The position numbers were made by a program, and so were the translations under genes. Shown piece after piece: positions 1 to 64,000 of a stretch of 64,000 bases of DNA. Below the pieces are notes generated by a model. That model searched no databases and had not been told where the DNA came from. It worked only from the letters and a program-made list of their open reading frames with translations. How positions within the stretch are numbered: the first letter of the stretch is position 1; each line of letters starts with the position of its first letter. Source of the DNA: Collimonas sp. OK242 (GTDB lineage: Bacteria > Pseudomonadota > Gammaproteobacteria > Burkholderiales > Burkholderiaceae_D); assembly GCF_900107095.1 (NCBI RefSeq), contig NZ_FNOR01000001.1, forward strand, positions 62,001 through 126,000. Reading direction: 5' to 3'.

Positions 1-674
1 GGTGAGTTCTGCAGCGTGATGCCATGCAGCGTAAAGTTACTGCCGTTCTGAATCTGCAGTATGCGCGGATTCTGCTGGTTCAGGCCGGAAGTGCGGTTCT
101 GCCAGGCTACATCCCACCATGTACGCATGTTGGCGTTTGCTCCGCTGGTGACTACGCTGCCGCCGCGCCCATCGATGATGCCGCCGCCCACGACGCCGCT
201 TTGGGCCGTCTTATCCGCCAGGATCAGTGGCTTGCACGATTTGATGCTGGATTTAGTGGCTGTACCACAGGTGCCGACGCCATTGTCGTAGTCCTTCGGG
301 CTGCGCGAGGCAAAAAGCGTGACGCCGGTATCGATCCATAGCGTAACGCCGGACTTGAGATTTAATGGACCACTCAGGAATGCAGTTTGTCCTGCCGAAC
401 CGGCAACCAGCCTGACCGCTTGTCCGGCCGGGCAAGCGTTGATTTTATCCTGGATAAGCGACGCATCGGGCTGCGAGCGGGACGGGTCGCCATCCAGCGA
501 ATCGACCGAACCGTTGACCGGCGTCAGCGTAGCTGCCAGCGTACTGCAAACGGTGGCGGGAAATGCAGGCTCAGAGACTTGCCCCCATTGCGTACTGACG
601 GGCGTGCCGGCGGCATGCGCATTTGCCAATCCGGCGACAGCCAGTATTGGGAAAAATCTGATCGGGCTCAACAA
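1..674 (-). CDS. GH28-family polygalacturonase-like secreted enzyme, cut by the window edge
   Basis: The minus strand is open from the window edge to a TTG start at 674 (a second TTG is at 671). A GGAG lies 8 bases upstream of the first TTG. No in-frame ATG exists between it and the upstream stop near 750. The product begins with a hydrophobic signal peptide ending in ANAHA. It continues with the right-handed beta-helix style of glycoside hydrolase family 28: GVTLWIDTGVTLFASRSP, GVVGGGIIDGRGG, TWWDVAW, then NPRILQIQNGSNFTLHGITL. GH28 enzymes cleave pectic homogalacturonan, so a role in plant cell-wall attack is inferred. About 224 codons are visible; the catalytic Asp cluster lies beyond the edge, so activity cannot be judged. 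A palindrome pair at 948-983 lies upstream and has a TATTTT -10-like element 26 bases downstream on this strand. Confidence 0.8.
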   Translation of the reverse strand, partial: MLSPIRFFPILAVAGLANAHAAGTPVSTQWGQVSEPAFPATVCSTLAATLTPVNGSVDSLDGDPSRSQPDASLIQDKINACPAGQAVRLVAGSAGQTAFLSGPLNLKSGVTLWIDTGVTLFASRSPKDYDNGVGTCGTATKSSIKSCKPLILADKTAQSGVVGGGIIDGRGGSVVTSGANANMRTWWDVAWQNRTSGLNQQNPRILQIQNGSNFTLHGITLQNS

Positions 675-947
675 TATATATGCTCCATGTAAAAGGAATT
701 GGATTTTGATACTGCAGGCCCGGAATGGCTGGAATAAGAAGATGTATCAGTGCGGGCCTCTGCACCAGAGTTCATCCTGCGGAAATGCCGATGGCATATT
801 CAAGTCCTTGCTTGCCGGCAGAACTCTCTTCGGCTTGTCAAGGAAAGCATCCGGCTGCAGCATCTTGCGAGAAAGATTGTTTCTTTCCGTAAATTATTCT
901 ACCTGCAAAAATATCGAAAATAACCATTGATTTCTCGAATCAAGAAA

Positions 948-983
948 CAAGGAAATCCTTACGTAAAAACAGGAATTACCTTA
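948..983. promoter_or_regulatory. Two adjacent RcsB-like palindromes upstream of the GH28 gene
   Basis: CAAGGAAATCCTTA (948-961) and CAGGAATTACCTTA (970-983) are centred 22 bp apart, the spacing of the tandem boxes at the five shared promoters described elsewhere in this annotation. On the minus strand, TATTTT at 922-917 could be the -10 of the GH28 gene. Function as an operator is inferred. Confidence 0.5.
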
Positions 984-1097
984 TTTTCATTGATGGGTAT
1001 CCGTTGAATGCTCCTGCGCGTAGCAACAGTCCGACCATGAGTGCGCAAAATGCGCCGCGAGGTCGATAACGAATACATCGCGCATGCGCGTGGCTGG

Positions 1098-1184
1098 GTA
1101 AGGAATTTCTTATGTCAGCTTCTTTCTTGCCTACACGGAAATCACGATTTCCCGATGACTTAAGTCTTTCGTATTGATTAAAAT
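1098..1184 (+). promoter_or_regulatory. Shared-architecture promoter P1, upstream of the small HTH gene
   Basis: CCTACA (1130-1135), six bases, TCACGATTTCCCGA (1142-1155), 23 bases, then TAAAAT (1179-1184) as -10. An extra palindrome GTAAGGAATTTCTTAT (1098-1113) is centred 21 bp upstream of the first box. No good -35 hexamer is present, which fits an activator-dependent promoter. Expected transcription start is near 1191, about 70 bases before the HTH gene. Confidence 0.65.
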
Positions 1185-1198
1185 TTCCAAAAGGAAAT
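1183..1198. promoter_or_regulatory. Perfect inverted repeat ATTTCC-AAAA-GGAAAT
   Basis: A 6-4-6 perfect inverted repeat overlaps the predicted start region of the HTH gene promoter. Its position would suit autorepression by the HTH protein encoded at 1260. It could instead be another degenerate copy of the GGAAAT-type box. Confidence 0.35.
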
Positions 1199-1259
1199 AT
1201 GTGAATTCTTCCAGGGTTTCACATAGCCGGGCTTTTATCTCAACTCTCGAAGGTCGCAA

Positions 1260-1526
1260 ATGAAACGTAAAGACAGCACAGATGAATATATAAAAAACGC
1301 AAACAGATTGTTGGATGCGGTCACTACCAAACTCGAGCTCAAGAACGACGCCGCGCTTTCCCGCTGCCTTAAAGTGCGGCCGCCGGTCATCAGCAAGATT
1401 CGCCATGGCCGGATCTCGGTTGGCGCCTCGCTTTTGATCACTATGCATGAAACCTGTGATTTATCGATTGCTGAATTGAAGAGTTTCCTGCAAACGAATG
1501 ATCATTCTTCGACCGGCTTGGCGTGA
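1260..1526 (+). CDS. Small helix-turn-helix DNA-binding protein
   Basis: 88 residues, starting with MKRKDS. The segment from about residue 23 to 77 (ELKNDAALSRCLKV, then PPVISKIRHGRISVGASLL) has the pattern of an XRE/Cro-type helix-turn-helix: an Ala/Leu-rich first helix, a PPVISKIRHG recognition helix, then capping helices. No ligand-binding domain is present, so a DNA-binding switch or accessory regulator is likely. It lies directly downstream of promoter P1 and upstream of the Reg_prop sensor kinase, with which it may be co-transcribed across a 130-bp gap. The target is unknown; the perfect inverted repeat at 1183-1198 is a candidate. Confidence 0.65.
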   Translation: MKRKDSTDEYIKNANRLLDAVTTKLELKNDAALSRCLKVRPPVISKIRHGRISVGASLLITMHETCDLSIAELKSFLQTNDHSSTGLA

Positions 1527-1656
1527 GGATGCCAGCTGACCAAGCCGGGGAATATCGCTGTCGCTTAAAAGCTGAAGATATTGACTTTGCATGAATTAAA
1601 GTGTTTCATCTGAGGAAATTTATTCATCTCACTAAAAACAGGCGATTGGATCAGGG

Positions 1657-4653
1657 ATGCCGATGATCTTGCGCTGGCGTTGTAGATTGATTGTGCTGCT
1701 GTGGCTGATTTGCATGCCGCTGCAGGGGCTTTGCCAGCAACTGCCGTTGCGCTACTACAGCCAGAGCGATGGCCTGGGGAATCTGGCCGTGACGGCTGTG
1801 GCGCAAGAGCCTGGGGGGTATCTCTGGATCGGCACTCAAAACGGCTTGTTCCGATACGACGGCGCGCGCTTTCAACGCTTTGAATTGAGCCATGCTCTGG
1901 CCAGTCCGTTCATAACAACATTGCACGTCGACGGCAGCGGTCGATTGTGGGCCGGCACTAGCGAGGGATTGTACCGATGGCAGGGGCAGCGCTTCGTGCC
2001 AATGCAATTTCAAAATGCTAAGTTCGCTTTCCATCAAGGGCAGAATTTCGCAAGCCTTGGAGCGGATCGTCTGCTGGCGATAAGCCAGGACCGATTGTGG
2101 CTGCTGAAATCGGCCGATCACGGGCAATCCTGGCAGGCGCAGGAATTTTTCGACGGGGCGCAATTGTCGCACCATCCCGAGATGCGCAGCCTTTTCAGCA
2201 TTCATGTCGGCCCGCAGGGAGACCTGTGGCTGGGGTGCGGACGAGCATTGTGTCATTACGATCAGGGAAAGCTGGCTGTCCTGGGAAAAGCCAACGGTTT
2301 ACCCGTTGAGAATTGGCGCGCCATGTTGCATGACCGGCACGGGGCGCTCTGGGTGCGTGGCGATAGCCGCATATTCGTGTTGCCGGCTGGCGGCCACGTG
2401 TTCCAGGATCGCTCGCGCGGGCAAGGGGGGCAGAAAAAGGCCAACGGAGTCCCTTTCCTGGCGATGGATGCAAGCGGCCGGGTATTCAGCAGATACGACC
2501 AAGGCGTCATCCGCTGGAATGGCAAGCGTTGGGAATCGTTCGGCGAATCCAACGGGCTGACAGTGGGCGGCGGCGTCGACTCCATCCTGGTTGACCGGGA
2601 TGGCGGTGTCTGGCTTGGATCGCTAGGGCATGGCCTGATTCATTGGACAGGCTATCCGAATTGGGAGAACTGGACATCCAGGCAAGGCCTGCCCAGCAAC
2701 GTCGTGCTGTCCTTCTTGCGCGATCGGGAAAATCGCTTGCATGTAGGCACCCGTTCCGGTTCCGCCATATTGCAAAAACCCGGATACTTTTCCGTTGTGC
2801 CGGGAACCTATGGCGGCAACTCCTACCAATGGGGCGACATGGTAGAAGACGCCAAAGGGAATATCTGGGCCGGCTCAATGTCGGGATTCGTGGTGCGTCG
2901 CGGGCGCGACGCGGAAGCGGACGTCAAGATTGCAAAACTACCCTTCATCGGCGGCTTGTTCTTCGATCCGTCAGGGCAACTCTGGATTCCCACTGAGCGC
3001 GGCATTTACCGCGTCAGGCAACCCGAATCCAATCCAGTTCCGGTAAAGGTCACGGAATTCCCGTCAATTGGGAACATCAATGCCTATCAGGGATGCCAAG
3101 GCCGGGCGGGAGTGCTGTGGTTTGTCACCGATAAAGGTGTGTTGCGTTTTGATGGCGCGCATTGGCGCAAGCAGCGGTTCAGCCCGGAGGCACAGGTTAT
3201 CCAGCCTAGCACCATCGCATGCGGCCGTGACGGGACATTGTGGCTGGGCGGCGAGACCGGAAAGATCTGGCGCGCCACCGAACAGGGCGAGGTGCTGGAA
3301 ATAAACGACGTCACACCGCCGTTGCTGCTGGATCAATCGGTGATATCGCTGTTTGAAGATGGCCGCGGCTGGTTATGGGTGTCGACGGGGGCGGGAATCG
3401 GCGTATGGAATCGCGCGCAATGGCGGTTTTTCAATCAGGATAGCGGCCTGGTCTGGAATGACACCAATCAGAACGCATTTTATGAGGACGGCGATGATTC
3501 GATGTGGGTGGCAACCAGTAACGGTGCTTCCCATATCTTGCGGCCGGAGGCGCTGTTCGCGCCGCTGCAGCTGGGCGTGCTGGTGGAAAGCATCGATCGC
3601 GACGGTGTAGCGCTTGCTCTCGACCAGCCGGTTCACCTGCCGTGGACCTCGGGGCCGCTCAATTTCAAGCTGACCGCGCTGTCATACCAGAATCGCGAGA
3701 CCCTCAATTTCCGTTACCGGATGCAAGGCCTGGAGCCGGACTGGGCAAAAACCAATATCCCGGAAGTGCGTTATGCGGCCTTGCCTCCCGGCCATTATCA
3801 CTTCCAGGTGGCGGTCGACAATTCCGCCATGCAGGCTTATTCGCCGACGCTGGAAGTCGAGGTTGTGATCCTGCCGCCATGGTGGGGCACCAGGACTTTC
3901 TATGCTGTCTGCGGCTTGCTGCTGATGCTGCTGCTGTTTTTGCTGCATCGCTACCGCGTCCGCTGGCTGATCGCCCGCCAGCGTCTCAAGGAACGGCAGG
4001 CGCGCGAGCGCGCCTATGAACTGGAAGCGTCGCGCGAAGAGGAGCGCAAACACCTGACGCGCGAAATTCACGACGAATTGGGACAGCACCTGTCGGCGCT
4101 GCGCATGGGGGTGTCGGTGGTGGGGCTGGAGTTCGGTGAAAAAAATCCATCGCTGCAAGGAAAAATCGAAGGCATGGTAGCGCTGGTGGACGCCACCATC
4201 AAGGTGGTGCGCAATGTGGTCTCGTCACTGCGGCCGTCGGCGCTTGACATGGGGGTGGTGTCGGCGCTGGAATGGCTGGCCGAGGAGTTTACAAGGCACA
4301 CCGGCGTTCCATGCAGCCTGGACGTGTGTGAAGAAAACATTGTCCTGGATGATCAACGGGCGACCACCATTTTCCGCATCGCCCAGGAATCGCTCACCAA
4401 TATCAGCCGCCACGCGCAAGCCAGCCAGGTGAAAATCAGTCTGGAGAGAATCGACAAGCATTACGTGCTGCAGGTGCGCGATAACGGCATGGGATTCGAT
4501 ACTGCTCTGCGCAAAAAGAAATCGCTCGGCCTGATCGGCATTCGCGAACGTACCTCCATGCTCGGAGGCGAGGTCGCCATCTTCAGCGTGCCTGGCGTCG
4601 GCACCACAATCAAAGTGTCGATTCCCATCGCCGACGAGGCGCCGAATCAATGA
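1657..4653 (+). CDS. Membrane sensor histidine kinase with Reg_prop beta-propeller and Y_Y_Y domain
   Basis: 998 residues. A signal peptide (to about residue 28) is followed by a long run of Reg_prop-type repeats to about residue 640; typical pieces are GYLWIGTQNGLFRYDG, GRLWAGTSEGLYRW and GVWLGSLGHGLIHW. A Y_Y_Y domain covers about 680-745, a single TM about 748-766, and a HisKA_3 dimerization domain carries EIHDELGQHLSALRMG with the phosphorylatable His near 804. A HATPase domain ends the protein (DNGMGFD, GLIGIRERTSMLGG). It resembles periplasmic glycan-sensing kinases, but has no fused AraC output, so it should signal to a separate NarL-type regulator. The only one nearby is encoded convergently at 4693-5325. 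The pectinase-like neighbour makes a plant-polysaccharide ligand conceivable, but that is inference. Confidence 0.9.
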   Translation: MPMILRWRCRLIVLLWLICMPLQGLCQQLPLRYYSQSDGLGNLAVTAVAQEPGGYLWIGTQNGLFRYDGARFQRFELSHALASPFITTLHVDGSGRLWAGTSEGLYRWQGQRFVPMQFQNAKFAFHQGQNFASLGADRLLAISQDRLWLLKSADHGQSWQAQEFFDGAQLSHHPEMRSLFSIHVGPQGDLWLGCGRALCHYDQGKLAVLGKANGLPVENWRAMLHDRHGALWVRGDSRIFVLPAGGHVFQDRSRGQGGQKKANGVPFLAMDASGRVFSRYDQGVIRWNGKRWESFGESNGLTVGGGVDSILVDRDGGVWLGSLGHGLIHWTGYPNWENWTSRQGLPSNVVLSFLRDRENRLHVGTRSGSAILQKPGYFSVVPGTYGGNSYQWGDMVEDAKGNIWAGSMSGFVVRRGRDAEADVKIAKLPFIGGLFFDPSGQLWIPTERGIYRVRQPESNPVPVKVTEFPSIGNINAYQGCQGRAGVLWFVTDKGVLRFDGAHWRKQRFSPEAQVIQPSTIACGRDGTLWLGGETGKIWRATEQGEVLEINDVTPPLLLDQSVISLFEDGRGWLWVSTGAGIGVWNRAQWRFFNQDSGLVWNDTNQNAFYEDGDDSMWVATSNGASHILRPEALFAPLQLGVLVESIDRDGVALALDQPVHLPWTSGPLNFKLTALSYQNRETLNFRYRMQGLEPDWAKTNIPEVRYAALPPGHYHFQVAVDNSAMQAYSPTLEVEVVILPPWWGTRTFYAVCGLLLMLLLFLLHRYRVRWLIARQRLKERQARERAYELEASREEERKHLTREIHDELGQHLSALRMGVSVVGLEFGEKNPSLQGKIEGMVALVDATIKVVRNVVSSLRPSALDMGVVSALEWLAEEFTRHTGVPCSLDVCEENIVLDDQRATTIFRIAQESLTNISRHAQASQVKISLERIDKHYVLQVRDNGMGFDTALRKKKSLGLIGIRERTSMLGGEVAIFSVPGVGTTIKVSIPIADEAPNQ

Positions 4654-4692
4654 GGGCGGAGATCGATATTGTTCGCGATATTACTTAATCAA

Positions 4693-5325
4693 TTACTCGA
4701 TCAGATTGTAGGTAATCGCGTAGCGCACCAGCTCGGCGTTGTTCTGGAAGTTCATCTTTTGCATCAGCCGGGCCTTGTGGGTGCTGACGGTCTTGTTGCT
4801 GATCGACAGCTCTTCGGCAACCTGGTTGACGCTTTTGCCGCGCACCAGCAGACGCAGGATGTGGAATTCCCGATCGGACAACATTTCATGGGGCGGGCGC
4901 TGATCTGAACTGCTGGATTCGAATACCATCTGCTCCGCCAGTTCAGGGTCGATGAAGCGTCCTCCAGCGACCACTTTGCGGATCGCGTTCATCAGTGTTT
5001 CGGGTTTGTTATCCTTGGTCAGGTAACCGGAGGCGCCGGCTGCCAGCGCGCGCCGTGCAATCGGCAATTCATTGTGCATGCTGAGCACCAGAATCGGCGG
5101 ATAGGATTCATGGGCGCGGATGCGCTGGATAAGATTGACGCCGCTGACGCCCGGCATGGTCATGTCGAGCAATACCAGGTCTATGCCGCCCGCATGCACG
5201 GCGTCCAGCACCTGGCCGCCGTTGACGGCTTCACCCGCAACCGCCACCTCTTTGCCAAGAGCGAACAATTGTTTTAAGCCTTCGCGCATAATCGCGTGAT
5301 CGTCGGCAATCAGTACTCGTATCAT
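4693..5325 (-). CDS. NarL/RcsB-family two-component response regulator
   Basis: 210 residues. The receiver domain has the acidic pair D8/D9, the phosphoacceptor D54 in LLDMTMPG and the conserved Lys in GYLTKD. A LuxR-type HTH follows: LSDREFHILRLLVRGKSVNQ, then EELSISNKTVSTHKARLMQKM in separate turns. The recognition segment KTVSTHKARLMQKM resembles RcsB (known: KTISSQKKSAMMKL). The start ATG overlaps the stop of the upstream PAS kinase gene in an ATGA, so the two are translationally coupled. Because RcsB-type proteins bind TAAGAATATTCCTA-like palindromes, this protein is my first candidate for binding the GGAA/TTCC palindromes found through 0.9-27.3 kb. That link is inferred. Confidence 0.93.
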   Translation of the reverse strand: MIRVLIADDHAIMREGLKQLFALGKEVAVAGEAVNGGQVLDAVHAGGIDLVLLDMTMPGVSGVNLIQRIRAHESYPPILVLSMHNELPIARRALAAGASGYLTKDNKPETLMNAIRKVVAGGRFIDPELAEQMVFESSSSDQRPPHEMLSDREFHILRLLVRGKSVNQVAEELSISNKTVSTHKARLMQKMNFQNNAELVRYAITYNLIE

Positions 5326-7964
5326 GAATCCCTCAATTTCTTGTGGATAGGAATGCCTACCCTGATTATTGTTCCTTGATCCGGCATGCTGGAAATTTCA
5401 ACTTCACCCTCCAGCATCAGCACGCGTTCGCGGACGCCAATCAGACCGAAGGATTGTTTTTTTTGTAATAGCGAGTTGAAACCCTTGCCATTATCGCGCA
5501 CCTCCAGCAGGTAGTGGCTTTCTTTTCGCTTCAATGCGATCTGCACTTCAGTTGCGTCCGCATGACGGCTGATATTGGTCAGCGATTCCTGTGTAATCCG
5601 GAAAATTTCGGTAGCGCGTTTTTCATCCAGATCGATATCCTCTTCAACCACGCGCAACATGCATCGTATGCCGCGATGTCCACGGTTGAATTCTTCCACC
5701 AGCCATTCCAGCGCGGGCACAATCCCCATGTCGAGCGCTGACGGGCGCAACCAGGTCACCAGCTTGCGTGCTATCCGAATCGTGGAATCGACCAGCGTTA
5801 TCATGCGCTGAATTATTGCTTGCGACGACGCATGATCTTCATTGTATTGGAATTCAAGGACCGACATGCCCATGCGCAATGCCGACAGGCACTGACCCAG
5901 TTCGTCGTGAATTTCACGCGACAGGTGCCGGCGTTCATCTTCTCTTGCGGTTTCGTTGTGCGCGGCCAGTTGCCGCAGCAGCAGCTGCGATTCTTCAAGA
6001 CGGCGCTGGGTTTCTTTCAGGACGGTGACGTTCTTGCCGATCGCCAGCGCGCCGGTCACTTCGCCATCCGGATTGCATTCTGCGACGACGTGGAAGGCAT
6101 AATCGGCAGTTTGCAGATCCGCTTTGACCCCTCTGAGAAAAATCTGCGCAGGGATCCTGGTTTCCATGACTTTACATAGCGTCGCGTTGAATTCTTCGCC
6201 CGAGATGCCGGTCCGCCATTTTGCGTCCGGCATTTTATTCATCGATTGTCTTGCCGGAATGCCGGTTTCCTGTTCATAGGCCGGATTGACGTAGGTGCGC
6301 CGGCAATCGCGGTCGTAGCGCACGACCAGATCGGGCAGATTTTCGGCCAGCGTGCGGAATTCCTGCTCGCGCTTACGCAACAATTCATCGGCGTGCTTGC
6401 GTTCGGTGATGTCGCGCCCGATCGCAAGCACGCCGATGGTCGACCCGCAGCCGTTCTTCTTGGGGATAAAACGTATTTCAAAAAGGCGTTCCCCCTCCGG
6501 CGTAGTCCGTCTGTCTTCTATCGTATGGGGCGCACCTAGCCGGATGGTTTCTTTGATTTGTTTCCCCAGTTGTCCGTCCGGATCCAGCTGCAACTCATGC
6601 AGCGTTTTACCGATGAAATACTGAGGCGAGTGACCGTAAGCTTTCGCGACGGACGGATTGACGTAAGTATGGCGGCCTTGCAAATCAAAGCGGGCAATGA
6701 AATCGGGCAGATTCTCGACCAGGGTGCGCAGCCTCATTTCGCTTTCCTTGAGCGCGGTGATGTCCCGTCCCACCGCCAATACGCTGACTACTTGCCCGTC
6801 CGGGGCCAGTTCGGGCATCAGCTGGATTTGAAGGCAGCTGGTTTTGCCGTCGGGGGAGTGCACGAAGAGTTCGGTTTCCTGTTTTACGCCGCTCCGCAGG
6901 ACTTGCTGTATTGCGTGCTGATATTCCACCGTCTCGTTGTAATTCAACTCAAATTCGACAGGAGTCTTACCCAGCATTTCATGTGCTGGAGTACCGGTGA
7001 TACGTGTCAGTGCCGGATTGACGTACATGCGTCGGCATTCCCGGTCGTAACGGACAATGGTGTCGGGAGAGTTTTCCACCAGGGCGCGAAACTCCTGTTC
7101 TCGCTTGTGTAAAAGCTCTTCCGTGTGTTTGCGTTCGGTAATGTCGCGCACCAGCGTGACGTTGTAACCGCGTCCGCGGTATTCGAAATATCTGGCGCTG
7201 ACCTCTACCGGGAAGATGCGCCCATCCTTGGTCCGATGGCGAGTTTCAATCTTGTTGGAGCCGTGGCTCCTGATGTGATCAAAGCATTCAGGCCAGCGCG
7301 CCGCCGGCCAGTCGGGATCGATATCGGCTATGCCCATGCCAAGCAGTTCCGCGCGGCTGTAATTGAGCGCTCGACAGGCTGCATCGTTGGCATAGTGAAA
7401 GCGGGCGTGCTGATCGATCAGGAACAAACTGTCATTGACCTGATTCAGGGTGAATTCGCCCAGCGCCACATCCCGCTGACAGATATCCAGATCCGCTTTA
7501 CCGACGAATTCATCGGCGGATGCGAGGCCGAAGGCGTCGATAAGCCCATGCTTCTTTGGTGATGCCGGCTCGCCAATGCAGATAAGCTGAGAGAAAAAAT
7601 ACTGGAGTTCTCCGCACGCGTCACGCACTGGAGAGATGTGTAACATCCGCTGGGTGATTTGGCCGTTTTTGCGGATATATCGCGATTCCAGGCATAAGCC
7701 GTCGGCCGTGTCATGGATCAATCGATCAAATCCATTCTGGATTAAAAACCGGTCGTCAGGATGCAGGATATCTGCGAAATGCTTACCGATCAATTCTTCT
7801 GCCTCATGTCCGAGGAATGCGCGCATTGCGGCATTGAGCGCCAGGAAGGTTCGGCTCGGGCCGACGATCATCGACGCAGTTGCAGACTGCTCGAAGATTT
7901 TTTGAAAAAAATCTTCCTCATTGAGTGGCAAATTTATGGCGGGCTCATTTCGCATAGAAGTCAT
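5322..7964 (-). CDS. Cytoplasmic multi-PAS sensor histidine kinase
   Basis: 880 residues with no signal peptide or TM segment. About five PAS/PAC units follow one another (roughly residues 20-130, 165-280, 290-405, 410-525 and 535-650); several are joined by DITERKH-type linkers and the repeated KREQEFR(A/T)L. A HisKA_3 domain carries REIHDELGQCLSALRMG, with the His near residue 690, and a HATPase domain ends with DNGKGFN and GLIGVRERVLMLEGEVEI. Its transmitter is closely similar to that of the kinase at 1657-4653, so both may address the same regulator. It overlaps the response-regulator gene by 4 bases. The PAS array suggests redox, oxygen or small-molecule sensing inside the cell; no cofactor ligand can be read from the sequence. 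Confidence 0.92.
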   Translation of the reverse strand: MTSMRNEPAINLPLNEEDFFQKIFEQSATASMIVGPSRTFLALNAAMRAFLGHEAEELIGKHFADILHPDDRFLIQNGFDRLIHDTADGLCLESRYIRKNGQITQRMLHISPVRDACGELQYFFSQLICIGEPASPKKHGLIDAFGLASADEFVGKADLDICQRDVALGEFTLNQVNDSLFLIDQHARFHYANDAACRALNYSRAELLGMGIADIDPDWPAARWPECFDHIRSHGSNKIETRHRTKDGRIFPVEVSARYFEYRGRGYNVTLVRDITERKHTEELLHKREQEFRALVENSPDTIVRYDRECRRMYVNPALTRITGTPAHEMLGKTPVEFELNYNETVEYQHAIQQVLRSGVKQETELFVHSPDGKTSCLQIQLMPELAPDGQVVSVLAVGRDITALKESEMRLRTLVENLPDFIARFDLQGRHTYVNPSVAKAYGHSPQYFIGKTLHELQLDPDGQLGKQIKETIRLGAPHTIEDRRTTPEGERLFEIRFIPKKNGCGSTIGVLAIGRDITERKHADELLRKREQEFRTLAENLPDLVVRYDRDCRRTYVNPAYEQETGIPARQSMNKMPDAKWRTGISGEEFNATLCKVMETRIPAQIFLRGVKADLQTADYAFHVVAECNPDGEVTGALAIGKNVTVLKETQRRLEESQLLLRQLAAHNETAREDERRHLSREIHDELGQCLSALRMGMSVLEFQYNEDHASSQAIIQRMITLVDSTIRIARKLVTWLRPSALDMGIVPALEWLVEEFNRGHRGIRCMLRVVEEDIDLDEKRATEIFRITQESLTNISRHADATEVQIALKRKESHYLLEVRDNGKGFNSLLQKKQSFGLIGVRERVLMLEGEVEISSMPDQGTIIRVGIPIHKKLRDS

Positions 7965-8309
7965 TCAGATAGCTTTTTACGGCAGAGTCTGGTGTGTCGC
8001 AGGTGTTCAGCAATCTCTCGTTGAGCACTTGAAATAACCGATCGCTATCGATTGTAGTGCGGGCATATCCATTTTTGCTATACATGATTTGATGCGACCG
8101 GTCCCTTCAACGGTTGCCGCCTTGATCCCGGCCGGCGGATGAACGGGCGATCACGGGACGATGCTCGATTTCCATAGGGATGCGGGGCGATGACAGTTTC
8201 GGGTGCGGTCACAAATGCAGGCATTGACTTACATTGACGGTAGAAGTCCCTACGATAAATTCAAGAAATTCCGACAGTGTTTTTGTCGTTTTTAACTCCA
8301 AGTCTGTCC
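7965..8309. other. Divergent intergenic region, kinase operon / pilin operon
   Basis: No gene is supported here. The stretch must hold the promoter of the PAS-kinase/regulator operon (minus strand); no strong -10/-35 pair was found by eye. It contains the palindrome at 8240-8253, and promoter P2 of the pilin operon begins just beyond its right end. Confidence 0.5.
8240..8253. promoter_or_regulatory. Solitary RcsB-like palindrome GTAGAAGTCCCTAC
   Basis: It shares the TAG-N-A / TCCCTA halves of the other boxes and sits in the divergent gap, 72 bp upstream of the first box of P2. It may serve the kinase/regulator operon (autoregulation) or act as a distal site for pilE. Confidence 0.4.
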
Positions 8310-8376
8310 GTTAGGAATGTCCCTACATCAAGATCAGGATGTGCCGATATTTCCTCGGCGAAAGAGTTGTTATTCT
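8310..8376 (+). promoter_or_regulatory. Shared-architecture promoter P2 of the minor-pilin operon
   Basis: The first box TAGGAATGTCCCTA (8312-8325) overlaps CCTACA (8322-8327). Six bases later comes TCAGGATGTGCCGA (8334-8347), then 23 bases, then TATTCT (8371-8376) as -10. The two box centres are 22 bp apart, two helical turns. Predicted start is near 8383, giving a leader of about 130 bases before pilE. Confidence 0.65.
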
Positions 8377-8512
8377 GGATTTTGTTTCGCAAAGCGGCTA
8401 GATTTTTTTTGCTGCGCGATTGAATTCCCCGCTTGCAGATGCATGGAGAGCCGTGCTAGCCGGTTCGCAAGAGCGCTTGTTTTTAAAAATCACATCTGAA
8501 GAGAAAGTCGAC

Positions 8513-8938
8513 ATGGTCACGGCAAGTAAAGGTTTTACGCTGATCGAACTGATGGTCACAGTCGCCATCATTGCAATCCTGTCTGCCATCGCCTATCCAA
8601 GTTATACCGATTATGTGCTGCGCGGCTATCTGGTGGATGCCACCAATGGCATGGCTTCTGCGCAGGCGCAACTGGAGCAGTTCTATCAGGACAACCGGAA
8701 GTACACCGGTGGCCCATGTGCAGGCAACACCACAAATTTTGGATTTACCTGCCCCGCCAACGCTGCCGGCACCGAATATACAATCACGGCCACTGGCCAA
8801 GGACCTGCTGCTGGATTTATATATACGTACACTTACACGGTTGCTGGCGGACTGGTGAAAGCCACCACGCAGGCGGGGCGATGGGGTGGTGCGTGCGACA
8901 AAGCCTGGATCGTCAAAAAAGGCCAGTCATGCGCGTGA
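8513..8938 (+). CDS. pilE: Type IV minor pilin PilE
   Basis: 141 residues from ATG 8513, which has GAAGAG a few bases upstream. An upstream in-frame start at 8420 would put a long charged tail before the prepilin motif and is rejected. MVTASKG/FTLIELMVTVAI is a class III prepilin leader: PilD cleavage after G7, with the mature E5 present. After the hydrophobic helix, the body has SAQAQLEQFYQDNRKY and paired Cys, typical of PilE-like minor pilins. It would be assembled in the inner membrane and exported into the type IV pilus tip complex. It is the first gene of the operon behind promoter P2. In Pseudomonas-type clusters pilE is usually last. Confidence 0.9.
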   Translation: MVTASKGFTLIELMVTVAIIAILSAIAYPSYTDYVLRGYLVDATNGMASAQAQLEQFYQDNRKYTGGPCAGNTTNFGFTCPANAAGTEYTITATGQGPAAGFIYTYTYTVAGGLVKATTQAGRWGGACDKAWIVKKGQSCA

Positions 8939-9513
8939 TGCAGGCCTCCCCGGAAGAACGAGGGTTTAGCCTGGTCGAGCTGATGATCACGATTGCCTTG
9001 GCAGCAATTCTGATGGCGGTCGCCATACCTTCGTTCTCCAGCTGGATCCGGAACACCAAGATCAGGTCCACCGCCGAGGCGCTGCAAAACGGCATCCGGC
9101 TGGCAAAAACCGAGGCGGTGCGGCGCAGCCGGCTGGTCGATTTCCGGCTGACCGCAGTAAAGCCGGAAAAGGATGCGGCAAGATCCAGGAGCGGTACCAA
9201 CTGGTACGTTCAGCAAAATGCTGCGCTGCTGGCATCCGATTCAAGCGACGCGGATTACAACCTTTTTGTCCAGGGATCTTCACTGTCAGGCGCAAATGCC
9301 AATGTTACCGTGGCAGGCAGTGTGGACACAGTGACATTTGATAGTCTGGGACGTGTAGTGTCTATTTCAGGTAATAGCCCTCCCTACACCTTTGACATCA
9401 ATACTGCCGATGCCGGTTATCGCAAGCTCAGAGTTGTTGTCACAGCTAGCGGCCAGATTCGCATGTGCGATCCCCAAATTACGTTATCCAGCACAACTCC
9501 GACAGGTTGCTAA
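8929..9513 (+). CDS. FimT/GspH-type minor pseudopilin
   Basis: 194 residues from ATG 8929; an alternative ATG at 8938 overlaps the pilE stop by one base. The leader ends ERG/FSLVELMITIALAAI, a prepilin peptidase site with E5. The following SWIRNTKIRSTAEALQNGIR and LAKTEAVRR segments are the signature of the GspH/FimT family. It probably primes pilus assembly with PilV, PilW, PilX and PilE, and FimT homologues can bind DNA during natural transformation. Overlap with pilE and direct abutment to pilV indicate one operon. Confidence 0.9.
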   Translation: MRVMQASPEERGFSLVELMITIALAAILMAVAIPSFSSWIRNTKIRSTAEALQNGIRLAKTEAVRRSRLVDFRLTAVKPEKDAARSRSGTNWYVQQNAALLASDSSDADYNLFVQGSSLSGANANVTVAGSVDTVTFDSLGRVVSISGNSPPYTFDINTADAGYRKLRVVVTASGQIRMCDPQITLSSTTPTGC

Positions 9514-9993
9514 ATGATGAGCCAATCCCCGAAACAACAAGGCGGCTTCATGCTGATCGAGGTCCTGGTTGCGATTCTGATTTTTTCGTTCGGCATCCTG
9601 GGCCTGGTTGGTCTGCAAGCCGCAAGCACCGCTAACTCCATCAGCGCCGAAGACCGCAGCCAGGCAGCGCTGCTTACCGATAATCTGGTTGCCATTCTTT
9701 GGAGTAAAAGCAAATTGGTGAATGGCAGTTGCGATCTGCTATGTGCGGCCGATGGCGGCAATGCGAAAGACTACGCAAACTGGCAGAGCAAGGTAAAGAC
9801 AGCGTTCCAGGGCGGGGCAGGGGTAGCCACGCTCGATGCCAGTAATCCCGCTTTGGTCACGGTCAGCATTACCTGGACTGCCGCTGTCAAAACCGCCGTC
9901 AAAACCGCTGCCGATACGGGCGGCAGCAGCAATAAAAAAACCGCTTCCGCAGCGGCCAGTCACAGCTATAACACTGAGGTAGTGGTGCAATGA
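9514..9993 (+). CDS. pilV: Type IV pilus minor pilin PilV
   Basis: 159 residues. The leader is MMSQSPKQQGG/FMLIEVLVAILIF, with mature E5 and the PilV-type segment SFGILGLVGLQAAS. The remainder is a small polar globular head with an Ala/Lys-rich stretch (KTAVKTAADTGGSSNKKT) near the C terminus. It starts immediately after the preceding stop and its own stop overlaps the pilW ATG by four bases. Expected role is the minor-pilin priming complex that carries PilY1. Confidence 0.9.
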   Translation: MMSQSPKQQGGFMLIEVLVAILIFSFGILGLVGLQAASTANSISAEDRSQAALLTDNLVAILWSKSKLVNGSCDLLCAADGGNAKDYANWQSKVKTAFQGGAGVATLDASNPALVTVSITWTAAVKTAVKTAADTGGSSNKKTASAAASHSYNTEVVVQ

Positions 9994-11168
9994 AAAAATC
10001 ATTCAAATGCACCGTAGCGCCGTTATATCCGCGATTTCAGCGCGGCCTGAGTCTGATCGAGCTGATGGTGGCGATGGTTATCGGCCTGGTGGTATCGCTG
10101 GCGATTTTCAGCGTGATGTCGGTCAGCGAGGCCCGCAAAAGAAATACCACCGGCGCCAACGACATGAACCAGAACGGCGCTTTTGCACTGTATCAGCTGG
10201 ACCAGGCAATCAGGAGTGCTGGCACCGGGTTTTCCCAACGGTACGCCCTGACCTTCGGTTGTGCGATCAACGCCAACAATAGCGGCAAGGCGGTGATCCC
10301 GCCGGCCTCGCTGCCAAGTCCGTTTTCCAGCCTGACGGCAAATATCGGCGGCGCCTTCCGTATGGCGCCGGTGATTATCTCGCAAGATCCAAACGGCAAG
10401 CTTTCCGATACTCTGATCGTGATGGCGGGTTCCGCCGGCTACGGTGAAATGCCGATCGAGTCGACCAGCGTCCCCACTGCCAGCCCGAGTGCGCTACACC
10501 TGTTGAATACGCTGTCTTTTTCTGCAGGGCAGCAATTGCTGGTGGCCGAGCGTCCTGGCGACAGCAGCGGATCGCTATCCGCATGTCTGCTTGAATCGGT
10601 AGATAACACGTATTCGGGTTCCGCGAGTAGCGGTGTTTTGCCGCTGGGCGGGAAATTTTATACCGCCGGCACAGACAAGGCTCTGGCCAGCTATTCTTCC
10701 AGCTCGGTCGCTCTCAATCTTGGTTTCAATCCATCGTTCCAGCTTTATGGCGTGGGATCGAATAATGCCTTGGTCGCCTTCGATCTCTTGAATGGAACTG
10801 CGGCCGGTGCCGACCTGATTGCCGACGGCGTGGTCGAGATGCACGCGATCTACGGTGTCGACAACGCCAACAACGGCACTATCGCCTGGACCGCGCCAAC
10901 GGGTACCTATGCTGCCAGCGCGCTGCTGGACGGCAGTGTCGATGCCGGCAAGCGGATTGCCGCCATCAAGGCAATCCGCATCGGCTTGATCACCCGTTCC
11001 GCGGTTGAGGATAAGAACGTGGTTTTATCAACAGCGACCTTGCCGGCCATGTTCGACGGCACGGCATTTTCCTATGCCAAGACCTTAAGCGAGGGGGAAC
11101 AGAAATTCCGATATCGCGTGCTGGACGCCACGATTCCCTTGCGCAATGCGCTTGTAGTGAGCGACTGA
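9990..11168 (+). CDS. pilW: Type IV pilus assembly protein PilW
   Basis: 392 residues. A longer than usual leader ends RFQRG/LSLIELMVAMVIGLVV, giving mature E5 and a hydrophobic N-terminal helix. ARKRNTTGANDMNQNGAFAL and YQLDQAIRSAG follow, characteristic of PilW. The large extracytoplasmic domain has several Cys. It overlaps pilV by four bases and is followed by pilX after 12 bases, as in classical pilVWX clusters. Confidence 0.92.
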   Translation: MKKSFKCTVAPLYPRFQRGLSLIELMVAMVIGLVVSLAIFSVMSVSEARKRNTTGANDMNQNGAFALYQLDQAIRSAGTGFSQRYALTFGCAINANNSGKAVIPPASLPSPFSSLTANIGGAFRMAPVIISQDPNGKLSDTLIVMAGSAGYGEMPIESTSVPTASPSALHLLNTLSFSAGQQLLVAERPGDSSGSLSACLLESVDNTYSGSASSGVLPLGGKFYTAGTDKALASYSSSSVALNLGFNPSFQLYGVGSNNALVAFDLLNGTAAGADLIADGVVEMHAIYGVDNANNGTIAWTAPTGTYAASALLDGSVDAGKRIAAIKAIRIGLITRSAVEDKNVVLSTATLPAMFDGTAFSYAKTLSEGEQKFRYRVLDATIPLRNALVVSD

Positions 11169-11180
11169 CGAAGACATGCC

Positions 11181-11828
11181 ATGATCCCATCTCCCTATTT
11201 TCCATCCGCTCAATTAGAGTCCGGCGATTTGCTTCAAGCACCCACAATCAGTCTGGCATCAAACCGATGCATAAGGCAGCGCGGATCCGTATTGATCATG
11301 GCTCTGATTTCCCTGCTGATACTGATGCTGGCCAGCGTAGCGCTGATCAGTTCGACCGACACTTCTTTGCTGACCGCTGGCAACCTGGCCTTTAAGCGCG
11401 ATCTGGCGAACCAGTCTGAACGCGCCGTAGCGCAGATCCGGAGCAAGTTTGTCAGCGGCGCGCTAGTGCCGGAGACGGCTCTGTACAACGACCACCTGGA
11501 CCAGAATTACTGGGCTCACGCCTTGCCGTCGACTTCGAAAAAATTGCCCGGTATCCCGGATGTATTGATAGCATCGGCAAAAAAAGACGACATCAACGAC
11601 GCCGCCGCAGGCATCAGGTTGCGTTACGTGATTGACCGGATGTGCATAGCGGGTACGACGGTGCCCGACAAATCGGCTTGCACCATGGGTTCGTTTGTCG
11701 ATGACAAAGGGGGGGGCGTCGACTCCAAAAAGGTGAGTGTGGATCTGGGGCCCGTCTATCGGCTCACGATCATGGCGCTCGGCCCGCGCAATACCCAGAC
11801 ATTTACCCAGACTACGTTCACTCACTAA
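11181..11828 (+). CDS. pilX: Type IV pilus assembly protein PilX
   Basis: 215 residues from ATG 11181. The hydrophobic N-terminal segment RQRGSVLIMALISLLILML has the PilX pattern: a G before the helix and no E5. It continues ASVALISSTDTSLLTAGNLA. Roughly 33 residues precede the cleavage-like Gly, which is long; a later non-ATG start is possible. PilX normally interacts with PilY1 and PilW in the pilus tip. It lies between pilW and pilY1. Confidence 0.85.
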   Translation: MIPSPYFPSAQLESGDLLQAPTISLASNRCIRQRGSVLIMALISLLILMLASVALISSTDTSLLTAGNLAFKRDLANQSERAVAQIRSKFVSGALVPETALYNDHLDQNYWAHALPSTSKKLPGIPDVLIASAKKDDINDAAAGIRLRYVIDRMCIAGTTVPDKSACTMGSFVDDKGGGVDSKKVSVDLGPVYRLTIMALGPRNTQTFTQTTFTH

Positions 11829-11887
11829 AGTGCAGACGGCTGGCGGGCGCATTCTTACCCATTCGGCATAAACAGGAGCATCAGTAC

Positions 11888-14800
11888 ATGAATCGAATCC
11901 CGAAAGTGAAACAGGCGTCGCATTGGCTGAACGGCTTGCTGCTAGCAGCGTTGATGCTGGGCAGCGTAGGCGCGCCGAGTGCGGCGCAAGCGCAAACCGC
12001 GCTTAACGACACGCCGATGTTCAGCAACATCATCGTACCCTCCAATGTGCTGCTCGCCTTGTCGGTTGAATGGCCTACCGCGACCAGCCGCGCGCATACA
12101 GACCCGTATGCATCGAGCTCAACGTTTATCGGCTATTTTGATCCTGGCAAATGCTACGACTACGACAATAACAACGGCTATTTTGCGCCAAGCCAGGCCG
12201 CCAATAACCACGTCTGTTCCGGCCAATGGAGCGGCAATTTCCTGAATTGGGCGACTACGGCAACCATTGACCCCTTCCGCTGGGCGTTGACCGGCGGCTA
12301 TCGGGTAATAGACACCAAGACTGCCACGGTATTGCAAAAAAGCTTTGCGCCGGCAAATCAAGGGGGGGCGAGCAAATTTCCGGTTCAGTCCATTACCAAT
12401 GATTCTGCGACGATCAGCGGCGCTACGCCGTTTAGCGGCAAGAACTGGAATAATATTTATGTGCGTGTGTATAACTTGGGGACTTCGATGCGGGTGTCGA
12501 ACACGAATGACCGCACCAATATTCGCGCAAGTGCAGATACGACTTTCCCTGTTTTCGTTACCAAGGTGCCCAAGTCGAAAGAAAAGGACCCCGCGGCGTC
12601 GAGCACGACTGACGGCGGTACCTACGATATACCGGTAATGGTCAAGGTCTGCGATCCGAAGGCGGTGTCGCTGGAAGCCAACTGCACCAAATACGGCAGC
12701 GATATATACAAACCTACTGGCCTGATTCAAAACTATGCCGACAAATTGCGGTTCGCGGCGTTCTCATATCTCAACGATCCGAACCCGCTGCGTGATGGCG
12801 GCGTATTGCGCGCCAGGATGAAAGCGGTCGGCCCCAAGACGCTGGTGCCGGGCTCGACCAGTATCGACAACCTGCAAAAGGAGTGGGATCCCGATACCGG
12901 TATCTTTGCAGATAATCCCGATAACGCCGACGCCGCAGCCACCGGAAACGTCACCGGCAGCACCATAAGCAACAGCGGCGTCATCAATTACTTGAATAAA
13001 TTCGGCCTTGCCGGCCACAGCTACAAGTCCTCGGATCCGGTTAGCGAATTGTATTACGCGGCGATCCGCTATCTCAGGCATGTAGGAAACGTTCCTGAAT
13101 ACACCGGCGGTCTGACTGATGCGATGGCTGACGGCTTTCCGGTAATTAGCAACTGGGACGATCCGGTCCAGTATGCGTGCCAGAAGAATTTCATTATCGG
13201 TATCGGCGACGAAAATACCCACGCCGATTCAAATCTTCCTGGAAGCGCCTTTAAGTGGGACGCTCAGTCCAGCCAAGACGCAACTAAAAAGAGTCCAAGT
13301 CAGGAACCGACCATGCCAGCGAGTGTCGCATCGGACCTGCCGGCGTCGAAGCAGGATAAGTGGCCATTCAATGTCACGGACGCAACCAATCAAGTTGGAA
13401 CTCTGGATGGGATAGCTAATCTTGGAACGACTTACCTGGCGTTGTGCGGCGGTTGCCAGCAGAGTACTTTTTTTATTGCCGGCCTGGCCTATGCGGCCCA
13501 CACCAGCGATTTGCGGCCTAACGATTTTACTAAATCTGCACGCGATGCGAATGGCAATCAAGTAACCTCTAAATTGTTCAAGACTACCGCTACCACCTAC
13601 TGGCTGGATGTGATGGAAGGTGGGACAGAGAGTGCAAAAAATCAATACTGGCTGGCCGCCAAATACGGTGGCTTCACGGTTGCTGATGGTTATAGCACCT
13701 ATGGAAATACCAGCCCGTTGGCGCAATCGAGCTGGAACAAAACCGGCGACACGGATCGGAACGGCGATTTGCGGCCGGATAATTATTACGACGCAGGCAA
13801 GGCTGACCTGATGGTGTCGTCCCTGAGCGATGCATTTAAAAGCATCAGTTCGGCATCGCAGTTTTCTTCGTCGCTGGCGGTGGCGTCTCCCAACAACATC
13901 ACCGATGGCACGATCAGCTACAGTACACAATATTTCGCGGCTGACTGGTCGGGCGACCTGGTTGCCAGTACGTTGCAGTTCGATGCGACCAGCGGTCAAA
14001 TAGCCTCGAAAACATCCGTATGGGATGCGCGTGCGCTGCTGGAGGGGCAAGCGGCTGTCACCGGCAGCGGCAAAAAGCAGGTCGCAGGCTGGGACACACA
14101 ACGCTTCATCGCCACCAGCGACGGCGGCCAAGGCGTGCCGTTCCGCGCCACCAATATTGGCGACGCAGGCAATGCCGCCGCCCTGGCCGTGGCAGGCGCG
14201 AGCGCCGACGAAGTCGTCAATTTCCTGCGCGGCGACCGCAGCAAGGAAGGCAAGCCATTCCGTCAACGCGCTTTTCTGCTAGGCGATATTGTTACGTCCA
14301 AGGCTTATCCGGTGGCCGCGCCGGCGGCGACCTATGCGGATTCCAGCAATCCAGGCTATAGCAGTTTCGTCAATTCCCACAAAACGCGCGGCACGGTGGT
14401 GTACGTTGGTGCCAATGACGGCATGCTGCATGCTTTCGACGGCGGCTTGACCGGCGGTAAAGAGCTGTTCGCCTACGTGCCTAGTTTCTTGTACCAGGGG
14501 CCATCCGCCACTCCTGCAGTGAACGGCCTGGCTGCGCTGACCAGCGCCAATTACATCCATCATTTTTATGTCGATGCGACGCCGGTGGTGACCGATGTCG
14601 ATTTTGGCAACGCCGGCAGCGTCAAGACTTCTGCCGATTGGCGTTCCTTGCTGGTGGGCGGCCTGGGCAAGGGCGGCAAGGGCTACTATGCGCTTGACGT
14701 CACCGATCCCGGCACGCTGAACAATGAAACCAATCTCGCCAAAGCTGTCCTGTGGGAGTTTAGCGACTCCACCATGGGTTATAGCTACGGTCCTGCGAAT

Positions 14801-15769
14801 GTGGTGAAAACCGCCAGGTATGGCTGGGTGGTAATCCTGACTTCAGGTTACAACAATGCCGACGGCAAAGGCTATTTTTATATCGTCAATCCCAGCAACG
14901 GCAAATTGCTGGAACCACCGATTTCGACCGGCGCCGGCACTGCAAGCGCACCGGCCGGCCTGGCTCAGGCGACCGCCTATGTCGGCGACTATACCGATTA
15001 CACCGCCGACGCCGTGTATGCAAGTGATCTGCTGGGCAATGTATGGCGCCTGGACTTAACCAAAACCACCGGTGCCGGTTACGATGCACCGACGCAAATC
15101 GCTTTGCTGACGGATTCCTCCAGCGCCGCTACGGTACAGCCTGTCACCACCCGGCCGCTGATCGAGGTTGACAAGAATTCACTGAAACGTTACGTGCTGA
15201 TCGGCACCGGCAAGTTGCTGGCGGATAGCGATATCAAGAGTAGCCAGCAGCAAACTTTTTACGCCATCAACGATGGCACCGGCAGCCGCTTCGATACCAG
15301 CGCGACCTTGCCGGCCGCTGTCGGCAAATATCCGATTACCCGCGCCAACCTGAATAACGATACGGATGTGGCAAACGGCATTGGAGCAACTCCCCAAAAG
15401 CCCTCCGGCTGGTATATCGATCTGGGGTTGAACGCTAACAATATTGCGCAGCGCGTGACATCCCAAGCAGCTGCAAACGGCGGCATAGTGGCGTTTGCCG
15501 CCAATCTGCCGGATGGCGATGTCTGCACTCCCTCGGGCAGCAATGATGTTTATGCCGTCAGCTACGGTACCGGAAAGTCACAGTTTTCCGATCTGCCATT
15601 CGTGACTACGGCGGGACTGAACAATGGTATCTATTTTGGAAATGTGAATGGAAAGGTCCCGGTGGTGACTAGCAATACTGACGGCACGGGTGATCTGCAT
15701 AAGACAACTTCTCCCTTGAATAATCCATTTAATCGCTTGAACTGGCGGCAGATTCCAGTTGTGAATTGA
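11888..15769 (+). CDS. pilY1: PilY1-type tip adhesin / pilus assembly protein
   Basis: 1293 residues. The signal peptide ends AAQAQ. The N-terminal half is Ser/Thr/Asp-rich, with a Ca-loop-like segment DTDRNGDLRPDN near residue 620. The C-terminal half (about 800-1230) contains the PilY1 seven-bladed propeller: VVYVGANDGMLHAFDGG, RSLLVGGLGKGGKGYYALDV, ADAVYASDLLGNVWRLDL. PilY1 proteins promote pilus extension, surface attachment and surface sensing from the pilus tip, often in a Ca-dependent way. The start has AACAGGAG upstream. The stop overlaps the next ATG by one base. Length is in the family's usual range. Confidence 0.93.
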   Translation: MNRIPKVKQASHWLNGLLLAALMLGSVGAPSAAQAQTALNDTPMFSNIIVPSNVLLALSVEWPTATSRAHTDPYASSSTFIGYFDPGKCYDYDNNNGYFAPSQAANNHVCSGQWSGNFLNWATTATIDPFRWALTGGYRVIDTKTATVLQKSFAPANQGGASKFPVQSITNDSATISGATPFSGKNWNNIYVRVYNLGTSMRVSNTNDRTNIRASADTTFPVFVTKVPKSKEKDPAASSTTDGGTYDIPVMVKVCDPKAVSLEANCTKYGSDIYKPTGLIQNYADKLRFAAFSYLNDPNPLRDGGVLRARMKAVGPKTLVPGSTSIDNLQKEWDPDTGIFADNPDNADAAATGNVTGSTISNSGVINYLNKFGLAGHSYKSSDPVSELYYAAIRYLRHVGNVPEYTGGLTDAMADGFPVISNWDDPVQYACQKNFIIGIGDENTHADSNLPGSAFKWDAQSSQDATKKSPSQEPTMPASVASDLPASKQDKWPFNVTDATNQVGTLDGIANLGTTYLALCGGCQQSTFFIAGLAYAAHTSDLRPNDFTKSARDANGNQVTSKLFKTTATTYWLDVMEGGTESAKNQYWLAAKYGGFTVADGYSTYGNTSPLAQSSWNKTGDTDRNGDLRPDNYYDAGKADLMVSSLSDAFKSISSASQFSSSLAVASPNNITDGTISYSTQYFAADWSGDLVASTLQFDATSGQIASKTSVWDARALLEGQAAVTGSGKKQVAGWDTQRFIATSDGGQGVPFRATNIGDAGNAAALAVAGASADEVVNFLRGDRSKEGKPFRQRAFLLGDIVTSKAYPVAAPAATYADSSNPGYSSFVNSHKTRGTVVYVGANDGMLHAFDGGLTGGKELFAYVPSFLYQGPSATPAVNGLAALTSANYIHHFYVDATPVVTDVDFGNAGSVKTSADWRSLLVGGLGKGGKGYYALDVTDPGTLNNETNLAKAVLWEFSDSTMGYSYGPANVVKTARYGWVVILTSGYNNADGKGYFYIVNPSNGKLLEPPISTGAGTASAPAGLAQATAYVGDYTDYTADAVYASDLLGNVWRLDLTKTTGAGYDAPTQIALLTDSSSAATVQPVTTRPLIEVDKNSLKRYVLIGTGKLLADSDIKSSQQQTFYAINDGTGSRFDTSATLPAAVGKYPITRANLNNDTDVANGIGATPQKPSGWYIDLGLNANNIAQRVTSQAAANGGIVAFAANLPDGDVCTPSGSNDVYAVSYGTGKSQFSDLPFVTTAGLNNGIYFGNVNGKVPVVTSNTDGTGDLHKTTSPLNNPFNRLNWRQIPVVN

Positions 15770-16389
15770 TGGCATGTGCAGTGGTTTATCGAGGCCGCAA
15801 GGGACTGCGACAGGTCCGTTGCGGCATGAAGCTGCGTCATTGGCTTGGTGCTGCGGCATCCTTTGCGATCCATCTGTCGGTATTGATGCTGTGCTGGCAT
15901 CGGACGAGTGTTGCCGGATTGCCGGCGGCGCCATCTGATCGCGATATGAGCAAGCGCATGGAAGTGGTCCTTATTTCTGCCACGCCTTCCACCGCAGAAC
16001 GCGCGCAGTCAATTGCGGGGAGAGCTGTCTTTGAAACACCGTCGACAGTACCGCCGCCTGCGCCATCGCTGCCGATATTCTACGGGCCGCAAGAAGTCGA
16101 CAAGAACGCTTCGCCATACAGTGCGCCAGATCCGGACTTGTTGGCAGGGGTTGTTGCTTCGGGATTGCCGATCCGCTTGCGCCTGTATATCGACGCCAAT
16201 GGCGTGGTGACCAGTATCGAGAAATTGCAAGCTCTTGCGGATGATCAGGAAGCATTTGAACGGATAGAGCGGATGTTGCGTGGCACCGCTTTCATGCCGG
16301 CCAGGTTAGCGGGAGCCGATGTCAATTCATATCAAGACCTGGAATTTCATATCGGCCCGGAACTGAATAAAACGGCTGTAGCGGAATAG
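15769..16389 (+). CDS. TonB C-terminal-like protein of the pilin operon
   Basis: 206 residues from ATG 15769, whose first base is the last base of the pilY1 stop. A basic N terminus is followed by one TM (about WLGAAASFAIHLSVLMLCW), a Pro-rich middle (TVPPPAPSLP) and a C-terminal domain IRLRLYIDANGVVTSIEKL ending ...AFMPARLAGADV. The last part has the beta-strand layout of the TonB-C/energy-transducer domain. No ExbB/ExbD genes are nearby. The role in the pilin operon is unknown; a periplasmic spanning protein that interacts with the pilus secretin or peptidoglycan is possible. Confidence 0.65.
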   Translation: MACAVVYRGRKGLRQVRCGMKLRHWLGAAASFAIHLSVLMLCWHRTSVAGLPAAPSDRDMSKRMEVVLISATPSTAERAQSIAGRAVFETPSTVPPPAPSLPIFYGPQEVDKNASPYSAPDPDLLAGVVASGLPIRLRLYIDANGVVTSIEKLQALADDQEAFERIERMLRGTAFMPARLAGADVNSYQDLEFHIGPELNKTAVAE

Positions 16390-16477
16390 GATGCAAGGAA
16401 GAAGCATGGTTGCAATAGATGATGTTGCGTGCCAGGGATATACGAATGAAGTACAAGAGAATCGACAGGAAATAAAA

Positions 16478-16768
16478 ATGGAAACTTCCAGGACTAACGA
16501 TATGTGGCAATTCATACAGTCGCAAAACAGTCATCTGAGAATGACGGATTTGAAGGTGGCAAGTCTCTTGGGGGCTTTGACAGGGATAACGCTGGCAATT
16601 CTCATCATGATCCGCTGGCATAGGGACGGATGGAGCGCGGATCTGTATCTGATGAGCGCGATGTGTATCGTCGGAATAAGTGCATTTTTTGTCTATGGCA
16701 GCCTGGTCCTGGCGAGAAGCAAGGAAGATTCTCCACAGAGCACAGAAAGGCGCCGCGATCCCGCATAG
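16478..16768 (+). CDS. Small two-TM membrane protein, PycTM-like layout
   Basis: 96 residues from ATG 16478, chosen for AGGAA six bases upstream; an in-frame ATG at 16391 would add 29 poorly structured residues. A polar N-terminal helix runs into SHLRMTDLKVASLLGALTG, the start of TM1. TM2 is LYLMSAMCIVGISAFFVYG, followed by a charged tail. The motif of a TD-x-K-A before TM1 and two TMs resembles the PycTM effector module of Pycsar systems, but no nucleotide cyclase is adjacent, so this is only a layout similarity. It is probably the last gene of the pilin operon. Confidence 0.5.
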   Translation: METSRTNDMWQFIQSQNSHLRMTDLKVASLLGALTGITLAILIMIRWHRDGWSADLYLMSAMCIVGISAFFVYGSLVLARSKEDSPQSTERRRDPA

Positions 16769-16855
16769 GCGGGCGGTGGAAGCTGTCTGGAAAAGATTTT
16801 TTTGCCGGGCGGAATTTCAGGCTTACGAACTATGCCCGTTCCTAAGTTTTGTATT

Positions 16856-16910
16856 CCTACACCAAAATCAGGATCTCCTGATATTTCCCTGTCCAGACTC
16901 TCATTATGCT
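16856..16910 (+). promoter_or_regulatory. Shared-architecture promoter P3, upstream of a periplasmic binding protein
   Basis: CCTACA (16856-16861), six bases, TCAGGATCTCCTGA (16868-16881), 23 bases, then TATGCT (16905-16910). The second box and its right flank (GATATTTCC) are almost identical to those of P2. Predicted start is near 16917, about 70 bases before the ATG at 16988. Confidence 0.65.
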
Positions 16911-16987
16911 GAGTTCGGCACGATGGCTGCCACATGCGGGCATTTGGAATGCGCCGCATTTATTTCCTCATATGACAAGGTGGCTCA

Positions 16988-17899
16988 ATGCACACTGGTG
17001 TTTTTTTTCGGCCGGGATATTCCATTCTTGCCTCGCTGCTGCTGGGCTCATCGCTGTTCTCTCCGCCGGCAATTGCCGGCGCCACGCTGGCGAAAATCCG
17101 TGACACCCAAACCATCACGCTTGCCTATCGGGAAACCACTGCGCCATTCTCGTATCTGGATGCGGATAAGAAACCTATCGGCTTCACGCTCGATCTCTGT
17201 TCGAAAATCGTTGACGGCGTACGACGGGAATTGAAGCTGCCGCAATTGAAAGTGAATTATCTGGCAGTGACGCCTTCGACTCGCATAGCCGCGGTCACCA
17301 GCGGCAAGGCCGACCTGGAATGCGGCACCACCACCAACAATGCCGAACGGCGCAAGCAGGTGGCGTTTACGGTGCCGCATTTTTTTGCGGGAGTGCGGAT
17401 GGCGGTGCGGGCAGATTCCGGGATCAGGAATTGGGCCGACTTGCGCGGAAAACGAGTCGTGACAACCAAGGGCACCACCACCGTCAAGCTGCTAAACGAT
17501 AGAAATAAAGTAAGAGCGCTGGCCTTGAACCTGGTTGATGGCGCGGATCACGCCGAATCGTTCAGCATGCTTGAAAAAGGGCAGGCCGACGCTTTCGTGA
17601 TGGACGACGTTATCCTGTTCGGGTTGCGCGCGAATATGAGAAATCCTGCTGATTTCGTGATCGTCGGGGATGCAATGTCGGTGGAACCCTATGCCATCAT
17701 GTTAAGCAAAGATGATGCGGAATTCAAAACGCTGGTCGACCGCGAGATGGCGAACATGGAGAACGATGGGGATTTCCGCAAGATCTACAACAGATGGTTC
17801 ATGAGTCCGGTTCCGCCGAAAGGGAAGAGCATGGATATGCCGATGGGATATCTGTTACGGGATTCGATTATCTTCCCGACCGATAAGGTAGGGGATTGA
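16988..17899 (+). CDS. Amino-acid-type periplasmic substrate-binding protein
   Basis: 303 residues. The signal peptide ends PPAIAGA. The family-3 (glutamate/aspartate-type) bacterial extracellular solute-binding fold shows in TITLAYRETTAPFSYLD, KPIGFTLDLCSKIV, DLECGTTTNNAERRKQVAFT, DLRGKRVVTTKGTTTV and KGQADAFVMDDVIL. AAGGTGG before the ATG supports this start. No ABC permease or ATPase genes adjoin it, so it either works with a transporter encoded elsewhere or serves as a ligand-binding partner for signalling. It has its own promoter P3, in the same family as the pilin and adhesin promoters. Confidence 0.85.
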   Translation: MHTGVFFRPGYSILASLLLGSSLFSPPAIAGATLAKIRDTQTITLAYRETTAPFSYLDADKKPIGFTLDLCSKIVDGVRRELKLPQLKVNYLAVTPSTRIAAVTSGKADLECGTTTNNAERRKQVAFTVPHFFAGVRMAVRADSGIRNWADLRGKRVVTTKGTTTVKLLNDRNKVRALALNLVDGADHAESFSMLEKGQADAFVMDDVILFGLRANMRNPADFVIVGDAMSVEPYAIMLSKDDAEFKTLVDREMANMENDGDFRKIYNRWFMSPVPPKGKSMDMPMGYLLRDSIIFPTDKVGD

Positions 17900-17956
17900 G
17901 CACCGCCGCAACCTTCGCCGCACGCGGAAATTCACCGAAGACACATTGAGAAATAA

Positions 17957-17982
17957 GGCAGCCATCGGCATCGATGGCTGCC
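17957..17982. terminator. Strong hairpin after the binding-protein gene
   Basis: GGCAGCCATCG, loop GCAT, CGATGGCTGCC: a perfect 11-4-11 stem. It lies 58 bases after the binding-protein stop and between convergent genes. No T-tract follows directly, so it may act as a bidirectional transcription barrier or an mRNA end-stabilizing hairpin. Confidence 0.6.
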
Positions 17983-18055
17983 TGCTGCGCTTAAGCCCGG
18001 ATTTTTTTTACGAAAAACAGGCGCGAAGAGATGCAGCTCGGACATGCAGCAGTGC

Positions 18056-18415
18056 TTACATCACCAGCGCTTGCTCTGCGTCCAGTACCTTGCGGCGGGC
18101 CAGCGCCAGGTTGGATTTGCTCTTGTCCAGAACCGCATAGATGAACAGGCCTTCATGTTTTTCTATCGGGCGCAAGATGTGATACTGCTTGCCGAGAGTA
18201 ATCAGGATATCTTCGATGCTGTCTTTCAAGCCGAGACTTTTCATGGTTTTTGTCTTGGCGCGCACTACCTCGGTATTGCCGGCCGCAGCCAGTTCCAGAT
18301 CGATGCCGGAGCCGCCGGAACCCAGGATCATCCCGCTATTGCTATCGACGATGGCTGCCGTCAATGCGCCATCGATGCCCAATAATGTGTCAATGATAAC
18401 ATTCATGTTACTCAT
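18056..18415 (-). CDS. Roadblock/LC7-domain protein (second in module)
   Basis: 119 residues, all one Roadblock/LC7 fold: LLGIDGALTAAIVDSNSGMI, then LAAAGNTEVVRAKTKTM and IEDILITLGKQYHILRPIEK. Bacterial roadblock proteins (MglB family) bind small Ras-like GTPases as GAPs, GEFs or scaffolds. It is the last gene of the minus-strand module with a GTPase, a second roadblock-like protein and an unknown protein. A 101-bp gap separates it from the previous gene. No signal peptide; cytoplasmic. Confidence 0.82.
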   Translation of the reverse strand: MSNMNVIIDTLLGIDGALTAAIVDSNSGMILGSGGSGIDLELAAAGNTEVVRAKTKTMKSLGLKDSIEDILITLGKQYHILRPIEKHEGLFIYAVLDKSKSNLALARRKVLDAEQALVM

Positions 18416-18516
18416 ATTTTCCCCCTGCTTATATAGATAGTGGCGTTGAATGGAACAGAAACATCACCGTCGGCCGACCAGCGCCGGTGATGCATAGAGC
18501 GGATTTGGAGATGGCT

Positions 18517-18918
18517 TTATTTATTGAGGTCTAACTGCTGGATGAAATTGCTGACAATCTTGTCGACCGTCCAAAGCGTGTGTCCCAGGATAGCGTCCCG
18601 ATTGACAACGATGCACAGCAAATAAGGATATTGCATGCCGACTGGCCGGAAGATGATTTTCCCCTCCGGGGCTTCGAGCAGCAGGCGATCGCATCCGTGA
18701 AAATCCACTTCCTTGCCTACCGATCGCGCAATCGCCACCAGGGAGCTGGTCATTGCCGACAGGCGAACCGCGCTGAATTTCCGCCCCGGGTCGTGGATGG
18801 CGATTTCCTGGCCATCCAGGGTGGTCATGACTACCGTGGAGATGCCGTTTTGGGTCGTGCCGATTTGATTGAATACGTGATGGGCGGCGCTTGTTGCAGA
18901 AGCTAGCATGGCTTTCAT
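18517..18918 (-). CDS. Roadblock/LC7-like protein (first in module)
   Basis: 133 residues with a divergent roadblock layout: ISTVVMTTLDGQEIAIHDPG, an Arg/Ser-rich helix RLSAMTSSLVAIARSVGK, then GCDRLLLEAPEGKIIFRPVG and YLLCIVVNRDAILGHTL. This matches the order of strands and helix in LC7 proteins, and the motif LLLEAPEGKI is common in roadblock proteins linked to COG2229 GTPases. It starts 18 bases after the GTPase stop. Two different roadblock subunits in one module suggest a heteromeric partner for the GTPase. Confidence 0.75.
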   Translation of the reverse strand: MKAMLASATSAAHHVFNQIGTTQNGISTVVMTTLDGQEIAIHDPGRKFSAVRLSAMTSSLVAIARSVGKEVDFHGCDRLLLEAPEGKIIFRPVGMQYPYLLCIVVNRDAILGHTLWTVDKIVSNFIQQLDLNK

Positions 18919-18936
18919 GTCTCTTGATAGTTGAAT

Positions 18937-19461
18937 TTATGTTGTTACCAGCAGTGAAGAAAATATGTCCAATGCATCAAGCATTTGCGATTTTTCCCGT
19001 ACGTCCGCTGTGATCGCCGGCACCGGCATGCCCAGCATTTTTGTCAGCGCCGATGAAAACCGGTCGGTCGCCTCGGCACTGATCGGACGCGCCAGCAACA
19101 GCATGCATGGCATGGTTTCTGCGACCGACAAGACGGTGCGGATATATTGCGCTGCTATCTGAACCGAGTCCGGCTGGTTGGCGTCGACCATCACGATGAC
19201 GCCGATAGACATGGAGAGCAGCCAACCGCGTACGAAATCGAAGCGATCCTGTCCGGGGCTGCCGTAAATATGCAGCTGCTCGCCGCCATCCAGTTCCACC
19301 ACGCCGAAATCGGCGCCGACAGTGGTGTTTTTTTTGGCGGAAGATGAGGGATCCATGTTAGGGACGTCGCAATCCACCATGAGATCCCCGCACAGAGAGC
19401 GGATGGCGGTGGTTTTGCCGATCCCCATCGGCCCTAGCAGAACAATCCGGAGTATGCACAC
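18937..19461 (-). CDS. Small Ras-like GTPase of the COG2229/MglA-related group
   Basis: 174 residues from a GTG at 19461, whose G is the last base of the upstream TAG stop (TAGTG), indicating translational coupling. An ATG at 19506 would add 15 residues and overlap the upstream gene, so it is less likely. The P-loop is LLGPMGIGKTTAIRSLCG. The switch II region is LHIYGSPGQDRFDFVRGW, where a PGQ replaces the usual TAGQE. The strand VIVMVDANQP replaces the NKxD specificity loop. GTPases of this group work with roadblock proteins as polarity or signalling switches. Neighbouring pilus genes suggest a role in pilus control; that is inference. Confidence 0.85.
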   Translation of the reverse strand: MCILRIVLLGPMGIGKTTAIRSLCGDLMVDCDVPNMDPSSSAKKNTTVGADFGVVELDGGEQLHIYGSPGQDRFDFVRGWLLSMSIGVIVMVDANQPDSVQIAAQYIRTVLSVAETMPCMLLLARPISAEATDRFSSALTKMLGMPVPAITADVREKSQMLDALDIFSSLLVTT

Positions 19462-20255
19462 TATGGGGTTCTCTCCAACTCTTGTGACCGAGCCCGGCCC
19501 AGCCACTGATTGATTTTCTTGACGAATAATCCGACGCCGCCTTCCCTTTGCTCCAGCGATATCTGCTGCGAGGATTGGCGGGCGAGTTGGTGCGTGATGA
19601 GTTCATGAGCGCTGAGCGCCATATCTCCTTCAACAAGCACGCTCTTCTTTTTCAATTCATCAAGAAACAGATACGCATCGCGTTCAGTCAAGCCGCCATA
19701 TGTCAACAGCCAGCGCCAGTTGACGGTCTGTTTTGTCATTACCGCAAGAATTTTTTTAAACCGGACCGTAGAGAAATCATGTTCGAGACTGATCCATTTC
19801 GAGATGCGATAGTTTTTTTGCGAGAATGGATCAGCATCCATGTCCGGGCTGTCGCCAATGGTTTTCATGTCTAGCAATCGCAAGGCAGCCCGATCCAGTG
19901 CGTTAACCAAATCCGAAAGGCTGAAATTGAGCGGCAGAGTCATGTCTCCTTTACGGCCTGGATAGGAGGCGGATTCGGAAATCCAGATACACACGCAGTT
20001 AGCCGGAAGCGCCTCGCGCGCATTGAAAATCTGCATGTCCAGAAGCGCCACCGAGGCACGCTTGAGATCGGAGGGGATCCATTTGAATACCGTTTTTCCA
20101 TCCGCAAGCTGCATCAGGAGGTCATAGCGCAAGAATTCTTTCTCAGCGAGATATCTGAGCGATATAGGGGCAATTTTACGCATCGCGTACGCCGATTCGA
20201 GTGCTGCTGATGGAGGCGAAGGCGGCGGTGAGGCGGCGGAATTGCGCGCTTGCAT
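19461..20255 (-). CDS. Unknown protein of the GTPase module; possible pseudo-receiver plus winged helix
   Basis: 264 residues from ATG 20255. An alternative ATG at 20183 (MRKIAPIS) would remove a Pro/Ser-rich stretch; neither has a clear ribosome-binding site. The middle part (KRASVALLDMQIFNAREALP, ending in LPLNFSLSDLVNALDRAALR) has the beta-alpha rhythm of a receiver domain without the acidic pocket. The C-terminal part (WRWLLTYGGLTERDAYLFLD, ELKKKSVLVEGD) looks like a winged helix. I recognise no named family with certainty. It is the first gene of the minus-strand module and is coupled to the GTPase gene, so it may be the upstream input or effector of the GTPase. Confidence 0.6.
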   Translation of the reverse strand: MQARNSAASPPPSPPSAALESAYAMRKIAPISLRYLAEKEFLRYDLLMQLADGKTVFKWIPSDLKRASVALLDMQIFNAREALPANCVCIWISESASYPGRKGDMTLPLNFSLSDLVNALDRAALRLLDMKTIGDSPDMDADPFSQKNYRISKWISLEHDFSTVRFKKILAVMTKQTVNWRWLLTYGGLTERDAYLFLDELKKKSVLVEGDMALSAHELITHQLARQSSQQISLEQREGGVGLFVKKINQWLGRARSQELERTP

Positions 20256-20460
20256 TTTCTAATTGCCAATTCAGCATGGATTCTTCCTTCAAAGACGCGG
20301 TAATTCAGTCGACATTTGCTTGCCAGGCGAGCGGCGTCTGCAAGGCATGTGTATGCAAAGTATTTTTTCGTTCCCTGGGCGTGCGACAAGATTAAGCAAT
20401 GCGACGAATAGGGGGTATCAGGGAATCTTTATATTTCCGTAGGCTCAGCGTTGCCGATTG

Positions 20461-20474
20461 TAAGGAAATCCCTA
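20461..20474. promoter_or_regulatory. RcsB-like palindrome TAAGGAAATCCCTA
   Basis: A 14-bp box of the same type as those at P1-P5, 206 bp upstream of the GTPase module and in the gap before the CxxH/CxxC gene. On the minus strand, TATAAA (20433-20428) lies 28 bases further and could be the -10 of the GTPase module; this spacing is a few bases longer than at P1-P5. Confidence 0.45.
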
Positions 20475-20587
20475 GTTCCTCTATGAAAACTTGAGCGCCG
20501 CAATGTTTTCAAGCAGCGAATTTTGTTGTTGCCGATCCAATTTATATCGGCTGACCAGCGGAATAATTTGCGATTCTGAAGGAAATT

Positions 20588-20642
20588 CTTACATGGATTT
20601 CAGGAAGACCTGATTGGAATTTTCTTTGACACTATTCACTAT
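20588..20642 (+). promoter_or_regulatory. Shared-architecture promoter P4, upstream of a tiny CxxH/CxxC protein
   Basis: CTTACA (20588-20593, one mismatch to CCTACA), six bases, TCAGGAAGACCTGA (20600-20613), 23 bases, then CACTAT (20637-20642). The first box GAAGGAAATTCTTA is at 20578-20591. Predicted start is near 20649, about 32 bases before the ATG at 20681. Confidence 0.6.
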
Positions 20643-20680
20643 CAGGCATAGGACTTGGCAGATCAGGAAGGTAGCCGTTG

Positions 20681-20878
20681 ATGAATCGAGCTCTTCGAAA
20701 AATTGCTCCGCCAGCAATCGATGCGAGTACGTCAGCGGCAAGCGCTGTCTCCGGCAGGAGATTCTGTACGAATCACCAGGGAGAAGTAGCGGCGGGCGAG
20801 GGCAGTCACGTTTTGCGCAGGAATTCAAAACGCTGGATCTGTTTTCGATGCCAGGAAATCATCCGGCGCCGCAGCTAA
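20681..20878 (+). CDS. Small putative zinc-ribbon protein (CxxH...CxxC)
   Basis: 65 residues from ATG 20681, with AGGAAGG about 9 bases upstream. The N terminus is Ala/Ser-rich. It continues RRFCTNHQGE, then SHVLRRNSKRWICFRCQE, and ends basic. Cys-x2-His and Cys-x2-Cys, separated by about 26 residues, could bind one zinc ion. The gene sits directly behind promoter P4 with a short leader, which is the best argument that it is real. Two longer readings in other frames overlap it and lack such features. Function unknown; small proteins of this shape are often nucleic-acid-binding or protein-binding adaptors. Confidence 0.55.
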   Translation: MNRALRKIAPPAIDASTSAASAVSGRRFCTNHQGEVAAGEGSHVLRRNSKRWICFRCQEIIRRRS

Positions 20879-20984
20879 TCGATATTTTTGAATATTTTCG
20901 ATGATTGCCGAACCTTGAATACATCGAATTATCTGTATGACCTTTTGCGGCTATTCACGTTTTTCAGATCGACAGGGGAACAAC

Positions 20985-21341
20985 ATGCTACAAAATATTT
21001 CAGACGACGATGCTCTGTTGCTGGCGCAAATACTGCGTTCTTTTAATCTGGACGAAACAACCAGCGCTGCGCGATTCATAGAAAGCCTGACGTTCGACGC
21101 CATTTTTCTTGAGGAGTGGGAGAGCGTCTGCGGCAGCCAGCCTCAGCTGCGGTTTTACGGCAGGCTTGCCGACGCCATTCTGGATGGACTGGCGAACCAT
21201 AGCGATGTGGACAATTCTGTGCGTGAAAAAGCCACTCAGTTGCTTGCCGAAATCGAGGCGCATTATGAATGGCTCAGTAACTATATGAATACAAGCAGAG
21301 CCGTCGATGCAAGACCCAGGATGGAATTTCTGCCATATTGA
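20985..21341 (+). CDS. Hypothetical protein, Asp/Glu-rich and helical
   Basis: 118 residues from ATG 20985, preceded by AGGGGAA; an in-frame start at 20937 lacks a ribosome-binding site. The sequence is acidic and mostly helical (DDDALLLAQILRSF, RFIESLTFDAIFLEEWESV, VREKATQLLAEIEAHYEWL), with no Cys pair, signal peptide or TM. I do not recognise the family. It lies between the CxxH/CxxC gene and the convergent autotransporter gene, and could be read from P4. Confidence 0.6.
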   Translation: MLQNISDDDALLLAQILRSFNLDETTSAARFIESLTFDAIFLEEWESVCGSQPQLRFYGRLADAILDGLANHSDVDNSVREKATQLLAEIEAHYEWLSNYMNTSRAVDARPRMEFLPY

Positions 21342-21367
21342 CGCAGATCATGGCATTGCAGCGGCGC

Positions 21368-24300
21368 TTACCAGCTCCAGCGCGTGCCCGTATTCGCCAT
21401 CAGCGTGCGCTGTTGTGTTCCGCCGAGGTTGCCGGTGTAGCTTACGGCAACGAACGCACTGGTCGATTTGCCGATCTTTGCGGCCAAGCCAAAGTTTAGC
21501 TGGCCCGCTGTCTGATTCGCGCTGGTGGAAATGGCTGTCGCACCGTCAAAATTGCTAGTATCGTGAGCGCCGCAGCTCCGCAGTATGTTGACCCGCAGAT
21601 ACGGCAGCCAGGCCGTTGCCGCTGTCTCAAACCGGCCTTGCAAGCGCATGCCGAGCCGAGCCAGGAAGGCGCTGCCGTGGTTGAAGCTCACAGCAGACAC
21701 GCCGTCGTGTAAATCGTTGAACCGCAGATTTTGCCAGATCACTTGCGCCTGAGGTTCGATGCTTGCGCTGGCGCCAAGCGGCATTGGCAGGCCGCCCTCG
21801 ATCGATCCGATGAGCGCGCTGCCATGCGTTGTGGCGCCGACGCCATCACGCGAACGCGGATCTGCCGACAATGAACTTCCCATCAGGACTGTATCCGTGT
21901 ACCAGCCGCCGGGGCCGACCTGAGTCCAGTAAGCGCCCAGGCTGTAGGCGTCGACCGACAGCTGGCCGACATCGCGATTTTGCATGGCCATCGCAAAGCC
22001 GTTGACATTCCCGGCGGCGTGCGCAAAGCCGGCAAACAGACCGTAATGGTTGCGTTGCCCGCCAGCGCTGGTGTCGGCATAGATGTCGTGGCCGGCCTGC
22101 ATTCCCGTCATTGATCCATCGAACTGGGGCGAAACAGTACCGTCCTGACCTTGCCTGGTGCTGCTACCCCAGACACGCCCCCATGCGGCCGGCAATGCGC
22201 CGTTCTCGGTCAGCAGCGATTGCTCTCCCTGGCGGTCGTGGAAGTTGTCGAGCTGCTGGAGGTTGAGCTGCCGGGCGACACTGGCAATTTCTGCATAAAT
22301 CGGCACTTCGGGGCGATACAGCGGGATTGCGCCGGAGCCTGTCGTGGGCTGGGTGACTGCGGGTGTAGTCAATGGCGTGGCGGGGGCGGTGCTTGCAGGT
22401 GCGACCAAGGTCGTGCTTGGAGGCGTAGTTGCAGGCGTAGCGGGCATTTGCGGCAAGGTGTTGCGCAGATACCAGTTTTCGGATGTGCCGCTGGTCACGC
22501 CGCCTTTGGCAAGATAGTAAGAATATGCGCCAGCCTTGAGCGGGCCGGCCAGCGTGAATGCACCTGCGGCCGTCGTCGCCCCATTTACGGCCTGCACCAC
22601 TTCAATGCCGTCAGCGACGATGGCGGCCCCGGGGCCGCCGATATTCGCGATGCGCAAACTTGACGTTCCGCTGGCGGCGCCGCCGTTAATCACCAGCCGG
22701 TCCGACGCCGCGCCGTCGCCTGCCAGGTAAGTGTTGAGGGCGATGCTGCCGTTGCGGCCGACATAGTTACCGACGACATTGAGCCGGTTGCCAATGCCTT
22801 GGCCGCCGATTTGCACCAGGCCGGCGTTCACCAATGCACCGTTGATCGTAAAGGCGCCGTTGCCCGAACTGGCAAACGGGGGCAAGGCGTTGGCCACCGC
22901 GACGGTGCCGCTGTTGGTCACTGCCCCTGTGATGCTGCCATAACCGCCGAGCACGGCGCCTGACGAGACGGTCGTACTGCCGCCGGACAATGCTGCATTG
23001 GCGTGAGAGGCGTCGCCCACTGCCAGTATTCCGGCGGCGGCGATGGTGCCGCCGGTATATGAATTGTCAGCATTCAGCATCGTCATGCCGGTGCCTGCCT
23101 GCGTGACAGAGCCGCTACCGGAAATCACGCCGGCGAAAGTCACGTTGTCTGAACGCATGAAGACAAGCGCACCATTGTTTGCGACATCGCCCACGATGCT
23201 GCCAGTCGTGCCATCGTTACCCAGCTGCAGCGTGCCGGCCGAAATCGTCGTGCCGCCGGTATAAGTATTGCTTCCTGCAAGCGTCAGGCTTCCTGTTCCC
23301 GCCTTGTTGAAACCGCCGGAACCAGCTATGCCTTGCGTCAGCGTCGATGCAAATCCTTGCGTGTCGATCGTGCCGCCCGCTGCATTGAGCGATACCGAGC
23401 GGGAATTGGCGAGATTGAAGCCTTGCAAAAGCTGCAGCGTACCGCCGTTGAATGTCAGGCCACCGGTATTTGCACCCAGTGCGTTGTCGGCGCCGGCAGC
23501 GACAATCCCGCCAGTGAGCGTGGTGCCGCCGGAATAGGTATTGCCGCCGGCGGCTGCCGGCGCCAGCGCCAGCGTGCCGCCCAGGGTCTTTTCGAGCGCA
23601 CCGGCGCCGGAAATGAGACCGGTATAGGTCCCGTTGTCGGGCTGCGCAAAACGCACCAGGCCATTATCCGCAACGGCGAGCGGCAGGTTTTGCGCGCGTG
23701 CTTCAAGCGTGCCGGCCGCATCGACGGTCACTTTTCCGGTATATGCGCTGTTGTTAGCGGTCAAAGCCAGCGTGCCTTGCTGAACTTCGGCGGTCCTGAT
23801 CCCGGTGATGGGGGTGGTCAGCGTCCAGGTTCCCGAATCGTTTTTGATGAGTGATGAGAAATTGGTGATATTGCCGGGCAGGGAGGCGCTCCCGGTGCCG
23901 CTCAGGAAGAGGGCATTGTTGCCGCCGCCGCCATCGAATTTGCCCGTGATGACCGATCCTGTATAGAGTCGCAATGTGTCGTCGCCGCCGGAGAAAACAA
24001 GGTTGCCGGCGATTCGCCCCTTGTTGCTAAAGTCCACCGCGCCGTTGCCGGATGCACCGATCACATTGCCCGGCGCCTGGATGACGCCGGTTTCATTGTT
24101 GATAACCGTGTTCAGCCCGCTCGCGTTTTGAAACCAGATGGCAACAGCGTGATCCGCCTTGATCGTGCCATTGTTGACGATAAGATTGCCACTGCCTTGC
24201 GGATTGACTGCTTCGGCACTGACCGCGGTGCCGGTCGCCAGGACCTGGCCTCCTTGAGCGACAGTCAGGGTGCCGTTATTGCGAAACTCGATCGTATTGG

Positions 24301-24643
24301 CGCCGGCCTTATATAGTCCAGGATTGCGGACCCCGTTGGCGCTTACCGTGCCGCCGTTCTGGACCGTTATGTTTGCGTTGTCGCGCAAGCTGATTGCGTT
24401 TGCGTCACCGACCGCGATCCGGCTGCCCGTGCCGACTGTGACCGTCCGGCCATCCTCGGCCGCCAGATTGCCTCTGCCAACCGGCGTGGTCCAGGGATTC
24501 GCCGCGCTGGCGTCGCAGATTGTCGATTGCCCAGAGGTGACGCAGGCCGCATAAGCAGTCCCGGGTTTCACACTCAGCGCGGGTATCAGCAAAAGGGAAG
24601 ATGCGGCGGAAAGCGCAAAACGATAGCGGACGGGATGGGACAT
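21368..24643 (-). CDS. Type V autotransporter with PATR-repeat passenger
   Basis: 1091 residues. The signal peptide ends GTAYAAC. The passenger (about 32-700) is a beta-helix built of autotransporter-associated repeats, for example NTYTGGTTISAGTLQLGNDG and GGTLALAPAAAGGNTYSGGT. A Pro/Thr/Ala linker (TPPSTTLVAPAST, TPLTTPAVTQPTTG) joins a C-terminal autotransporter barrel of about 270 residues. The barrel starts near PAAWGRVWGS and ends on the aromatic TRWSW required for BAM insertion. It would display or release the passenger at the cell surface; adhesion or autoaggregation is the usual role. The palindrome at 24746-24763 and a TATAAA at 24726-24721 precede it. Confidence 0.92.
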   Translation of the reverse strand: MSHPVRYRFALSAASSLLLIPALSVKPGTAYAACVTSGQSTICDASAANPWTTPVGRGNLAAEDGRTVTVGTGSRIAVGDANAISLRDNANITVQNGGTVSANGVRNPGLYKAGANTIEFRNNGTLTVAQGGQVLATGTAVSAEAVNPQGSGNLIVNNGTIKADHAVAIWFQNASGLNTVINNETGVIQAPGNVIGASGNGAVDFSNKGRIAGNLVFSGGDDTLRLYTGSVITGKFDGGGGNNALFLSGTGSASLPGNITNFSSLIKNDSGTWTLTTPITGIRTAEVQQGTLALTANNSAYTGKVTVDAAGTLEARAQNLPLAVADNGLVRFAQPDNGTYTGLISGAGALEKTLGGTLALAPAAAGGNTYSGGTTLTGGIVAAGADNALGANTGGLTFNGGTLQLLQGFNLANSRSVSLNAAGGTIDTQGFASTLTQGIAGSGGFNKAGTGSLTLAGSNTYTGGTTISAGTLQLGNDGTTGSIVGDVANNGALVFMRSDNVTFAGVISGSGSVTQAGTGMTMLNADNSYTGGTIAAAGILAVGDASHANAALSGGSTTVSSGAVLGGYGSITGAVTNSGTVAVANALPPFASSGNGAFTINGALVNAGLVQIGGQGIGNRLNVVGNYVGRNGSIALNTYLAGDGAASDRLVINGGAASGTSSLRIANIGGPGAAIVADGIEVVQAVNGATTAAGAFTLAGPLKAGAYSYYLAKGGVTSGTSENWYLRNTLPQMPATPATTPPSTTLVAPASTAPATPLTTPAVTQPTTGSGAIPLYRPEVPIYAEIASVARQLNLQQLDNFHDRQGEQSLLTENGALPAAWGRVWGSSTRQGQDGTVSPQFDGSMTGMQAGHDIYADTSAGGQRNHYGLFAGFAHAAGNVNGFAMAMQNRDVGQLSVDAYSLGAYWTQVGPGGWYTDTVLMGSSLSADPRSRDGVGATTHGSALIGSIEGGLPMPLGASASIEPQAQVIWQNLRFNDLHDGVSAVSFNHGSAFLARLGMRLQGRFETAATAWLPYLRVNILRSCGAHDTSNFDGATAISTSANQTAGQLNFGLAAKIGKSTSAFVAVSYTGNLGGTQQRTLMANTGTRWSW

Positions 24644-24745
24644 TTTGTTTTAACTTATGAAATCGGCGTGCGCCAAGAGTAGTCAGCAAAAAGGAGGTGC
24701 GGCATCAGGAAGCCATGATTTTTATACGGAATTGCGGCATTTAAT

Positions 24746-24763
24746 CGTAGGGATTTCCCTACG
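24746..24763 (-). promoter_or_regulatory. Perfect palindrome CGTAGGGATTTCCCTACG before the autotransporter
   Basis: Eight-base arms with a TT centre, the most symmetric member of the RcsB-like box family in the window. On the minus strand, TATAAA begins 22 bases after the TAGGGA-TT-TCCCTA core, close to the spacing of the second box at P1-P5. It lies in the gap between the lipoprotein and autotransporter genes, so the autotransporter likely has its own regulated promoter. Confidence 0.6.
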
Positions 24764-24798
24764 ATGCGGGCTGCGCCAGCCGCAGCCCGCATTTTTCT

Positions 24799-26934
24799 TC
24801 ATTGCACCGTCACGTAGTAGCTCGTAGCATCCTGCCCGCCTACCAAAGTAACGCCGTTGCCGCTGATGCTGGAGAAGCCGCCGCTGACGCCGCCCGCGGC
24901 CTGCACCACCACGTAGCGGCTCCCTTGCGCCGGCGTCGCAGCGAAATTGAGCGTCAAGCTGCCGGACAGAAACGCCTGTCCGCCGGCCTTGAGCTGATCG
25001 CTGACGCTGCCGATCGACAATGTGAGATTGCCGCTCGCAGTCTGCGTGTAGTTGCCGCTGACGGTGATCGCATGCTGGCTGCCGGCGGTCGCCAGTGTTG
25101 CGCCGTTGCTGACGCTGCCACTGCCTAGTGCGGTGGCGCTGGCTACGTTCAGTGTGCCGCCGCTGATCGTGGTGCCGCCGCTGTAGCTGTTGGCGCCCGC
25201 CAGGGTGGTGCTGGCGGCGCCGGCCTGCTTGACCGCACCGCTGCCGCTGATGTTCGACAAGGTGATGGCGGTCGATGTGTTGGCGATAATCAGCGTGCCG
25301 TTGTCGACGATGGCGTTGCTCAGGCTGCCGTTGGCCGATTCGGCGGTCAGCAGGCTGCTGTCCCCGGTGTAGGTCGCCAGCGTGGTCTTGCGCGTGATAG
25401 CGCCATTCGGTTCGGCTGCTGTCGGCGCACCCACGGTCGCCAGCACCGCACTGACCGGCGCACCGTTGCCGATCTGCAGCGTGGCGCCGGCGCCGATGGT
25501 GGTAATGCCGTTGTAGTTCTGCGGCATGGTCAGTATCGCGTAGTTGCCCGCGGTGGCGGCGATGGTCAGATTGCCGGTTCCGGTCGAGCCGTCGGCGTGC
25601 GGGCCGCCGCCTCCTCCTGTAATACTCACGTTGCAGCTGTACCTGCCGTTGTAATCGAACACCAGGGTCGAGCCTCTGTGCAAATTGATATAGGCATTTT
25701 TTACAGAGGAATCGGGCGCAGCGGGCGATGGCGCCGAAGGCAGGAAGAACTGATTATTTGTGCCGTCGCCCCATTGGGTCGTGCCGCCCTCGATGTTGAT
25801 GCCGCGGAAACTGGAATTATGACCTCCGGTAGGGCTGCCTGAGACATTCTGCACCAGCATGGTGTTCAAGCTGGGATCGCTCAAGGACGGCTTGAGCTGG
25901 TCGCCGCTGTTGCTGTAGCTGTAGACGCCGGAAAAAATCACCAGGCCGGAGTTGGTGTTGATATCGTCGCCGTAATGGCTTTCCCAGATGGTTTTAGGAT
26001 ACTTCAGCTGGTGGGCCGCGGTATCGCCGAACAAGCCCTCCGGGGCCGCCGTGATGAACGACTCGTTGCTGAAAATGGTCGCATTCGGCATCGAGAAGAT
26101 GACATGGTCGACGCCGAAATAACCGCCATAGAGCTGCGAGTACACGCCGCTGAACGGATTGTCGCCGACGAAGCGGACAGTACCGCCGGTGGAGCCGATG
26201 GGGGGGCGCCGGATGACGCCGCTACCGCTCAGGATACCCATGTTCAGTGCCGGACCGGATTCCAGGACCAGGGTGCCGTCGATCTGGAAATTGTCGAGAT
26301 TGATCGTGGTGCCGGCAGTGTTTGGAATATAGCTGCCGATGCTGCCCCCGGTCGATGAAGGCGTGCCCAGTTGCAATGTGGCGCCGGCATTGACGATCAC
26401 TGCCGGCGGATTGGGATTGTGGATGACCCAATAATGCACGTGGTTGGGATCGAAGGGGCTCTTGGTTTGCGTGGCGGTTTCGGTTTGCTGCGAGGCCGGC
26501 AGCGTGAAATTGCTGTCAGCGGTGAGCACCAGGGTGCCTGCGCCGCCGGGGGCGCGCACCGTGAGCGTGCCGGTGCCGGAGATGACGCCGCTGTATGTGG
26601 TTGTTCCGGCGGGGATGTTGACGACAGAATCGCCATTGAGAACGATGTTCTGGTCGGCCAGGATCGACGCGCTGATGTCGATCAGCGCTACCGTTGTCAC
26701 CGGCGTAGTGGTCGAACCGGTGGTGCTGGTGTCGCTTGTGTTAGTGGCAGTGCTGCCGCTCGAAGTGCTTGAATTGCTGTCGGTCGCGGTGCTGGTCGTG
26801 GTGGCCTGTGTCGCCGGATTGGCGGTATTCGCTGTGTTGCCGCTGCTGTCGCTGCTGTCGCCGCCTCCGCAAGCGCTCAGCGTCGAGATCAAGGCAGCAG
26901 CGATCAGCGGCGGAATATGGATTTTAATTTTCAT
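24799..26934 (-). CDS. Lipoprotein with autotransporter-type PATR repeats but no barrel
   Basis: 711 residues. A lipoprotein signal ends LSAC/GGG with the lipidated Cys at 22. A Ser/Thr/Asn low-complexity linker (DSSDSSGNTANTANPAT and following) leads to a beta-helix-like body, with two or more PATR repeats near the C terminus (ANSYSGGTTISGGTLNVASA). It ends GGQDATSYYVTVQ, without any membrane barrel. It precedes the autotransporter gene on the same strand, separated by 155 bp. Lipid anchoring plus a similar passenger suggests a surface or periplasmic partner of that protein; whether it reaches the outer leaflet is not visible. Promoter P5 lies about 280 bases upstream. Confidence 0.85.
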   Translation of the reverse strand: MKIKIHIPPLIAAALISTLSACGGGDSSDSSGNTANTANPATQATTTSTATDSNSSTSSGSTATNTSDTSTTGSTTTPVTTVALIDISASILADQNIVLNGDSVVNIPAGTTTYSGVISGTGTLTVRAPGGAGTLVLTADSNFTLPASQQTETATQTKSPFDPNHVHYWVIHNPNPPAVIVNAGATLQLGTPSSTGGSIGSYIPNTAGTTINLDNFQIDGTLVLESGPALNMGILSGSGVIRRPPIGSTGGTVRFVGDNPFSGVYSQLYGGYFGVDHVIFSMPNATIFSNESFITAAPEGLFGDTAAHQLKYPKTIWESHYGDDINTNSGLVIFSGVYSYSNSGDQLKPSLSDPSLNTMLVQNVSGSPTGGHNSSFRGINIEGGTTQWGDGTNNQFFLPSAPSPAAPDSSVKNAYINLHRGSTLVFDYNGRYSCNVSITGGGGGPHADGSTGTGNLTIAATAGNYAILTMPQNYNGITTIGAGATLQIGNGAPVSAVLATVGAPTAAEPNGAITRKTTLATYTGDSSLLTAESANGSLSNAIVDNGTLIIANTSTAITLSNISGSGAVKQAGAASTTLAGANSYSGGTTISGGTLNVASATALGSGSVSNGATLATAGSQHAITVSGNYTQTASGNLTLSIGSVSDQLKAGGQAFLSGSLTLNFAATPAQGSRYVVVQAAGGVSGGFSSISGNGVTLVGGQDATSYYVTVQ

Positions 26935-27084
26935 GACTTATGAGTGGGATGAAATTGACATCTCGGTCTGAGCACGGATCGTGCCTGACAAAAATGGGCA
27001 GGTTGCCACGGTGAGAAGAGAGGGAAGGGCAATTGAAATCCATAATTTCGGCACATCAATTCAGGAATTTTCCGTCTTAGGCAA

Positions 27085-27209
27085 TCATCGTCATGTCGAC
27101 ATATTTCGAGCCGCTATGGCTGCTGCCTGAAAGATTGACATCGAAGCCGCCGCCGACATGCTTTATTGGAGCGCCTCATATTAATGCTGGCAATGTTGCC
27201 TTTTGACAT
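27085..27209 (-). pseudogene. Possible frameshifted small ORF in the leader between P5 and the lipoprotein gene
   Basis: From ATG 27209 the minus strand reads MSKGNIASINMRRSNKA, then loses the pattern. The adjoining frame reads HVGGGFDVNLSGSSHSGSKY followed by VDMTMIA and a stop. Joined by a single frameshift, the two halves look like one compact peptide. There is no clear ribosome-binding site, and the ATG lies at the predicted transcription start of P5, so this may be chance. The rest of 26935-27213 shows no gene. Confidence 0.2.
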
Positions 27210-27213
27210 AGGA

Positions 27214-27268
27214 AGAGTAATCAATATTGTTCAAATTCCCGATAAGGAAATCTTGATTTTTGTGTAGG
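27214..27268 (-). promoter_or_regulatory. Shared-architecture promoter P5, upstream of the PATR lipoprotein
   Basis: Read on the minus strand: CCTACA (27268-27263), six bases, TCAAGATTTCCTTA (27256-27243), 23 bases, then TACTCT (27219-27214) as -10. This is the only one of the five promoters on the minus strand, and its spacing is exactly conserved. The leader to the lipoprotein ATG would be about 270 bases. Confidence 0.6.
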
Positions 27269-27387
27269 GAAAGCGGAAGAGGGGCCATCAGAAGTTAATT
27301 GGATGCAATCTAACCTTGCGCCGCTAATCCGAGTTACTGCTCGCAAATTGAGGGCGTCCATATATGAACCCCTCGGGCTGGACCAAG

Positions 27388-27496
27388 GCCAAGCGGCGGC
27401 GCGGTGCTTGCCACGCCACGAAGCAGACGGAAGCGCAAGGATGCAACCTGCGAACAAAGTCCAGGCGACTGTATGTGCAACCTTGATCGCCTTGAG
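27388..27496 (-). pseudogene. 5' remnant of a small membrane-protein gene
   Basis: The minus strand reads LKAIKVAHTVAWTLFAGC, then ILALPSASWRGKHRAAAW. This matches my recollection of the N terminus of a conserved small integral membrane protein whose usual form begins MKAIK.VHT and has two or more TM segments. Here the start codon is CTC instead of ATG. After AAAW the reading frame shifts and homology stops, so about two thirds of the gene is missing. I infer a decayed fragment; the family call is from memory and needs a search. Confidence 0.4.
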
Positions 27497-27569
27497 AGCG
27501 GCAGAGCGCGCCGCAGTGAGCGTTTACAATTGTGTAGCGATAACGCCTGGCGATTCTTTCCCGGATGGG

Positions 27570-27747
27570 CTAGGGCCTGTTAACATTCAATTTGGGAGTG
27601 CGAACGCGCGGCAGGCGTTGCGTGCCTAGGCGCAGCGACGCGACGTAGCGGTGCTACGGCAAGGAGCGGATGGCCGCCCCGTTCAACAACGGCATGCGAC
27701 GCCTGCCGCGCGTTCGCACTCCCAAATTGAATGTTAACAGGCCCTAG
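27570..27747. repeat. 178-bp palindromic element with 49-bp perfect inverted arms
   Basis: The left arm (27570-27618, beginning CTAGGGCCTGTTAACATT) and right arm (27699-27747) are perfect reverse complements over 49 bp. A further 8 bp on each side pair with two mismatches. The centre contains a smaller hairpin, CGTAGC-GGT-GCTACG. No transposase is inside, so a non-autonomous mobile or REP/MITE-like element is likely. Its right arm supplies the last codons and the TAA stop of the DUF6544 gene at 27734-28621, and the gene remnant at 27388-27496 lies to its left, both consistent with insertion-linked damage. It could also act as a bidirectional terminator. Confidence 0.8.
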
Positions 27748-28621
27748 AACTTGGGAACTCATACGCTATTGAGGTGATTGTCCCGCGCCAGTAAGGCTTG
27801 CGCCCATCAGGGCGCAGCCATGACGCCTCAGCAGTAAGCGCTACCATCATGCCGTCGCGTTCCTGGTAGTTCGACATGCGCCCCTCCCAAGGTGTGGGAA
27901 CGACGATATTGTCCACCAGAGCGGCTCGCGCTTCGACGCGTACCGATTCAATCAGGCCGGCTTCGTTGAAGCTCACCAGCATCGTCGCACCGACTTTCCC
28001 ATCCACCAGGGTGGCGCTCGCAGAATGTTCATCGACCGCCTCCCAATGCACCCCCTGGCTTGGAAGCAAGGCAGTAGGATACCAGGCGGATTCAGCGAGG
28101 AATCGCACGAATTCGCCTTGGGCGAGATCGCGGGCGTCGATGTGGCCAGCCAGCGAGAATAGTCCAAGAATGGCGGGATTCAGAATGCCTTCGCCGTCCA
28201 CATAGGCGTCGTGAACGTAGACGGCGATGCCCGGCGCCATCGCAACGCGGGCATTCCAGACGAAGCCGGGCCTGCGAGTGACCACCCGCTGTTTTGAGGT
28301 GAAGGGTTTCCATTGCTCGCCGGCCGGATTCAGGTTGAAGGTACCGACATGTTCAACCGTCGCGGCGGCAATGATCGGCTGGCCATCCTTCAGTACGGAA
28401 CGGAAGTAGCGCTTGACCGGTGCCGGCAGACCTTCGAGTTCGTCCGCGTCGTACTGCGACGTTGTCGCCGGCAGGCGGTTGCCCTCAAGCCGGAACAATA
28501 GCGCACGCGTCGAGTCAGCCCAGCGTGCCGCGCCGTACGCGGCAAGGCCGGCCGCGATGGCGGTGATGGAGCCCACGGCAAGTCCCGCCCAGAATAATAT
28601 CCAGTTCACGGTGGTTTCCAT
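27734..28621 (-). CDS. DUF6544-family protein
   Basis: 295 residues. One N-terminal TM (about WILFWAGLAVGSITAIAAGL) is followed by a soluble domain with GLPAPVKRYFRSVLKDGQP, EQWKPFTSKQRVVTRRPGFV and AVYVHDAYVDGEG, which I assign to DUF6544. The biochemical role is unknown. The last four codons (SRAC) and the TAA lie within the right arm of the palindromic repeat at 27570-27747, so the native C terminus was probably replaced by the repeat. It lies 18 bases after the nitroreductase-like gene on the same strand and may be co-transcribed with it. Confidence 0.75.
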   Translation of the reverse strand: METTVNWILFWAGLAVGSITAIAAGLAAYGAARWADSTRALLFRLEGNRLPATTSQYDADELEGLPAPVKRYFRSVLKDGQPIIAAATVEHVGTFNLNPAGEQWKPFTSKQRVVTRRPGFVWNARVAMAPGIAVYVHDAYVDGEGILNPAILGLFSLAGHIDARDLAQGEFVRFLAESAWYPTALLPSQGVHWEAVDEHSASATLVDGKVGATMLVSFNEAGLIESVRVEARAALVDNIVVPTPWEGRMSNYQERDGMMVALTAEASWLRPDGRKPYWRGTITSIAYEFPSSRAC

Positions 28622-28639
28622 CTTCGATAATTGGCGGGA

Positions 28640-29734
28640 TCAGACCAGCACGGACTGAACCGGCCGCCGCATGGACCAGGGCAGTGCCGGCCCGCGACCA
28701 AATCGCACCACCAGATCCGGTCGCAGATGGCCCAGGCCAAGTGCCGCGGCGAACTGAGGTCGGATCGACCCGACTTCGACCGCTTGATTCAGGAATGCGT
28801 TGCGGATCCCCAGCGAAGTAGCTTGCAAAGCGAAGCGCTCATAGCAGCGTCCGGTTTCCACCCAATGCGCCTTGTCGTTGGCGTCAGAGACGAACACTGC
28901 AATGCCGGCCGAGTTGCGGATTTGCCGCGCGTAGCGTTCATTTTCAGACTTTGGCGTGAAGAACAGGCGCATCATTCGGCTACCCAGCCAACGCGGCATC
29001 GCTGGATTGCCCGACGAGCCGGAGAAGAGGCCGTCGCCGGTTCGGACGGCCTCATCATTGCTGAAACGAATCCAGGCCTTCAGTTCTTCGACGAACGCCG
29101 GATCATTCATTTGTGCAGTGTTTCCGGAGACCACATATTCCAGAACCTTCTCCATGGCCGAACGCTCTGTAAGCAGCAGCACGGCTACGCCATTGCCGCG
29201 GGCTGCTTGTTCGAGCAGGCGGAGTTCTTCCATGGAAAGCGGTTTGCCATCGTAGTCACCACGGGTGCATTGCCGTTCGGTAATTGCCTGGAACAAAGGC
29301 GACGCTAGCGCTTTTGTCGCATCGAGACTGATTGAAACCGTGCCCATGCCGCTTGCATTGAATTTGGCGTTAGCCTTGAGACCATAGGCGAGTGCCGCGT
29401 GCATAAGGTTCTCTGTTGCACAACCCAGCGAAACAAACATGTGATGGTCATCCGGATCGACAACCGGACAGCGCCGCGCAAGGTCGGGCTCGATCGTGAT
29501 GAGATTGCCCTGTGCGCGAAATTTCCAGCACTGGGTGTTGTGGCTCGACGGGGCCAGCGTCGCATAGCGCACCAGTTCGTGCAGCAGCACAGAGCGGTCG
29601 CCGGTGTTCATTAAGCCAGGACGCCGGAGGCTGCGAGCGGCCTCCTCATGGCCGGCCCCGGACGAACAAGCAATGAGCGTGGAAGAGGTTGTCGCCAACG
29701 CGGTCGCGCCCAAAATAAAATGTCTGCGTATCAA
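28640..29734 (-). CDS. Acg-type nitroreductase-family protein with export signal
   Basis: 364 residues from a TTG at 29734; the next residues IRRHFILGATALATTSS look like a Tat-type leader, with a lipobox-like TLIAC (Cys 23). The body has the NADH:FMN nitroreductase fold of the Acg subgroup: YATLAPSSHNTQCWKFR, PDDHHMFVSLGCATENLMHA, AGIAVFVSDANDKAHWVETG and a C-terminal FGRGPALPWSMRRPV. Acg-like proteins may bind flavin without being classical reductases. Substrate unknown. A decapping of the start codon cannot be excluded, because the ribosome-binding site is weak. Confidence 0.8.
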   Translation of the reverse strand: MIRRHFILGATALATTSSTLIACSSGAGHEEAARSLRRPGLMNTGDRSVLLHELVRYATLAPSSHNTQCWKFRAQGNLITIEPDLARRCPVVDPDDHHMFVSLGCATENLMHAALAYGLKANAKFNASGMGTVSISLDATKALASPLFQAITERQCTRGDYDGKPLSMEELRLLEQAARGNGVAVLLLTERSAMEKVLEYVVSGNTAQMNDPAFVEELKAWIRFSNDEAVRTGDGLFSGSSGNPAMPRWLGSRMMRLFFTPKSENERYARQIRNSAGIAVFVSDANDKAHWVETGRCYERFALQATSLGIRNAFLNQAVEVGSIRPQFAAALGLGHLRPDLVVRFGRGPALPWSMRRPVQSVLV

Positions 29735-30187
29735 AATGGGGTGCCCCCAAGGGGATGACGGGTATGCTGGTTTTATACACGATAAGCAATCCCGGTTTCA
29801 ACGTCCGTTGCGCACCCAACAGACGTTGAAACCGGATTTGCACGCACAGTATCTCACCTATAAAGGTCAGCGAGTCAATGTCCGGAGATACCCTGTCGAT
29901 CCATATCAACGGATGCTCTACGTTCAAGCTATGGCGCTGGTGGAAATAAGGTTTTCGGCAGTGGCAAGAGCCTGACGGCGATGTTGGGGCGCAAAGACTT
30001 GGGGAGCCGCCGTATCCGCTCTATGACGGAGGGCGACAGACGGTCCAATATTGAGTGCAGAATCGCCCTCGCAACTCATGCTGCATATAAAGCCATGTTT
30101 AGCCATTGGGGCTTGGCAACGGTAAATGGCGGGTCAATGGCGTATAGACATCGGGCTGACCGTTTAGTGAAGGACGCAGAATTTGGT
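29735..30187. other. Intergenic stretch without a supported gene
   Basis: About 450 bases lie between the nitroreductase start and the TetR gene end. Short open frames exist on both strands, but none has a ribosome-binding site or recognisable motif. It contains the perfect hairpin at 29792-29835. The stretch may be remnant DNA. Confidence 0.4.
29792..29835. repeat. Inverted repeat CCGGTTTCAACGTC / GACGTTGAAACCGG
   Basis: Perfect 14-bp arms with a 16-base loop, upstream of the nitroreductase gene. No T-tract follows, so a simple terminator is unlikely. It may be a large operator, an RNA hairpin or the remnant of an element. Confidence 0.55.
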
Positions 30188-30802
30188 TTAACTGTCTGGT
30201 GAAAAGGCGCTGATCGCCCGATCTACAATCGCGTTGGCCTGGGCCTTGAATTTATCGGGTTCCGCGCTTTTCTCAAGTAGCAGGGACGCTTCGCAAATCA
30301 TCGCGCCAATCATGCGAGCGGCTAGATAGACATTTTCCACATCAAATTTACCGGCTCTGTGCAGTTCGCGCAAACCGGCAATCAGCATGCCATAGGGATA
30401 GGCCTCACCTATTTCCCGGCAGAGCGCGCTGCCCAGCACGGCCGGCGCTTCTTGTATCACTAAGCGGCGATAGGACGGCTCCGAACATATTTCCAAGAAG
30501 GCGGCTGCACCTGCACGCAACTGTCCACGCGTATCCTTTTCCATGCGAGCGCTTTCCTGCAATCTGGCGGCAGCCTGTTGCTGCAACAACCTCACTATGG
30601 CTTCGAACAAGGCTCGCTTGTCTTCGAAGTGATGATAGAACGCTCCCCTGGTCACCCGCGCAGCGCGCGCAACGACCTCAATCCCAGTCTGCTGATAACC
30701 CTTGTCAGTAAATATTTCAATGGCAGTATCCAGCAGGGCCGCGTGCGTCGCACCTGCATATTCTTCGCGGCGGCTTTTCTGGGGGATAGGAGAAATAGGC
30801 AT
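30188..30802 (-). CDS. TetR/AcrR-family transcriptional regulator
   Basis: 204 residues. The N-terminal HTH reads ALLDTAIEIFTDKGYQQTGI, then EVVARAARVTRGAFYHHFED, the classical TetR signature with YHHF before K. The C-terminal ligand domain is of the common TetR_C type, with a Cys/Glu-rich middle (LEICSEPSYRRLVIQEAPAV). It is divergent from the NTF2-like gene at 30936. The inverted repeat at 30858-30872 lies between them and suits a TetR operator, so repression of itself and of its neighbour is inferred. Confidence 0.92.
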   Translation of the reverse strand: MPISPIPQKSRREEYAGATHAALLDTAIEIFTDKGYQQTGIEVVARAARVTRGAFYHHFEDKRALFEAIVRLLQQQAAARLQESARMEKDTRGQLRAGAAAFLEICSEPSYRRLVIQEAPAVLGSALCREIGEAYPYGMLIAGLRELHRAGKFDVENVYLAARMIGAMICEASLLLEKSAEPDKFKAQANAIVDRAISAFSPDS

Positions 30803-30857
30803 CGAATTATTATAGTCCCAAATACCTCTTGTACTTTTACATTCTTGAAGTATATTG

Positions 30858-30872
30858 CATACACAGTGTATG
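30858..30872. promoter_or_regulatory. Candidate TetR operator CATACA-CAG-TGTATG
   Basis: A perfect 6-3-6 inverted repeat centred in the divergent gap, 56 bases upstream of the TetR start and 64 upstream of the NTF2-like start. The A/T-rich flanks (TATATT on the left) could hold overlapping promoters. Confidence 0.55.
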
Positions 30873-30935
30873 TGAAATCAACTTTACCTGAATTTTCACA
30901 TTTACTGTCATTTCTATTAACTACGAAAGCAAACC

Positions 30936-31400
30936 ATGAGTACTTCAGTCCCAGCCTTAGCAGCAAACAAATATATCGCCCCCAACGCCAGCCAACTGGC
31001 GCAGGCGCAAAAAGTGGTCGCCCGCTTTGCCGAGAAGTGGGACAAGCCAGATGCCGACGGCCTGCGTGAGTTGATGCATTCCGACACGCAAAACCTCATA
31101 CCGCCAATGACCCAACCGGCCGACCGCGAAGGCGTGGTCGAGCATTTCCGGCAGATTTTCAAGCAATTGCCGGACTTGCGCCTGGACGTTGATCGTTGGG
31201 CGCCTACTGGCGATATCGTCATGGTGGAGTGGACTGCGACAGCCACCGTCGCCGGCAAGCTGCTGAGTTGGAGCGGCATAGACCGTTTCCGCATCCGCGG
31301 CGACCGCATGGATCAGGGTATGGTTTATTGGGATACACGTCGACTGGCCGAAATGATGGCAGCTGCGGCGCAGGCTGCGAACCCTGAGAAGAGCCGGTGA
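30936..31400 (+). CDS. SnoaL/NTF2-like domain protein
   Basis: 154 residues. After a short N terminus, the segment AQKVVARFAEKWDKPDADGL, then RELMHSDTQNLIPPMTQPAD, VEHFRQIFKQLPDLRLDVDR and DIVMVEWTATATVAGK follows the cone-shaped SnoaL-like fold. No signal peptide is present. Such proteins can be polyketide cyclases, isomerases or small ligand binders; the function here cannot be assigned. It is divergent from the TetR gene and probably its main target. Confidence 0.8.
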   Translation: MSTSVPALAANKYIAPNASQLAQAQKVVARFAEKWDKPDADGLRELMHSDTQNLIPPMTQPADREGVVEHFRQIFKQLPDLRLDVDRWAPTGDIVMVEWTATATVAGKLLSWSGIDRFRIRGDRMDQGMVYWDTRRLAEMMAAAAQAANPEKSR

Positions 31401-31516
31401 GCCGCTGTTAAGGCGGACGTCGCAGACAGACTCACAGTTTTAATCCGCATATTAAAACAGGAGCGATGTCTGCAAAGGTGAAGCCCAGCCGATTCCAGTG
31501 GAAATCGGTCCCCGAT

Positions 31517-32314
31517 TCAAACCCACATCATCAAGGTATTGGCGGTAGACTGCAGTACCGGCAGGCAGCGCGCGGTCGCTTCGGCTTTTGAACAACTGGA
31601 GATCATCATCGAGACGCTTAAAGCGCCGATCAAGGCGCCGCGGCGGCTCTTGATCGGCACGGAGATGCCGCGCAGCCCGATTTCATACTGGTTTTCGGTG
31701 ACGCCGAAACCATCTTCGCGGATGGCGATCAGCTCCCGGAACAACTGTTCCTTGTCGGTCACGGTCAGGTGGGTGTAGGCGACCAGGTCGATCCGGTCCA
31801 GATAGGCACGCAGCTCGGCGTCCGGCAAGGCCGACAGCAGTACCCGGCCGGCGGTCGAAGTGTAGGCCGGCAGACGCGTGCCGGGTTCGAAGCCGGTGGT
31901 CAGCAGCCGCGGCGCATTGACGCGGCTGACATAGACCACATCGTCGCCTTCCAGCACGGAATAATTGGTCGATTCCTGCAGTTGCAAGGTCAGCCGCTGC
32001 AGGAAGGGGACTATCGCGCGCGGCAGCCGCGCCGAATCCAGATAGGAACGTCCCAGGTTGAGCACCTTGGGCGTGAGCCAGAAACTGCGGCCGTCGGTTG
32101 CCGCCAGGCCGATATGCACCAGCGTCAATAAATAACGGCGCGCTGCGCTACGGCTGAGCGCTACTTTTTCCGCCAGCTCGCTCGCCGTCAGGCGCACCGT
32201 GTCGTCGTTGAAGGCAGTGATCACATCGATGCCCTTGATCAAGCCGTCGATCAGATCGCGCTTGGCGACTTCGACTTCCAGTAATTCAGGTTTTTTCACG
32301 CCAAATAACTCCAA
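31517..32314 (-). CDS. IclR-family regulator, PcaR/PobR-like
   Basis: 265 residues. The winged helix (LIKGIDVITAFNDDTVRLTA, then SELAEKVALSRSAARRYLLT) is followed by an IclR effector domain (EPGTRLPAYTSTAGRVLLSA, EIGLRGISVPIKSRRGALIG). IclR regulators of the PcaR/PobR type respond to protocatechuate, beta-ketoadipate or related aromatics. It is divergent from the quinate/shikimate catabolic operon starting at 32431. The imperfect palindrome at 32321-32351 sits between them. Ligand assignment is inferred from the genes it faces. Confidence 0.9.
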   Translation of the reverse strand: MELFGVKKPELLEVEVAKRDLIDGLIKGIDVITAFNDDTVRLTASELAEKVALSRSAARRYLLTLVHIGLAATDGRSFWLTPKVLNLGRSYLDSARLPRAIVPFLQRLTLQLQESTNYSVLEGDDVVYVSRVNAPRLLTTGFEPGTRLPAYTSTAGRVLLSALPDAELRAYLDRIDLVAYTHLTVTDKEQLFRELIAIREDGFGVTENQYEIGLRGISVPIKSRRGALIGALSVSMMISSCSKAEATARCLPVLQSTANTLMMWV

Positions 32315-32320
32315 GAATGC

Positions 32321-32351
32321 GCGTTAATCGCTCAATCTGCGCGATTAGCGC
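32321..32351. promoter_or_regulatory. Candidate IclR operator GCGTTAATCGC / GCGATTAGCGC
   Basis: Two 11-base arms with one mismatch and a 9-base spacer. It starts 7 bases upstream of the IclR start codon and lies 80 bases before the VOC gene. Position and symmetry fit an IclR dimer-of-dimers operator. Confidence 0.6.
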
Positions 32352-32430
32352 AATATTACACGTTTTCGGCACTGTTTTTCTCGATACGCCATTCCTATAC
32401 TTGGCCTGACTACTTCAGCCAAGGATCAGC

Positions 32431-33330
32431 ATGACTGCGCAAGAACACAATCCGGAACCGAATAATCCGCTCGGCATAGACGGCATTGAATTCATCGAAT
32501 ATGCCAGCGCCCAGCCGTTGGCGCTGGGGGCGTTGCTGGAGCAAATGGGATTTGTAGCGACTGCCCGCCATCGTTCGCGTGAGGTGACCTTGTACCGCCA
32601 GGGCACGATGAATGTGATCGTCAATGCCGATCCATCCTCTTTGCCGCAAGCCGGCAGCGAGCCGCAAGCGACGGTGATCAGCGCGCTTGCGTTGCGGGTA
32701 CGTGATGCAGACGCCGCGTATCGCCATGCGATCGAGATGGGCGCCTGGGCGATCCAGACCCGCGCCGGAGTGATGGAACTGAATATCCCGGGCGTGCACG
32801 GGGTCGGCGATTCGATCCTGTACTTCGTCGATCGCTTTCGCGACTTCTCCATCTACGACGTCGACTTCAAACCGATCTTGAACGCGCCAGCCAACCCGCC
32901 AGCACTGGCCGGCATGCATTTTTTTGGCGTGGTGCAAACGATAGGGCGCGACCGTTCGCCGGAATGGATAGATTTTTACCAGCAGCTGATGGATTTCAGG
33001 CCGCTGCCGCAAGGCTGCTATTTCGGGGTTTTGCCAAAAGGGGTTTTGCTGGAAAGCCCTTGTCATGGCTTTTATCTGCAACTGGTAGAGCCGCCCGAGG
33101 GCGCCGCCGGCTTGCAGTGGGATGAACAATTGGTGCGCGTTGGACTGGGCGCGCCTGATGTGCTGGACGCTGTGCGGCAGCTGAAACAAAGAGGCATCGT
33201 GTTCATCGACCGCGAACCGGCGCAGGCCAGCGCAAAGGGCGCATTGACGCAGCTCTACAAAAGCGGCATCAGTTTCGAGCTGGTAGTTAGCCGCCAAGAT
33301 ATCAGCCGCCAGGAGCAGCAACATGCTTGA
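32431..33330 (+). CDS. HPPD-like VOC-fold protein of the quinate/shikimate cluster
   Basis: 299 residues with two vicinal-oxygen-chelate halves, as in 4-hydroxyphenylpyruvate dioxygenases: GIDGIEFIEYASAQPLALGA, then PGVHGVGDSILYFVDRF and MHFFGVVQTIGRDRSPEWID. In bacterial QuiC-type 3-dehydroshikimate dehydratases an HPPD-like domain is fused behind a TIM-barrel domain. Here the TIM-barrel part is a separate gene (34168-35055), with a dehydrogenase gene between. It may therefore be the detached C-terminal half of that enzyme, or a true dioxygenase; the sequence alone does not decide. It overlaps the next gene by 8 bases. Confidence 0.75.
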   Translation: MTAQEHNPEPNNPLGIDGIEFIEYASAQPLALGALLEQMGFVATARHRSREVTLYRQGTMNVIVNADPSSLPQAGSEPQATVISALALRVRDADAAYRHAIEMGAWAIQTRAGVMELNIPGVHGVGDSILYFVDRFRDFSIYDVDFKPILNAPANPPALAGMHFFGVVQTIGRDRSPEWIDFYQQLMDFRPLPQGCYFGVLPKGVLLESPCHGFYLQLVEPPEGAAGLQWDEQLVRVGLGAPDVLDAVRQLKQRGIVFIDREPAQASAKGALTQLYKSGISFELVVSRQDISRQEQQHA

Positions 33331-34171
33331 GATTTCCGGCAACACCCGTATTTTCCCGGTGATCGGCTGGCCGGTCGAGCAAGTCAAAGCGCCGGCCTTG
33401 TTCAATGCTTACTTCAAGCAACACAACATCGATGCCCGCGTGATTCCGCTCAAGATCGCGCCGGCTGGCTATATTTCCGCGGTGCGCATGCTAATGGCGG
33501 CAGAGAACGTGGGCGGCATCCTGGTGTCGATCCCGCACAAGCCGATGAGCGTGGACGCGGTAGACCAGCCGACTTCGCGCGCAGTACTGGCGGGCGCTTG
33601 CAATGCCATCTACAAAAGCCAGGATGGACAGACCCTGATCGGCGATCTGATCGATGGCGAAGGTTTCATCCGCGCCTTCGACCGCACCTGTGGCAGCACG
33701 CCATTCGACTGGCCACGCGCCAGGGCCTTGGTAGTCGGCAGCGGCGGCGTCGGCTGCGCGGTGGCTGCAGCGCTGGCGGCGCGTGGCATTGGCCATGTCG
33801 CCATTTACGATACGCGGCGGGAGCAAGCCGAAGCGCTGCGGCAGCGCCTGCTGAACATGTTCAGCGCCACCGAAGTGGTGATCGGAACGCCGTCTGCCGC
33901 GGGTTATGACCTGGTCGTCAATTCGACGCCGCTGGGCATGAGCGCGGACGATCCGCTGCCGCTGGACCTGAATTGCGTCGCGCCGTCTTGCATCGTCGCC
34001 GACTGCGGCATGAAGATAGAAATGACGCGGCTGCTGGTGGAAGCGCAGCGCCATGGCTGCCGTATCCAGAAGGGGCGCGAGATGATGATCGAACAAGCGC
34101 CGCTGTATCTGGAACTGTTCGGCTGGCCGGGGGTGTCGTCAGATGCTTTTCGCGTGCTGGAGGCGATATGA
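33323..34171 (+). CDS. Shikimate/quinate dehydrogenase (AroE family)
   Basis: 282 residues. The substrate domain reads FPVIGWPVEQVKAPALFNAY, then VGGILVSIPHKPMSVDAVDQ with the catalytic Lys of PHK. The Rossmann part is ALVVGSGGVGCAVAAALAAR, then NSTPLGMSADDPLP. The N-terminal S-x-SP motif that contacts the shikimate carboxylate in biosynthetic AroE is replaced by VEQVKAP, so substrate preference may be shifted, for example to quinate or 3-dehydroshikimate derivatives. Overlaps of 8 and 4 bases with its neighbours show an operon for quinate/shikimate breakdown and not for aromatic amino-acid synthesis. Confidence 0.85.
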   Translation: MLEISGNTRIFPVIGWPVEQVKAPALFNAYFKQHNIDARVIPLKIAPAGYISAVRMLMAAENVGGILVSIPHKPMSVDAVDQPTSRAVLAGACNAIYKSQDGQTLIGDLIDGEGFIRAFDRTCGSTPFDWPRARALVVGSGGVGCAVAAALAARGIGHVAIYDTRREQAEALRQRLLNMFSATEVVIGTPSAAGYDLVVNSTPLGMSADDPLPLDLNCVAPSCIVADCGMKIEMTRLLVEAQRHGCRIQKGREMMIEQAPLYLELFGWPGVSSDAFRVLEAI

Positions 34172-35055
34172 ATCTGAGTAATTTCGGCATGGACAGCATT
34201 ACCTTAGCCGGACCGCTGGAGTCGAAACTGAATGCCTCCAAGGCCGCCGGGTTTTCACAAATCATGTTGTGGGCCAAGGACCTGGCCGGCCATCCCGGCG
34301 GCCTGGAGCAGGCGGTGCACCTGGTCAAGGCCAGCGGGGTTCGCGTTACCGGCATCCAGGTCATGCGCGACTTCGAGGGACTGTCCGGCGCCTTGCATGA
34401 ATACAAGCTCGACATCGCCAAGAACATGTTGCATGTGTGCCAGGCGGTCGGCGCACCGCTGCTGATGGTCTGTTCCAGCACCTCCAGCCAGGCTAGCGGC
34501 GAATTGCCCTTGATCGCGCGTCACCTGGCAAAGTTGGCGACGCTGGCGGTGCCGCTGGGCGTGCGCATCGGTTACGAAGCATTGTCGTGGGGCCGTCATG
34601 TCAACCAGTATACGCAATCGTGGGAAGCGGTAGAACTGGCCGACCACGCCAACCTGGGCGTGGTGCTCGATTCCTTTCACATGCTGGCGAATCAGGCCGA
34701 TCTGGACGGTTTGCAAGATATTCCCAGCGACAAGATCGCGCTGGTGCAGTTATCCGATTTCATGTGGCGCGATATCCGCAGCGCCGAAGAGCGGCTGGAA
34801 ACGGCGCGTCATCTGCGCGTGTTTCCAGGCGAGGGCGCGCACTCGAAAGAGCTGTCCGATTTGCTGCGCCGGCTGGATCGGGGCGGCTATCGCGGCGACT
34901 ACAGCTTCGAAGTCTTCAATGACGATTATTTGCAGCTGTCGCCCGATATCGTGGCGCGCCGTGCTCATCGCGCCGCCAAGTGGGTGACCGATCAGGTCCT
35001 GCGACGCAGCCTGCAGCTGCGTCAATCCGGCGCCGGACACCCGACCATGGCTTAG
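34168..35055 (+). CDS. Sugar phosphate isomerase/epimerase-type 3-dehydroshikimate dehydratase
   Basis: 295 residues from ATG 34168, which overlaps the previous stop by 4 bases. The TIM-barrel AP-endonuclease-2 fold shows in AGFSQIMLWAKDLAGHPGGL, then VRVTGIQVMRDFEGLSGALH, GVRIGYEALSWGRHVNQYTQ and LGVVLDSFHMLANQADLDGL, with the metal ligands Glu, Asp, His and Glu (YSFEVFND). This is the fold of AsbF and of the QuiC N-terminal domain, which convert 3-dehydroshikimate to protocatechuate. The position between shikimate dehydrogenase and dehydroquinase supports this role. Confidence 0.8.
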   Translation: MNLSNFGMDSITLAGPLESKLNASKAAGFSQIMLWAKDLAGHPGGLEQAVHLVKASGVRVTGIQVMRDFEGLSGALHEYKLDIAKNMLHVCQAVGAPLLMVCSSTSSQASGELPLIARHLAKLATLAVPLGVRIGYEALSWGRHVNQYTQSWEAVELADHANLGVVLDSFHMLANQADLDGLQDIPSDKIALVQLSDFMWRDIRSAEERLETARHLRVFPGEGAHSKELSDLLRRLDRGGYRGDYSFEVFNDDYLQLSPDIVARRAHRAAKWVTDQVLRRSLQLRQSGAGHPTMA

Positions 35056-35137
35056 CCGGCAGTAGTAAGCCTTACAAAAAACAATAGCTGCAAACAAAAA
35101 AATAAAGCAGCTTTAGCAAGGTTATCGAGGAGACAGC

Positions 35138-35611
35138 ATGACCCCACACCCAAAATCCGTTCTGGTTCTGAACGGTCCGAACCTGAATCTGCTTGGCGGC
35201 CGCGAACCGGCTGTGTATGGCGGCCAGACCCTGGCCGGCGTTGAAGCGATCTGCCGCGACGCCTGCACGAAGCACAACTTCACGCTGGATTTCCGCCAGT
35301 CGAATCACGAAGGCGTATTGATCGACTGGATTCACGAAGCGGGGGCCAGCCAGGCGGCCGGCGCCTTGGCTGGCGTAGTGTTCAACGCCGGCGCCTATAC
35401 CCATACCTCGATTGCCCTGCATGACGCCATCAAGGGCGCTGCCGTCCGCCTGGTCGAATTGCACATCTCGAACGTCCATGCACGGGAGCCGTTCCGCCAT
35501 CACTCGTGGTTATCGCCGGTGGCCCAGGGAGTAATCGCCGGGTTCGGCATTCACGGCTATGCGCTGGCGATTACTGCAATCGCAACGCAATCGATAACAA
35601 CGCGGCACTGA
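35138..35611 (+). CDS. aroQ: Type II 3-dehydroquinate dehydratase
   Basis: 157 residues. The type II signature is complete: VLNGPNLNLLGGREPAVYG, DFRQSNHEGVLIDWIHEA, VVFNAGAYTHTSIALHDAIK and LVELHISNVHAREPFRHHSW. It interconverts 3-dehydroquinate and 3-dehydroshikimate. Type II enzymes serve both biosynthesis and catabolism; here, between a 3-dehydroshikimate dehydratase and a porin/transporter set, the catabolic direction is likely. An A-rich spacer of 82 bases separates it from the previous gene. Confidence 0.95.
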   Translation: MTPHPKSVLVLNGPNLNLLGGREPAVYGGQTLAGVEAICRDACTKHNFTLDFRQSNHEGVLIDWIHEAGASQAAGALAGVVFNAGAYTHTSIALHDAIKGAAVRLVELHISNVHAREPFRHHSWLSPVAQGVIAGFGIHGYALAITAIATQSITTRH

Positions 35612-35681
35612 ACATTGTCGCGGCAGCATTGATCATAAATATTTAATCATTAACCATAAAAACAAACCAAATGGAGATGTC

Positions 35682-36803
35682 ATGAAGATAAATTTCGTCG
35701 CTGCCTGCAGCCTCGCCGCTTGTTCTGCTCTGGCGCAAGCCGAGCCCAACGTCACCTTGTATGGCGACGTCGACCAGTACCTGGGCTACATCCACAGTAG
35801 CAGCGGCACCAGCGTCATCGGTCTCAACGATGGCGCCATCTTGCGCAGCCGCCTTGGCTTGCGCGGCGTGGAAGAACTGGGCGGCGGCTACCAGACCAAA
35901 TTCACGCTGGAGCAAGGTTTGAACGCCAACACCGGCGGTGCGGCGGATTCCAGCCGTCTGTTCGACCGCCAGGCATGGGTCGGCATGAATACGCCGGCAG
36001 GCGAATTTCGTATCGGGCGCCAGAACAGCATTCCATTCTTCATCGGCGGCGCTATCGATTACACCGAACGCACGACTTACGGTTCGGTCATCAATACCTT
36101 CGGCGTGCCGTCGCGCTACGACAATGATCTTTCCTACAAGTCGCCGCGTTTAGCCGGTTTTCAGCTTGACGTGCATTACGCGCTGACCGAAACCGCAGGT
36201 GAGGGTGTAGGCGCACGCGGCGTCTATCAACTCGGGCTGGACTACAGCAAGGGGCCGTATCGTGCAGGTTACGCCGGACTGTGGGCCAAGCCGGCGGCGA
36301 AGGCGCTCTATTCAGAACGGGTGGTTTATCACAACCTGTATGCGGATTACGACTATGGCAAGGGCAAGCTTTATCTTGCCTACGTACGCAGCAACAACGT
36401 GACAGCCAATGCCAGCGGCAACAACGCCACCGCCATCCTCAGCAACGTCAGCATCCCCGGCAATGCCTTCGCGGGAAATAATCCAGACGTGCTGCGCATG
36501 TACAACATTTACCAGATATCGGCCGACTATCGTCTCACCCCGCAATGGCGGATCGGCGCCTTGTATGGGGTGATGAAGGACACTTCGCACCGGGATTCAG
36601 GAGCGCAGGGCGGCAACCTCGGGGCTTACTACGATTTATCCAAGCGCACCACGCTCTACAGTTTCGCCAACTACATGAAGAACGACGCCAACGCCGGTTT
36701 CCGTTTCAGCGGTTCCGCCGGTCCTACCGCCAACCTGGCCGGAGCAGACATCAATGGCAAACGCCTGGTCGGCTTGCAAGCCGGCATCCTGCATCGATTT
36801 TAA
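35682..36803 (+). CDS. Outer-membrane general porin
   Basis: 373 residues. The signal peptide ends SALAQA. The 16-strand Burkholderiales porin pattern is clear: NVTLYGDVDQYLGYIH at the start, LRSRLGLRGVEELGGGYQTK, FTLEQGLNANTGGAADSSRL, FDRQAWVGMNTPAGEFRIGR, and a C-terminal LQAGILHRF with the terminal Phe. It likely admits quinate, shikimate or related acids, because it lies between the catabolic enzymes and two matching carriers; specificity is inferred from position only. Confidence 0.92.
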   Translation: MKINFVAACSLAACSALAQAEPNVTLYGDVDQYLGYIHSSSGTSVIGLNDGAILRSRLGLRGVEELGGGYQTKFTLEQGLNANTGGAADSSRLFDRQAWVGMNTPAGEFRIGRQNSIPFFIGGAIDYTERTTYGSVINTFGVPSRYDNDLSYKSPRLAGFQLDVHYALTETAGEGVGARGVYQLGLDYSKGPYRAGYAGLWAKPAAKALYSERVVYHNLYADYDYGKGKLYLAYVRSNNVTANASGNNATAILSNVSIPGNAFAGNNPDVLRMYNIYQISADYRLTPQWRIGALYGVMKDTSHRDSGAQGGNLGAYYDLSKRTTLYSFANYMKNDANAGFRFSGSAGPTANLAGADINGKRLVGLQAGILHRF

Positions 36804-36835
36804 GCGCGCTATTTAAATCGCACTCTGAAAGCTAT

Positions 36836-36861
36836 GATGAAGAGAATTCGTTCTCTTCATC
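36836..36861. terminator. UUCG-capped hairpin between porin and carrier genes
   Basis: GATGAAGAGAA, TTCG, TTCTCTTCATC: a perfect 11-bp stem closed by a TTCG tetraloop, the very stable UUCG type in RNA. No T-tract follows. It sits 33 bases after the porin stop and 32 before the carrier start, so it may stabilise the porin mRNA or reduce read-through. Confidence 0.6.
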
Positions 36862-36893
36862 AAGAAAACCACCTATAGATCATCGAGGACGTT

Positions 36894-38258
36894 ATGTCTA
36901 CATCTACAGTATCGAAACAAATTCGGACGCCAGGCGCGACCAGCGCTGCCAATGCGGCGCCGCAGGCCGCCACTCGTTCACCGCGTAAAGCGGCGCTGGC
37001 CAGCTGGATCGGCAGCGCGGTCGAGTATTACGATTTTTTCATCTACGGCACTGCGGCCGCGCTGGTGTTCGGCAAGATATTTTTTCCATCGTTCGACCCG
37101 GTAGCGGCGACTGTAGCGGCTTTCGCCACGTTCGGCGTCGGTTATGTGACGCGGCCGATCGGTGCGGTGCTGCTGGGCCATATCGGCGACAGGTACGGGC
37201 GCAAGAAAGTGCTGACCTTTACTTTGTTGCTGATGGGGATATCCACCTTCACGGTCGGTTTGCTGCCAACTTACGGCCAGGTCGGTATCGCCGCCCCGAT
37301 CATGCTGGTGATACTGCGCATGCTGCAAGGCGTGTCGGCGGCAGGAGAGCAGGCGGGCGCCAATTCGATGACGCTGGAACATGCGCCGCCGCATCGGCGC
37401 GCCTTTTTTACCAGCTTCACCCTGAGCGGAACCCAGGCCGGCCTGATTCTCGCCACCCTGGTTTTCCTGCCTATTTCAGCGCTGCCTGAAGAGCAGTTAT
37501 TGTCCTGGGGCTGGCGCATTCCATTTTTCCTGAGCGCGATTGTGGTGTGGGTTGGCATCTGGGTGCGCCGCACCTTGCCCGAGACGCCTGCCTTCGAACA
37601 GGAAAAATCGCAGGCGCAGGGGGATAAACAAACCAAACTGCCGTTCATGGTGCTGCTGCGCGAGCATAAGAAGAGCCTGGCGCGTGTCATCTTTGCTGCC
37701 CAGATCTCGGTAGTGAGCACGATTTTCAGCGTGTTTACGCTGTCATACGCAGTCAACACCATCCATATTCCGCGTGCCACCATGCTGACCGTGCTGATAT
37801 TGGCAAATGTGGTGGCGCTGGCGGCGATTCCGGCGTTTGCCGCACTGTCGGATCGCATCGGCCGCAAGCCTGTGTTCATCTTTGGCGGGCTGGCCTGTGC
37901 CGGTCTGATCTGGCCCTATCTGTGGAGCATCAGCCAGGCCAATATCCCGCTGATCTATGTTTTCGGCCTGCTTTTGTCCGGGGTTGTCTATAGCGCGGCG
38001 AATGGCGTCTGGCCATCCTTGTACGGCGAAATGTTCGATACCCGGGTGCGTCTGTCCGGCATGGCCATCGGTACCCAGATTGGGTTTGCCCTGGGCGGCT
38101 TCGCACCGACTATCAGTGCGGCGATCTTGAAACCTGGCGCGGACGGCTGGATGCCTGTAGCGATATTCGTCAGCGCTACCGCGATCATCTCCGCCATCTC
38201 CGCAGCCACGGCGCGCGAGACCTATCGCACGCCGATGCAAGAATTGGGAAAATCGTAA
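36894..38258 (+). CDS. MFS carrier, metabolite:H+ symporter (MHS) family
   Basis: 454 residues, twelve predicted TM segments. MHS signatures: ASWIGSAVEYYDFFIYGTAA, PIGAVLLGHIGDRYGRKKVL, and the loop DRIGRKPVF in the second half. Family members carry shikimate, protocatechuate, citrate or alpha-ketoglutarate. Position in the cluster suggests quinate or shikimate. Its last 34 codons are duplicated at 39789-39893 behind the next carrier gene. Confidence 0.92.
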   Translation: MSTSTVSKQIRTPGATSAANAAPQAATRSPRKAALASWIGSAVEYYDFFIYGTAAALVFGKIFFPSFDPVAATVAAFATFGVGYVTRPIGAVLLGHIGDRYGRKKVLTFTLLLMGISTFTVGLLPTYGQVGIAAPIMLVILRMLQGVSAAGEQAGANSMTLEHAPPHRRAFFTSFTLSGTQAGLILATLVFLPISALPEEQLLSWGWRIPFFLSAIVVWVGIWVRRTLPETPAFEQEKSQAQGDKQTKLPFMVLLREHKKSLARVIFAAQISVVSTIFSVFTLSYAVNTIHIPRATMLTVLILANVVALAAIPAFAALSDRIGRKPVFIFGGLACAGLIWPYLWSISQANIPLIYVFGLLLSGVVYSAANGVWPSLYGEMFDTRVRLSGMAIGTQIGFALGGFAPTISAAILKPGADGWMPVAIFVSATAIISAISAATARETYRTPMQELGKS

Positions 38259-38288
38259 GCAGCATGAATTTGACATGTGGAGACAACA

Positions 38289-39647
38289 ATGAAAACAATA
38301 ATACTTACAAGCGAGCAGATGATTGCCAACCGCCGATCCCGCAAGGCGGCGTTCGGCAGCTTCGTCGGCGCAGTCGTCGACTGGTATGATTTTCTGCTTT
38401 ACGGCATCATCGCCGCGCTGGTGTTCAACAGCCAGTTCTTCCCCAGCGTCAGCCCGACCATCGGCACGCTGGCCGCCTTCGCCACCTTCGGCGTCGGTTT
38501 TCTGTTCCGGCCGCTGGGCGGCATTGTGTTCGGCCATTTCGGCGACCGGCTTGGCAGAAAACGCATGCTGGTGATCACCGTAATGATGATGGGCGTGTCC
38601 ACCGCATTGATCGGCTTGTTGCCTACCTACGCCAGCATCGGCTGGTATGCGCCGCTGGCGCTGGTGGTGCTGCGCGCCTTGCAGGGTTTTGCGGTCGGCG
38701 GCGAGTGGGGCGGAGCGGCGCTGATGGCGGTCGAAAGCGCGCCGGAAGGGAAGAAGGCGTTCTACAGCAGCGGTGTGCAGGTCGGTTATGGCGTCGGGCT
38801 GGTAATGGCAACCGGGATAGTTTCGATTCTCACCCACACGCTGGACAACGACGCCTTCATGGCGTGGGGCTGGCGCATTCCTTTCCTGATCAGCATCGTG
38901 CTGGTGCTGGTGGCGGCCTGGATCCGCTCGACCATGGAGGAATCGCAGGAATTTGTCGAGAAGGTCGGCGTCCATGGCGAGCATAAGGTGAAGATCCCGG
39001 TGCTGGCGGCGCTGCGCAATCATCCAGAGAGTTTCTTGCTGATCATTGCATTGCGCATGGCGGAGATGTTCACGATGTATATCGTCACCGCCTTTGCCTT
39101 GGCCTATTCAACCAAGAATCTGGGCATGTCGCGCGATCTGTTCCTGAATATCAGCCTGCTGGTGGGCGCCGTGAGTTGCGTCACGATTCCTGCTTTCGCG
39201 ATGCTGGCCGACCGGATCGGCCTGAAGCGCGTGTATGTAACAGGGGCGGTGATCGGCCTGCTTTCGGCATTGCCGTTTTTCCTGGCAATGGAAGCCCGTT
39301 CAGTAGCCTGGATCGTGATCTTTTCCGTGCTGCTGGCCAATATTGCGCACGACATGGTGGTCAGCGTGCAGCAACCTTTGTTCACCGCGTTTTTCGGCGC
39401 GGAATACCGTTACAGCGGCGCCGGCGTCGGTTATCAGTTCGCCAGCGTGATCTGCGGCGGATTTACCCCTTTTATTGCTACCGCCTTGCTTGGCGTTGAC
39501 GGTTCATGGCATGCCGTGGCGGCCTATCTGGCAGGCGGTTGCCTGCTGTCGGTAGTCGTTTCCTCGCGCATGACAATGGGAAAGTCGACGGTGCAAGCGT
39601 GTGCTGCTCCAGCCTACCAGCCGCCGCAGCAACCTGAATACCAATGA
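38289..39647 (+). CDS. Second MFS carrier, MHS family
   Basis: 452 residues from ATG 38289 (GGAG seven bases upstream); an in-frame GTG at 38277 is less likely. Twelve TM segments, with FGSFVGAVVDWYDFLLYGII, PLGGIVFGHFGDRLGRKRML and RALQGFAVGGEWGGAALMAV. It resembles shikimate/MHS carriers but is clearly different from the first one, so it is not a simple tandem copy. Two carriers in one cluster may divide quinate, shikimate or protocatechuate uptake. The gene ends QPPEQPEYQ-like, a Pro/Gln-rich tail. Confidence 0.9.
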   Translation: MKTIILTSEQMIANRRSRKAAFGSFVGAVVDWYDFLLYGIIAALVFNSQFFPSVSPTIGTLAAFATFGVGFLFRPLGGIVFGHFGDRLGRKRMLVITVMMMGVSTALIGLLPTYASIGWYAPLALVVLRALQGFAVGGEWGGAALMAVESAPEGKKAFYSSGVQVGYGVGLVMATGIVSILTHTLDNDAFMAWGWRIPFLISIVLVLVAAWIRSTMEESQEFVEKVGVHGEHKVKIPVLAALRNHPESFLLIIALRMAEMFTMYIVTAFALAYSTKNLGMSRDLFLNISLLVGAVSCVTIPAFAMLADRIGLKRVYVTGAVIGLLSALPFFLAMEARSVAWIVIFSVLLANIAHDMVVSVQQPLFTAFFGAEYRYSGAGVGYQFASVICGGFTPFIATALLGVDGSWHAVAAYLAGGCLLSVVVSSRMTMGKSTVQACAAPAYQPPQQPEYQ

Positions 39648-39788
39648 CCTGCGATGCGGCGATGATTTCCTCAAATAGACAGTGTATTGGAATTATTTTG
39701 AATATGGATTTTTTGAGGGAATGGAATGATTAGTGCGCCAAAAAAAAAGGGCAAACCACACCAATTTGCAAGAAAGGGCGATTACCCC

Positions 39789-39893
39789 AAGCCGGTAGCG
39801 ATATTCGTCAGCGCTGCCGCGATTAGCGCCGCTATCTCCGCAGCCACTGCGCGCGAAACCTATCGCACGCCGATGCATGCGCTCGGCAAATGA
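39789..39893 (+). pseudogene. Duplicated 3' end of the first MHS carrier gene
   Basis: The frame KPVAIFVSAAAISAAISAAT, ARETYRTPMHALGK, stop matches the last 34 codons of the carrier at 36894-38258 with few changes. No start or upstream carrier sequence is present. It follows the second carrier gene by 141 bases. This suggests that a third, similar carrier gene stood here and was deleted, or that recombination placed the second carrier between two copies. Not expected to be translated. Confidence 0.75.
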
Positions 39894-39940
39894 TAAAAGA
39901 GACGAATCTGCGGCGCGGGCCGCACTTTTTCCGCACTTTT

Positions 39941-40369
39941 TCAGTTCTTGCCGCTCACCTGGTCAAAGGTCTTTATCAAATCGGCCAGCGACTGCTTGCA
40001 AGCTGCTGCATTCGGCGTGCTTGCCCGCAGCGCCTCCAAAGCACGGTCTATGGCTTTGTCGACCAAGTGCCAATCGGCTGCCGCGCGCGGCTTCAGGCCC
40101 GCTTCGGCCGAATCCCAAGATAACTCCAGGTCTTTGATGCGCTTTTTCGCCCCTGGCAGATCACCTTTGTCCACGACAGAGGCGACGTCAACAGCGATGG
40201 CACGGAAAGCAGTCAAATCCCCAAGCTTCGATGGCGTTGCTGCTTCGACTGAAGCTATCATGCCGACGGATGACGGCGCGGCATATCCAGCGATAAATAC
40301 GACGGAGGCAAACATTACTGCAGAGAGAAGGCGGGTAATATTGCTTGAATTATTGTTGATTGAATTCAT
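39941..40369 (-). CDS. Exported hypothetical protein
   Basis: 142 residues from ATG 40369, preceded by AAAGGA; the in-frame ATG at 40390 is less well placed. The N terminus is a signal anchor ([20 protein letters not shown]). The mature part is helical: [20 protein letters not shown], then [20 protein letters not shown] and [19 protein letters not shown]. This looks like a small periplasmic helical protein. It sits 60 bp after the membrane-protein gene at 40429-41205 on the same strand, so both may form an operon. Function unknown. Confidence 0.7.
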
Positions 40370-40428
40370 GACGTTTTCCTTTAAGAACAAATTGATAGTT
40401 GCATCCGGCCGGCTAAATTATTGAGCGA

Positions 40429-41205
40429 TTATTGCGCAGTTTCCGTCTTGAAGACTGCATTGCGCTGCGCCGCCACAACCAGTCCGATGATCACCACGAG
40501 GAACAACACACTCGTCAATTGCGCGCCGAGACCGAGACCCCCGTACTTCTCAGACTGCGACAGCAAGTCGCCAAGCGCTGCACCCAGCGGCCTCGTGAGG
40601 ATGTATGCGACCCAAAAGGTCAGCACCTTATTCGCGCCCAGACGGAATGCCGCCATTGTGATGGCAATCAGCAAGCCAAAGACCAGCACTCCCCATCGGA
40701 AACCCAGGCCCAAGGCCTCGGTGGCCAGGTCGCCCGCTGCGGTGCCGAGTGCAAAAGTGCACAAGATGGCGGCCCAATAGAACAGCTCTCGACGGCGCGT
40801 GAAAATCGCCTGGATGGAAAGCGTTCCCTCCCTTCGGTGCCACACCGCAAATATCCCGGCAAGAGCGGCAGCAAAAACTGTCGTACTGAGATAGAGGCTT
40901 ACGCCCAGGCCATCGGTTAACGCATCGGTGATCTGGGTGCCCGCCACGCTGACCAGCACCACGGTCAACCAGTACATCCACGGAACGTAGCGCCGTGCGC
41001 GGAGCTGCACGAAAAGTGCAATCGCCAGTAACGTTGCCATCACGCTAGCGGTAACGATTTGGCCGAAACCTGCGTTAACAGCAAGATAGTCCGCGCCGGT
41101 TTCGCCGACCGTGGTCGACATGATCTTGACGATCCAAAAACCTAGCGTGACTTCAGGAACTTTGTTTAAGCAGTCAGATGCCATTCGATTTGCCAATTTA
41201 TTCAT
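40429..41205 (-). CDS. COG4705-type integral membrane protein
   Basis: 258 residues with about seven TM segments. The N-terminal motif KVPEVTLGFWIVKIMSTTVG and ETGADYL, and the repeat of the same theme in the second half (ATEALGLGFRWGVLVFGLL, ILTRPLGAALGDLLSQSEK), are typical of COG4705 proteins. Function is unknown; members often lie near two-component or stress genes. The palindrome CCTAA-AAAC-TTAGG (41243-41256) lies 38 bases upstream of its start. Confidence 0.8.
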   Translation of the reverse strand: MNKLANRMASDCLNKVPEVTLGFWIVKIMSTTVGETGADYLAVNAGFGQIVTASVMATLLAIALFVQLRARRYVPWMYWLTVVLVSVAGTQITDALTDGLGVSLYLSTTVFAAALAGIFAVWHRREGTLSIQAIFTRRRELFYWAAILCTFALGTAAGDLATEALGLGFRWGVLVFGLLIAITMAAFRLGANKVLTFWVAYILTRPLGAALGDLLSQSEKYGGLGLGAQLTSVLFLVVIIGLVVAAQRNAVFKTETAQ

Positions 41206-41631
41206 GGCGCGCTCCAGTGGTTACGATGGGACAGACTATGAGCCTAAAAACTTAGGTCAGACATAGTTGCAGGAAACGAAAAAATTGGCGCCACGGTAGC
41301 TGTGGTTTTACGAGAGGACGGCTTCGCAAGACGAATATCGGAAATATGCCGGCGGCGACGTCTAAATGACGGCTTACCCGAACGCTGAGAGCTTGACGAA
41401 GTGTCTGATGATCGGTGCAGGACGTGGGCAACTGTACCAATCTGCATCAATTCGTTGTTTGAAATTGAAACACTTCGATATCAGCTCCCAATTGTAAGTG
41501 AAGTGCCAGTCAAGCAACCAGCACCTGACTCCTATGCGGGCATGTTGGGCATGCATATTGCGTCATATGAATCGTGGCACTCATGGACACCATCGCATCC
41601 CGCTCAACCCTATTCGATAGGCAGCTGCATT
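41206..41631. other. Divergent intergenic region between the COG4705 and YVTN genes
   Basis: No gene is supported in 41206-41631; the open frame from 41401 to the YVTN gene is read as an artefactual N-terminal extension. CCTAA-AAAC-TTAGG at 41243-41256 is a candidate operator for the minus-strand gene. No sigma-54 element was found for the plus-strand unit. Confidence 0.45.
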
Positions 41632-42663
41632 ATGAAGAATAACTACTTTCCGCATATCTTCTCGAAGTCGTCATTTATCGGACCATGTGCCGACCCTGGA
41701 GACAAGTTTGCCAGCCTTGTCAAACGAATGGCCTTGGCCGGGGCATTGTCTGCGTTATGGCTGCCGTGTACGTCGAGCGCGCTGCCGTTTGCCTATGTTC
41801 CTAATGAAAAATCGGGCACGATTTCGATCATCGATTGCGCCGACGATAGCGTGGTGGGGCAAATCAAGGCCGGAACCAAGCCGCGCGGCGTGGCGGTCAG
41901 CAGCGATGGCAATACCTTGTATGTCAGCGACCAGCCGGCTAATGCCTTGCTGCTTATCGATCTGAAAAAAAGAGAGCAGATCGGCGCGATTCCTTTGGGG
42001 GAGTCGCCCGAGGGCGTCGATATTTCGCATGCCGGGGATTGGGTCGCCGCCGTCAGTGAAATCACGAACACGGTCAGTTTCATTTCTACCGCGACAAACA
42101 GGAAAGTGTTCAGCGTCAAGACCGAAGGCAAGAATCCTGAGCACGCTACCTTCAGTCCGGATGGAAAATGGCTATATGTCAGCGCCGAAGAAGCGGATTC
42201 AGTGGATATCGTCGATGTGGCGAAACGCCGGCAAGTCGCATCGGTCAAACTGGGGCTGCGCCCTCGTGGCGTCGCCTTCAGCCCGGACGGCAGCCAGGCC
42301 TACATTGCGGCGGAACTGGCAAGCATGGTGTATGCGGTAGATGTGGCCACGCAAAAGGTCGTAGCGGAAATCAAGCCGGGCAATTTTTCGAATGGCGTCA
42401 CCATGTCGCCTGACGGTAGCCGCGTCTATATCTCTAACGGGAAGGATGGCACGGTGTCGGTGATAGACGCGGGTAGCAATACGGTGATTGCGACGATTGC
42501 GGTCGGGAAGCGTCCGTGGAACATGGCGATCACGCCTGACGGCAAGAAACTGTATGTCGCCAATGGCCGTTCCAATTCAGTGTCTGTCATCGATACTGTA
42601 AGCAACCGCGTCAGCAAGGAAATAGCGGTCGGCGAGCTGCCGTGGGGAGTGGCGATCAGATGA
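41632..42663 (+). CDS. YVTN beta-propeller protein linked to PQQ-dependent catabolism
   Basis: 343 residues from ATG 41632 (MKNNYF); the frame stays open further upstream but that part has no structure. After a hydrophobic stretch (MALAGALSALWLPCTSSALP), the protein is a YVTN propeller: SGTISIIDCADDSVVGQIKA, PRGVAVSSDGNTLYVSDQPA, and ending RPWNMAITPDGKKLYVANGR. Proteins of this type accompany quinoprotein alcohol dehydrogenases (PQQ-dependent catabolism-associated propeller family). The role, whether assembly factor or electron-path partner, is unclear. It overlaps the cytochrome b561 gene by four bases. Confidence 0.82.
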   Translation: MKNNYFPHIFSKSSFIGPCADPGDKFASLVKRMALAGALSALWLPCTSSALPFAYVPNEKSGTISIIDCADDSVVGQIKAGTKPRGVAVSSDGNTLYVSDQPANALLLIDLKKREQIGAIPLGESPEGVDISHAGDWVAAVSEITNTVSFISTATNRKVFSVKTEGKNPEHATFSPDGKWLYVSAEEADSVDIVDVAKRRQVASVKLGLRPRGVAFSPDGSQAYIAAELASMVYAVDVATQKVVAEIKPGNFSNGVTMSPDGSRVYISNGKDGTVSVIDAGSNTVIATIAVGKRPWNMAITPDGKKLYVANGRSNSVSVIDTVSNRVSKEIAVGELPWGVAIR

Positions 42664-43208
42664 GCGCGCTGCCTGCCAGCGCTGACAAAGTGCGTTATGC
42701 ATTGCCGGCGATCGCTTTGCACTGGCTGATTGCCTTGCTGATCATCGGCATGCTGTGCCTGGGTTATTACATGGCGGATATCCCCAAGAGTATTCCTGGC
42801 AGAGCAGTGTATTTCAATTTGCACAAATCCCTGGGCGTTCTGGCCGGTGCGCTGATCCTGCTGCGCCTGGGATGGCGCCTGGCGTATCCGCCGCCAGCGC
42901 CGCCGCGCGGTATCTCGCGCCCGATGGCAAGGGCTGCGCAATGGAGTCATGGCCTGCTCTACCTTTGCATGGTGCTGCAGCCGGCGACCGGCTATCTGTC
43001 GTCTTCCTTCAATAAATATGGCGTCAGGCTTTTCGGTTTGGCGTTACCGAAATGGGCCTGGGAAGACAAGCATTTGCGTGAGCTGTTCATGGCTTATCAC
43101 CAGCTGATCGCTATCGCATTCATCGCGCTGATCGCGATTCATGTGCTGGCCGCGTGCAAACATGTGCTGATCGACCGCGACCGGATATTCGGGCGCATGC
43201 TGCCCTGA
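42660..43208 (+). CDS. Cytochrome b561-family membrane protein
   Basis: 182 residues from ATG 42660 (ATGA overlap with the previous stop). Four TM segments carry the haem-ligand His pattern: ALPAIALHWLIALLIIGMLC (H), FNLHKSLGVLAGALILLRLG (H), WSHGLLYLCMVLQPATGYLS (H) and MAYHQLIAIAFIALIAIHVL (H). Family members pass electrons between periplasmic carriers and quinone. Coupling to the propeller gene suggests a joint redox function for the alcohol-oxidation locus. Confidence 0.9.
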   Translation: MSALPASADKVRYALPAIALHWLIALLIIGMLCLGYYMADIPKSIPGRAVYFNLHKSLGVLAGALILLRLGWRLAYPPPAPPRGISRPMARAAQWSHGLLYLCMVLQPATGYLSSSFNKYGVRLFGLALPKWAWEDKHLRELFMAYHQLIAIAFIALIAIHVLAACKHVLIDRDRIFGRMLP

Positions 43209-43599
43209 TCGGCAATGGCGGCGCGGCGTCTGCGCCCGCGATGTACGCAAGCCCGGGGTCGTCAGGTCTAGCGATCAAGATTTGAACAGCGTGTGGCACA
43301 GATGATCCTGATTTGCACAGCTGACGTCCTATGCGATTGCCCCGCATCGCTGCCGTTCGAGATTTCTGCCGATTGAATCCGAAGCCGTCATTTGGATCAA
43401 ATGCAGTTTCGGAAAACACGGCATTTCATCCCTGAAAGCGACGTCTTTCCAGTGGCGGCTGCGCTTTATGCGAATGCAGTTGCGGCCGCAAAAATTTCAC
43501 ACGGCAATACGAGAATTCCACAGGCATACATCTTGCCCATTGGCTGTTGCATCTGCATGTCGATGCTTAGAAAAAATCAACTATACAAAGGAGATCCAG
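43209..43599. other. Intergenic region upstream of the second porin
   Basis: No gene is supported. The segment near 43296 contains TGGCAC followed 13 bases later by TTGCA, which resembles a sigma-54 element but has the wrong spacing. The ribosome-binding site AAAGGAGAT for the porin is at its right end. Confidence 0.45.
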
Positions 43600-44733
43600 G
43601 TGGGAAAAATACTGAATAAATCGCTGTGCACATTGCTGGCCTTCGGCGCCGCAGCCGGTGCAGCGCACGCACAATCGTCGGTGGCCGTCTACGGTGTGGT
43701 CGATGCGGGACTTGTGGCCGTCAATAAGCAAAATGCGCCATCAGGCGGTACCGGCAGCGTGTTCGCACTCAGCTCGGGCGGCGTCAGTCCCAGCATCTTC
43801 GGCTTCAAGGGCGCCGAAGATCTGGGCGGCGGATTGAAAGCCAATTTCGATCTTGAAGGCCATTTCTTTTCGAATTCCGGTGCCGGCAATCAATGGGGCG
43901 GTTTGTTCGGCCGCCAAGCCAATGTCGGTCTTTCCAACAGTTACGGCACGGTGACGCTGGGTAAGCAATATTCGCCTGCGGTGCTGGCATTTGCCGCCAC
44001 CGATCCGCGCGGCTTGAAAGAGACTTTTTCCGGTTTGATTTCATGGGCGCTAACCCAGAATCCCTTGAATGCCGGTATTGCAACTGCACCCGCCAATACA
44101 AATGCCGTGATTGATGTTTTTGTCGCGAATGCGATCAGCCTCAGTACAAAAATTGCCGATGTCAATTTGAGCGCTTCCTACAGCCTTGGCGAAGTTGCCG
44201 GCAATAACTCGGGCAACAGCGTCATTGCGCTGGGTGCAACGTATACCGGCCCGATCACGCTGTCGGCCGCCTATCAATCCGATCGCGGGCAAGCAGCGGG
44301 GCTGACCGGTGGCAGCGGTGTACAAACCAGGAAATACAGTGTCGGTGCGGCATATTCGATAGGCGATGCAACGTTGACCGCCAATTACCTGAACAACAAG
44401 AACAGCGATCCGGCATCGGGTTCCAGCCTGGCGCAATACCATGTCTATGGTGCGGGCCTGAATTATCGTACGTCGGCCAGCAACACCGCGACGCTGGCGT
44501 ATTACTACTCCAGCAATAAGGAGGGCGTCAGCGATACCTCCGGGACATGGATACTCAGCGACGATTATGCATTGTCCAAGCGTACCACCCTTTACGCGCT
44601 GCTCTCCGGCGTCAATGCAGGGAACGGCTACACCGCCGGCGCGGCCTTCGGCGTTGCCAACGACAACGCCTTTCTCGCCAGCGCAGGAAAGACAACAAGC
44701 GCTGTGCAATTGGGCATCAAACATGCATTTTGA
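43600..44733 (+). CDS. Outer-membrane porin of the alcohol-oxidation locus
   Basis: 377 residues from GTG 43600, chosen because AAAGGAGAT precedes it and the signal peptide (SLCTLLAFGAAAGAAHAQS) starts correctly; an open frame further upstream is discarded. Typical porin segments: SSVAVYGVVDAGLVAVNKQN, SPSIFGFKGAEDLGGGLKAN, GRQANVGLSNSYGTVTLGKQ, and a C-terminal VQLGIKHAF ending in Phe. It probably provides passage for alcohols or related nutrients; specificity cannot be read. Confidence 0.92.
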   Translation: MGKILNKSLCTLLAFGAAAGAAHAQSSVAVYGVVDAGLVAVNKQNAPSGGTGSVFALSSGGVSPSIFGFKGAEDLGGGLKANFDLEGHFFSNSGAGNQWGGLFGRQANVGLSNSYGTVTLGKQYSPAVLAFAATDPRGLKETFSGLISWALTQNPLNAGIATAPANTNAVIDVFVANAISLSTKIADVNLSASYSLGEVAGNNSGNSVIALGATYTGPITLSAAYQSDRGQAAGLTGGSGVQTRKYSVGAAYSIGDATLTANYLNNKNSDPASGSSLAQYHVYGAGLNYRTSASNTATLAYYYSSNKEGVSDTSGTWILSDDYALSKRTTLYALLSGVNAGNGYTAGAAFGVANDNAFLASAGKTTSAVQLGIKHAF

Positions 44734-44784
44734 CGTACATGCCGATGCTATCTCGACTTGAGGTTTACCGATCTTGATGGCAGC

Positions 44785-44819
44785 GGGGCGGCCGGAAAGT
44801 CATATGTCCCGGCCGCCCC
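44785..44819. terminator. GC-rich hairpin after the porin gene
   Basis: GGGGCGGCCGG and CCGGCCGCCCC pair perfectly over 11 bp with a 13-base loop. It lies 52 bases after the porin stop, before the regulatory region of the aldehyde dehydrogenase. No T-tract follows. Confidence 0.6.
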
Positions 44820-44876
44820 CCGTCACGCGTTCCGGAGCAACAGGTTTCAACAATTTGGAACAGTCGATTCAAGGAG

Positions 44877-44893
44877 TGTTCAAAAATAGGACA
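44877..44893. promoter_or_regulatory. Candidate activator site TGTTC-N7-GGACA
   Basis: TGTTC, AAAAATA, GGACA, centred about 105 bp upstream of the sigma-54 -24 element at 44990. The same 17-bp layout, TGTTC-N7-TGACA, occurs upstream of the sigma-54 promoter at 57097. Both may bind the Fis-family activator encoded at 54962-56971. Confidence 0.5.
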
Positions 44894-44989
44894 GTTGCAA
44901 TCTGGCCAGCCGGAGTGTTCGTTCTGCAGTTAGCGGCTTCTTATCCGACAACCGGTGCTTCTCCTCTGCGGAATTGCGATTTTAGCGGC

Positions 44990-45005
44990 TGGCATGGCGA
45001 TTGCT
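44990..45005 (+). promoter_or_regulatory. Sigma-54 -24/-12 promoter of the aldehyde dehydrogenase operon
   Basis: TGGCATGGCGATTGCT matches TGGCACG-N4-TTGCW with one mismatch and correct spacing. It lies 85 bases before the aldehyde dehydrogenase ATG. A candidate activator site is at 44877-44893. Confidence 0.7.
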
Positions 45006-45089
45006 GAGTAGTCCTGTATCGGAGATGGCCTATCCGAAAATTTTGATTCAACAACACACGATTCAAGCACACATTAACCGGAGGATGAC

Positions 45090-46610
45090 ATGAATCTCGC
45101 AGACATTAGTAAACTAGGTGTCAAGAACCCGTTCAAGAAGCGTTACGATAATTTCATCGGCGGCAAGTTCGTGCCTCCGGTCAATGGCGCTTATTTCGAA
45201 AACGTGACACCGGTGACGGGGCAGGCATTTTGTGAAATCGCCCGCTCCTCGGCAGAAGATGTCGAACTGGCGCTGGATGCCGCGCACGCTGCCAAGACCA
45301 GCTGGGGCAAGACCTCGCCTGCCGAGCGCGCGAATATTCTCAACAAGATTGCCGACCGTATGGAAGCCAATCTGGAAACGCTGGCAATCGCCGAAACCAT
45401 AGACAACGGCAAGCCGATCCGCGAAACGATGGCGGCGGATATCCCGCTGGCAATCGATCATTTCCGCTACTTTGCCGGCTGCATCCGGGCTCAGGAAGGC
45501 TCGGTAGCCACGATTGACGACCAGACCTACGCTTACCATTTCCATGAGCCTCTGGGCGTGGTCGGCCAGATTATCCCGTGGAATTTCCCTATCCTGATGG
45601 CCGTATGGAAGCTGGCGCCGGCATTGGCCGCAGGTAACTGTGTCGTACTGAAACCGGCCGAGCAAACACCGGCGTCGATTCTTGTGCTGGCGGAACTGAT
45701 CGCCGATCTGTTGCCGCCAGGCGTGCTGAATATCGTCAACGGCTTCGGCCTGGAGGCAGGCAAGCCGCTCGCTTCCAGCAAGCGCATCGCCAAGATTGCC
45801 TTCACCGGAGAAACCGGCACCGGCCGCCTGATCATGCAGTATGCATCGCAAAACATCATTCCTGTGACACTGGAGCTGGGCGGAAAGTCGCCTAACATTT
45901 TCTTTGCCGATGTGATGGATCAAGACGATGCATTCTTCGACAAATGCCTCGAAGGTTTCGCCATGTTCGCGCTGAACCAAGGGGAAGTGTGTACCTGTCC
46001 GTCGCGGGTCCTGATCCAGGAATCGATCTACGACCGTTTCATCGAACGCGCAATCAAGCGTGTCGCCGCGATCAAGCAGGGCAACCCGCTCGACAATACG
46101 ACGATGATCGGCGCCCAGGCTTCGCAAGAGCAGCTGGAAAAAATCCTGTCCTATATGGACATAGGCAAACAAGAAGGCGCGCAAGTCCTGATTGGCGGCG
46201 AACGCAACAATCTGACGGGCGACTTTGGCGGTGGTTACTATGTGCAGCCTACGATCTTCAAGGGCCACAACAAGATGCGCATCTTCCAGGAAGAGATTTT
46301 CGGCCCGGTAGTGTCTGTAACCACTTTCAAGGATGAAGAAGACGCGCTGGCAATTGCCAACGATACCTTGTACGGCCTGGGAGCCGGTTTGTGGACACGC
46401 GACGGCTCGCGCGCATTCCGTATGGGGCGCGGGATTCAAGCCGGCCGGGTATGGACCAATTGCTATCACCTGTATCCGGCGCATGCGGCGTTCGGCGGCT
46501 ATAAGCAATCGGGCATAGGACGCGAAAACCACAAGATGATGCTCGATCACTATCAGCAAACCAAAAATCTTCTGGTCAGCTATAACCCCAACGCGATGGG
46601 CTTCTTTTAA
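45090..46610 (+). CDS. NAD-dependent aldehyde dehydrogenase (ExaC/AcoD-like)
   Basis: 506 residues. Catalytic Cys 301 in [11 protein letters not shown], the general base Glu in [11 protein letters not shown], and the cofactor motif [10 protein letters not shown] are all present. Other family landmarks include [20 protein letters not shown] and the C-terminal [20 protein letters not shown]. It oxidises the aldehyde made by the PQQ alcohol dehydrogenase (acetaldehyde if the substrate is ethanol) to the acid, which the acetyl-CoA synthetase downstream can activate. Sigma-54 promoter at 44990-45005. Confidence 0.93.
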
Positions 46611-46687
46611 GGGCGTATAGCGTTGGTGGGACGCGCCTGCCTCACGGCGGGCGCGTCGCAAATCTGAGTGAGCCCAGTGAGGAAAAC

Positions 46688-47053
46688 ATGACACAGCCAA
46701 CCGTTCAGCGTGTGGTTGCGACCGCTGCTGCCGAAGAATTTATCAGCTTGCTGAGCGAGCGGCACGGACCAATGATGTTCTTCCAGTCAGGAGGATGCTG
46801 CGACGGCAGTTCACCCATGTGCTATGCGTTGGGCGAATTCGGTATCAGCGATACCGACGTGCTGCTCGGAACACTGTGCGGCCAACCCTTCTACATGGGA
46901 GCGGAGCAGTTCGAATATTGGAAACATACGCAACTGATCATCGATGTCGTGGCCGGAATGGGAGGAATGTTTTCTCTGGATAACGGATCGGGGAAACGAT
47001 TCCTGACACGTTCGCGATTATTTTCCGATGAAGAATACATGCAGCTCGTATAG
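46688..47053 (+). CDS. DUF779-family protein
   Basis: 121 residues. The family hallmarks MMFFQSGGCCDGSSPMCYA, LLGTLCGQPFYMGAEQFEYW and DVVAGMGGMFSLDNGSGKRF are all present; the Cys pair could bind a metal. DUF779 genes regularly follow aldehyde dehydrogenase genes of this type, but their function is not established. It lies 77 bases after the dehydrogenase gene and 71 bases before the quinoprotein gene. Confidence 0.92.
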   Translation: MTQPTVQRVVATAAAEEFISLLSERHGPMMFFQSGGCCDGSSPMCYALGEFGISDTDVLLGTLCGQPFYMGAEQFEYWKHTQLIIDVVAGMGGMFSLDNGSGKRFLTRSRLFSDEEYMQLV

Positions 47054-47123
47054 GCAGCAGCGCCTCCCGGGGTGGATGCCATAAATCGGTAGTGAATTAG
47101 TGTTTAAAAAAAAGGAGGATGAC

Positions 47124-48872
47124 ATGAAGAGAAATCTGATAGCAGCATTGCTTGGGATGATGGCGTACAGTGCGTTTTCTGCCCACGCGGCAGGGGTTAC
47201 CGATGCAATGATTGCCAACGACGCGCAGGCGCCGGACAACGTTTTGTCCTGGGGCATGGGTACGCAAGGGCAACGCTTTTCGCCACTGACGCAAATCAAT
47301 ACGCGGACCGTGGGCAAGCTGGTTCCGGCCTGGTCCTTCTCGTTCGGCGGCGAAAAGCAGCGCGGACAGGAATCGCAACCGTTGATCTATAACGGCAAAA
47401 TGTTCGTCACCGGCTCGTACTCCCGCATCTACGCGATCGACCTGAAAACCGGTGCCAAGCTGTGGAAATACGAACACCGGCTGCCGGACGGCATCATGCC
47501 TTGTTGCGACGTGGTCAACCGCGGTGCGGCGCTGTACGACAATCTGGTCATCTTCGGTACGCTGGACGCGCAACTGGTCGCGCTCGAACAGGATACCGGC
47601 AAGATCGTCTGGAAAGAAAAGGTGGATGACTATGCTGCCGGATATTCGATGTCTGCAGCACCGCTTATCGCCAACGGACTGCTGCTGACAGGCGTGTCCG
47701 GCGGCGAGTTCGGCGTGGTAGGCCGGGTCGAGGCGCGCAATCCCAAGACCGGGCAGCTGGTATGGAGCCGGCCGATGATCGAAGGCCACATGGGGTACAA
47801 GTACGACCAGGACGGCAAGGCCACGGAAAACGGCGTTACCGGCACGCTCAACAAGTCATGGCCCGGCGATTTGTGGAAAACCGGCGGCGGCGCCACATGG
47901 CTGGGCGGAACCTATGATCCGGCCACCAAACTGGCTTATTTCGGCACCGGCAATCCTGCGCCATGGAACAGCCATCTGCGTCCTGGCGACAATCTGTATT
48001 CTGCGTCGACAGTGGCGCTGGATGTCGATACCGGAAAAATCAAATGGAGTTATCAGACTACGCCGCACGACGGCTGGGATTACGACGGCGTCAATGAGTT
48101 CGTTACCTTCGACATGGATGGCAAGCGGATGGGCGGGAAAGCCGATCGCAACGGCTTTTTCTATGTGATCGACGCCAAAAACGGCAAGCTGGAAAACGCC
48201 TTTCCGTTCGTTAAGAAAATCACCTGGGCATCCAGCATCGATTTGAAAACAGGTCGTCCGAACTACATCGATAGCGGCCGCCCGGGCGACCCTACCAAGG
48301 GCGAAGAAGGCAAGAAGGGCGCGACCGTGTTTGCCGCACCTGCTTTCCTCGGCGCCAAGAACCAGATGCCGATGGCGTACAGCCCGCAAACCAAGCTGTT
48401 CTATGTGCCGGCCAATGAGTGGGGGATGGATATCTGGAATGAGCCGGTCAGCTACAAGAAAGGCGGAGCGTTTCTCGGTGCGGGCTTCACTATCCATCCG
48501 CTTAATGAAGACTACATCGGCGCCATGCGTGCGATCGATCCGAAGACCGGCAAGATCGTCTGGGAAATCAAGAATAGCGCGCCGTTATGGGGTGGTGTCA
48601 TGACGACCGCGGGCGGCCTGGTGTTTTACGGCACGCCTGAAGGATTCCTGAAGGCGGTCGATGCCAAGACCGGCAAGGAACTCTGGAAATTCCAGACCGG
48701 TTCGGGCGTTGTAGCGCCGCCGGTCACCTGGAAAGACGGCGATACCCAGTATGTTGCGGTGACCTCCGGATGGGGCGGCGCAGTACCGTTGTGGGGTGGC
48801 GAAGTGGCGAAAAAGGTCAATTTCCTGGAGCAAGGCGGCTCGGTATGGGTGTTCAAGCTTGCTTCAAAGTGA
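47124..48872 (+). CDS. PQQ-dependent alcohol dehydrogenase with lanthanide-type Asp pair
   Basis: 582 residues from ATG 47124, preceded by AAGGAGG. Signal peptide [20 protein letters not shown]. Eight-bladed quinoprotein propeller with the adjacent Cys pair C127-C128 (PCCD) and repeated tryptophan-docking motifs such as [14 protein letters not shown] and [14 protein letters not shown]. The catalytic base is D319 in [10 protein letters not shown], and D321 lies two residues later. In XoxF and PedH enzymes this second Asp binds a lanthanide; in Ca-type MxaF, ExaA and PedE the position is Ala or Ser (established for the family). A lanthanide-dependent periplasmic alcohol dehydrogenase is therefore predicted. 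No fused cytochrome domain; cytochrome c-550 is encoded at 57154. Confidence 0.9.
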
Positions 48873-48939
48873 TGACGGCTGCCCGCCAGGCTGTTGCGGT
48901 ATAGCGTCGGCTGCTCCGCTCCTCCCTGGGCAGTTTTGG

Positions 48940-48967
48940 CTGACGACTGCGGTCGTCAGTTTTTTTT
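48940..48967 (+). terminator. Rho-independent terminator after the alcohol dehydrogenase
   Basis: Stem CTGACGAC / GTCGTCAG with loop TGCG, followed directly by eight T. It ends the aldehyde dehydrogenase-DUF779-alcohol dehydrogenase operon 68 bases after the last stop. Confidence 0.85.
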
Positions 48968-49051
48968 GCTGGTCGCCATGGCGATTGCGTATTGCATATG
49001 CATGGCCACCGGCTCAGGCAGCAATCAAACACATGCAGGATAGAGATAGAT

Positions 49052-51034
49052 ATGGACGACATCACACTGTTAAAGCAAGCATCCAGGCAATTCCACCCTT
49101 CGGCGGAGTTTGTGAAAAACGCCGCGATCTCCGGCATGGATGCGTATCGCGCCCTCTGTGCAGAAGCCGAGCGCGACTATCAAGGCTTCTGGGCGCGGCT
49201 GGCGCGTGAAAACCTGATCTGGCAAAAACCGTTTACCAAAGCGCTGGATGAATCCGATGCGCCGTTTTACAGGTGGTTTGAAGACGGTCATCTGAATGTT
49301 TCCTACAATTGCCTGGACCGCCATCTTGTCAACGGCAATGCCGATAAAACGGCGATCATTTTCGAAGCGGATGGCGGCGAGGTGACCAGGGTCACTTATC
49401 GGGAATTGCATCAGAAGGTATGCAAATTGGCGAACGGCCTGAAAGCCTTAGGCGTAAACAAAGGCGACCGGGTTGTCATCTATATGCCTATGTCGATCGA
49501 AGGTATAGCCGCGATGCAAGCCTGCGCGCGCATAGGGGCGATTCATTCGGTCGTATTCGGGGGATTCTCGGCCAAGTCTTTGCAAGAGCGCATCATCGAC
49601 GCCGGCGCTGTTGCCGTCATTACGTCGGACGAACAGGTACGCGGCGGCAAATCGTTGCCGCTGAAATCAATTGTCGACCAGGCGCTTGAGATGGGCGGCT
49701 GCGATGAGGTCAGGCACGTCATCGTCCATCGCCGCACGGGAAACATGACAGGACAGGTCGCCGGACGGGATCTGTGGCTTGCCGATTTGATGGCCGCTCA
49801 ATCGGAGCTGTGCGAGCCGGAATGGGTGAGCGCCGAACATCCGCTCTTCATCCTCTATACATCGGGTTCGACCGGCACGCCCAAGGGTGTGCAACATGCA
49901 AGCGGCGGCTTTTTGCTATGGGCGATGCTGACGATGAAGTGGACATTCGACCTCAAGCCGTCCGACGTGTTTTGGTGTACCGCCGATATCGGGTGGGTGA
50001 CCGGCCACAGCTATATTGCATACGGCCCGCTGGCGGCCGGTGCGACTGAAATCGTGTTTGAAGGTGTGCCGACTTATCCCGATGCAGGACGTTTCTGGCA
50101 AATGATAGAGAAACATAAGGCGACGATCTTTTATACTGCGCCAACGGCAATCCGCTCCCTGATAAAAGCCGCCGACAGCAATCCGGACGTGCATCCGCAG
50201 CAATATAATTTGACGAGCCTGCGGTTGTTAGGCTCGGTCGGCGAGCCGATCAATCCGGATGCCTGGCTTTGGTATTACAAGCATATCGGGCGCGAACAAT
50301 GCCCGATCGTCGATACGTTTTGGCAGACCGAAACCGGCGGCCATATGATTAGCCCCTTGCCTGGTGCGACTGCCATGGTGCCCGGCTCGTGCACTTTGCC
50401 GCTGCCGGGCATCATGATCGGCGTGGTCGATGAAGCCGGCAGGGAGCTGCCTGACGGGCAAGGCGGCATCCTGGTTGTCAAGCGCCCGTGGCCGTCGATG
50501 ATCCGTGACATCTGGGGTGATCCGCAGCGTTTCATCAAGAGCTATTTTCCGGAAGAGCTGGGCGGCAAGCTGTATCTGGCTGGCGACGGCGCAATCCGCG
50601 ACGTCGATACCGGCTACTTTACGATTACCGGACGCATCGACGACGTATTGAATGTATCCGGCCACCGGATGGGAACGATGGAGATCGAATCGGCGCTGGT
50701 TGCCCATCCGCTGGTGGCGGAAGCAGCGGTAGTCGGCAAGCCGGATACGACGACGGGCGAGTCGATTTGTGCTTTCGTGGTCCTCAAGCGAGCGCGGCCT
50801 GCGGGTGCAGAGGCGCAGCTGATTGCGGCCGAACTGCGTAACTGGGTGGCAAAGGAAATCGGTCCGATCGCGAAACCGAAAGAATTGCGCTTCGGGGATA
50901 ATCTGCCGAAAACCCGTTCCGGCAAAATCATGCGCCGCCTGTTGCGTCTGCTAGCCAAGGGAGAGGCCGTCACGCAGGATATCTCGACATTGGAGAATCC
51001 GGCCATTCTGGAACAATTGAAAGAGGTGAGCTGA
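49052..51034 (+). CDS. acsA: Acetyl-CoA synthetase
   Basis: 660 residues from ATG 49052 (MDDITLL); the open frame extends 20 codons upstream without a ribosome-binding site. The adenylate-forming motifs are complete: [34 protein letters not shown]-like segment ([19 protein letters not shown]), and the C-terminal [13 protein letters not shown] with the acetylatable Lys. It converts acetate, the end product of ethanol oxidation, to acetyl-CoA in the cytoplasm. It lies behind a terminator, so it has its own promoter in the 85-base gap after 48967. Confidence 0.93.
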
Positions 51035-51037
51035 GGG

Positions 51038-51075
51038 GGCCGCCGGCGCTGCCGGCGGCCGGGTATATTTTTTTG
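51038..51075. terminator. Bidirectional terminator between acsA and pqqE
   Basis: GGCCGCCGGC, loop GCT, GCCGGCGGCC: a perfect 10-bp stem followed by GGGTATA and a run of eight T. It separates convergent acsA and pqqE genes. Confidence 0.8.
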
Positions 51076-51087
51076 GCGAGGCCGGCG

Positions 51088-52245
51088 TCAACCCTTGTTC
51101 TCAAAGAAAAGACGCGAATTGGCGTCGGTCCGGAACAACACCGGTTTTTCCACAGATGCCGCATCGTCCCGCGACCTGGCGTGCAAGACGATCTTCTTTA
51201 CTTCGTCGTGATGCGGCGACTTGCCGCACACCGGATCCGCGCCGGCCGCATCGCCGGTGAGCGCGTATGCCTGGCAACGGCAGCCGCCGAAATCCTTTTT
51301 CTTTTCGTCGCAACTACGGCAAGGTTCCTGCATCCAGTCGTCGCCGCGATAGCGGTTGAAGGCGTCGCTATGTTGCCAGATGTCGTGCAGGCTGTACTGC
51401 GTTACGTTCGGGAATTCCATGCCGGGCAATGATCTGGCCGCATGGCAAGGCAGGGCGGTGCCGTCGGCGCCAACCGCGAGAAAGACCGAACCCCAGCCGT
51501 TCATGCAGGCTTTTGGCCGTTCCTCGAAGTAATCCGGAACGACGAACAGGATCTTGACCCGGTTGCCGATCCGGGTGCGATAGTCGTTGACGATGGCTTC
51601 CGCCGTTTCGACCTGCTCGCGGGTCGGCAGGAGCTGCGCGCGGTTGACCAGGCCCCAGCCATAGTACTGCGTATTCGCCAGTTCCAGGTATTCGACCCCC
51701 ATCTCGAGCGCCATATCGATGATGCGTGCGACATGATCGAGATTGTAGCGATGCAAGACGACGTTAAGCACCATGGGATAGTCGTAGGCCTTGATCATTT
51801 TGGCGACGCGCGACTTCAGGTCGAAAGTCTTGGTGCTGGACAGGAAATCGTTCATTTCCCTGGTCGAATCCTGGAACGACAGCTGGATGTGGTCAAGTCC
51901 CAGCTGCTTCATCCGGGCGATGCGGGTTTCCGTCAGGCCGATACCGGATGTGATCAGGTTGGTATAGTAGCCGAGCTTGCGGCCTTCCCCTATCAAGTCT
52001 TCGAGATCGTCGCGCAGCAAAGGCTCGCCGCCGGAAAATCCGAGTTGCGCGGCGCCCAGTTTGCGTGCCTGGCGCATCACGTCGATCCATTGCGCGCTGC
52101 TCAATTCCTTCCTGTTTTCTGCGTAGTTGAGCGGGTTGTAGCAAAACACGCAATGCAGCGGGCAACGGTACGTCAGTTCGGCCAGCAGCCAGAGCGGCGG
52201 CGCAGCGAGCTGATCGCCCTTTTCAGGAAATCCAGTTGCGTTCAT
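51088..52245 (-). CDS. pqqE: PqqA peptide cyclase (radical SAM)
   Basis: 385 residues from ATG 52245 (MNATGF); an in-frame start at 52272 is possible. Radical SAM triad C28-x3-C32-x2-C35 in YRCPLHCVFCYNP. A C-terminal SPASM domain has the expected Cys set (CMNGWGSVFLAVGADGTALP with CHAARSLPGM, and EPCRSCDEKKKDFGGCRCQA). It links Glu and Tyr of PqqA, the first step of PQQ synthesis. It overlaps pqqD by 23 bases, and is the last gene of pqqABCDE. Confidence 0.95.
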   Translation of the reverse strand: MNATGFPEKGDQLAAPPLWLLAELTYRCPLHCVFCYNPLNYAENRKELSSAQWIDVMRQARKLGAAQLGFSGGEPLLRDDLEDLIGEGRKLGYYTNLITSGIGLTETRIARMKQLGLDHIQLSFQDSTREMNDFLSSTKTFDLKSRVAKMIKAYDYPMVLNVVLHRYNLDHVARIIDMALEMGVEYLELANTQYYGWGLVNRAQLLPTREQVETAEAIVNDYRTRIGNRVKILFVVPDYFEERPKACMNGWGSVFLAVGADGTALPCHAARSLPGMEFPNVTQYSLHDIWQHSDAFNRYRGDDWMQEPCRSCDEKKKDFGGCRCQAYALTGDAAGADPVCGKSPHHDEVKKIVLHARSRDDAASVEKPVLFRTDANSRLFFENKG

Positions 52246-52486
52246 TGGCAATCCGTAGGAAATCGTTGACATCTTCTTTTAATCCGGCGACTGAGAATGC
52301 GCGTTCCAGGTCGTGCGTGATTGCGTGGACGTCGCGCTCGCCGTTGCAGAGTTTGAGGATCTCGGCGGCGCTGCGATTCAGTTTCACCATGCCTTCGGGA
52401 TAGAGCAGCACATAGTCGCTTTGCGCGTCCTCCCACTGCAGCCGAAACAGTCTGGATAATTTTGGTTTTTCTGGCGGGGCATTCAT
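52223..52486 (-). CDS. pqqD: PqqD peptide chaperone
   Basis: 87 residues from ATG 52486. PqqD landmarks: LFRLQWEDAQSDYVLLYPEG, MVKLNRSAAEILKLCNGERD and VNDFLRIANERNWI. It binds PqqA and presents it to PqqE. A longer open frame upstream has no domain features and runs through the 11-bp repeat array. Confidence 0.93.
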   Translation of the reverse strand: MNAPPEKPKLSRLFRLQWEDAQSDYVLLYPEGMVKLNRSAAEILKLCNGERDVHAITHDLERAFSVAGLKEDVNDFLRIANERNWIS

Positions 52487-52511
52487 GATGGTTCCAATGT
52501 GAGAAATCAGA

Positions 52512-52555
52512 AATGAGTTAGAAATAAGTTGGCAATAAGTTGGCAATAAGTTAGC
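52512..52555. repeat. Four tandem 11-bp repeats at the end of pqqC
   Basis: AATAAGTTGGC is present twice exactly (52523-52544), once with one mismatch (52545-52555) and once degenerate upstream (52512-52522). The pqqC stop codon lies in one copy. The array lies in the pqqC-pqqD gap, where slippage could alter spacing between the two genes. Confidence 0.7.
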
Positions 52556-53261
52556 AATAAACCTTTTCGATCGCGTCCAACATGCTCCATAACACGTCGA
52601 GTTTGAATTGGAGTATTTCCAGCGCACGTTCCTGCTGCGCACGCGTGACGAAATGATCCAGTGTCACTTGCAGGCCATGTTCGACGTCGCGTTCGGCCAG
52701 CGAGATACGGCTGCGGAAATACTGCAAGCCGTCAGGTTCGATCCATGCATAATGCCGGGGCCAGTTGGCTAATCGATCCTTATGGATTTTCGGAGCGAAC
52801 ATTTCAGTCAGCGACGAGCAGACGGCCTCCTGCCATGGCGCACTGCGCGCGAAATTGACATAGGCATCGACTGCAAAGCGCACGCCGGGAGCGACGTGCT
52901 GCAATGACCACAGTTCATCGCCGGGAATGCCGGCTGCCATGGCGAGCCGCGCCCAGGCTTCGATACCGCCCGCATTATCTTCCCAGCCGTCGTGGTCGAG
53001 TATGCGTTGCACCCATTTGCGACGGGTTTCGCGCTCAGGGCAATTGGCAATGATGGCGGCATCTTTTTGCGGAATCTTGATTTGATAGTAGAAGCGGTTG
53101 GCGATCCATCCGCGTACCTGATCACGGCTGAGCGAGCCGTCGTTCATCTTGAGGTTGAACGGATGATGAATGTGATAGCCCGCTCCTTTGGCGCGCAGCT
53201 GCGCTTCGAATGCGGTGCGATCCCAGGCCGGCAGGATGTTGCTTTCCATTGCGTCTTTCAT
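52551..53261 (-). CDS. pqqC: Pyrroloquinoline-quinone synthase
   Basis: 236 residues from ATG 53261, overlapping the pqqB stop by four bases. PqqC landmarks: [40 protein letters not shown] and [20 protein letters not shown]. It performs the final ring closure and oxidation of PQQ without a metal cofactor. The C terminus KVYC is encoded within the 11-bp repeats. Confidence 0.95.
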
Positions 53262-54175
53262 AGCGTGATTTCCATTCCGTCAAATGCGACTTCAATCCCA
53301 TGCTGCGCAAGTGTCGCGCGCTCAGCGGAATTTTCGTCAAGGATAGGGTTGGTGTTGTTGATATGTATCAGCACCTTGCGCGTGTCGCGAATCGCGTCCA
53401 GCACTTCTATCATTCCGTCCTTGCCGGATTGCGGCAGGTGCCCCATGTCAGCGGCCATCTTTTTTGAAAAGCCCAGCTGTATCATTTCGTCGGCGCTCCA
53501 GAAGGTACCGTCCACCAGGATGCAATCGGCGCCGTGCATCGCCTTGAGGACGTGGGGCTCGATCTGGCCGAGGCCGGGCGCGTAAAAGACTTTTTTTCCG
53601 CTCTTCTTGTCCTCGATGATCAAGCCCAGATTGTCGCCAGGCTGCGGCATTTCCCGATGCGGCGAATAGGGGGGCGCCTTGCTTGAAAGGCTCAGCGGGG
53701 TGAAGCTGATATCCGCTATCTGCGGCAACTCCACCGGCGCGGCGTTGTGACTGGCGGCGAGCATATGCCATTGGACGCCGCAATAGTGCGACAGCACGTG
53801 GACCAGCGGCAGGCCGCCGGTCAGGTCGTCCCACACTGCGCTGGTGCAATAGAGCGGCAGCGGTTTCCCTTCCCGCAACATTAATAATCCGGTGACATGG
53901 TCAATCTGCGCGTCCATCAGCATCACTGCAGCGATGCCGGTATCGCGCTTGCCGCGCGCCGGCTGCAAAGCCGGATTGGCGCGGATTTGCGTCAAGATGT
54001 CTGGAGATGCATTGATCAATACCCAATCTCTGCCGTCGGATGACACGGCAATCGACGATTGCGTACGTGCGCGGGCGTTGATGCTGCCGTTGCGTGCGCC
54101 GTTGCAGTTACGGCAGTTGCAATTCCACTGCGGGAAGCCGCCGCCTGCTGCAGAACCTAATACGATGATTTTCAT
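53258..54175 (-). CDS. pqqB: PqqB, metallo-beta-lactamase-fold PQQ biosynthesis enzyme
   Basis: 305 residues. Starts [20 protein letters not shown] with the PqqB-specific Cys cluster ([12 protein letters not shown]). The degenerate metallo-beta-lactamase part has [20 protein letters not shown]. PqqB hydroxylates a Tyr-derived intermediate in PQQ formation. Gap of 105 bases to pqqA. Confidence 0.95.
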
Positions 54176-54280
54176 TGTGCCTTCGCTTAAGCCTTGAATG
54201 AAGCGCGGTAACCGTTTTGCGGTCGCCGCGCAATCCTCATGAATCAGAGGCGACGAATAATTAAGAATTAAAGCTGAGGA

Positions 54281-54355
54281 TTAACGATTGGCGATATACA
54301 TCGTGATTTCAAAGCCAAAACGCAGGTCGGAAAATTCAGGTTTGCTCCAGGTCAT
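54281..54355 (-). CDS. pqqA: PqqA precursor peptide, 24 residues
   Basis: The minus strand from ATG 54355 reads MTWSKPEFSDLRFGFEITMY, then IANR and a stop. Glu 16 and Tyr 20 are the two residues that PqqE crosslinks to become PQQ, in the canonical E-x3-Y spacing. A GGAGACAATC precedes the start. Its position directly upstream of pqqB is canonical. Too short for normal gene finders. Confidence 0.97.
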   Translation of the reverse strand: MTWSKPEFSDLRFGFEITMYIANR

Positions 54356-54457
54356 GATTGTCTCCATTCAATTAGAAAAATACCGGGTACGATTTGTGAT
54401 TGCATGTCAGCATTGGCTATCGTGCTTCTTGATAACTGATGCAATCATGTCGATAAA

Positions 54458-54473
54458 CGCAAGTTCCATGCCG
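54458..54473 (-). promoter_or_regulatory. Sigma-54-like element upstream of pqqA
   Basis: On the minus strand: CGGCATGGAACTTGCG. It keeps the GG and GC dinucleotides at sigma-54 spacing (TGGCACG-N4-TTGCW) with three mismatches, about 100 bases before the pqqA ATG. Weaker than the elements at 44990 and 57097. Confidence 0.4.
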
Positions 54474-54514
54474 AAGATTTTTCCTGAACCGTTGCATGGC
54501 GGCCCGGGCAGCAG

Positions 54515-54832
54515 TTGTCACGCGGGCATGTGCTGGACTGCTTCGATTTGCCGCGCCAGCGCGGAGCCTGCTTGCTGCCTTGTTGGCGCATAACCGGACC
54601 TCTGACCTGGTTTTTTCAATCGCTGCAGGCGCTGGCGCCGGAGACCTGGGTAGAACTGACAAATGGATGGACACGGGAGCAAAAGGACAATGTGCTCCAA
54701 TTCCTGACAGCGTTGTTGCAGAATGGAACAGCGGAACAACAACGCGACGCCGCGACGGCGCTGACTATTTTGATCCATGGCACGCGTGACTGGATCTGCC
54801 CGCCGGAGAACGCATGCCGCAGGCAGAGTTAA
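54515..54832 (+). CDS. Doubtful small hypothetical protein
   Basis: 105 residues in this frame. The segment LTWFFQSLQALAPETWVELT and WTREQKDNVLQFLTALLQNG looks like amphipathic helices and reads more like protein than the other frames, but the N terminus is Cys/Arg-rich and there is no ribosome-binding site. It lies between divergent pqqA and convergent regulator genes. It may be a decayed or short helical protein. The rest of 54356-54961 shows no gene. Confidence 0.3.
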   Translation: MSRGHVLDCFDLPRQRGACLLPCWRITGPLTWFFQSLQALAPETWVELTNGWTREQKDNVLQFLTALLQNGTAEQQRDAATALTILIHGTRDWICPPENACRRQS

Positions 54833-54961
54833 GGTCGCAACGCATACCCCGCCAGATGCTGCGATAAAGGCCGCGTTGACGCAGGCAATCCGCGATATGG
54901 GATGGTTGGCCTGAACGGTAATTTCGGACCGATCGTCGGCGTCAACGACAGCGCCCGGAAT

Positions 54962-56971
54962 TTATTTTTGGACGGGAAGTTTTCGGTAAATGGTGTTGCG
55001 CGATACGCCCAGTGCCTTGGCCGTGGCGGAGACATTGCCGCCATTGGACTCAAGCGCTTGCTGGATGACCGAGATTTCCATCTCCTCAAGATTGGCGCCG
55101 TTGGACACCCGCCAGTTTGTGTTTTCTTCAGGTTTCGGCGTGCGGAACAGTTCGATGTCTTCAAGGAAATCGTCCGGCAAATGCTGGCGCTGGATGATGT
55201 TTTCGCGGTCGGCCATGACGATCGCGGTGCGCAGCAGGTTCGTCAGCTGGCGGAAGTTGCCCGGCCAGTTGTGTTGCTTGAACAGTTGCATGATTTCTGG
55301 CGAGACCGTATAGGTTTTCCCCGCAGATTCCGCCAGCAGTATTTTTTCCACGACCGTTTCGATGTCGGTGCGCTCGCGTAGCGGCGGCAACCTGACCACC
55401 AGGCCATTGAGCCGATAGTAGAGATCTTCGCGAAATTCACCCTTGGCGATCATGTCGCGCAAATTGCGATTGGTCGCGCAAATGAGTTCGATATTCACAG
55501 GAATCGACTTGATGCTGCCCAGGGGCGTGACCATGCGTTCCTGCAGCACGCGCAGCAAACGGGCTTGCAGGCTAAACGGCATGTCGCCGATTTCGTCCAG
55601 GAAAAGCGTGCCGCCGTTACCTTGCAAAATCTTGCCGACGGCGCCTTTTTTGCGGGCGCCGGTAAAGGCGCCGTCCTCGTAGCCGAATAATTCCGACTCG
55701 ATCAGCGTTTCCGGGATCGACGCGCAGTTGACGGCCACGAAAGGGCCGTTGGCGCGTGGCGAATCATTGTGTATCGCTTGCGCCAGCAACTCCTTGCCAG
55801 TGCCTGTTTCGCCCATGACCAGGATCGGGATGTCGCGCCCCAATACCTTGTTGACCTTGTCGATCAATGCGGCGACCTGCGGGTCTCCGGTGTTCAGATA
55901 GCGCAGGCCGGACAGGCGCCTGGCGTTCTGGTTCGTGGCATGGGAAGACGGGGAACCCAGGTTGCTGCCTTTGACGCCATCTCTGGCTCCATCGTCATTG
56001 TAGCGGACCAGCTCGGCTGATTGCTGGAATATGCTGTTGGTGGAATTCAATTCAGCGCGTCCGTATACGCGAACGCCGCTGGGCATGCAAAGATTGAGCA
56101 GGCCTGGCATCGCCGTGCGGTAGTGGTCGAACAAGGCCGAGATGGGCAGGCCGAACAGGGAGCTGAAGGTGTGCGATTGCAGTGCCGAGAGCGACAAGCC
56201 AAGCTGGAACAAGCCGGTCTTGTTTGCGGAAAGAAAACTGCCGCTGGGCGAGAACGAAGCGATGCCTTCCATCAGTGTGCCGATGAATTCCGGCCTGGTG
56301 TTGAAGTGCAAGGTGATCGAATGCTGGAATGCGCTTGAAAACAAGTGATTTTCTATCATCTGCGCAGACATGCGCACCAGCGCCATCGTGTGCTTGTGAA
56401 AGCTGGATTGATCGCCTGTCACGTCCAGCACGCCGATCACATTGCCCTGATGATCGGAAATTGGCGCTGCGGAACAGGTCAGGAAATGATTGGCTTGCAG
56501 ATAATGTTCATTCGCGTGGATTTGCACCGCTTGGTTCTCGGCGATTGCAGTGCCGATCGCATTGGTTCCCTTGCTCGCTTCGGACCAGACGACACCGGGC
56601 TTGAGCGCAACCCGATTGGCTTTTTCCAGGAAATCGTCATCGCCCAGGGTATGCACGATCAAGCCGTTGACATCGGTCAGTATGACCATGTTGTGCGTAT
56701 TGATGATTTGTTCGTACAGCGTTTCCATTACCGGCAACGCATGTGCATGCAGGATGCGGTTCTGTTCCAGCAATAGAGAAAGGTCGGTCCGCGCGATGGG
56801 ACTGAAATCCGGCTTTTCCGTTTCGGACAAACCGTAGGCGATCGAACGTTGACGGGATTCTTCTATCATCATATGCGCATCGCATGCAGAAAACGTGCCA
56901 CTGCCTGCGGCGGTCGTAGCTATCCCCTTGGACGAACTTTTATCTGCTTCTTTCGTTGTCAATCGTGACAT
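54962..56971 (-). CDS. Sigma-54-dependent Fis-family activator (AcoR-like)
   Basis: 669 residues. N-terminal GAF-type domain (about 80-215: NMVILTDVNGLIVHTLGDDD, GTNAIGTAIAENQAVQIHAN), central AAA+ domain with Walker A GETGTGKELLAQAIH, the sigma-54 contact motif GAFTGA and Walker B GGTLFLDEIGDMP, and a C-terminal Fis HTH (VSATAKALGVSRNTIYRKL). AcoR-type activators respond to C2/C4 alcohols, acetoin or aldehydes. It faces the pedF promoter and lies beside the pqq cluster. Three sigma-54-like elements in this locus are plausible targets. Confidence 0.93.
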   Translation of the reverse strand: MSRLTTKEADKSSSKGIATTAAGSGTFSACDAHMMIEESRQRSIAYGLSETEKPDFSPIARTDLSLLLEQNRILHAHALPVMETLYEQIINTHNMVILTDVNGLIVHTLGDDDFLEKANRVALKPGVVWSEASKGTNAIGTAIAENQAVQIHANEHYLQANHFLTCSAAPISDHQGNVIGVLDVTGDQSSFHKHTMALVRMSAQMIENHLFSSAFQHSITLHFNTRPEFIGTLMEGIASFSPSGSFLSANKTGLFQLGLSLSALQSHTFSSLFGLPISALFDHYRTAMPGLLNLCMPSGVRVYGRAELNSTNSIFQQSAELVRYNDDGARDGVKGSNLGSPSSHATNQNARRLSGLRYLNTGDPQVAALIDKVNKVLGRDIPILVMGETGTGKELLAQAIHNDSPRANGPFVAVNCASIPETLIESELFGYEDGAFTGARKKGAVGKILQGNGGTLFLDEIGDMPFSLQARLLRVLQERMVTPLGSIKSIPVNIELICATNRNLRDMIAKGEFREDLYYRLNGLVVRLPPLRERTDIETVVEKILLAESAGKTYTVSPEIMQLFKQHNWPGNFRQLTNLLRTAIVMADRENIIQRQHLPDDFLEDIELFRTPKPEENTNWRVSNGANLEEMEISVIQQALESNGGNVSATAKALGVSRNTIYRKLPVQK

Positions 56972-57049
56972 GACTTGTCTCCTGCTGAACTCCTGCTGAA
57001 TCTGCTGGTGTTCCTTTTTATATTTTGCATTGTTGATTAATGTAGCACC

Positions 57050-57066
57050 TGTTCAGTTATGTGACA
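57050..57066. promoter_or_regulatory. Candidate activator site TGTTC-N7-TGACA
   Basis: TGTTC, AGTTATG, TGACA, about 31 bp upstream of the sigma-54 -24 element at 57097. Same half-sites and spacing as the site at 44877-44893. It also lies in the divergent gap of the activator gene, so autoregulation is possible. Confidence 0.5.
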
Positions 57067-57096
57067 GAAAAATTGTGTTGCATGTGGAATTTCCGC

Positions 57097-57112
57097 TGGC
57101 ACGGCGTTTGCT
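57097..57112 (+). promoter_or_regulatory. Sigma-54 promoter of the pedF operon
   Basis: TGGCACGGCGTTTGCT is a perfect match to TGGCACG-N4-TTGCW. It lies 42 bases before the pedF ATG. Confidence 0.85.
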
Positions 57113-57153
57113 GAACTCTCCTCATTCTTTTAAAAAACTGTTGAGGAGACTGT

Positions 57154-57624
57154 ATGAAAACCATCCGCACCATCATTTCAGCGTGCGCTTTGCTGGCTGC
57201 TGCATCCATGCCCCTGACGGCGTCAGCGCATGGCGACGTAACCCCCCAGGCTATCGACACCAAAACCTTGCCGGCACTCGGCGCCGAATGGCGAGACGAG
57301 AATCCTTACCGGGACCAGAAAGAGGCGATCAAGATCGGCACTTCGGGTTACGCGGAAAACTGCGCGCGCTGCCATGGATTGCAGGCGCAATCCGGCGGCA
57401 TCGCTCCCGACCTGCGTTTGTTGGATCGCGATTGCGCCGACCTGAAAGGGGATGTCAAAAAACAAGTTTGCTACAAGGAAACTGATAAATATTTCCTGAC
57501 ATCCATCCGGCACGGGAAGGTGCGCAACGGCGCGGTCTACATGCCGCCGTTCGAAGGCATCCTGAATCAGGAAGCGATGTGGTCTATCAAGGCTTACCTT
57601 GAGACTGTGCGCGCGATTAAATAA
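57154..57624 (+). CDS. pedF: Cytochrome c-550 PedF
   Basis: 156 residues. Signal peptide ends LTASAHG. One c-type haem site, C70-A-R-C73-H74, with a distant Met ligand candidate in the YMPPFEGIL segment. The flanks NPYRDQKEAIKIGTSGYAEN and HGLQAQSGGIAPDLRLLDRD are typical of PedF, which takes electrons from PQQ alcohol dehydrogenases in the periplasm. Behind a perfect sigma-54 promoter, first gene of a unit with the binding protein at 57712 and the receptor at 58594. Confidence 0.93.
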   Translation: MKTIRTIISACALLAAASMPLTASAHGDVTPQAIDTKTLPALGAEWRDENPYRDQKEAIKIGTSGYAENCARCHGLQAQSGGIAPDLRLLDRDCADLKGDVKKQVCYKETDKYFLTSIRHGKVRNGAVYMPPFEGILNQEAMWSIKAYLETVRAIK

Positions 57625-57711
57625 TTGAAGCGGCCGCGCCGCTGGCTGAGATCTGGCTGGCGCGATCATCCGGCCGATGACTGCCGATACCAAACACTGG
57701 AGCGCCGCACC

Positions 57712-58551
57712 ATGACCAAGATTTCTTACAGAGCCTGTATCGCGTTACTGGCGCTCGTTTGCCTGTTCCTGGGCATGAGTCCGCCGGTAAGAGCCGGGGA
57801 GGATTTTTCAAAAATAAAGCAGTCGGGAATATTGAAGGTGGCGGTGTACAAGGAGTTCGCGCCATTTTCGGCAGGCGGCGGCGGGATCGACATCGATCTG
57901 GCCGAAGCGCTGGCGAAAAAAACCGGATTGAAGCTGAGTCTGCTGCCGTTCCCGGCCGGCGACGATCTCGACGAAGATTTGCGCAATATGGTGTGGAAAG
58001 GCCATTATCTCGGCTACGGTCCGGCCGATGTGATGCTGCATGTGCCGGTGGACCCGCGCCTGATGAAACAGAATGACAAGGTAGAAATTTTCGCGCCGTA
58101 TCATCGCGAGCTCGTACGCCTGGTCACGGACGTGCGCAAGGTAGCGCGATTCGAGGATCTGGATTCGATCACCGGGAAAAAGATAGGCGTGGAAAAAGTG
58201 TCGATAAGCGCGGTCGTGCTGCTGGGCGCGGAAGACGGGAAATTCCGGGATGACGTAAAAATCTACCCGACCGCAACGGCAGCGCTGGAGCAGCTGAAAG
58301 CAGGCGAGCTGGATGGCGTTGTTGCCAGCCTGTCTGAAATCGAATCGGTGTTGAGAGGCGATCCGAATTATCGGATCAGTGAAGTCATGTTTCAGCGCTT
58401 GCCGCCCAAAGGCTGGGTGCTTGGCATGGCGGTGAAGAAGAGCGACCCGGAGCTTGTCAAATTATTGCAAGACGCGACGAATGCGTTGGCGGCATCCGGC
58501 GAGATGGCGGCAATCTTTGCCAAACATGGCGTGAAGCTGCTCACGCCCTGA
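57712..58551 (+). CDS. Quinoprotein-associated periplasmic binding protein (MxaJ/XoxJ-like)
   Basis: 279 residues from ATG 57712 (MTKISY); the frame extends upstream to 57625 without function. Signal peptide ends SPPVRAGE. Solute-binding fold: QSGILKVAVYKEFAPFSAGG, GIDIDLAEALAKKTGLKLSL, ADVMLHVPVDPRLMKQNDKV. XoxJ-like proteins are thought to help load or activate the apo quinoprotein dehydrogenase. Position between pedF and a TonB receptor, with no ABC permease nearby, favours this role over transport. Confidence 0.85.
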   Translation: MTKISYRACIALLALVCLFLGMSPPVRAGEDFSKIKQSGILKVAVYKEFAPFSAGGGGIDIDLAEALAKKTGLKLSLLPFPAGDDLDEDLRNMVWKGHYLGYGPADVMLHVPVDPRLMKQNDKVEIFAPYHRELVRLVTDVRKVARFEDLDSITGKKIGVEKVSISAVVLLGAEDGKFRDDVKIYPTATAALEQLKAGELDGVVASLSEIESVLRGDPNYRISEVMFQRLPPKGWVLGMAVKKSDPELVKLLQDATNALAASGEMAAIFAKHGVKLLTP

Positions 58552-58593
58552 TATTGCCGCTGTTCTGATAGCACAAACAGAAAAAATCAAATA

Positions 58594-60894
58594 ATGAGAC
58601 ACGCTGTTGCTGGCTTGCTGCCGGGGCTTCCCTCCAGGCGCAAAATTGTTGTCATGTTTGCTATTTCGTTCGTTGCTTGCCGGTCCGGCCAGGTACGCGC
58701 CGTCAATCCGGCTGAAGCCATGGAATTGCCGGCAATTGAAGTCATAGGCACGACGCCGCTCGCCGGGCTTGGTAGCCCGATTCGTGACGTCGCCGGCAAT
58801 GCGCAGGTCTTTACGCGTAAGGATCTCGCAGTTCAGCGACAGGGCAATCTCGCCGAATTCCTGGAGCAGAATCCGACCAGCGTCACTGTCAATTCGGCGC
58901 AGGGTAATCCGTTTCAACCGGACATCAGCTTTCGTGGATTTACCGCATCGCCGCTGCTCGGCTTGCCGCAGGGCTTGTCGGTATTTCAGGACGGGGTGCG
59001 TATCAATGAAGCGTTCGGTGATGTGGTGAACTGGGACCTGCTACCGCAATCGGCGATTTCCAGCATCCAGTTGATTCCTGGATCGAATCCGGTCTTCGGC
59101 CTCAATACGCTGGGCGGGGCATTGGCGATCTACACCAAAAGCGGTGCGCAAAATCCGGGTGGGACAGTGGAAGTATCGAGCGGCTCTTCCCGACGCAAGA
59201 GCGTCGAATTCGAGCAGGGAGGGAAGGCTGGGGCGGGCGGCAATCTGGATTATTTTTTTACCGGGAATTATTCCAAAGACAATGGCTGGGCCGATCACAA
59301 TCCGAGCAAGGTGCAGCAGTTCTTCGGCAAAGTGGGCTACCAGACTGGCGCCACCGATCTGGACATCAGCCTGAGCGCTGCCGACAATACCCTGCAAGGC
59401 ACGCAGACCTTGCCTGTGTCGTTTTCCAGCAATATCCGCCAGGCTTATACCTATCCCGATAGCAACCGGAACCAGCTTGGTTTTTTGACGGTGAAAGGCA
59501 GTCATTTCGTTAACGAGCAGCTGCTTGTCAGCGGCAATCTGTATTATCGCCACTACAAGAACAGTGGTTTCAGCAGCAATGTCAACGGCAATGGCGGCCA
59601 GGCAGATGCTGCGGCAGGTCCGGTCGATATGGCGCAGGCGAGGAATAATCGCTCGGAAATCGATCAGACCGGATACGGCCTCGGCCTGCAGATGACCTTG
59701 CTGGGCCAGTTGGCCGGCAAGAAGAACCAGCTTGTAATGGGCGCCAGCGGCGATTTTGGCGACGCCCGCTTTACTCAGGCAAATCAGGATGCGGAATTCA
59801 CGCCGACTCGCGGTACGGTCGCGATCGGCGATTTTCAGCAGGCCACCGATGCCAAAACCCGCAACAGCTATTCCGGGATTTTCTTCTCGGATGCGCTATC
59901 GATGTCTGAGCGCTGGACGCTGACATTGTCCGGGCGCTACAACCTGGCGCGTATCAGTATCGCCGACCAGACCGGCGACGCGCCGAAGCTCAATGGCGAT
60001 CACCAGTTTTCCCGTTTCAATCCGGCCATCGGCGTGAACTACAACCCGACGTCGAAGCTGACCATCTATGCTTCCTACAGCGAAGGAATGCGTACGCCCA
60101 CGCCAGTGGAACTGACTTGCGCCGATCCGGATGCACCTTGCCAGCTGCCGAATAATTTTATTGCCGATCCGGCGCTGAAGAAGGTGGTTTCACGCACGCT
60201 GGAGTTCGGTGCGCGCGGCAAATTCGGCACGGAGTCGCAATGGAGCGCGGCGCTCTACCGGACCGATCTGGACGACGATATCCAGTTCATCAGCAGCAAT
60301 GGCGTCGCCACTAATGCCGGTTATTTTCAGAATGTCGGCAAGACGCGTCGGCAGGGACTGGAACTGTCCGCAAGCACCAGGTTTGGCGCTTTGGGGGTGT
60401 CTGCCCACTACAGTTTTATCGATGCGGCTTTCCAGTCGCCGTTTGCGGAAAGCAGTCCGAACAATTCTGCCGCGGACGCCAACGGCGTCATTCAGGTCAA
60501 GCCGGGCAAGCAGATTCCGGGCATTCCGCGTCATTCTTTCAAGCTGAGGCTTGACTACGACATGAATGAAAAATGGTCGGTCGGCGCCAACGGCGTTCTC
60601 AATAGTGCGATCTTTGCGCGTGGCGATGAAAACAATAGCGACAAGCAAGGCAAAGTACCTGGCTATGGCGTGATCAATCTCGATACCAGCTACAAAATCA
60701 GCCGTGATCTGGAATTTTTCGCACGCGTCAATAACCTGCTGGACAAGCGGTATGCAAATTTCGGCATTCTTGGCCGGAACTATTTCAACGGACCTGGCCA
60801 TGCGTATGACGCCGCTAACCCCGCTATCGAGCAGTTTCGCGGCTATGGCGCGCCGCGCGGAATCTGGGCAGGTCTGCGCTATAGCTGGAAATGA
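58594..60894 (+). CDS. TonB-dependent outer-membrane receptor
   Basis: 766 residues. Signal-like N terminus, then MELPAIEVIGTTPLAGLGSP, a plug domain with AQVFTRKDLAVQRQGNLAEF and RINEAFGDVVNWDLLPQSAI, and a 22-strand barrel ending YGAPRGIWAGLRYSWK. The TonB box is likely within IEVIGT. Being beside a predicted lanthanide-dependent quinoprotein and an XoxJ-like protein, it is a candidate uptake route for a metal complex (LutH-like role). It might alternatively import PQQ. Substrate not visible. Confidence 0.88.
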   Translation: MRHAVAGLLPGLPSRRKIVVMFAISFVACRSGQVRAVNPAEAMELPAIEVIGTTPLAGLGSPIRDVAGNAQVFTRKDLAVQRQGNLAEFLEQNPTSVTVNSAQGNPFQPDISFRGFTASPLLGLPQGLSVFQDGVRINEAFGDVVNWDLLPQSAISSIQLIPGSNPVFGLNTLGGALAIYTKSGAQNPGGTVEVSSGSSRRKSVEFEQGGKAGAGGNLDYFFTGNYSKDNGWADHNPSKVQQFFGKVGYQTGATDLDISLSAADNTLQGTQTLPVSFSSNIRQAYTYPDSNRNQLGFLTVKGSHFVNEQLLVSGNLYYRHYKNSGFSSNVNGNGGQADAAAGPVDMAQARNNRSEIDQTGYGLGLQMTLLGQLAGKKNQLVMGASGDFGDARFTQANQDAEFTPTRGTVAIGDFQQATDAKTRNSYSGIFFSDALSMSERWTLTLSGRYNLARISIADQTGDAPKLNGDHQFSRFNPAIGVNYNPTSKLTIYASYSEGMRTPTPVELTCADPDAPCQLPNNFIADPALKKVVSRTLEFGARGKFGTESQWSAALYRTDLDDDIQFISSNGVATNAGYFQNVGKTRRQGLELSASTRFGALGVSAHYSFIDAAFQSPFAESSPNNSAADANGVIQVKPGKQIPGIPRHSFKLRLDYDMNEKWSVGANGVLNSAIFARGDENNSDKQGKVPGYGVINLDTSYKISRDLEFFARVNNLLDKRYANFGILGRNYFNGPGHAYDAANPAIEQFRGYGAPRGIWAGLRYSWK

Positions 60895-60997
60895 CAGCGG
60901 CGCCGCCTGAAGATTTCAGCTCGTTCAAGCAGTTTCAATACGTCGTGGCCGGTTTGGCGCATGGTAGGATCGCTCCTCTTAAAAGAGAGGTGCAGTG

Positions 60998-61225
60998 ATG
61001 GAAGTAAAAGGCTATCCATATAAGGGGCATGCGGTATTTCCCCGGCTGGAACAACAGGGCAGCGGCAAATATGCGGCGTGTTTTACGATTCAGACGGGCA
61101 AAGATGGCGCCGGCGAAACACGTTACGCGCGAACCATGCCGACCAATGAATTCGATACTGAAGACGATGCAATCGCCTACATTCTCGATTTCGCCGGCGA
61201 CTGGATTGACGAAAATCCGATCTAG
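60998..61225 (+). CDS. Small hypothetical protein
   Basis: 75 residues from ATG 60998 (a GTG at 60995 is adjacent); AAGAGAGG precedes. MEVKGYPYKGHAVFPRLEQQ, then KYAACFTIQTGKDGAGETRY and EDDAIAYILDFAGDWIDENP. No TM or signal peptide; resembles a family of small unknown betaproteobacterial proteins with a beta-rich start and one helix. Function unknown. Confidence 0.75.
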   Translation: MEVKGYPYKGHAVFPRLEQQGSGKYAACFTIQTGKDGAGETRYARTMPTNEFDTEDDAIAYILDFAGDWIDENPI

Positions 61226-61452
61226 CCGGATGCCATTGCGATACCCGCAATCTTGCAATCCGATTTCTCGGTTTGTCAGATACTATAGTCTTTTTCATCT
61301 TTTCCCGTAGAAACGCGGCCGATGCCGCACCGGTCTGGGCACAGGCGACCTCGGTCAGGCCGAGGAGAGGAATTCCCTGTATCATCAACGCCGCAGAAAT
61401 TCACCAGCCTGTGTCGCCAATCCAAGCATAACCAAGCCTGAAAGGAAATCTC

Positions 61453-61932
61453 ATGTCCAGTCATGTCGCAACTATCGAGTGGCAACGAGCGGATGCGGTA
61501 TTTGTTGATAACCGCTATAGCCGCGCCCACCAATGGCAATTCGACGGCGGCGCGGTAGTGCCCGCATCGAGTTCGCCGCACGTGGTCAGGGTGCCTTTGT
61601 CGAATCCGGCAAATGTCGATCCGGAAGAAGCTTTTGTCGCCTCCTTGTCGAGTTGCCACATGCTGTGGTTCCTCGACATCGCGCGTAGTGCGGGCTATGT
61701 GGTCGACCGTTATGTCGATCAAGCCACGGGGCATATGCAACGCGGAGCGGATGGTAAAAGCTGGATAGCATTGGTCGAATTGATGCCGGCGGTGGCTTTC
61801 TCCGGCGCCAAAGTTCCAGATGATGCCGCGCTCCAGCAACTGCACCACAAGGCGCATGAAGAGTGTTTCCTGGCGCGCTCGGTGAAGAGCGAAATCCGGA
61901 TCGCGGGCACGTGGAGCCATGCCGCGTTATGA
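61453..61932 (+). CDS. OsmC-family peroxiredoxin-like protein
   Basis: 159 residues. OsmC landmarks: HVVRVPLSNPANVDPEEAFV, then ASLSSCHMLWFLDIARSAGY with the first reactive Cys, and HHKAHEECFLARSVKSEIRI with the second. The two Cys and the upstream Arg would reduce organic hydroperoxides. It has its own ribosome-binding site (AAAGGAAA) and no clear operon partners. Confidence 0.93.
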   Translation: MSSHVATIEWQRADAVFVDNRYSRAHQWQFDGGAVVPASSSPHVVRVPLSNPANVDPEEAFVASLSSCHMLWFLDIARSAGYVVDRYVDQATGHMQRGADGKSWIALVELMPAVAFSGAKVPDDAALQQLHHKAHEECFLARSVKSEIRIAGTWSHAAL

Positions 61933-61980
61933 ACCCGTCTGGCCATCTTTATCTTGAGCAGCGCGGAGACGGGTAGAATA

Positions 61981-62004
61981 CCGGCGGCGCATGTTTGCCG
62001 CCGG
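61981..62004. terminator. GC hairpin after the OsmC gene
   Basis: CCGGCGGC, loop GCATGTTT, GCCGCCGG: a perfect 8-bp stem 49 bases after the OsmC stop. No T-tract. Confidence 0.5.
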
Positions 62005-62066
62005 GGCCGGGATTCGCCGGCGCCGGCGTTGGCAAACTGCCGCTATAAGACGTTTAAACAGGAAAA

Positions 62067-62273
62067 ATGATGGCAAAGAAGAATGAAGAGCTGGACCCGG
62101 AAACGCTGGCCTTGATCAATTGGTGTATCGAAGTCGAAGCTTTCCTGGTGGCCGGCGGCGCCACTCTGGAGCAGGCGCAAGAACATATCGAAGAGCAGGT
62201 GGAATGGTTCACCGACCAGTTTTATGATGGCCTGACGCCAGAGCAGGCGGCCAAAGCGGCGCTGAACGATTAA
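62067..62273 (+). CDS. Small acidic hypothetical protein
   Basis: 68 residues from ATG 62067 (another ATG at 62070), preceded by AGGAAAA. Helical and acidic: LALINWCIEVEAFLVAGGAT, then LEQAQEHIEEQVEWFTDQFY and GLTPEQAAKAALND. No domain recognised. It is followed by the permease gene after 39 bases. Confidence 0.75.
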   Translation: MMAKKNEELDPETLALINWCIEVEAFLVAGGATLEQAQEHIEEQVEWFTDQFYDGLTPEQAAKAALND

Positions 62274-62312
62274 TGAGCGATTAAAGATGTTTGCCGAGGC
62301 GCGTTTGACACA

Positions 62313-63254
62313 ATGAATCAACATGAAACAGGGCGCGGCATCGGCTTGTCGGTTGCTGCTTCGATGCTGTTCGCCCTGATGTCCGGCTACACCAGATTGC
62401 TGGCGCCGCTCGACGGCCTCGATATATTTGCGTGGCGGGTAGTGTGGACGGTGCCCGGCGCGCTGGCCTTGCTGGTCCTGCGTCAGCGTTTGCCGCAGGC
62501 GGGCGCCTTGCTGCGCCGTCTCGCTCGCGAGCCCTTGACGTGCGTTGCCTTGGCGGCGGCGGCGGCGTTGCTCGGGCTGCAGGCCTGGATTTTCATGTGG
62601 GCGCCTTTGCATGGCCGCGCGCTGGAGGTCTCGCTCGGCTATTTCCTGCTGCCGTTGACGATGGTGCTGGTCGGCCGCTTCTATTATCGCGAACGACTGG
62701 ATATCCTCCAATGGCTGGCGGTCGCTTGCGCTGTGGCCGGCGTGTTGCACGAGCTGTGGCTGACGCGCAGTTTCGCCTGGCCAACCCTGGTGGTGGCACT
62801 TGGCTATCCGCCTTACTTTATCCTGCGCCGCAAGATCAATGCCGATCCGGCGGTGTCATTTGCTTTCGAGATGGCTTTACTGTTGCCGATGGCAGCCATC
62901 ATGCTGTATGCGCGCGATTCCTTGCCGGTGATTGCCCACAGGCCGGATATGTGGCTATTCCTGCTGCCGGGGCTGGGCTTATTGAGCACCGTGGCGCTGG
63001 GCGCTTACCTGGGCGCCAGCCGGCTGTTGCCGATGGCCCTGTTCGGTATCCTCGGCTACGTCGAGCCGGTATTGCTGGTTGGCGTCGCCATCATTTTCCT
63101 GGGCGAATCCATGGCGCCGGGACAGCTGGCGACTTACATCCCCATCTGGTGCGCGGTGGTGTTGACTGCGGTGCACAGCGTGCGCCTGTTACGCAAGGAG
63201 CGGAGGGTGAAACAGGGGCGGCAGGCAAACCGATCGGATGCGGCAGAAGTTTGA
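62313..63254 (+). CDS. RarD/EamA-type permease
   Basis: 313 residues, ten predicted TM segments. RarD landmarks: GLSVAASMLFALMSGYTRLL, NLVVWRVVWTVPGAL-like segment (FAWRVVWTVPGALALLVLRQ), GYFLLPLTMVLVGRFYYRER and FGILGYVEPVLLVGVAIIFL. Members of the drug/metabolite transporter superfamily export small metabolites; substrate unknown. Basic C-terminal tail. Confidence 0.88.
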   Translation: MNQHETGRGIGLSVAASMLFALMSGYTRLLAPLDGLDIFAWRVVWTVPGALALLVLRQRLPQAGALLRRLAREPLTCVALAAAAALLGLQAWIFMWAPLHGRALEVSLGYFLLPLTMVLVGRFYYRERLDILQWLAVACAVAGVLHELWLTRSFAWPTLVVALGYPPYFILRRKINADPAVSFAFEMALLLPMAAIMLYARDSLPVIAHRPDMWLFLLPGLGLLSTVALGAYLGASRLLPMALFGILGYVEPVLLVGVAIIFLGESMAPGQLATYIPIWCAVVLTAVHSVRLLRKERRVKQGRQANRSDAAEV

Positions 63255-63328
63255 CTGTCCTTCAAAGTCATCGTGCTGTCACAAGACTGCTATAAGTTGC
63301 TGTACTGTGTCCCGTGGCCAGGTAAATC

Positions 63329-64000
63329 ATGTACAACAATAGCAAACGATTAATTATCCTTGATGCAGACGGCACGACTATCGATGCCTATAGCGCCATC
63401 GACAAGACGTTTTCCCGGCACGGCATGGTGATCGGCGATGAAGAACGGTTCCAGAAACGGCGCCGTCTGTTCAAATACCTGGGCGGCTTGAAAGAGTTTC
63501 CGTCCAATCTGAAGCGGCAGATCGGCAAGCAGAGCCGCAAGCAACTGATCGCCACCCTGACCGAGGTGTACCGGGAAGAAGCGAAACTGTATCCGGGCAT
63601 TGCCGGGCTGGTGCAGAGCCTGATGGCGGCGCCGGACATTGCAGTCGGCCTGGTGACGCGGAACATGACCAATGAGCCCGAACAAACATTGAGATTGTTG
63701 TTCAGTCGCCATGATATCGATCTGGATGCCTTCGATTTTTTCGCGCATATTCCGCTGCACCTGGAAAAAATGCAGCAATTCCGGGCGATTCGCGAGCGGC
63801 TGGACATCAATCCGGCGCGCGCCTACATCTGCGGCGATGAGCACAAGGATTACCTGGCCGCGATCGGCTCCGGCATGCATCCTTTCATGGTTTCCTACGG
63901 ATTCGAGAGTTACAAGCGGCTCATCAAGAAATTCATGGTGCCGGAAGAAATCATTTCCCGCTCGCCCGCGGAACTGTGCGGGCGCGTGCGGCACGCCATG
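63329..64000 (+). CDS. HAD-family phosphatase, cut by the window edge
   Basis: 224 codons visible from ATG 63329, open to the last base. The HAD motif I nucleophile is D12 in LIILDADGTTID. Motif II threonine is in VGLVTRNMT, and the motif IV region is ICGDEHKDYLAAIGSGMHPF. The cap is helical, of the phosphoglycolate-phosphatase-like type. Substrate unknown; the C terminus lies outside the window. Confidence 0.85.
   Translation, partial: MYNNSKRLIILDADGTTIDAYSAIDKTFSRHGMVIGDEERFQKRRRLFKYLGGLKEFPSNLKRQIGKQSRKQLIATLTEVYREEAKLYPGIAGLVQSLMAAPDIAVGLVTRNMTNEPEQTLRLLFSRHDIDLDAFDFFAHIPLHLEKMQQFRAIRERLDINPARAYICGDEHKDYLAAIGSGMHPFMVSYGFESYKRLIKKFMVPEEIISRSPAELCGRVRHAM

Follow-up and report, generated by a model that had tools for sequence, protein, structure and literature searches.

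Several described surface systems can be compared with a lipoprotein that is encoded beside an autotransporter. In Salmonella, the gene for SadB, a small lipoprotein aiding the trimeric autotransporter SadA, lies directly upstream of the autotransporter gene (PMC3953254, available part). The lipidated autotransporter NalP of Neisseria carries a lipid anchor on its passenger together with its own barrel, and the pullulanase lipoprotein PulA, a type II secretion protein, is carbohydrate-directed and surface-located (both in the available part of PMC7857515). Cellvibrio has a lipidated GH5 enzyme whose linker is rich in serine and for which anchoring outside the outer membrane is predicted (PMC5816542, available part). 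Type Va passengers such as those of IcsA, UpaB, pertactin, Ag43 and Ssp are built as a β-helix with a terminal cap, and Ssp has one passenger-associated-transport-repeat (PATR) (PMC9977779, available part). The Oxalobacteraceae also hold PAP2-family phosphatase lipoproteins, in which a lipobox-like start and an N-terminal PAP2 domain are combined with a C-terminal PATR and β-cap.

The locus described here lies in a 64,000-nucleotide stretch of Collimonas sp. OK242 DNA, the whole of which is called the window. As with SadB and SadA, a lipoprotein gene stands directly upstream of an autotransporter gene; in contrast, the Collimonas autotransporter belongs to type Va and is retained where the lipoprotein is missing. 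As in NalP, there is a lipid anchor, here a predicted one, but the Collimonas lipoprotein has no barrel. The likeness to PulA is a predicted one, and no sequence relation between the two was detected. The modelled β-helix with its cap recalls type Va passengers, from which the protein differs in lacking a barrel and in having its predicted lipid anchor at the opposite end. With the PAP2 lipoproteins it has in common the start, the C-terminal PATR and β-cap, and the missing autotransporter barrel, but a long predicted β-helix takes the place of the PAP2 domain.

The gene pair and its surroundings

Both open reading frames were found on the minus strand, confirming the original prediction of a lipoprotein and a complete autotransporter encoded by adjoining genes. 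The upstream gene (24799..26934) codes for a barrel-less lipoprotein of 711 amino acids, a predicted right-handed β-helix according to sequence, profile searches and models. After 155 bp it is followed by the autotransporter gene (21368..24643), whose 1091-residue product ends in RWSW. Sequence and profile searches identify the latter as a complete type Va autotransporter, with PATR, AC_1 and the Autotransporter barrel all over cut-off; in Pfam, the AC_1 autochaperone domain covers residues 619-711 (22511..22789, minus strand) and the β-barrel residues 820-1067 (21443..22186, minus strand). Autotransporters are induced on biotite in C. pratensis (PMC12542777), and in the available part of that open-licence source the present gene pair was not found.

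Directly 3' of the lipoprotein stop codon is a 13-pair GC-rich hairpin (24763..24793, minus strand) with a T tail on the plus strand only. On the other side of the gene lies a 104-bp 3' remnant of a substrate-binding-protein gene (27056..27159, minus strand, 92%), of which C. silvisoli has an intact copy directly upstream of its lipoprotein gene. The nearest genes in the window encode a DUF6920 protein, a nitroreductase-like protein and a GTPase/roadblock cluster, with no carbohydrate enzymes among them. A PADLOC search gave no match.

A candidate regulator site had been proposed for each gene. For the autotransporter this was borne out by a 16-bp inverted repeat upstream of the gene, GTAGGGAAATCCCTAC (24747..24762), which is the only clear palindrome found, has 0.16 matches expected in the window and keeps a recognisable core in most relatives. 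For the lipoprotein it was not, since its upstream region holds no copy of the repeat even with up to 3 mismatches allowed. Genome-wide, with at most 2 mismatches, the repeat occurs in six places (7 rows; control 1 and 1). Three of these are on the same contig, including the one before the autotransporter and one at window position 20460 near the GTPase cluster, and the six places could possibly form a regulon. Promoter-like matches (2 vs 2.4 expected) and terminator-like matches (2 vs 6.1 expected) were at or below chance and were set aside.

Anchor, tether and predicted fold of the lipoprotein

The lipobox of bacterial lipoproteins, L-[AS]-[GAS]-C, closes the signal peptide. In the present protein, whose N-terminus is MKIKIHIPPLIAAALISTLSAC, the signal peptide ends in LSA-C (residues 19-22; 26869..26880, minus strand), and Cys22 and the GGG after it are invariant across 4 aligned relatives. 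A Ser/Thr-rich tether spans residues 26-83 (58 residues, 59% Ser/Thr; 26686..26859, minus strand). Its length differs between relatives, but lipobox and tether are kept in all 4 orthologues, the window copy counted, and a lipobox is present in distant relatives too. Neither the PF03797 nor the TIGR01414 barrel was found in 24799..26934 with Pfam and NCBIfam. Lipobox, tether and the absence of a translocator domain thus agree with the original prediction. The AC_1 domain had no Pfam match in the lipoprotein either, and profile comparison of the C-terminal cap with the AC_1 region of the autotransporter revealed no similarity (hhalign probability 2.4%).

Beyond its PATR, the lipoprotein family is without a name in Pfam or NCBIfam, and neither database yielded an enzyme family. 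A PDB sequence search gave no match at E<=1, and strong similarity to any autotransporter was not seen outside the PATR region. With dN/dS of 0.14-0.19 in 6/6 orthologue pairs, the lipoprotein is under constraint. The most conserved block of the family covers residues 361-480 (25495..25854, minus strand), where 8 sequences (4 orthologues, 3 clade-B members and the relative in genome G488) have 53-57% of their residues invariant.

β-helices emerge from two low-confidence models (mean pLDDT 47 and 53). The best-predicted part is the C-terminal β cap (residues 620-711; 24802..25077, minus strand), with pLDDT of 74-91 by blocks. VacA p55, UpaB, IcsA and pertactin are the best structural matches (Z 11-13); VacA p55 aligns with the low-confidence model at Z 12.9 (rmsd 4.4, 276 aligned), and the last residue of the lipoprotein aligns with the distal end of the passenger segment that is matched. 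The second model matches phage tailspikes and PL6 lyases as well as it does type V passengers, with PL6, GH28 and tailspike structures at Z 10-12, and so does not prove a type V-like helix as opposed to a generic one.

PATR within and outside type V secretion

The lipoprotein had been said to carry PATR repeats, the same as those of its neighbour. PATR is present, but in one copy only over the Pfam cut-off (residues 571-597; 25144..25224, minus strand; 32.7 bits against the PF12951 gathering score of 27). A home-made profile gave one copy (568-597, 32.7 bits) and a 6.2-bit fragment, the best of 300 shuffles reaching 5.9 bits; in the autotransporter, four copies scored above 30 bits with this profile. 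The repeat of the lipoprotein is no closer to the paired autotransporter (30.8 bits) than to its solo paralogue (36.6 bits) or to eight PAP2 proteins (33.5-50.4 bits), and so shows no specific likeness to that of its neighbour.

Nor did the premise hold that PATR is usually confined to type V passengers. Among the PATR-bearing frames over cut-off in 60 family genomes, 11 of 37 are without a barrel, as called by PF03797 alone with the rows of two scans matched by hand; since one of these frames, in G051, ends at a contig end, 10/36 is the safer count. Three frames of G027 were left out of closer examination. The barrel-less frames include PAP2-phosphatase lipoproteins and PEP-CTERM proteins, and PATR was found in 10/10 scanned PAP2 lipoprotein-like proteins. 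It was not detected in the single clade-B member scanned and therefore looks like a variable module of the lipoprotein family, not its ancestral core. In the open-licence literature, nothing was found joining the autotransporter-associated beta strand repeat with a lipoprotein or with PEP-CTERM, and none of the papers on the passenger-associated-transport-repeat was about a lipoprotein, judged by title.

Conservation and decay of the pairing

The expectation of a conserved gene pair was borne out in part. The pair is kept in all four Collimonas genomes with a lipoprotein orthologue, the lipoprotein gene standing directly upstream of the autotransporter gene each time (one of the searches scored the two best candidates per genome). 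However, G028 and G143 have an intact autotransporter gene without the lipoprotein. What is left of the lipoprotein gene in both, between the autotransporter gene and a PAP2 gene, is a 3' stub of ~62 bp (E 5e-16 and 8e-14 against OK412). The lipoprotein gene is thus lost in 2/6 genomes with the autotransporter at this locus, and the strict co-occurrence of a SadB-like helper was not found. Relatives of the lipoprotein without an adjoining autotransporter occur at 5/5 clade-B loci and in G488. Judged from these genome comparisons, the pairing is dispensable.

A paralogue of the autotransporter stands alone in the OK242 genome, and solo paralogues were found in 6/15 genomes. A maximum-likelihood tree of the AC_1-plus-barrel regions, which one of five fetched paralogue loci entered (the row-cutting motif was missing in the other four), is mostly unresolved, with 1/7 inner branches starred, and paired and solo autotransporters are not separated in it. 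In the two lipoprotein-less genomes, passenger dN/dS is 0.41 (barrel 0.16) vs ~0.2 for pairs, over a short divergence; some relaxation after lipoprotein loss could have taken place.

Export, display and function

Alongside the observed gene anatomy, the conserved lipobox and tether, the missing barrel, and the neighbourhood with its decay, the best explanation, with a probability of roughly 0.6, is an outer-membrane-anchored right-handed β-helix lipoprotein, probably glycan-directed, beside an autonomous autotransporter, the two being neighbours and not obligate partners. After Sec export, the lipoprotein would be lipidated at Cys22 and, with Gly at +2, sorted by Lol to its presumed place in the outer membrane. 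There, the flexible tether would hold a right-handed β-helix similar to a type V passenger but lacking the translocator, and the PATR-plus-cap end would be a module common to other barrel-less lipoproteins of the family. The autotransporter would export itself via its own barrel and need no lipoprotein. The gene pair may be a long-standing neighbourhood that some Collimonas have preserved while in others it has been disrupted.

We infer surface display and a glycan function for the lipoprotein: at the cell surface or close to it, polysaccharide is most likely what the protein binds or acts upon. Polysaccharide enzymes are encoded near 3/4 pairs (GH28 in G208, GH27+CBM13+ricin in C. silvisoli, Alginate_lyase in OK412), and related enzymes in 5/5 clade-B loci, both as raw counts of neighbours. 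The absence of carbohydrate enzymes among the nearest genes of the window itself speaks against such a role. A sharper form of this role, possible if somewhat unlikely, is an active β-helix polysaccharide lyase or glycosidase anchored like CAZyme lipoproteins. The enzyme-encoding neighbours, the matches to PL6, GH28 and tailspikes, the dense conservation of the central block and the parallel of the lipidated Cellvibrio GH5 with its serine-rich linker (PMC5816542, available part) are consistent with it, but no enzyme family, PDB sequence match or catalytic residues emerged.

It is unlikely that the lipoprotein is a former autotransporter which lost linker and barrel, gained a lipobox and is still displayed as a relic by its own fold. 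The single PATR and a passenger-like β-helix with a C-terminus superposing near passenger ends would suit such a descent; the lack of sequence similarity between cap and AC_1 region, the lack of strong similarity to any autotransporter outside PATR, the apparently variable presence of PATR and a second model that does not separate passengers from other β-helices argue against it.

Decidedly improbable is a role as a helper devoted to the autotransporter, be it in chaperoning, display or release, in the way that SadB serves SadA, with the shared PATR as contact or decoy. The common strand and the 155-bp spacing in the window, the gene order in 4/4 orthologue genomes, the SadB/SadA precedent and the slightly higher passenger dN/dS after lipoprotein loss speak for such a role. 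In contrast, intact autotransporters remain without the lipoprotein in two genomes, whereas for SadBA loss of the adhesin is accompanied by loss of the lipoprotein gene (PMC3953254, available part). Moreover, solo paralogues are common, the lipoprotein consists mostly of a β-rich domain of >600 residues while SadB is small, and its repeat is no closer to the autotransporter than to other proteins. No evidence of an interaction between the two proteins was found in this computational analysis.

Most doubtful is a passenger-type β-helix that reaches the surface by a lipoprotein route, through the type II system or via an unknown exporter, and is displayed together with the neighbouring autotransporter. 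The OK242 genome has one GspD (type II secretin) over cut-off (618.8 bits) and no match to SlipAM/SLAM (PF04575), for which control genomes likewise gave none.

Implications

The view of PATR as a mark of type V secretion needs correction, as about a third of the PATR frames examined in this bacterial family are barrel-less, many of them lipoproteins. Such proteins raise the question of the role of PATR without a barrel and are natural test proteins for it. If display by the lipoprotein route were true, the role of the PATR-plus-cap end would lie not in type V secretion but in the folding or display of barrel-less proteins generally. As for the preferred reading, an anchored β-helix lipoprotein beside an autonomous autotransporter, Collimonas is a fungus-feeding soil bacterium, and the lipoprotein family may comprise glycan-directed proteins on its surface.

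Organization of the gene pair

The two genes lie on the minus strand. The first (24799-26934, 711 codons) encodes a lipoprotein with a lipobox signal peptide followed by a tether of 59% Ser/Thr. In Pfam, a single PATR match (PF12951, 32.7 bits) and no other domain passed the cut-off, and no barrel was found in Pfam and NCBIfam profile scans. The second gene (21368-24643, 1091 codons), 155 bp after the first, encodes a complete type Va autotransporter with a PF03797 barrel (130.3 bits), an AC_1 region (95.4 bits) and PATR in four stretches (76.6 bits); it is also matched by TIGR01414. The original prediction had described this layout correctly: lipobox, Ser/Thr-rich tether, no translocator domain, directly upstream of a complete autotransporter. 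It had also given the lipoprotein PATR repeats; PATR is present, but a local PATR profile detects a single true copy, against four in the autotransporter.

By its nearest named loci, those of C. silvisoli RXD178 and Collimonas sp. OK412, the window belongs to a Collimonas genome. A 104-bp 3' remnant of a substrate-binding-protein gene (27056-27159, minus) sits immediately upstream of the lipoprotein gene; it carries an in-frame stop and matches C. silvisoli, where the gene is intact, at 92%.

Conservation and loss

Fifteen Collimonas genomes were searched, 14 of them at least 90% complete. Orthologues of the lipoprotein (87-91% to the window's) occur in four: the window's genome, OK412, C. silvisoli and G208. 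A same-strand autotransporter follows in all four. The autotransporter is not always accompanied, however. In genomes G028 and G143 it is intact (906 and 933 aa) and lies only 354 and 309 bp, respectively, from a divergent PAP2-PATR lipoprotein gene; in OK412 this PAP2-PATR gene borders the lipoprotein gene itself. In these intervals the lipoprotein gene survives as its final 61-62 bp (85-87% to OK412), to which G028 adds a 37-bp inner piece. The opposite end holds 125 bp matching the region upstream in OK412 (about 90%). Both genomes have thus lost the lipoprotein gene by deletion and retained the autotransporter.

The dN/dS of the lipoprotein was 0.14-0.19 in all six orthologue pairs. Whole-gene values for the autotransporter were 0.18-0.22 in 14 of the 15 pairs; the remaining pair, G028-G143, gave 0.32, with 0.41 for the passenger and 0.16 for the barrel, at a dS of only 0.07. 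These values are compatible with ongoing use of the autotransporter, perhaps with some relaxation.

Autotransporter orthologues and a paralogue (loci L054, L055, L057, L058, L060, L063) range from 906 to 1151 aa, apparently through loss and gain in the PATR region. A 257-bp MITE-like insertion, bounded by perfect 23-bp terminal inverted repeats, lies between the two genes in OK412 (L059, about 9000-9265) and is absent from the other pairs.

PATR similarity and its distribution

With low-complexity masking off, the lipoprotein matches its paired autotransporter (E 1.6e-8, 38% over 125 aa). The similarity is not pair-specific. A solo autotransporter paralogue elsewhere in the genome, present in six of the 15 Collimonas genomes, matches better (E 9.5e-12, masking off). 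Masked and at fixed database size, scores were 30.8 bits for the paired autotransporter, 36.6 for the paralogue and 33.5-50.4 for eight PAP2 proteins. The likeness is thus the general PATR signature and no mark of a matched pair.

The original prediction took PATR to be usually restricted to type V passengers, a premise that does not hold here. In 60 family genomes, PATR frames above cut-off were matched by hand to PF03797 frames, using contig and frame length: 26 of 37 had a barrel and 11 did not, one of the latter running off its contig. PATR without a barrel is ordinary in this bacterial family, and its presence in a lipoprotein is usual there. In a search of 392 family genomes, the C-terminal part of the lipoprotein hit numerous proteins about 650-700 aa long; all ten scanned, drawn from ten of 19 shorter fetched stretches, combine PAP2 with PATR, and most of these ten show a lipobox by eye. 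Two further barrel-less PATR proteins end in a PEP-CTERM motif, one scoring just below the PEP-CTERM cut-off.

At L055 5848-7821 and L057 11919-13883, the gene divergent from the pair encodes a PAP2 phosphatase lipoprotein that also ends in PATR plus cap; other members of the family repeatedly show this domain combination. Contig C5 of G027, a genome with no PF03797 match, holds a 7903-aa frame among very large PATR-rich frames.

Fold and lipoprotein family

Two models of the lipoprotein were poor (mean pLDDT 47.2 and 53.4) because only four sequences were usable, and good over about the last 90 residues. Matches of the first were headed by VacA p55 (Z 12.9, rmsd 4.4, 276 aligned) and UpaB (12.6, 5.1, 299), then IcsA (12.2, 5.2, 231) and pertactin (11.9, 4.5, 303). 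Those of the second, with the tether removed, were headed by IcsA (12.4, 4.4, 223) and VacA (12.1, 4.6, 251), with Sf6 tailspike (12.0) and PL6 lyases (11.3-11.4) tying with the passengers. A right-handed beta-helix is likely; in the second model, type V passengers do not stand out from the other beta-helices. No profile similarity was found between the C-terminal beta cap and the AC_1 region.

A paralogous clade (clade B, 47-48%) occurs in G028, G143, OK412, G102 and G208; G488, a genome of another family, has a single relative (50%). No autotransporter lies directly beside any of these members (for G488, judged by visual inspection of the 12 ORFs in the retrieved stretch and scans of two); in G028 and G143 the distance is 11-12 kb. 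PATR is not a hallmark of this family, since the G028 clade-B member has no Pfam match at E 0.01. The hallmark is residues 361-480 and 521-560, which are 53-57% invariant across eight sequences, against 3-45% in other 40-residue bins.

Export, neighbourhood and possible role

By the E. coli rule, Gly at position +2 suggests sorting of the lipoprotein to the outer membrane. Export systems for surface lipoproteins named in a review are Slam, Bam, type V and type II (PMC7857515). GspD is present in the window genome; a SLAM exporter search gave no match there, nor in the control genomes.

Three GTAGGGAAATCCCTAC-like sites occur in the window (24747-24762, 20460-20475, 8311-8326; 0.16 expected), one near a small-GTPase/roadblock cluster, and a shared regulator is possible. 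This cluster (18056-20255, minus) encodes a Ras-like small GTPase, a roadblock/LC7-like protein and a 264-aa protein; it lies beyond the autotransporter in the window and C. silvisoli, and on the lipoprotein side in G208.

Polysaccharide enzyme genes lie near three of four pairs: GH28 (G208), GH27 with CBM13 and ricin domains (C. silvisoli) and Alginate_lyase (OK412); none lies near the pair in the window's own locus. All five clade-B loci encode an alginate-lyase/F5-8C protein, a BNR/sortilin-like protein, or both (one member of each kind scanned, the rest assigned by homology). A lipid anchor plus tether, as in the lipoprotein, is described for a Cellvibrio GH5 (PMC5816542). Together with the enzyme neighbours, this makes a glycan-directed role the best guess for the lipoprotein. 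The pair is real and conserved within a small clade, its original description having been partly mis-premised, and it is a gene neighbourhood rather than an obligate two-protein system.
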